Program-made: the position numbers and the translations under genes | In this document: positions 1 to 24,354 of the stretch, one piece after another | Position numbering within the stretch: the first letter of the stretch is position 1 | Layout of the letters: every line of letters starts with the position of its first letter | Notes under the pieces: model-generated | The model's database searches: none | Seen by the model: only the letters and a program-made list of their open reading frames with translations | Told to the model about the DNA's origin: nothing | Assembly: GCF_000003605.2 (NCBI RefSeq) | Contig: NW_003147777.1 | Span: 108,777 to 133,130 of the forward strand | DNA from: Saccoglossus kowalevskii | Lineage: Eukaryota > Hemichordata > Enteropneusta > Harrimaniidae | DNA: 24,354 nt | Direction of reading: 5' to 3'

Positions 1-95
1 CCACACCACACCACACCTCACCTCACCACACCACACCACACCACACCACACCACACCACACTACAATACACCACACTACACTACACTACACTAAA
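1..95. repeat. CCACA/CACTA pentanucleotide simple repeat
   Basis: The window opens inside a tandem array of CCACA units (about positions 1-60, with a few CCTCA variants) that drifts into CTACA/CACTA units up to about 95. Its left edge lies outside the window, so the full length is unknown. It is an ordinary degenerate microsatellite. It superficially resembles the C1-3A telomere repeat of budding yeast, but the regular 5-bp period and the animal-like sequence beyond argue against a telomere. Confidence 0.9.
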
Positions 96-1257
96 TAGCT
101 ATTTACAAGTTCATGAACACAAGGCAGGTGACTGACAACGTCTGACAAAACAATACACAAATACAACTGACAAGTATATGGATTCAATGTATACATAAAA
201 TTATGTCAGGTGTTTTGAGAGAGTGAGCACATCTGCCCCACATGTGCAAACCGCCATATACATTTCTGTGTTATAATTTCTGTTAGAAACCCGAGGTCCA
301 TAGTGTTACTATGTACTGTATTTAACCAGAAGCTCATTATTACTGCCAAACATTACATTTAGATCTTTTTTCGCGGTGAATCGCCAGTTCTGTAATCTGT
401 GAAACGACCAAATAAGTGTAAAATGTTCTGCTCATCAGTCGGTACTTAAATATATAATCGCTACCCTGTATACATTACCAGCACTTATACTTGAATTTTG
501 CACGTCATATCAAGAATTCTTGACGTAGTTTGGTTTATTACTCTAATTGTCTGTTATTATGAACTCTACTGTATTTTTCCAATTCATACGCAGTAACGTG
601 TTGTATTGCGTTTTAATTCTTAGTTGATGCAGTGTGCTGGTTTTGTCTGTGCACACGTGTAATACGTCAGATGGTCAAACATTCTTGATTAAGGTTTCCT
701 TAATTACGTAAGCGGAGTTTGTTTTTTTGCAGATGAGCTTGTGGTTGGATACAATAAACAATTTGATTATACAATTTGATTATGACCCAGAAACATATAT
801 GACACAGGGAGAGAAGAAGGTGTACTATTTGTGATGACACCACGTGACATCATACCGGGTAAACATAGGAGCTCATGTCTAACTAACTGATTTACATATG
901 TTTTTGCTAATGAACTTGTTTTAACCGGTAGATAATCAGCCAAAAGCACGGTTATGTACTTCAGTCGGTGCATGGTCGCCCGTGCGAGGTGTGCATGATG
1001 AGGCGTAAATACTACACAATTTATTTGGAAGCTAGGTAGAAACATGCAACGACGCTCAGTTCGAAGTATGCACTCAGCGCCTTCCACAGAAGTACCAGTA
1101 GTTAGAGTCGAGGATTCATAAGGTATTTGATACCGTTCTTAGTCTGTCTTGCTGATACTTATCGGACACTTGGCCAGCCTATTTTCGTTTCAACAGTTGA
1201 TATCAAGGAATTTATTCGTTTGATTCGCTGTCGATATGCGTATCCAACGCCGGATTT
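96..1257. other. Non-coding or unrecognised region
   Basis: No family-level coding similarity is recognised here. A perfect 13-bp tandem duplication (ACAATTTGATTAT) sits at 758-770 and 771-783. A strong-looking plus-strand splice acceptor (T-rich tract ending TTTTTTTGCAG) at 718-732 is followed by a short frame open to 834, which is treated under findings. A plus-strand frame at 1127-1312 and a minus-strand frame at 767-1087 are open but match no family I know and are not called as genes. Confidence 0.5.
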
Positions 1258-1398
1258 GTACACACGCATGCGTAGTAGTGACGGCATGTTTGGAATAAAT
1301 GCGTTTAACTAATTCCTATATGACCACGCATTACTCTAATTATGACGCAGTGTCTGGATATTGTGTCCTATAAAATCATGTATAAACTGCTCAGCCCA

Positions 1399-1410
1399 TG
1401 CGCATGCGCA
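1399..1410. promoter_or_regulatory. NRF-1-type palindrome, copy 1
   Basis: The sequence TGCGCATGCGCA is a perfect palindrome that matches the core binding site of NRF-1, an activator found at many animal CpG promoters. An identical copy lies at 1688-1699. A CACGTG E-box at 1472-1477 and a CCATGG context with ATGs on both strands lie between them. Binding is inferred from the motif only. Confidence 0.4.
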
Positions 1411-1471
1411 ACCTTTACGATTGATCTGCAAATGGTCGTTTCAACATTCGGCCCGTTGTCGCCATGGCGCA

Positions 1472-1477
1472 CACGTG
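1472..1477. promoter_or_regulatory. CACGTG E-box
   Basis: This palindromic E-box (CACGTG, in the context ACACGTGAC) is of the kind bound by USF/MYC-type bHLH factors. It lies between two identical NRF-1-type palindromes in a short CpG-containing stretch, which makes it more likely to be functional than an isolated hexamer. No transcript start can be placed from sequence alone. Confidence 0.3.
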
Positions 1478-1687
1478 ACGAGTGATAACATTTACATTTT
1501 GCGAAACATTTCACGATTTGTTTTAATTTGAGCACGTTCAGTGCTTCTATTTATTATATCAATTGTGATTTCTTTTGTATTGCATGCATATTTATGAGAG
1601 TTATAATAATTTGCGCGTTTGTATGTCGGTATGTCGGTATATTTGTATATTAACTTCCCAATGGTCAAAGACGTCTTATTAGAATTT

Positions 1688-1699
1688 TGCGCATGCGCA
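1688..1699. promoter_or_regulatory. NRF-1-type palindrome, copy 2
   Basis: This is a second exact copy of TGCGCATGCGCA, 289 bp from the first. A related alternating purine-pyrimidine palindrome, ACGCATGCGT, lies at 1264-1273. The repetition of a CpG-rich 12-mer in otherwise CpG-poor, AT-rich DNA is the reason for calling it a possible regulatory site. Confidence 0.4.
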
Positions 1700-1773
1700 G
1701 ACATAATATATTATCGATTTAATACAGAAGTTTGTCGACGTTTTTTGGTGAACAGGTCGTAACATATAAGTAA

Positions 1774-1868
1774 TGAGTGAGTGAGTGAGCGGGTGAGTGA
1801 GTGAGCGAGTGAGTGAGTGAGTGAGCGAGCGAGTGAGTGAGTGAGCGAGCGAGCGAGTGAGTGGGTCG
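1774..1868. repeat. GTGA/GCGA tetranucleotide tandem repeat
   Basis: About 95 bp of 4-bp units alternate between GTGA and GCGA, with occasional GGTGA variants, and end in GTGGGTCG. Runs of GTGA are punctuated by GCGA at irregular intervals. CpG-to-TpG decay of an originally GCGA array is one explanation, and unit-by-unit expansion of both variants is another. No coding role is seen. Confidence 0.9.
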
Positions 1869-4800
1869 ATGTGTTTATAAGTGGGTTGGCGTCTATATTT
1901 TAATTATTATCAATTGTAACATACATCTATGACTAACTTGAGTTTCGCATAGCATTCCAGCATGTATTGACGTCCTATAACGTTTAATGCTTCTCTTTAT
2001 TTTATTAATTTAACATTGAATGTGTTGTTGCATTTGGAAGGTTATTAGTGCGAACAAAAATAGTTATCTCCGGTATTCGGCGATAATGACCTATTATCAT
2101 ATGTGCAACTGTACTAGCAACAAAAACAGCCTACGAGGAGCGGATGAGCGTCAGAAAGGCAGGGCAGCGGCAGCAGCGGCGGATCGGGGACCTGGTTTTT
2201 AATTTAGCAAATATTAAATAATAAATTGACAATTTTATTCTATATTTTGAAGTTGCATAAAATTGTTAATAAGTGACCAAGTAGAATATGCACATTTGAG
2301 AAAGAAATCGTACGATAGCTTTGGTATAGAATGTTCTATTGTAAACAAAGAAGCCATCAGACGGGCCGCGTTTTAGCGATGGGTCTTTGCTGGAACATAC
2401 GTAATTATCGCGAGACGGGAATTTATTTTCGTTGTAACTAAGGATAAAGATCACTCACGGACCTATAAACTTGCCAGCACTAGCTAAGTTCAAACAAATA
2501 GAATGATGAATGCTATTTCAGTAGTTTCCAGTGAGTGTCGGTTTTCTTGTATAACTTCGGTGCAAGTGAATATCTGATTTACTCATGCGATAAGGCCTGT
2601 TATTTAGGTCAAAGCATGCTGCCTTGTTTTTGTGTGTGCGCGCGAGTGATATGAAATAAATAATTCGTAACGTTTAGTAAATTGAAAAATTAATAGGCAT
2701 TTTATCTTTCGACATCACGTCTTACAAGTTTTATTCGTTTTCATGTGCTAAATATGAGTCGATTCTGATGTACTTTATAAACACATATTTATATCAACTC
2801 TTAATAAATAAATGTAATCGCTGTGCAACTGACGAACAAGTTCAATCAGTGGCATACAACTAACATCAAACTACAAAATGGTCGATTTGACGCAGGTCAT
2901 TCTGGTTTCACCAGAAATAGCAAAGGGCAGGCCAATGGAACAGTGGAATTTGCTAAATTTAGCATTCTGTGATGTATTCAGTTGAAATAAAACAATAAAG
3001 TATCTTATTATCTCTATTTATATCTATAAATGTAGATGACGTAGTTTAGACAGTAAAAAATAGTAGTCATCCTCTCGTTTATCGAAATCTCAATGTATGT
3101 GTAATTTCTAAAAACGGTTGTTGATGTATGCCCTGAAAACATCTTTTGGCTGATTTACTATACAGTCACTGTATTACTCGTGACGTCGGCTGAAACGTGT
3201 CATGAAGATCTCCAACTTAGTAATTTGATAAAGTTTTGCTTTTCATTGCGAAAACAAAACAAAATAAATGTGATATTCCTAAGTTTGTTGTATGAGTAAC
3301 ACTACAGTGTAAATTTTGCAAATTTGAATACGAATACGACTAAAATACATGTATCACACTTAACGAGTTGGGAGAACACGTCGACATTAAACAGCATCAA
3401 TGAATGCGTTTTTCTTTGACATAGTGATGTTTCAGAATGCTATATTTTGTATTGTATAAACTGTACTGTATATTCGTAAATGGAACTGTAATCAATTGAT
3501 ATGCCCCGTGTACCGTAAGTAATCTGGATTTTTAAATATTTTGAACTAAAATATTCAGTATAGTCCGGATCGGGTACATAACATATTTCAAGTATATTAT
3601 AACGCAGGTTTCGACGTATTACTTTTCAGGTTTCTGTTTTCTCGCTACAGGGCTTACGATTGAAAAAATATAAACGAATCCAGGGTTTACCATACGTATC
3701 TTCAATTGGCCGGGATCACGTTCCAGGACGTTAGTTAGATCTCAATCAGTAGTTGGCATATACACACTGATTAAAAACATCACTCTCCCATCATCTTTAT
3801 GACGAACTCATCGCACTGTGCAGTTGCCCATCTTCGAAAGTGCACCTTGTTACGTGTTGTGGTGTGGACATTTACACGACATCGTAGCATTAGTATTTCT
3901 AGTAACCTTATTTTTGACTCAGTAGAAGAGAGATTCAAACGTGATAATTACCCACTTAATTTAGTTGGATGTCAACCATAATAAATGTGAGTTGATTGTA
4001 ATTTTCAAAATTCACATAGCAGTATGACGTAAACAATTACGAACTCGAGGTACTTCAACAACCTGTGAACAAGGTTTTGTTTCGCCCATTCACCACAGCA
4101 GGCTAAATGTCAGATGACGAGTCGATGTGTCTAAGTTATCAGCGGGTTTCTTATTATTTTGACGCTGAGCTGTCTCAGATTATACGAGTGAGATCTGCTC
4201 CTGTTGGGTTTTCTGAAATACAGGGTAATTTGTTTGGGAATACTTTAATCCCGTGTGTATAAATTGTTATATAACGTGACTTCGACTGTAAAAAATCCAG
4301 AATTTACGCTTCAGTCTGTTCACCCAATAAAATATGAACGTTGTTTTCATATAATAAGGAAATACACCGACCATAACGGACATCGTATTTCTGGTAAACA
4401 TAGAGGCAATGCATTCAACACAAATGGTGACCACAATGACCACGTACGTGTGACGTCACAGTGACACCAAAAATATATCAACGTGCGTTGTACAAGTTTT
4501 GCAGGTGATTTGAATTGAAACTTTATAATGGGTGATTGTTGCTGACCATGTTTGGTTTTAAAATGCAATTATTTCGTCTGAACATGCAGTAACACTACTC
4601 TGTACTTATTTCATTTTATTACATATTTTAAATAATGAACATTGCAGAGTTAAATACATATATTATTACAAACATTAGTCTTTATACAGTGGTACAAAAT
4701 TAGTCAATGATATTCGTCTTTCTATCCTATATATTGTAGTCATATAATACTTCTACCTACGTAATGCACAGCACAGACCAATGTGAAATGTTTATTTCTA

Positions 4801-6094
4801 TGAAATCCCATCAGTAATGTAGGCGTTGATTTGTGCCATATTTATCAGTTATAACACAGTTTCAAAAACACAATTTTTGATTATGGTGTTTCTATTCATT
4901 ACTCACGAAATGCATTTTTTATTTATCACACTAAATCCCTGCGTTCCTTTGTAAGCTTCAACACATAAACTAGACAGTAAATATACAAGTTCTGGTGCGA
5001 ATATTAGTCAGGAACCCCGATATACAGCGAACAATTATATGTGTCAAAATGTGCCAGATGAAAGATATAGTTTCTGAACGTAGGCTCGATATTTGATAGT
5101 CTCAGTAATTGTTCTATAGCTGTACAACCACACTGGTCTCTTTAGTTCAAAAAATGTCTAGATAACTGCTGGTAGTTTAATAGTGGACACACAGTGGTTG
5201 GTGATGATCCAACAAAAGCGGCGATATATTCTAGTTGCAGCTTAGAGAGATTGCAGAAAATAAAACGTTGAGTTAATTTTTTTTAAAGGCTAATAGACAT
5301 CTTGACATTTGCACATACTGATGGAGTGCTTTCTGGTTTATATGACGAGTACTGCGAACTATTCCTATGGAGATAAGGTATCAAGTATACTATCTGCAAA
5401 TAATCATAGAAAAGTTTCAAATTGCAAGACTACAATACGCCATCTTGGCTAACATATCAGTCAAACAGGATTCATTTATTAAAGTGTTGACGTCCCTCGC
5501 AGTAAAGATAGTCATATAACCCTATTTTCAAAATTATACAGTCTCGATGATAATTAGAGGTTAGCACCCGACAATCTCGTGACATTGCATCGTTTTTACG
5601 AGTGCAATTGTGTGCCACTCATTCAAATACCAAGACCACTTGTAAATGCGACGCTTTATCAGAGTCGTCGGATTATACCATACATAGTTCTACCCTGTGT
5701 GACGTGGCTCTGAATTCCTCTCATTTACTTTCGTTCTCGGTCAAGGAACTACAATAAACTGTACACCTGCTTTTCGTGCATGAGCCAATCAGCGACTGTT
5801 TTACGATTGAACGATATCAAGTCAGCCCAATGCAGTTAAGGTGTATATTGATGTGTGAGGCTCCGGTTATGTTGCTCACTAATGCGACAAACAAATGATC
5901 CCTTTTACTTGCATTACTTTAATGAAAATGACTGCGGACAACCGAGAGAGCTACAACTGACAGATAAGAGATGGTCAGGGTAATGCATTTATAATTAACT
6001 CAAATAATATAGACACGATTCTTTAGCTCGATTTCACTTGTGCCTAATCTCATACCGGACATACATGATATTCAAATAATAACACATGTGTCTA
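1869..6094. other. Long region without a recognised gene
   Basis: No protein family, RNA gene or complete mobile element is recognised across these 4.2 kb. Items seen are a short GC-rich GCGGCAGCAGCGGCGG tract near 2160-2190, a plus-strand splice-acceptor-like site at 3622-3650 followed by a 27-codon open frame (see findings), and a consensus CRE at 4451-4458. Open frames at 3799-3981, 4255-4464 and the antisense 4347-4568 are no longer than expected in DNA of this composition and have no recognisable motifs. Confidence 0.5.
4451..4458. promoter_or_regulatory. Consensus CRE (TGACGTCA)
   Basis: This is a perfect cAMP-response-element palindrome. A second one occurs at 11131-11140 within ATGACGTCAT. 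No gene start is recognised beside either, so the functional assignment is motif-only and weak. Confidence 0.2.
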
Positions 6095-6270
6095 AGGGCA
6101 ATATCAGGATTAGTTGCTTGTCCAAAGGATTGTGGTCTTGACTATAATATTAATGTTGCCAGAGGCGAAGGCGAGGGAATATGGTCAAGGGATTATTATC
6201 AAGAGATTATGGTCAAATTATGGGCATGACTAACAGCCCGAGGGCAGACAACAAATCGTGATATTGCCCT
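6095..6270. mobile_element. Short TIR element (MITE-like), AGGGCAATATCA ends
   Basis: The segment starts with AGGGCAATATCA and ends with its exact reverse complement TGATATTGCCCT at 6259-6270. The similarity continues inward with mismatches for roughly 29 bp in total. The element is about 176 bp and carries no coding frame, as expected for a non-autonomous DNA element. Its interior holds three imperfect 14-15 bp tandem units built on GGTCAAGGGATTAT between about 6180 and 6222. A target-site duplication is not clear; the flanks are CTA on the left and AAT on the right. The superfamily is not assigned. Confidence 0.6.
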
Positions 6271-6340
6271 AATGACCATGCGTTATTTATTTTTTATCAC
6301 ATGTTGTGATTGGTTGAGACTCAGTCACATGACATTGAAC

Positions 6341-6555
6341 AAAAATGGATATTTCGTGCTATATTGCCCGCCAAGTGGATATTACATGGTATATCACATG
6401 AATATGGTGCCATTGTGGCACATGCGCTGTCTATTTCGAATGGCTAACATTTTTTCAAAACCTTGCGTTGCGCAGTAATTCCAGGGACACTATCTATGTG
6501 ATATACCATGTAATATCCTTTTGGCGGGCAATATACAAATGTAATATCCATTTTT
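6341..6555. repeat. Foldback inverted repeat with about 60-bp arms
   Basis: The arm at 6341-6399 and the reverse complement of 6496-6555 agree at nearly nine of ten positions. Both contain the shared block ATATTGCCCGCCAA and then GGATATTACATGGTATATCA. The loop of about 96 bp includes a small perfect hairpin (GTGCCA TTG TGGCAC, 6407-6421). The structure resembles a foldback or MITE-type element, and weaker similarity may extend outward to about 6310 and 6580. It lies 70 bp from the 6095-6270 element, and the two share an ATATTGCCC word, so they may be parts of one composite insertion. Confidence 0.7.
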
Positions 6556-6585
6556 ATACAGTAACATGTTATAAACCACTATATT

Positions 6586-9500
6586 CCTCTACATAAGTAC
6601 ATAAGGAAAGGTACATCAAAGTCCTGAAATATTAAGTAGGTCCATTGCCACGATAGTTACCCGTAGCCTAATTAATCTTGAATGATTTATAGTCTGACTT
6701 TGGAACATCAACTCAACGAATAAACCTGTGGTTTGGTGATATCTAAGATAGTCGTCATCAAGTATGCCAAATAATTACCGATTCAAATCACATGAATGTA
6801 ATATGACAAACAACAGTGTCTTTAAAAATTGTTCGTCAATTTATTGTACTAGACATCAACATAAATATCAACAATATTCATGAAACAACTATCATAGTTT
6901 GACAGAATCTGAAAAGTGAGCCCGGGTGAATATTGTCGATGGTATCGTCTAATCTCCTGCGTTTACTAATTTTACTAACGCCAGGACGGCTTTCCAATAT
7001 TTAAAAGAAGAGAGTGACGTGCGTGTGTAGCCCATGGTCGGGATAGGTTAGTAATACAAAACTTGAGATTTGAAAACAATTCAGAGGTTTCAATCTATTT
7101 TGATAATTAACATAGTCTAAGAGAAACTCTAATTAAAGCGGCAATAGCTGTGATTTGTTGTTGTTTAAATATAACCACATAAAGATCACCTAACCTGACC
7201 GGAATATTGTATCACACACAATTAAATGGGCAAATTGATCCTACATAAAGTGCAACGCGAAAACCAGGGCTCAAGTAGTCGCTATTCAATTGAAATCGGT
7301 CACGTGATTAGAACTGTAGTCATGACGCACAACGCACATTATTACGGTAAATTAGACATAAATAATCAGCAGAGACTTTTTAGACACAGCCCATTTTTTA
7401 ACAATCACTAATCCCTAAGGTTCGCTTGACAAAACTTGATGGCGTCCTCTGGAGACCTGGATGTAAACTTGTGGCCATTTTTTCACTTAATGTAAACAAT
7501 CGGTATATTATGTAAACATTTCTGTTTACAACTCTTGCAAGGGGGATTTGGATTATAACACAATCTAAATTCTGCTTTAAGCGAATAAGCTTTCTTTTGA
7601 GTGTCGAATTGAGCAACACATATTCTGTTAGTGTAGTGTATAAGGTTCTATCTAATAGTTCAGAGAGGGAAAACGTTTTTACGAGTAAAATGTGAAAACT
7701 CAATATATTATTTATCCTATTACATGTCATATTCAGTTTTGAGTCCAAATAACACACTAAATGAGCCAAAGAGCATGCGTTAAGATATGCTTATGCAAAA
7801 CTGAATTTACTATTATTTAATCCATTTTAACATCTTTATTATTCTATTTATTTAGCTCTGATAACAAACGTTCAAAACGTGCAAAGAATGGCCAAAACGC
7901 GAACGTTTCATAACGATCATTATTTTAAATATATAATGTAAATGCTATGCTTTCGTGGATGACCGTTACGAATTAACATAAATGGCGCAAAAATGAAATT
8001 GTAAGAGAGAAGGTCGATAGTTACAGCTATTACTGCTTCAAATGTGCATCTATCCAAACATGTATAAAGTGTCAATGCGTAGTTACACAAAAAATACAGA
8101 GACAGAAAAGAAAAATTATACATTTTCTTCTGCTATCGCCCTCCCCTGAGTTCCAAATGATTCTCCAATGTTTATGTATTGACACTGCTAAATATATCAA
8201 AATAAGGTTTGAGAATAATAAAACAAAATAGTATTACGTACGTCCCACCTCCAACACATTGTCAACCCGTTATCTAAAATGGTCTTATCCAACATGGCGA
8301 TGATTCGCGATACTAAATCGCCGACTGTCGAAAATCGACTTCGGGACGAATGTATATTGTATACTGACCGTTTGGTTACTATTATGCACCGCAAATTCTG
8401 CACCACAGTGACCTTTGTTGTCATGTAGTACAAGCCGTGATGCATTTGCAAATTATGTTTAGAAAAAAGCCCCCTAAGCGCTATCTTCAAATTAGCTTTG
8501 TTGAAATCTGCTATATTCAAACTTGCTGCTTTAAAATTAGAGTTGTCGTCCAAATGACACATCATAAGTATCGTGCTGGGGAGGCGTATTTTAATGATTT
8601 CACATTTCCTTTATCAATCGTCTTTCCCAACAGCCTGATTTATACCAGGTAAACATACTTATGCTACCAAACTATAACACGTGATAAGCTCAAAAATCAT
8701 CATCATTGAAGAAAACATAATTCAATAAAATTAGGTACGTACTCTAAATTACCTGAAATAGATCAAGAAGGAGCAAGAGGTTATTCAACATATACTACTG
8801 TTTATTATTGTATATTCTATTCGAATGAAGTTTTGCAATCGAATAAACCTCTTACGCATATTGTCTCGGGCAGCGGAGGTTATACACAGATGATACACGC
8901 CAGTAGGTTATCAGATTAAAAAAAGGGACGCTGATAACCTTAAATAAATCACTGTAAATAGATGATATGTAATTAAGTATATCACAGAAATCGCCCCAAA
9001 ACATGATAGATATCACGTTCACCTAAGGCGAATCAAAAACATCACCTCAATTATGACTAGACAGTTCCTTCAACAATACGTGACAGGGATAAATAAAACG
9101 TGGAGAATTTGAATGAATATCAGTATTTCTTGTTTTAAATTTTCAAATATTTATGTGCGTTTGGCAAGGACAGACGCACGCTGTTCTCTATATTTTTTCT
9201 TCATCACCTTAACAAATATGGGCATACTTTTTTTTGCACCAGAAAATATTTTCCAACGTGACATTTATATCCAACTCGTGAGTTGAAATGGGTTACGTGT
9301 ATGATTGTATGAATAGTAACCGCCACGTTCTTCTCATCTTGTAGTTTTCTAGAGTGTTGGATTGGAAATTATCTGTAGTGGAAAACGTGCATTACACCAT
9401 GCGTATCTCATGTCGATCAGATTTAATTGTGCAAACTAAACACCGAAATAACCGGAAGCATCGATTTAATGGCTAGCTTATTCATGGCTAGTACAGTTCA

Positions 9501-11400
9501 TTTCGTGCATATTATTAGTAGTAGTGTTCCTCAGTTGTTGGAACATTTTCTTCCATTTTAGCGTTGGTTTTCAATCAAAGTATTTTCAATATTCAATGTT
9601 TGAAGCACTTCTTCATGTTTCCACCTCAAACATTATTGGCGTAGTCGAAATGAGATTTATTCAGCAATTTAAGACATAAAAGATCACTTTATATTCACTA
9701 ATATTGGTTGTGAAAAAATTACACCTGATCTGAAGCCCAGTTCTTCACCCGTCATTCAGAATACTTAGTTTGACATTGTTTTGATTCATGAAAAACTATT
9801 AGTAGCATTCACACTAAGGCCCTTAATCAGTCACATAGTCGAGGCAAACACCATGATCACGTGTAAAACGCAGTGTTATCAAAAAGTGTCGCGTTAACCC
9901 GTTTACTATACACAGATTCAATTAATGGACTGTTTTTTCAACCACAAACTGCCATAGATTCTTTCCCAAAGCCAGACAGACAATGTAACGCTGTCATTCA
10001 GTTGTCAAAATCAGTTGTAAGAACAACCTTGACATCTCACATTGTCATGTTTGTTAACGTAAGCAGTAATATTTAATCAATAGTTCTGGCCGCACAGTAA
10101 AACAATCGTATCTTACTGAAGACTCAGTATGACCTCAAATAAACGCATATTCACTAAATCCAAGTTTGGTAACAATATTTTTAACATCAATTCATTGTTG
10201 ATACAAGCCAGAAAATAAAACAAAAATGTCGATGCGAATTGGTCCCATGTCTGTGATATTTGAGCGTCTTTAACGTATCATCCTATATGAGGGCAAGTTA
10301 TTGTGATACCTGTAATGGATTTATTACGATCTGTGTTGTTTTCATCAGACAACTGTTGCCTTTTTAAACGATCGCATTTAAAATTGAAAGTACCACAAAC
10401 TAGAGTATAAAAGTGGATATGTATTTATAGCATGTGTTTTGCTGCAACATAATTATGTTTTCAATTATGTGTTTTATGTACAAATAACTACTTATCAACG
10501 CATATCTACTTATCTTTACGTAATACTTATGTGTGCCTGTGTCACTTCGAACATATATTTGTGAAATCCTTTAATTTCACATTCAGATACACTGTTGATG
10601 CATCTTTAATCTACAACCCTAAATACTACAATAATACTTCTTCTGTGTCACACCTAGATCTGTGCTTTGAATTTGACACTAGGGACCAGATTTTTACCTG
10701 GGTATACATTGAGTAATTCATTAATCGGGCATATAGTACTTTATTAAAAGACAGTATCTTCTTTCATTCAAACTACTAAACCAGGGACTTTCATGCAATC
10801 AGATTATGGTTAAATACAACAACACCGTTAATAAAGTGGTATCAATGTTATTTGTTTGATGTTGACTTCAATTTAATGTATACCTTAGAGAAATATAGTT
10901 TTCCTTTGTGTGTTTGTGTGTCACAAGCCGGAATGGGAACTTGCCTCATTAGAAACCACAATCACTCCCATGCTACATGTGTACATACTATTAGACCACA
11001 TGGCAATCTAGCGAGATCAAAGGTAGATATAACAATAATCTCGGTATGAAATTTGTTTTTCTCTTCTTTGTATTCTAGTCACAGTTGGCGTTTATTCACT
11101 CAGATAATGACAACACAATAGAAATATAGTATGACGTCATGCTTGTTGAACAAATATAGAATGACTATTTCTGAATTCATGATCACCTGCTTGGCCCGTT
11201 TTTCTGTTATATTCTCTTAGAATACCTCCAAAGTTTAAATGTCAACGACGAAAAACAAACAATACTTGTTCTATTGTTCAAACATCAATGATATATTATA
11301 GTTTTTATAAGAAACAGCGGGGTGGGTTTGATCTGCCCGCAATGATATATCATATTAACTCTCTCACCACTTTTGATTAAAACTGCCAGCTGTGAAACTG
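6586..11400. other. Long region without a recognised gene
   Basis: Nothing here is recognised as a gene. The open frames at 7398-7769 (minus, 123 codons), 8197-8565 (minus, 122 codons) and several plus-strand frames have no family motifs, no good exon boundaries and ordinary AT-driven composition. A hairpin with a perfect 10-bp stem lies at 8905-8940, a second consensus CRE at 11131-11140, and an ETS-type CCGGAAGC word near 9451-9460. A plus-strand ATG in a good context at 7440 opens only 18 codons. Confidence 0.5.
8905..8940. other. Perfect 10-bp stem hairpin
   Basis: AGGTTATCAG at 8905-8914 pairs exactly with CTGATAACCT at 8931-8940 across a 16-nt A-rich loop. The stem is too short for a microRNA precursor. 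It could be a small inverted repeat of a decayed element or chance. Confidence 0.4.
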
Positions 11401-11402
11401 TA

Positions 11403-11508
11403 ATGAAAGGTGGACGTAATGCATTGTGTCTCGCTTAATACTAATAGCATGATGTTAAGGTTATTATTAAAAAAACACTATTATCTTCACCATGTCATTA
11501 TTAGATGA
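11403..11508 (+). repeat. Left 106-bp terminal inverted repeat
   Basis: This is the left arm of the 11403-12825 element. It ends internally at TTATTAGATGA, where similarity to the opposite arm stops. An ATG in its last bases (11505) opens the 127-codon internal frame. Compared with the right arm it has A instead of C at one position in the GCTTAATACTAAT stretch. Confidence 0.9.
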
Positions 11509-11888
11509 ATACGTTGGGTGATTTATTGAAATATCAAAACTTGTCAATGTCAACACAGGTCAATCACACCTATGATCGCGCAATATATAACAGAAACGGC
11601 TACATGAACGTTTATATTATGAGAACTAAGCGATGTTATCCCATTGAGGAAGAAAGAATTAAAAATATGCGGTACCTTGAGGCCTCTTGTCACAGAAGTT
11701 ACAAATTGCAAAATACACTAGACAAAAAGGAAGTTTGTTTTGTTTACAAAACCGTGTTGCGATACACCAAAATGTACCAAAAATACATATTCATCATATC
11801 ATATATTGTGGGAAATAGTCACTGGTATGTTGGCTTAGAGGTCAATGAAAACAGCTTCAATACATGTCATCGTGTTACAATATTTTGA
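11505..11888 (+). CDS. Unrecognised 127-codon frame inside the TIR element
   Basis: The frame starts at an ATG in the inner edge of the left TIR and runs 127 codons. I do not recognise the product. The protein is rich in Lys, Arg, Tyr and Asn. It has no visible signal peptide, no helix-turn-helix or zinc-finger pattern, and no DDE/DDD acidic triad that would mark a Tc1/mariner transposase, which is normally about 340 residues. A hydrophobic stretch (YIFIISYIVG) occurs near residues 94-103. It could be a remnant of an element protein, a captured host fragment or a chance frame. A frame of this length is near the upper end of what this base composition gives by chance, so confidence is low. Confidence 0.15.
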   Translation: MNTLGDLLKYQNLSMSTQVNHTYDRAIYNRNGYMNVYIMRTKRCYPIEEERIKNMRYLEASCHRSYKLQNTLDKKEVCFVYKTVLRYTKMYQKYIFIISYIVGNSHWYVGLEVNENSFNTCHRVTIF

Positions 11889-12499
11889 TTACAGTGTACA
11901 ACGTTTCTCCGAGTTCACCAATATTGCTATCGGCAATTGACTTCTTTAAAAAGTCAAGAACAGATGCATGCATGAATTATTAACAGTTCCTAGAATAGTG
12001 TTTCTGAATAAACTATGTATAGAACGTCATTAACTGCAATGGCAAACAAAAAAAGCAATAAGGACATCTTGTGATTTTGAAACATTATTAAAAATGGTAT
12101 AAGCCATTGGAAAATGGAGTTCACGCGTTTTCATTTTAACTGAATGATCCCCACCTACACCCCGTGGGTTGCACTGATAAAGGCGTAACTGTTATATGAA
12201 ACTCGTGCGCTATATCGTAAGCATTTTGGATAAATTACGAAGTAGTATATCTTTTGAATTTCTAGTATGTTAGAATACTTTTCTATTTTGTGTAATAAAG
12301 TCATTTCAATACGTCACTGATACTATCAACAAAGCCTGTCATTACTTGATTTATTATGGAAGGTTAAAAAACAAATCTACGAAAACAGTTATTTTCAAAG
12401 CAATGAATTAGACTATACTCGATCCAGGGTATCTAACATATATTGCTACGGGGCTGATCGAGAGTATAAATGGTGGTTTTATATTGATTATCCAGTAAA

Positions 12500-12709
12500 A
12501 TGAAATATGTATTAAAGTTCAACCTGCAGTGTGTCTGTCCAGCATATATTGCGCGCAGCATCTCCGTTGCGAGTATGGCTTCCAGTCAGAGGGATAATAC
12601 AGTAGTTGTTCCTGTCTTCGGTACACGTAAACAATCAGGCATAATTGTTAGCCGGTTAATTCATTTGTATGATTACACTGGGAATTTCTGGCTCAAAAAC
12701 AGCTGTTAA
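12500..12709 (+). CDS. Unrecognised 69-codon frame inside the TIR element
   Basis: This frame lies just inside the right TIR. From an internal ATG at 12574 it reads MASSQRDNTVVVPVFGTRKQ and onward, and this stretch has less AT-biased codons than its surroundings. I do not recognise the product. The ATGGCTTCC context and a GTAAAC word 15-16 codons downstream resemble the start and donor of a captured host first exon, as seen in elements that pick up gene fragments. This is inference; the frame could equally be chance. Confidence 0.15.
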   Translation: MKYVLKFNLQCVCPAYIARSISVASMASSQRDNTVVVPVFGTRKQSGIIVSRLIHLYDYTGNFWLKNSC

Positions 12710-12719
12710 TGCCTATAAA

Positions 12720-12825
12720 TCATCTAATAATGACATGGTGAAGATAATAGTGTTTTTTTAATAATAACCTTAACATCATGCTATTAGTAGTAAGCGAGAC
12801 ACAATGCATTACGTCCACCTTTCAT
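12720..12825 (-). repeat. Right 106-bp terminal inverted repeat
   Basis: This is the right arm of the 11403-12825 element. It is the reverse complement of the left arm except for one base by my reading. It is followed directly by TA and then GAGGACC, which is unlike the sequence outside the left arm, so 12825 is the element boundary. Confidence 0.9.
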
Positions 12826-12827
12826 TA

Positions 12828-15800
12828 GAGGACCTGAATTGCGACTCTCAGCAGCGATATAATTCGAAAAACCATAAATCAATGCTCGTTGCAGTCAACA
12901 AGAGCAAACTAGCCAACAATTCTTTTTGTATATCGTTTTGTGTGTGCTTACATTGATATGAGGGTTGTCATTTTATTTGAATTCATCTTTTTATAATCTC
13001 AAGATTGGATTATTGAATTAGTCTGTAATCTTCCGGGCCGCATTCAAAATTCTGCTGTACGTCGATTAGATAAGCGTGAACACATTTCACCTGTTTTTTT
13101 AGATTAGGATTGGTTACCAATCTCTCAGCGTATTGTTTTCAAATTTTAATAACTTGCACGACAAAGCGCCAGATTCGCTGTCTTTTTTAATTAATATTCA
13201 TGTATCTGTTAGAGCAATTCTTTCCTTGTATACAATTGATTCAATGACCCCAGGTACACTATGGAAAGCGAGTTTTTACTGTAGTAGTTCAAGGCTATGA
13301 ACCACTACTAGGAACAATTTTCGTGACGAACGTGAAGCGTATTGCATCACAGAAGTTCCTTGTATCACTTTATACAATTTTGTTCCACCATTACTACTTC
13401 TAATTATATTTTTCTACTTTTTTACAATTAATTCACAATTAAAATTTTTAATTTACCTGCTGTAATTTTTGATCGTGACAAGCGTAATGGGATTATTTTT
13501 TAAGTAATATGCTATATAGTATGTATATGCTAAAAATGTCTTCTTATTAAAAAAATAAAAAAGCAGTAAACAAATAATAAAATAGTAATAATAAAAAAGA
13601 AAATAGAAATAAAAGAAAGAAAGAAATACACGCTGTGCGAGACATAAGATTTTCAGCGGATTGCGTTGTGCAACACCTGAGAAAAATACTCGGAAAATAT
13701 AATTTAGTTTAGTCTTTAACATTTTGTTTAACCTTACTGTTATTCACGATACATGCATGCTATTATCTTCATTTACCCCCAATACAGCAGCTCAATTGCT
13801 ACCCACTTGACATACAGGTGCCTTAAAGGTAGGCTGTTTGATAATATAAAATAACTTCTAACGACATCAATTACAGCTTGTCAAAATATCGATTTACTAG
13901 GTTTATTGGATAAAATTCCGCTGACTTTTCAAATGTCTTTGTTTTGTTGTTATGCTCCATCAAACAAACAGAGCTATTTCGATGAATGAGAAAACTGACC
14001 TATTCTATACGAATCCAGCCATTAGTTGACTTTGAAACTGTTTATGTTAATAGGAAAATATAGAACAGACCTTACCAGTGGTAGCTGGTGTTAGAAATGA
14101 TAGATCACCCATTCCACTAGTGATCCAAATACTGTTTAGTGTGCAAGCCAGAATCAGAACAGGAGATTGTTTATTGCCAGTTGAGAGCAATCAGCTATAA
14201 AGTCTTCATTGTCACCAGATTGTATGATTATGTCAAAATATATTAATGATATATGTGAAACTAGCAAACATGAAATAACTCGAAATATTTGACTTACATT
14301 TTCTAAGAAGATCTTAATTCGGAAAAAATGACAAAAAAAATAAATATTTCCTAAAATGAATTGTTGATATATCAATACCAATGAATATTCTGACAAATAT
14401 TAGTATCTGCCATAAATATTATCATATTATAATAAAGACCCATATGTGGAGGCTGGCGAATAAACTCAAATAAGGATAAATCTGTACACGAATCTCTCTT
14501 GCAGGTCTATTATGCAAATGCGAAAACTGATTATGCAATTTTGTCATATTTAGTTCGTCACATAAACAAGATGTAGTCATGGTTCCTTGTTGCTGCAGTT
14601 TCATCTGATATTTTCAATGCATTTGGTGCCAAGGTCTTGTAACCAATCTCCAACTCTGGGTATGTAGCTGCTGGTTTTACTTATAATTCCTTGCTAAAAT
14701 AAATAAACAGAAATCCAGACACAGCAACTGATATGATAGATAATTAGTAGTAAACGTATTGAACCGCGTCTTTTGTCTACTGAATTTTAGAATAAAATAT
14801 CTTGGACATATCGAAGAAAAAACAATATTATTAACAGCAAACATTATATGCCTGATTTGTGCTCCAGGCTATGCCATATTATAAAACTATTCTGTAAACC
14901 ATTTATTTTCAGAATAGAACTTAATGGGGATAATACGTACATTTATCAATGTACGATGTTGGTGTCATATTAATTTCTGAACAAACAATGGTTAAATGTA
15001 TAATTGCTGTTAGTAAACACGGTTTACTTTGTTCATTATTATGTTCTCATAATAATGCAGACCAATACATAAAGCTAGTACCTGCCTGGTGACATACCAT
15101 ATTTATTTCATGACATGTCGCATGCTTTAACAATGGGACATACAAATGAAAGTGTGATATCAACATGTACTTCGTTTAGACTTTTATTAACATATTATAA
15201 CAATTGGAAATAGTGTAACCTTTGATGGAGCAACATGTGGGTTATGCAGGGAAATACATTAGAGGCGATTGTTATACATACACATTACGGATATATATTA
15301 CATATAAATTGACAACATAATACCCAGTACATGTTCTTTTCTTTGCATTTGCATATACCCGGATACAAAGCACAGGCACATTGGAAACACATATAAATGA
15401 AACATGTATTGTATTACAGTTCTTCGAGAATAAAAAACGAATTAAAGATTGCTATTTTACAAGAAGAGTTTTCCACTTTTATCTCTTCATGCAATTTACA
15501 GATGTCAGGTCAACTGATAATTAAAATATGCAACTAGCAATACAGCGTGGGTCTGCATGTAGTAGATGTTACGAATACCTGGCCTTGTTTTTAATTGCTG
15601 TAACAATATTCAGTTCCTTATCCACATAAAGTAAACTCAGTACAATTGCTATAAGAATACAAAAATTAAATTTATTATCATATTAATATTCTCGTGGGTA
15701 TAATTTCAGCTGCTTCACCTTGGACTATTTATAACAAACAGACTTGACACCACCCCGTGAGCTTCGTCGGGACGCAGCAATAAGCCACAACATCCCAATT

Positions 15801-16048
15801 CGCAGCAAGACACTGTACCGAGTAGCACAGTGATTGGACATAGGCTTGTTTTAACAACAATGTTTAAACAAACACACTATGCAAGAGGTTTTGAGATACT
15901 ATCAAAACAAAATACCAAAACACGTCGAATGTTTCAAAGCGCACAGTTCGAGAAAAAATTCGCGGCAGTACTACTACAAATTACGCCCAATCGTCACAAA
16001 ATCACAGTTTTTTTCAAGTAAATTAGCTAAATTGCAAGCATGGCAAAC
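12828..16048. other. Long region without a recognised gene
   Basis: No protein family or RNA gene is recognised. The stretch at about 13549-13628 is an A-rich, purine-rich low-complexity tract; the antisense frame across it (13453-13722) is low-complexity Phe/Tyr/Leu and is rejected. Two small perfect hairpins lie close together: an 8-bp stem at 14887-14917 and a 7-bp stem at 14936-14955. A GC-richer patch at about 15750-15800 (near CCCCGTGAGCTTCGTCGGGA) stands out from its AT-rich surroundings but has no readable frame. Confidence 0.5.
13549..13628. repeat. A-rich low-complexity tract
   Basis: The plus strand is almost entirely A with scattered T and G here, including AAAGAAAGAAAGAAA units near 13612-13626. 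No flanking target-site duplication or upstream retroelement sequence was found to make it a retroposon tail. Confidence 0.7.
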
Positions 16049-16209
16049 CAGTGGCGGATCTAAAGGAGGGGGGTTCTTGGGGTCCGGACCCCACCGTTGA
16101 AAAATGTATGCAATTTGTTTTTGTATAATTATATAACTACATCATTTGCGTTTATATTTCCTTTTTCGAGTTTGGATCCCCCTATAAAAATAACCTGTAT
16201 CCGCCCATG
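16049..16209. mobile_element. Short MITE with CAGTGGCGGATC-type ends
   Basis: The left end reads CAGTGGCGGATCTAAAGGAG, followed by a G-run and a perfect 14-bp palindrome GGGGTCCGGACCCC at about 16079-16092. The right end reads GGATCCCCCTATAAAAATAA and finishes CCGCCCATG, an imperfect inverted copy of the left end. CAAAC directly precedes the element, and CAAAC directly follows it, which fits a short target-site duplication. CAGTGGCGGATC-type termini are a recurrent feature of small DNA elements in invertebrate genomes as I recall, but I cannot assign a superfamily. At about 160 bp it is non-autonomous. The open frame running into it (15879-16100) is partly element-derived and is not a gene. 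Confidence 0.75.
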
Positions 16210-18026
16210 CAAACTAGTTATGTCATTAATATCGCTACGTATCGTGTTCCATTGACACGTTACTGCCGTAAATTCGATAAGAAGGTACCCGGATGAAGGT
16301 TGGATTATGTCATCGGAATACGTAACACCTGAATGCGCAAATTTGATTGGCTTCAATGTGCATGGGGTAAAATAGATATATAGATAGAACGGAGCCTTGG
16401 CAACGAGTTAAGCATTGAACGAGTTGTGTCGTAAAATGGTAAATATAACCAATACAAAATGTTTTACTTTTTTACGACATTTCCACTTATAGATTTATTT
16501 TACATATCATGGCAGTTTACATAATAAAACCGTGTAAATGTCCCGTCTAGGTAGTAATGATTCTTTTAATCTGATTGGTTCTCGCGGGTAGATCAAATGT
16601 TTGTCTTCGTCGGCCAACAATCTCCGTGTGCAGCACAGCATATGTTCTGCAGTGATTGAACGTAAAGACGCGAATGGCAGCCGTATTGTAGTCGGCAGTA
16701 AAGAAAAAAATACGAGACATGTTCTTCCCCAAAATAGCGCTTCATCTACGGCGGTAATCACGTTCACTGCTTTTTAAAAAAAAAAACTCTGGTATTTGAA
16801 ACAGTACACGTACAGACGAGACAGAATGAAACACTATGTGAGGGTCACAAACTATTCTCGTACGTCATCATATGGCCACGGTTCTTCTTGAATGCAAAGT
16901 AAGTACATAACAAGTCACGACAATTGTTTTACCATGATCCAGTTGACGTATATATTAAAAAAAATAATTTAAAAACAAAACACACTTATAAGGTATCTAT
17001 AGGTTGATATATTTATTAGAGAAAATAATTTGCTGTGACACGTATTGATTCGGCTAGGGTTACGGTTCTAGTCGTGCGATTAAAAGACTCTTAAAAATAG
17101 ATTCAATAACCTTTGAATAGATGTGTAACATAATATGTATGGTAACCAAACGAAGGCGGTAACGACGCAAATTACAGTTCCTCGGCTGATGTCACTGAAT
17201 TAATAATAACGTCATATATCTAGATTTGGGTGCACATACTGGACGTATGCTGCGAAAACAAATTAACATTTATTCTAATTAGCGTAAATGTAATGTTTTG
17301 GTTTCGTATTGTGACTGTGTTCCCATACTACGTGTATTAAATTGGCGTAGTTGCACGTTTTCAGCGTGTAATATCATGTGGTACCATTTAATTTCTCATG
17401 TGGTATTTTATTGATTTACTTCTGACGCTATACAATAGAAATAGAGTTGCCCTATACTAATTAATATGTACTGATTACCGAGTGTCGAGTTATACGTTTC
17501 CAGTATGGAATTCGTTGGGTTATTAGATTATTTATCGGAGATGCCCGGCTGTTCTCTCATAAAAGAGTTCGAAAGCAAATTACGTCATTTAGTCATTGTT
17601 GGCAACACTTTGCACCATGATACTGAGCTTTTATGAGCTTTTTAATATCAGTTGATTTGTATGTGAAATTTGATTAGTTGTTAAGCCATCAAAATTAATT
17701 TAAAAAAAGTAAGTTCCAAACAAATTCCAAATATACCTAAAGTTCATGACTATTAATTTCAAAAGAAATTGCAATACAACAAAAAAATCGCTTCTGGATT
17801 TCTCATGAAATATCATTTTTAATTGTTATACAGGGATATGTATATATATATATATAATATATAACAGATAATCTTCATATAATATTCAGGTAGAAGAACG
17901 TATCCTATTACCATGACAGAGTACTTCGGCGCGTCCTCAAATTTGAATCTCCAATTCGTTAATATAAATGGGATTTTGCTTTACTTTGTCTGTAATTGTT
18001 CGTGTTGCTGTCATCCAAGCGGGCCA
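16210..18026. other. Region downstream of the peptide gene, no other gene recognised
   Basis: On the minus strand this is the 3' flank of the peptide gene. The first poly(A)-like signal I find is ATTAAA (minus strand) at 17818-17823, about 200 bp past the stop codon, and AATAAA at 17407-17412. An AT dinucleotide run lies at 17838-17863. An inverted CCAAT word at 16346-16350 and a TATATAG at 16377-16383 are spaced like a plus-strand core promoter, but no exon follows convincingly. The minus-strand frames at 16507-16767 are unassigned; one could be read as an alternative terminal exon (see findings). Confidence 0.4.
17838..17863. repeat. AT dinucleotide microsatellite
   Basis: The run of alternating T and A is interrupted once by AATAT. 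It lies about 165 bp beyond the stop codon of the peptide gene and could fall in its 3' untranslated region or just past it. Confidence 0.8.
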
Positions 18027-18078
18027 TTAAACACTGAATGCGAGTTTCGTAGTGCGGATATCCAGATCTTCAGGACGC
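18027..18078 (-). CDS. Peptide hormone precursor gene, exon 3 (C-terminal)
   Basis: This is the last coding exon of the minus-strand peptide gene. The acceptor is a T-run ending CATGTTTTTTTAG, with the exon starting at 18078. Exon 2 leaves two bases (AG), and joining them to the first G here gives Arg. The frame then reads RPEDLDIRTTKLAFSV and stops at TAA (18029-18027). The junction therefore creates an Arg-Arg pair, a potential convertase site, which separates a 15-residue acidic-then-hydrophobic tail from the preceding spacer. The other two phases were not used because only this one matches exon 2. The intron before it is 226 bp. The call depends on the acceptor being used; a different terminal exon is possible, so confidence is lower than for exons 1 and 2. 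Confidence 0.5.
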
Positions 18079-18304
18079 CTAAAAAAACATGCTGGCCGAC
18101 AGACCAACGAACGTGTGCGGTGCATCAAGGTTACCAAAAATGATTGTCAGCATAAACAAATAAGGCGGGGGTGATGGGTCACATACATTATAAATCCCAA
18201 AATACTCTTCTGGTTTCACAATAATTTACCACGCAATACTATTAGAAGCGTCCGATTTTGATGCAAACTTTTTTGAAATGTTCGTGAACACGTAGGTGGA
18301 GTAC

Positions 18305-18461
18305 CTGGGTCCCTGGTGAACATTTGCTCTTTTCCCCGACCGGGTCCTGTCATGAAACCTTCTTATGTCACCAGTGTTAAGTGCTTGTATAATTGCAACG
18401 TCTTCCCTGGTGCAGAACAATCCAATCCTGCAAAATGCACTCAGTAATTTTGCTTTCCAGT
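18305..18461 (-). CDS. Peptide hormone precursor gene, exon 2 (Cys ring and amidation site)
   Basis: This exon is 157 bp, bounded by a long T-rich tract ending CTCGATAG (acceptor) and by CCCAG/GTACTC (donor at 18304-18303). Joined to the single base left by exon 1, it opens with Asp-Trp and encodes 52 residues. Key features in order are a basic/hydrophobic lead-in (DWKAKLLSAF), a Cys ring CRIGLFC followed by Thr, a stretch of possible amphipathic helix (REDVAIIQAL), an Arg-Arg pair, and FHDRTRSGKR. GKR is the classic signal for dibasic cleavage and C-terminal amidation. A C-x5-C ring followed by T/V, a helix and an amidated end is the layout of calcitonin-type peptides, and CR-x-G resembles the adrenomedullin ring. 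The ring spacing is that of calcitonin, not adrenomedullin. Family assignment is tentative; secreted-peptide character is better supported. Confidence 0.65.
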
Positions 18462-19922
18462 CTATCGAGAAAACATAAAAAAAACAAAAAAAACATTTCA
18501 ACTGTATTTCCCAATGACGATAATATACGCAAATGTATATATATTTTTTTTCTTTTTCTTTCTTTAGTGTAATCAACAGTTTATACATTGTTCTATGAAA
18601 ATGTGTATGCTTCCAATAAGAGAAGAGCCAAGTAACCTCTAACATAACAGTACCTCATGTTCTTATTCACGTTACGATTTGATAGCATCTGAAAGAATAT
18701 CACGAAAAAATATCAAGAATAAAAAAAAGCTCAAAATGACTAACGAAACTGGGCCCTATGGCTCTAAATTATCCATTCATTACATGTTATTTTCATTGCC
18801 GAGTTGTTGTGTGTGGAATTTGCCTGTTGTCCAGTTAGGTGTATGAACTAATGTAACTGTTCAATGGATGACGTATCGCGTGCGTCATCCGGATGGGTCA
18901 ACGAGGGTGAGAGAGTTAATCGAATTCCCTTAAAAATATAGGACAAACTTGTTCTATATTTACAGGTCCGTCTTGGCGTCATGGAGCATTAAATATACAA
19001 TCCCTTCAATCTTGTGTCTTTGAGTGCATATACTAGTAGTGGGCCTGCGACTTACACGTTAATGAGTTATACAGAGCGTTGTTGCGTAAATACGAACACA
19101 ACACAGTAATAGACTAACATCCCTTAGCAGTAACCGCGGCAGGGGCTCACTTAAGAGTTATATCGATATCCAAGTGTGCGTAACGAGCTTGTTGAGCAGT
19201 TTATCTTCAATCTGCGTCACGGCACCAGCAACGGCGTCAATCTTAGTAGATAAAACCGCCCACGACGGTATCCGTAATGGTATATAACATATTTAATTGC
19301 GGCAACTAATTCACTTTGATTTACATTTAGGCTCAGATATAAGCGCAATTGTACGGTATGATGTTTCAATTAGAAAAGAGAAGTTTAAATTGTATTTGCG
19401 TGTTTGTTTGTTAGTCATGAAACTACGAAATATCCGGCGACACTATTTTCGCGCAAGAAAATAAAAGAACGTATTTTATGGTAGGTCCCAAATATTTGGA
19501 ATTCGTGGTAAGATTTACCTCTGGAGAGTTCTTCGACTTATTTTGTTTTGAAAAATAATTGCGTGTATTCCTTGTAAATATTTAACTATTATTTGTTTTG
19601 TGATAAAAGCCAAGATTTAAATTCGCACAGCAGTTGTGAAATTTCTATATCTATCCGGGAGTCATTTTAAAATTAATAAGGCTGTGGTTTGAGTAGAATA
19701 ACACATGAACAAAGACGAAATATTGTTAACTGGTAATTTATTTAGCTAGATGCATTCAAAAAACAAAGATAACGTCAAATATGTTCCCCACCTTGAATAG
19801 ATCATCTAATATGTTAAATTAATTAAATTGAAACAATTACTGAAGTAATGATGCTATATAATCTAAATCTAGTTGTGTCCTATTAGACTCGGAGGAAATA
19901 TTGAAAAAAACAAGGAAAATAC
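18462..19922 (-). other. Intron 1 of the peptide gene (1461 bp), phase 1
   Basis: The intron runs from donor GAAG/GTATTT (GT at 19922-19921) to the T-tract acceptor at 18463-18462. It holds two hairpins (8-bp stem GGATGACG/CGTCATCC at 18866-18890, and an ATATAG-type imperfect one near 18939-18962). It also holds a GC-richer coding-like segment at 19158-19292 on the minus strand that cannot be spliced into the frame in phase. No mobile element is recognised in it. Confidence 0.5.
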
Positions 19923-20064
19923 CTTCCCCCTGTGGGTTTTCGTTTCTTCGGTCTAGTTGCACACTGTTTGTGTGTATGTTGCCAGGCATAATTGGTGATG
20001 AATACACTGCGGCGATTAGAAATACTAATATCAGGAATATACTGCAGCACTGCTGAGACGACAT
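19923..20064 (-). CDS. Peptide hormone precursor gene, exon 1 (signal peptide)
   Basis: The start is taken at the ATG at 20064-20062, which has A at -3. An in-frame ATG at 20127 has a poorer context and would place 21 polar residues before the hydrophobic core. The exon encodes 47 residues plus one base. A Ser/Gln/Cys head is followed by a hydrophobic core (SIFLILVFLIAAV) and a cleavage region YSSPIMP that satisfies small-residue rules at -3 and -1, so a signal peptide is clear. The propeptide continues with HTNSVQLDRRNENPQGE; the Arg-Arg is a convertase site that would free the N-terminus of the Cys-ring peptide. The donor is GAAG/GTATTT. Reading through the donor gives a frame that stops after about 26 more codons, so an unspliced 68-residue product is the alternative. 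An acceptor-like CTTAG at 20136-20132 suggests an upstream untranslated exon. Confidence 0.65.
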
Positions 20065-20127
20065 TCTCCCGACACGATCACACTCACACTGCGTAGAAGA
20101 ACAGATTAACACATGGCGAGTAAGCAT

Positions 20128-23100
20128 TCACCTAAGTCATACAAAACAAAAATTCTGTTTCACGGGCTTGCAACACACAACAATTTCTCCGGATGACTAT
20201 GTCATTTGAGCGATATTGCTCATACATTATAACAGTAGCGTCATTCATAAAATAACCGCAGTTTTTATTTAGGCATTATAATTTTTCATTTTTTAATACT
20301 ATGCGCTGAATGTGTACCTGAATGTTGGTGCAGTGAGTGTAAATCTAAACAGTTATAGCTAATCATAAGTACGGTATACGATGCACAGCGCTCATATTTA
20401 CCCTTCATAATCTTACTCTAACTGGGATTATTTAAATATTAAACTACTTTTGTTGCTTGAGATTACTTTGCGAAATCGTATACGATTGGGCATATGACGT
20501 GACCGAATTCATATCATTTTTAGCAATATCGTGACGACAAGGCAAGATTTGCACTATTAAAGTACCACGGATGTGATAACTGTGGTAATAATTTGTATCA
20601 TACAGTGTGCTTCACGTTCAATACACATGTTTGATCTTGTAAGTTAGAGACATGATGTGCGAGTATTAACAATAAACGACATTCAAAACGAAACTAACGT
20701 TGTTGTCGTCACAAAATTAAAACATTCATTATAAGTTAATATGTGATGCGTTGGATAACTAATGTAGATACATGTCAATCATTCATTCCACAATTCAGAA
20801 TGTTGTGTCGTTGTGGTAACGAGTTATATAGGATTAGATACAAATGTATTAGCTTATTAGTTACTTTCTAAACGATTGTTGAACACACATTCGCTTCATA
20901 AAATTAATTAATGGAGTATATTCTTCTTTATTAACTGAAATGTCAAAATATATCGAACCCTTATCTGGTTGTATATATGAACTATCGATGAACTTTACGC
21001 AGAGAAAAACAAAGGGTATGTTGAGTAGGCTGAACCGATTAAAGTCGTGTTGTCAGAGCTTAATTCAATGTTTATGACTTTCAGTTATATTCATATGCAT
21101 AAAATATGCCTCGGGGGACTGTATCAAATTAGATACAACATGAAAGACTAATGTCTTATTTATAAATGCATAACAGCGTGTTTCCGGAAAACGTTAAATT
21201 TCAGGTGTCTGCTGTGCTTTTGAAGGTATAAGCTAACAATGCGGCTTGTTAAAGAATGACGTTTACTTAAATACCCCGCGGAATGAAAGGGAACACCATC
21301 AAAACCTAGAATAAGTTCAAAGTTAAAATACAAACAACAGTATGATAGCTACGCTGAGGATTACGGATTGGTCGAAACCTCGTAAAATGCGATGTTTGGA
21401 ACAGATTATGTGTCGATTGTACATGTTCCCGCATAAACTATTTACCAAGTTGTGTATGTAATACGGCATGAATAAGTGATAATGATATTTTATTTTCTGA
21501 TGGAAGTTGAAATGCACACTAGAGTAAAAGGTCAAATAAAAATGGTGTGTTTGCAGTACACAAAAACATATTCTTGCAACGAAAGTCTATATAAATATGC
21601 TTGCGCACTTTGCAATAATAATATATACCGGTATTTGGGAAAGCACGTGCTATAAATGAAACAAAGAAAATTCTCTCTGAAAATATTACAAACACAAATT
21701 GAAATATATACATTTATCCACACTATTTATTTAGGTAAATACTAAAAAAATAGATATAAGTTAAAATTCATCAAAACATTAATCCCAAACCCCTATTTGT
21801 GGCCACTTATATATACCTCCCGATCATATTTTAGACAATTCTAATGTCTACACGTCGAGTGTACAACATGTTGCCCTTGTTTACACCAGTCTTTTGACGG
21901 ACATGTTTAATTGCCTTTAAAAAAGACAACAAGCATATTACCCCCGATCTCAACATATCGGTTGAAAACTCACCACGTAAATATTTATTTGGAAGTGAAT
22001 TAATGAACTACCTGTTTGTAAATAACAATTTCTAACTCAGAAATTAAGCAACGTTGTATAACTGTATTTGCAGTGGTACAAAAAGATCATTTGATTATAC
22101 GCGACGATCCACTCACTTCTTTCGCATGTGGGTCACCTGCCTGTTGACAAGCGTGACGAATAAAAGTTCCTTCTGATATGCATGTATCTCATAAAAACTA
22201 TGAATTCTAACACTTTCATAGCCGGAGGATCCATCGCATATCATCGGAGCTCTATGTAATTTACGTACACTCATCACCAAGAACGTCAATTGCTCCCAGA
22301 GAAGAATGTTCTTATTGGTTCGCTGACGCTGATTGCTTCCTACATAGCTGGCGGGGTATCCAATCAAGAAATCCAACAAAAGAACTGAAGTGTCTATATG
22401 GTAATACGGCGAAGTAATTAAAGTGCGTGTGATCATATTGCATTGAGTTATCTGGTGGGCGACAGTCAGTACAAACAGATACCTAAAAATTGTAGCTCTC
22501 TATTTATGATGCTTTTTTTTTCAACAAATATTGATAAAGTATGTTGTTTCAAAATGCAATGTCTATGGTGGCATTTTGGAATATAAACAAGGTGAATAGT
22601 GAATCGCAGTACTATTATGAATTAACTTTAGCCGTGAGTGTTTTATAAGTTTAACATATGTGACACTTTGTGTATATAGAGCCGAAATTGATGAAAAAAA
22701 AAACATGATAATTTATATTATAAATAATATCCACATATCAACACTTGATGAATAATGTACGAGAGTTAATTACAATTTGTGGAATGATTCTTAACACAAA
22801 AAGGTCTAATAACACTGATAAATGAATTAATTAAATGCACAGCTACTACTGCCTACCGCGCGTAACCGCACAGTGTGAGGTGGCACAGGGCAGGTCAAAA
22901 AAGTGAAATGCGAATGCAGCGTAATGTCACATATTATTGAACTATTTGCATTCAATCAGGCCCTTTGCTTCCGGGTTTCAATAACACTGTATAACACGTT
23001 TATTAATATATGGCAGCAAACGTCACGATGGAACAAATCGCGTGAAAACAATCTGACGTTGAATAGCCAAAAGTAATACTCTGCTTTTGGTATTATTTCA

Positions 23101-24354
23101 GCAACAGTTCCATATTCTGCAACTTATATTTTTCCTGAATATATATGTGATAAAGATATAGTACTGTCCATGCCTAAAAATTTGCAACCGCTAACACCAA
23201 ACTGTATATCTTGGCCTGGGATCTACTCAAGCTATAGTTATACACAAGGTTCAGAACAATTATAGCTCGTACGTTATTGTCCCAAGATGAAGGTAAGATT
23301 GTGTTTTTTTAAAGTTGATGAACAAAGGAGGGTCTAGGTAAACCGATCAAGAATTTAGCAGCCCCCCCCCTAATTAGAAAAAAAAAGAAAAAAAGATAGG
23401 TATCCAACATCGCATATTGCCGATAAATATTTACCAGGATTAGATTACTACGCAAGTTACGCAAGTTATCGCACGTCAATGTGAGCATAGATACTAATTC
23501 GTTAGTTCAGGATTGTATTATAGGATTGTATACAGATTGAAATATTGAAATTCATGTCAGATGCTTGAGATTGGTTTTGTATACGATAAAATGTATTCAA
23601 ATCAAATCAGTATTTAACTTCACGGTGAATCGGTCATGCTATTTTTGTATGACACATCCTGGAAATTTTATTTCATTATTTGACTTTGTAGAATGTTAAT
23701 TTTTTTTCAAAAACCTACATAGTTAATTTAATTTATAAATCTAAGTAAACACACATTTGTGATATTATATGCCACAAATATAGACTGTGGAAGGGGAATG
23801 TTTGCTCCGAGTCACAAACACAGAGGGGGCAACAAGAAATTAATTTATATCATATAAGAAAGTAGAATAAGACATGCGATTTAGATGTTACAAATCAGTT
23901 TAGGAAAACTTTGGTATACATTTAAAAAGTAGAGCATACCGCGCAACACAAAGAACTGATTATATCATTACTCAATGTGAATACGTCATAACACGCACTC
24001 CATTGACGTGATTACTAAGTGGTCCAATCTTACTGTGATATATAATAAACCTGTGTGTGTGTAACTGAGTCGTGATATTAAATCTACCACTGGCTTAATT
24101 GTGTTTATTAATTCACTCATCTGGTGTTATGTATTCCTTCTCGCCTACCATGCATGCAATCGAATATTTCCATTTGGATTATAATTGCCTAAAGGGTAAA
24201 CACGGCTGTTAACATTAAGCTGCAAGGTCAAATCGGCTGTTTTCAATACGAGAAAACCTTCTGCAATCTTACATTGAAAAACATTCGATTCCATATTGTC
24301 TATCATTCACACGGCTTATTGTTCTATCCAAAATGAGCATGTTCGTTTTCAAAT
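20128..24354. other. Region upstream of the peptide gene, no further gene recognised
   Basis: On the minus strand this holds the unlocated promoter and any 5' untranslated exon of the peptide gene. An acceptor-like T-rich stretch ending GACTTAG lies at about 20132-20148. The frames at 21323-21535, 21519-21723 and 22113-22436 (minus) have no family motif. A GC-richer patch at about 22850-22975 contains an ETS-type CTTCCGGG word near 22969-22976, and an ATG at 23010 opens only 11 codons. A C9 run directly followed by an A-rich tract lies at 23362-23394, and short tandem duplications (ACGCAAGTT twice at 23450-23467; AGGATTGTAT twice near 23509-23531) follow. Confidence 0.5.
23362..23394. repeat. 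C9 homopolymer next to A-rich tract
   Basis: Nine C residues are followed after TAATTAG by an interrupted run of A. This is low-complexity sequence with no sign of coding or of a retroposon body beside it. Confidence 0.7.

Follow-up and report, generated by a model that had tools for sequence, protein, structure and literature searches.

Three stretches on the minus strand of a Saccoglossus kowalevskii contig can be joined into one open frame that looks like the precursor of a secreted, amidated peptide with a single Cys ring. The locus raises two questions: whether this frame is a gene at all and, if so, whether its product belongs to the calcitonin/CGRP/adrenomedullin family. We favour, with a probability of about 0.6, a single-copy, intron-bearing Saccoglossus gene for an orphan secreted-peptide precursor of 116 residues (125 if it ends in exon 2); summed over all the readings in which the gene is real, its existence is probable, at about three in four. 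The first-pass annotation had proposed a secreted amidated Cys-ring gene, possibly calcitonin-like; the anatomy of the precursor and the rarity of such exon pairs support the gene, and the family label is not supported. Hemichordates are a bilateral outgroup for inferring the ancestral deuterostome set of peptide signals, and a single-copy ring peptide that belongs to none of the known families would, if true, provide a concrete orphan ligand for the orphan receptors of Saccoglossus. Should the peptide be instead a diverged calcitonin relative with the adrenomedullin layout, it would bear on the origin of the N-terminally extended members of that family.

Exon structure and the predicted precursor

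The window, that is, the whole stretch of 24,354 nt that was analysed, contains the three exons on its minus strand. Coding exon 1 (19923..20064) carries the initial Met, the signal peptide, a short propeptide, Arg-Arg 39-40 and the start of the predicted mature peptide, and ends at a phase 1 donor with its GT at 19922 (percentile 90.3). Coding exon 2 (18305..18461) follows an acceptor preceded by a long T-rich tract (percentile 98.7), encodes the bulk of the predicted peptide, with the ring C58-RIGLF-C64 and then GKR at 90-92, and is closed by a phase 2 donor at 18304 (percentile 94.1). A possible coding exon 3 (18027..18078), with an acceptor at percentile 94.9, would add the end of the C-terminal tail and the stop TAA. 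The percentiles come from a generic matrix and rank each site among every scorable GT or AG in the contig stretch. Translation of the 142 + 157 + 52 nt gives 351 nt without internal stops and a joined frame of 116 codons with intron phases 1 and 2 and GT/AG at all borders, so that the exon coordinates, borders and phases originally proposed are exact and the frame of about 116 codons is confirmed. The product of this CDS (351 nt, with stop) reads MSSQQCCSIFLILVFLIAAVYSSPIMPGNIHTNSVQLDRRNENPQGEDWKAKLLSAFCRIGLFCTREDVAIIQALNTGDIRRFHDRTRSGKRANVHQGPRRPEDLDIRTTKLAFSV. Exon 3 is the least secure of the three because the frame of exon 2 is alternatively open to a stop at 18226; with read-through, the gene would have two exons and its precursor 125 residues, the peptide being unchanged.

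The translated frame combines a signal peptide, dibasic sites and a Gly-Lys-Arg amidation signal, which are the general criteria of secreted amidated peptide-hormone precursors, and the signal peptide, the Arg-Arg, the ring CRIGLFC-T and the GKR that had been pointed out before are all in it. The h-region of the signal peptide, SIFLILVFLIAAV, lies in exon 1 and reaches a hydrophobicity of 3.54 on a simple score, used here in place of a trained predictor. Dibasic sites occur at 39-40, 81-82, 91-92 (after Gly90) and 100-101, the last of them being created by the exon 2/exon 3 junction, and cysteines at 6, 7, 58 and 64. In our reading Cys 6 and Cys 7 fall inside the predicted signal peptide; therefore, the secreted product would keep C58-C64 as its only pair. 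Between Arg-Arg 39-40 and GKR there are 49 residues, 17 of them ahead of the first Cys, the length and lead previously counted for cuts at Arg-Arg 40 and GKR. Arg81-Arg82, within this predicted 49-residue peptide, had been passed over. Helical moments just past the ring range from 0.16 to 0.38 in 11-residue windows, and a single-sequence AlphaFold model restricted to exon 2 (its 51 whole codons) placed one helix after the ring, at 18-28, and another ahead of it, at a mean pLDDT of 56.5 that is too low for reliance.

Known peptide precursors lose their signal peptide, close their ring in the ER, are cut at Arg-Arg or Lys-Arg, are amidated by PAM and are released from neuroendocrine cells. By analogy, the signal peptide of the candidate would be removed in the ER, where Cys58 and Cys64 would close a seven-membered ring, cleavage by a prohormone convertase would occur at GKR and behind Arg-Arg 40, and the Gly would be converted by PAM into a C-terminal amide to yield NENPQGEDWKAKLLSAFCRIGLFCTREDVAIIQALNTGDIRRFHDRTRS-NH2, which neuroendocrine cells may release to act on a receptor of the GPCR class. 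Expression of PC2 and PAM in S. kowalevskii is reported in PMC10508912. A ring that precedes a putative helix suggests a ligand of a G-protein-coupled receptor, possibly of class B.

Gene or chance assembly

The main rival explanation is a chance assembly in non-coding DNA, in which middling splice sites allow an ORF resembling a signal peptide to be joined to an unrelated open C...C/GKR stretch; we consider this unlikely, if by no means negligible. The candidate is the only stop-free C-x(3,8)-C...G[KR][KR] stretch in the six frames of the window, even with no splice sites required. We scanned the 154,798 known contig bases on both strands for a first exon resembling a signal peptide, with a compatible ring/amidation exon within 3 kb of it. 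The candidate was the only in-phase pair of this kind, and these 155 kb of real DNA without a second pair argue against chance, as does the good, T-rich acceptor of exon 2. In order-1 Markov windows such a pair arose in 1/300 at a hydrophobicity of at least 2.3 and in 0/300 at 3.5 or more; in order-3 simulated windows the corresponding figures were 15/4000 at 2.3, 1/4000 at 3.0 and 0/4000 at 3.5, the candidate scoring 3.54. The splice thresholds of these scans equalled the candidate's own values, and the pattern was picked after the candidate had been seen; therefore, the rarity figures favour the gene. Agreement of the frame across two introns had been called hard to explain by chance; none of the 4000 order-3 windows held a pair with an equally strong signal peptide, and 15 held a looser pair.

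If the loose criterion were applied to the whole genome (572 Mb in 4830 contigs, some 23,500 windows), roughly 90 chance pairs would be expected, and dozens of such hits in a genome-wide scan are what the chance explanation anticipates. For the strict criterion, 0/4000 by itself bounds the chance pairs only loosely, at under about 18, and the multiplied order-1 Markov rates suggest well under one in the whole genome. A search of the species' own genome with the 100 residues that exons 1 and 2 encode gave the locus itself as the one match at E<=10, with no second copy.

Other features of the locus are compatible with non-coding DNA. G at +5 is missing from both donors, and codon usage does not help the gene. 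The synonymous codon score of exon 2 is -0.069, as compared with a coding mean of 0.078, measured on the training stretches themselves, and a non-coding mean of -0.050, and 438 of the 724 non-coding segments score as high; when amino-acid content is included, 100/724 match it. Exon 1, at 0.039, and the complete CDS, at -0.005, fall between the two means. The model behind these scores was built from 20 GPCR stretches of the same genome (out of 149 matches) and three contig ORFs, a fourth, read out of frame with 18 stops, being left out; it is weak for 50 codons.

The lack of a homologue in Pfam, the PDB or the species' own genome also fits chance. In Pfam the precursor obtained no match over the cut-off, its signal-peptide region approaching Bee_toxin below threshold (13.4 bits, cut-off 25). 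In the PDB the precursor gave two chance-level matches to salicylic acid-binding protein (E 0.4) and the mature peptide gave none; an additional profile search of the PDB included the candidate in the profile and is no evidence for it. Sixteen of the 20 window ORFs of at least 80 aa were scanned against Pfam, the exon 2 ORF among them and the exon 1 ORF among the four left out as such, and none reached the cut-off, three matches with E 0.06-0.09 staying below threshold. Together with searches for tandem repeats and tRNAs (0 tRNAs in the window), these ORF scans revealed nothing that explains the locus. The strings CRIGLFC, FCRIGLF, AIIQALNTG, DWKAKLL, RRFHDRTR, TREDVAII and MSSQQCC were found in no paper among those searched; an existing gene model or listing, for instance in a supplement or a hemichordate neuropeptide survey, is possible.

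Relation to calcitonin, adrenomedullin and other peptide families

In its layout the candidate resembles an adrenomedullin/calcitonin peptide, but it is not placed in that family. With adrenomedullin it shares CR-G---CT at the ring and, as predicted for the candidate, an N-terminal lead before the ring, an amidated C-terminus and a possible helix after the ring. Human adrenomedullin has a lead of 15 residues before its ring, against 17 in the candidate on the assumption of an N-terminal cut at Arg-Arg 40. It differs in having four residues between the Cys rather than five and in ending in QGY-NH2 rather than RTRS-NH2. A broader likeness to the calcitonin family lies in the five residues between the Cys, the Thr that follows the ring, the low-confidence helix and the exon layout. 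This apparent resemblance to adrenomedullin remains a description of layout only. The echinoderm ArCT ring also spans five residues (PMC6002491), and a disulfide and amidation are common to ArCT, AjCT1, AjCT2 and, as predicted, the candidate; the ring lies near the N-terminus in those three peptides and, by the predicted cut, in mid-peptide in the candidate.

According to PMC6002491, deuterostome calcitonin-type peptides are characterized by two Cys with 4-5 residues between them, a C-terminal Pro-NH2 (CGRPs excepted) and an amphipathic helix, many of them also having Gly as the fifth residue from the C-terminus. PMC6283891 attributes two CT/CGRP peptides to S. kowalevskii and a Pro-NH2 terminus to every ambulacrarian member. 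AjCT1 may be an exception, PMC12638048 giving Pro-NH2 in the text and listing the synthesised peptide with Ala-NH2. The five residues between C58 and C64 are inside the 4-5 range, and to this extent the earlier remark that the ring has the spacing of calcitonin is correct. The C-terminus HDRTRS-GKR would yield Ser-NH2, with neither Pro-NH2 nor Gly at -5. Among these published traits, the spacing is the only one that the candidate clearly has.

We compared the candidate with a profile of nine family peptides, three of whose sequences were taken from papers. It scored -0.6 bits, and 57/200 shuffles scored at least as high; the nine known members, each left out in turn, scored 7.5-43.9 bits, with shuffles as good in 4/200 for AjCT1 and 0/200 for the other eight. 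Pairwise z values were 1.46 with adrenomedullin, 1.44 with adrenomedullin 2, 1.55 with human calcitonin, 0.95 with amylin, -0.22 with salmon calcitonin, -0.55 with CGRP, -1.36 with ArCT, -0.52 with AjCT1 and -1.23 with AjCT2, and 648/2000 shuffles equalled or bettered the summed pairwise score. The adrenomedullin alignment (LLSAFCRIGLFCT / LRSFGCRFGTCT), behind the z of 1.46, was attained by 178/2000 shuffles. All four control peptides had some relative with which z rose above 7, a level that the candidate reached with none of the family peptides; the pairwise test is weak alone, as some true family pairs also score near or below zero (ArCT-CGRP -0.82, AjCT2-AM2 -1.14), and the left-out profile test is the stronger of the two. 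In the Pfam search the precursor had no match to PF00214. Searches of the species' own genome for PF00214 and RAMP (PF04901) were blank, which shows little since 14 control genomes were likewise blank, and AjCT2 and ArCT as queries found no match in it either, so that the published S. kowalevskii calcitonins were not located.

Membership of the calcitonin/adrenomedullin family is therefore not supported by the profile, shuffle and pairwise tests. Against the label "possibly calcitonin-like" stand the same profile and shuffle results, the missing PF00214 match and the lack of Pro-NH2 and of Gly at -5; the profile search against calcitonin, CGRP and adrenomedullin that the first-pass annotation had recommended for the precursor has been run and yielded no family match. 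A strongly diverged, N-terminally extended member that has lost Pro-NH2 would account for the ring spacing within the deuterostome range of 4-5 (PMC6002491), the Thr after the ring, the pattern L-S---CR-G--CT common to adrenomedullin and the candidate, the mature-peptide exon following a signal-peptide exon and some amphipathic character past the ring. It is nevertheless improbable in view of the gap between -0.6 bits and the range of the nine left-out members, of z values that do not exceed 1.55 and are negative with the three echinoderm calcitonins, and of Ser-NH2 instead of Pro-NH2 with no Gly at -5. Just as improbable, in our estimation, is a real secreted-peptide gene with another product, either FHDRTRS-NH2 and a non-amidated ring peptide cut apart at Arg81-Arg82, a site whose position inside the predicted peptide speaks for this reading, or an antimicrobial or other secreted protein.

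Returning to the orphan precursor as the preferred reading, we would tentatively extend it, at somewhat less than an even chance, to an undescribed hemichordate peptide-hormone family marked by a seven-membered Cys ring in mid-peptide, a 17-residue lead and a Ser-amide, the layout being convergent with adrenomedullin and the receptor an orphan or a class B one.

Two other groups of peptides were considered. The ambulacrarian MCH-type and kisspeptin-type precursors share with the candidate a single disulfide pair and a small peptide (PMC4772807, PMC5627052); in a sequence comparison made by Pfam alone, the candidate matched neither type. In the NPY/NPF type, the C-terminal RF/RY has its Arg codon split by an intron (PMC7314547); this type is ruled out, since the candidate lacks RF/RY and its RTRS-GKR is not interrupted by an intron.

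Surroundings of the locus and other observations

Upstream of the ATG there are two possible promoter elements, TATTTAA (20432-20438) and, at about 430 bp, the CRE-like octamer TGACGTGA (20495..20502, unstranded), which is weak evidence because the window holds 4 such octamers. Elsewhere in the window, a 111-nt inverted repeat with 98% complementarity (11398-11508 and 12720-12830) encloses about 1.2 kb and was found in at least two places in the genome search, both of them these arms, such repeat counts being lower bounds; this suggests either a single-copy element or an inverted duplication of local origin. At the inner edge of its first arm starts a 127-aa ORF (11505-11888) with no Pfam match. 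An imperfect inverted repeat (52 nt, 87%, 72-nt spacer) lies at 6360-6535, a TGAG array at 1774-1863 and a CCACA pentamer array at 1-91, at the window edge adjoining a contig N run; N runs of the contig flank the window on both sides.

On the plus strand of the same contig, EGF-repeat ORFs of a multi-EGF gene extend over about 56.9-73.7 kb and end some 35 kb from the window, one of them having 693 codons with 17 PF00008 stretches. The minus strand encodes an NXPE-like C-terminal domain (PF24536) at 173870-174736 of the contig, and an ORF at 175776-176483 may be part of the same NXPE-like gene.

The mitochondrial contig of the assembly (C4830, 17,037 bp) has COX1 inverted, ND2 before ND1 and nad5 adjoining cob. 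It uses AAA at Lys sites, AGA 8 times and AGG once, and ATA at positions of COX1, cob, COX2 and COX3 that are usually Ile. PMC2697986 and PMC3121625 describe ATA as Ile in ambulacrarian mitochondria, AAA as Lys with no AGG in Saccoglossus kowalevskii, nd5-cob adjacency in the hemichordates Saccoglossus and Balanoglossus, and an inverted COX1 with a moved ND1 or ND2 in the S. kowalevskii mitochondrion. A cephalochordate host, which the scarcity of AGR codons in the mitochondrial genes had brought to mind, was discarded in view of ATA at Ile sites and of the gene order published for Saccoglossus. Code and gene order point to an acorn worm of the genus Saccoglossus, most likely S. kowalevskii, with whose published order that of the contig agrees.
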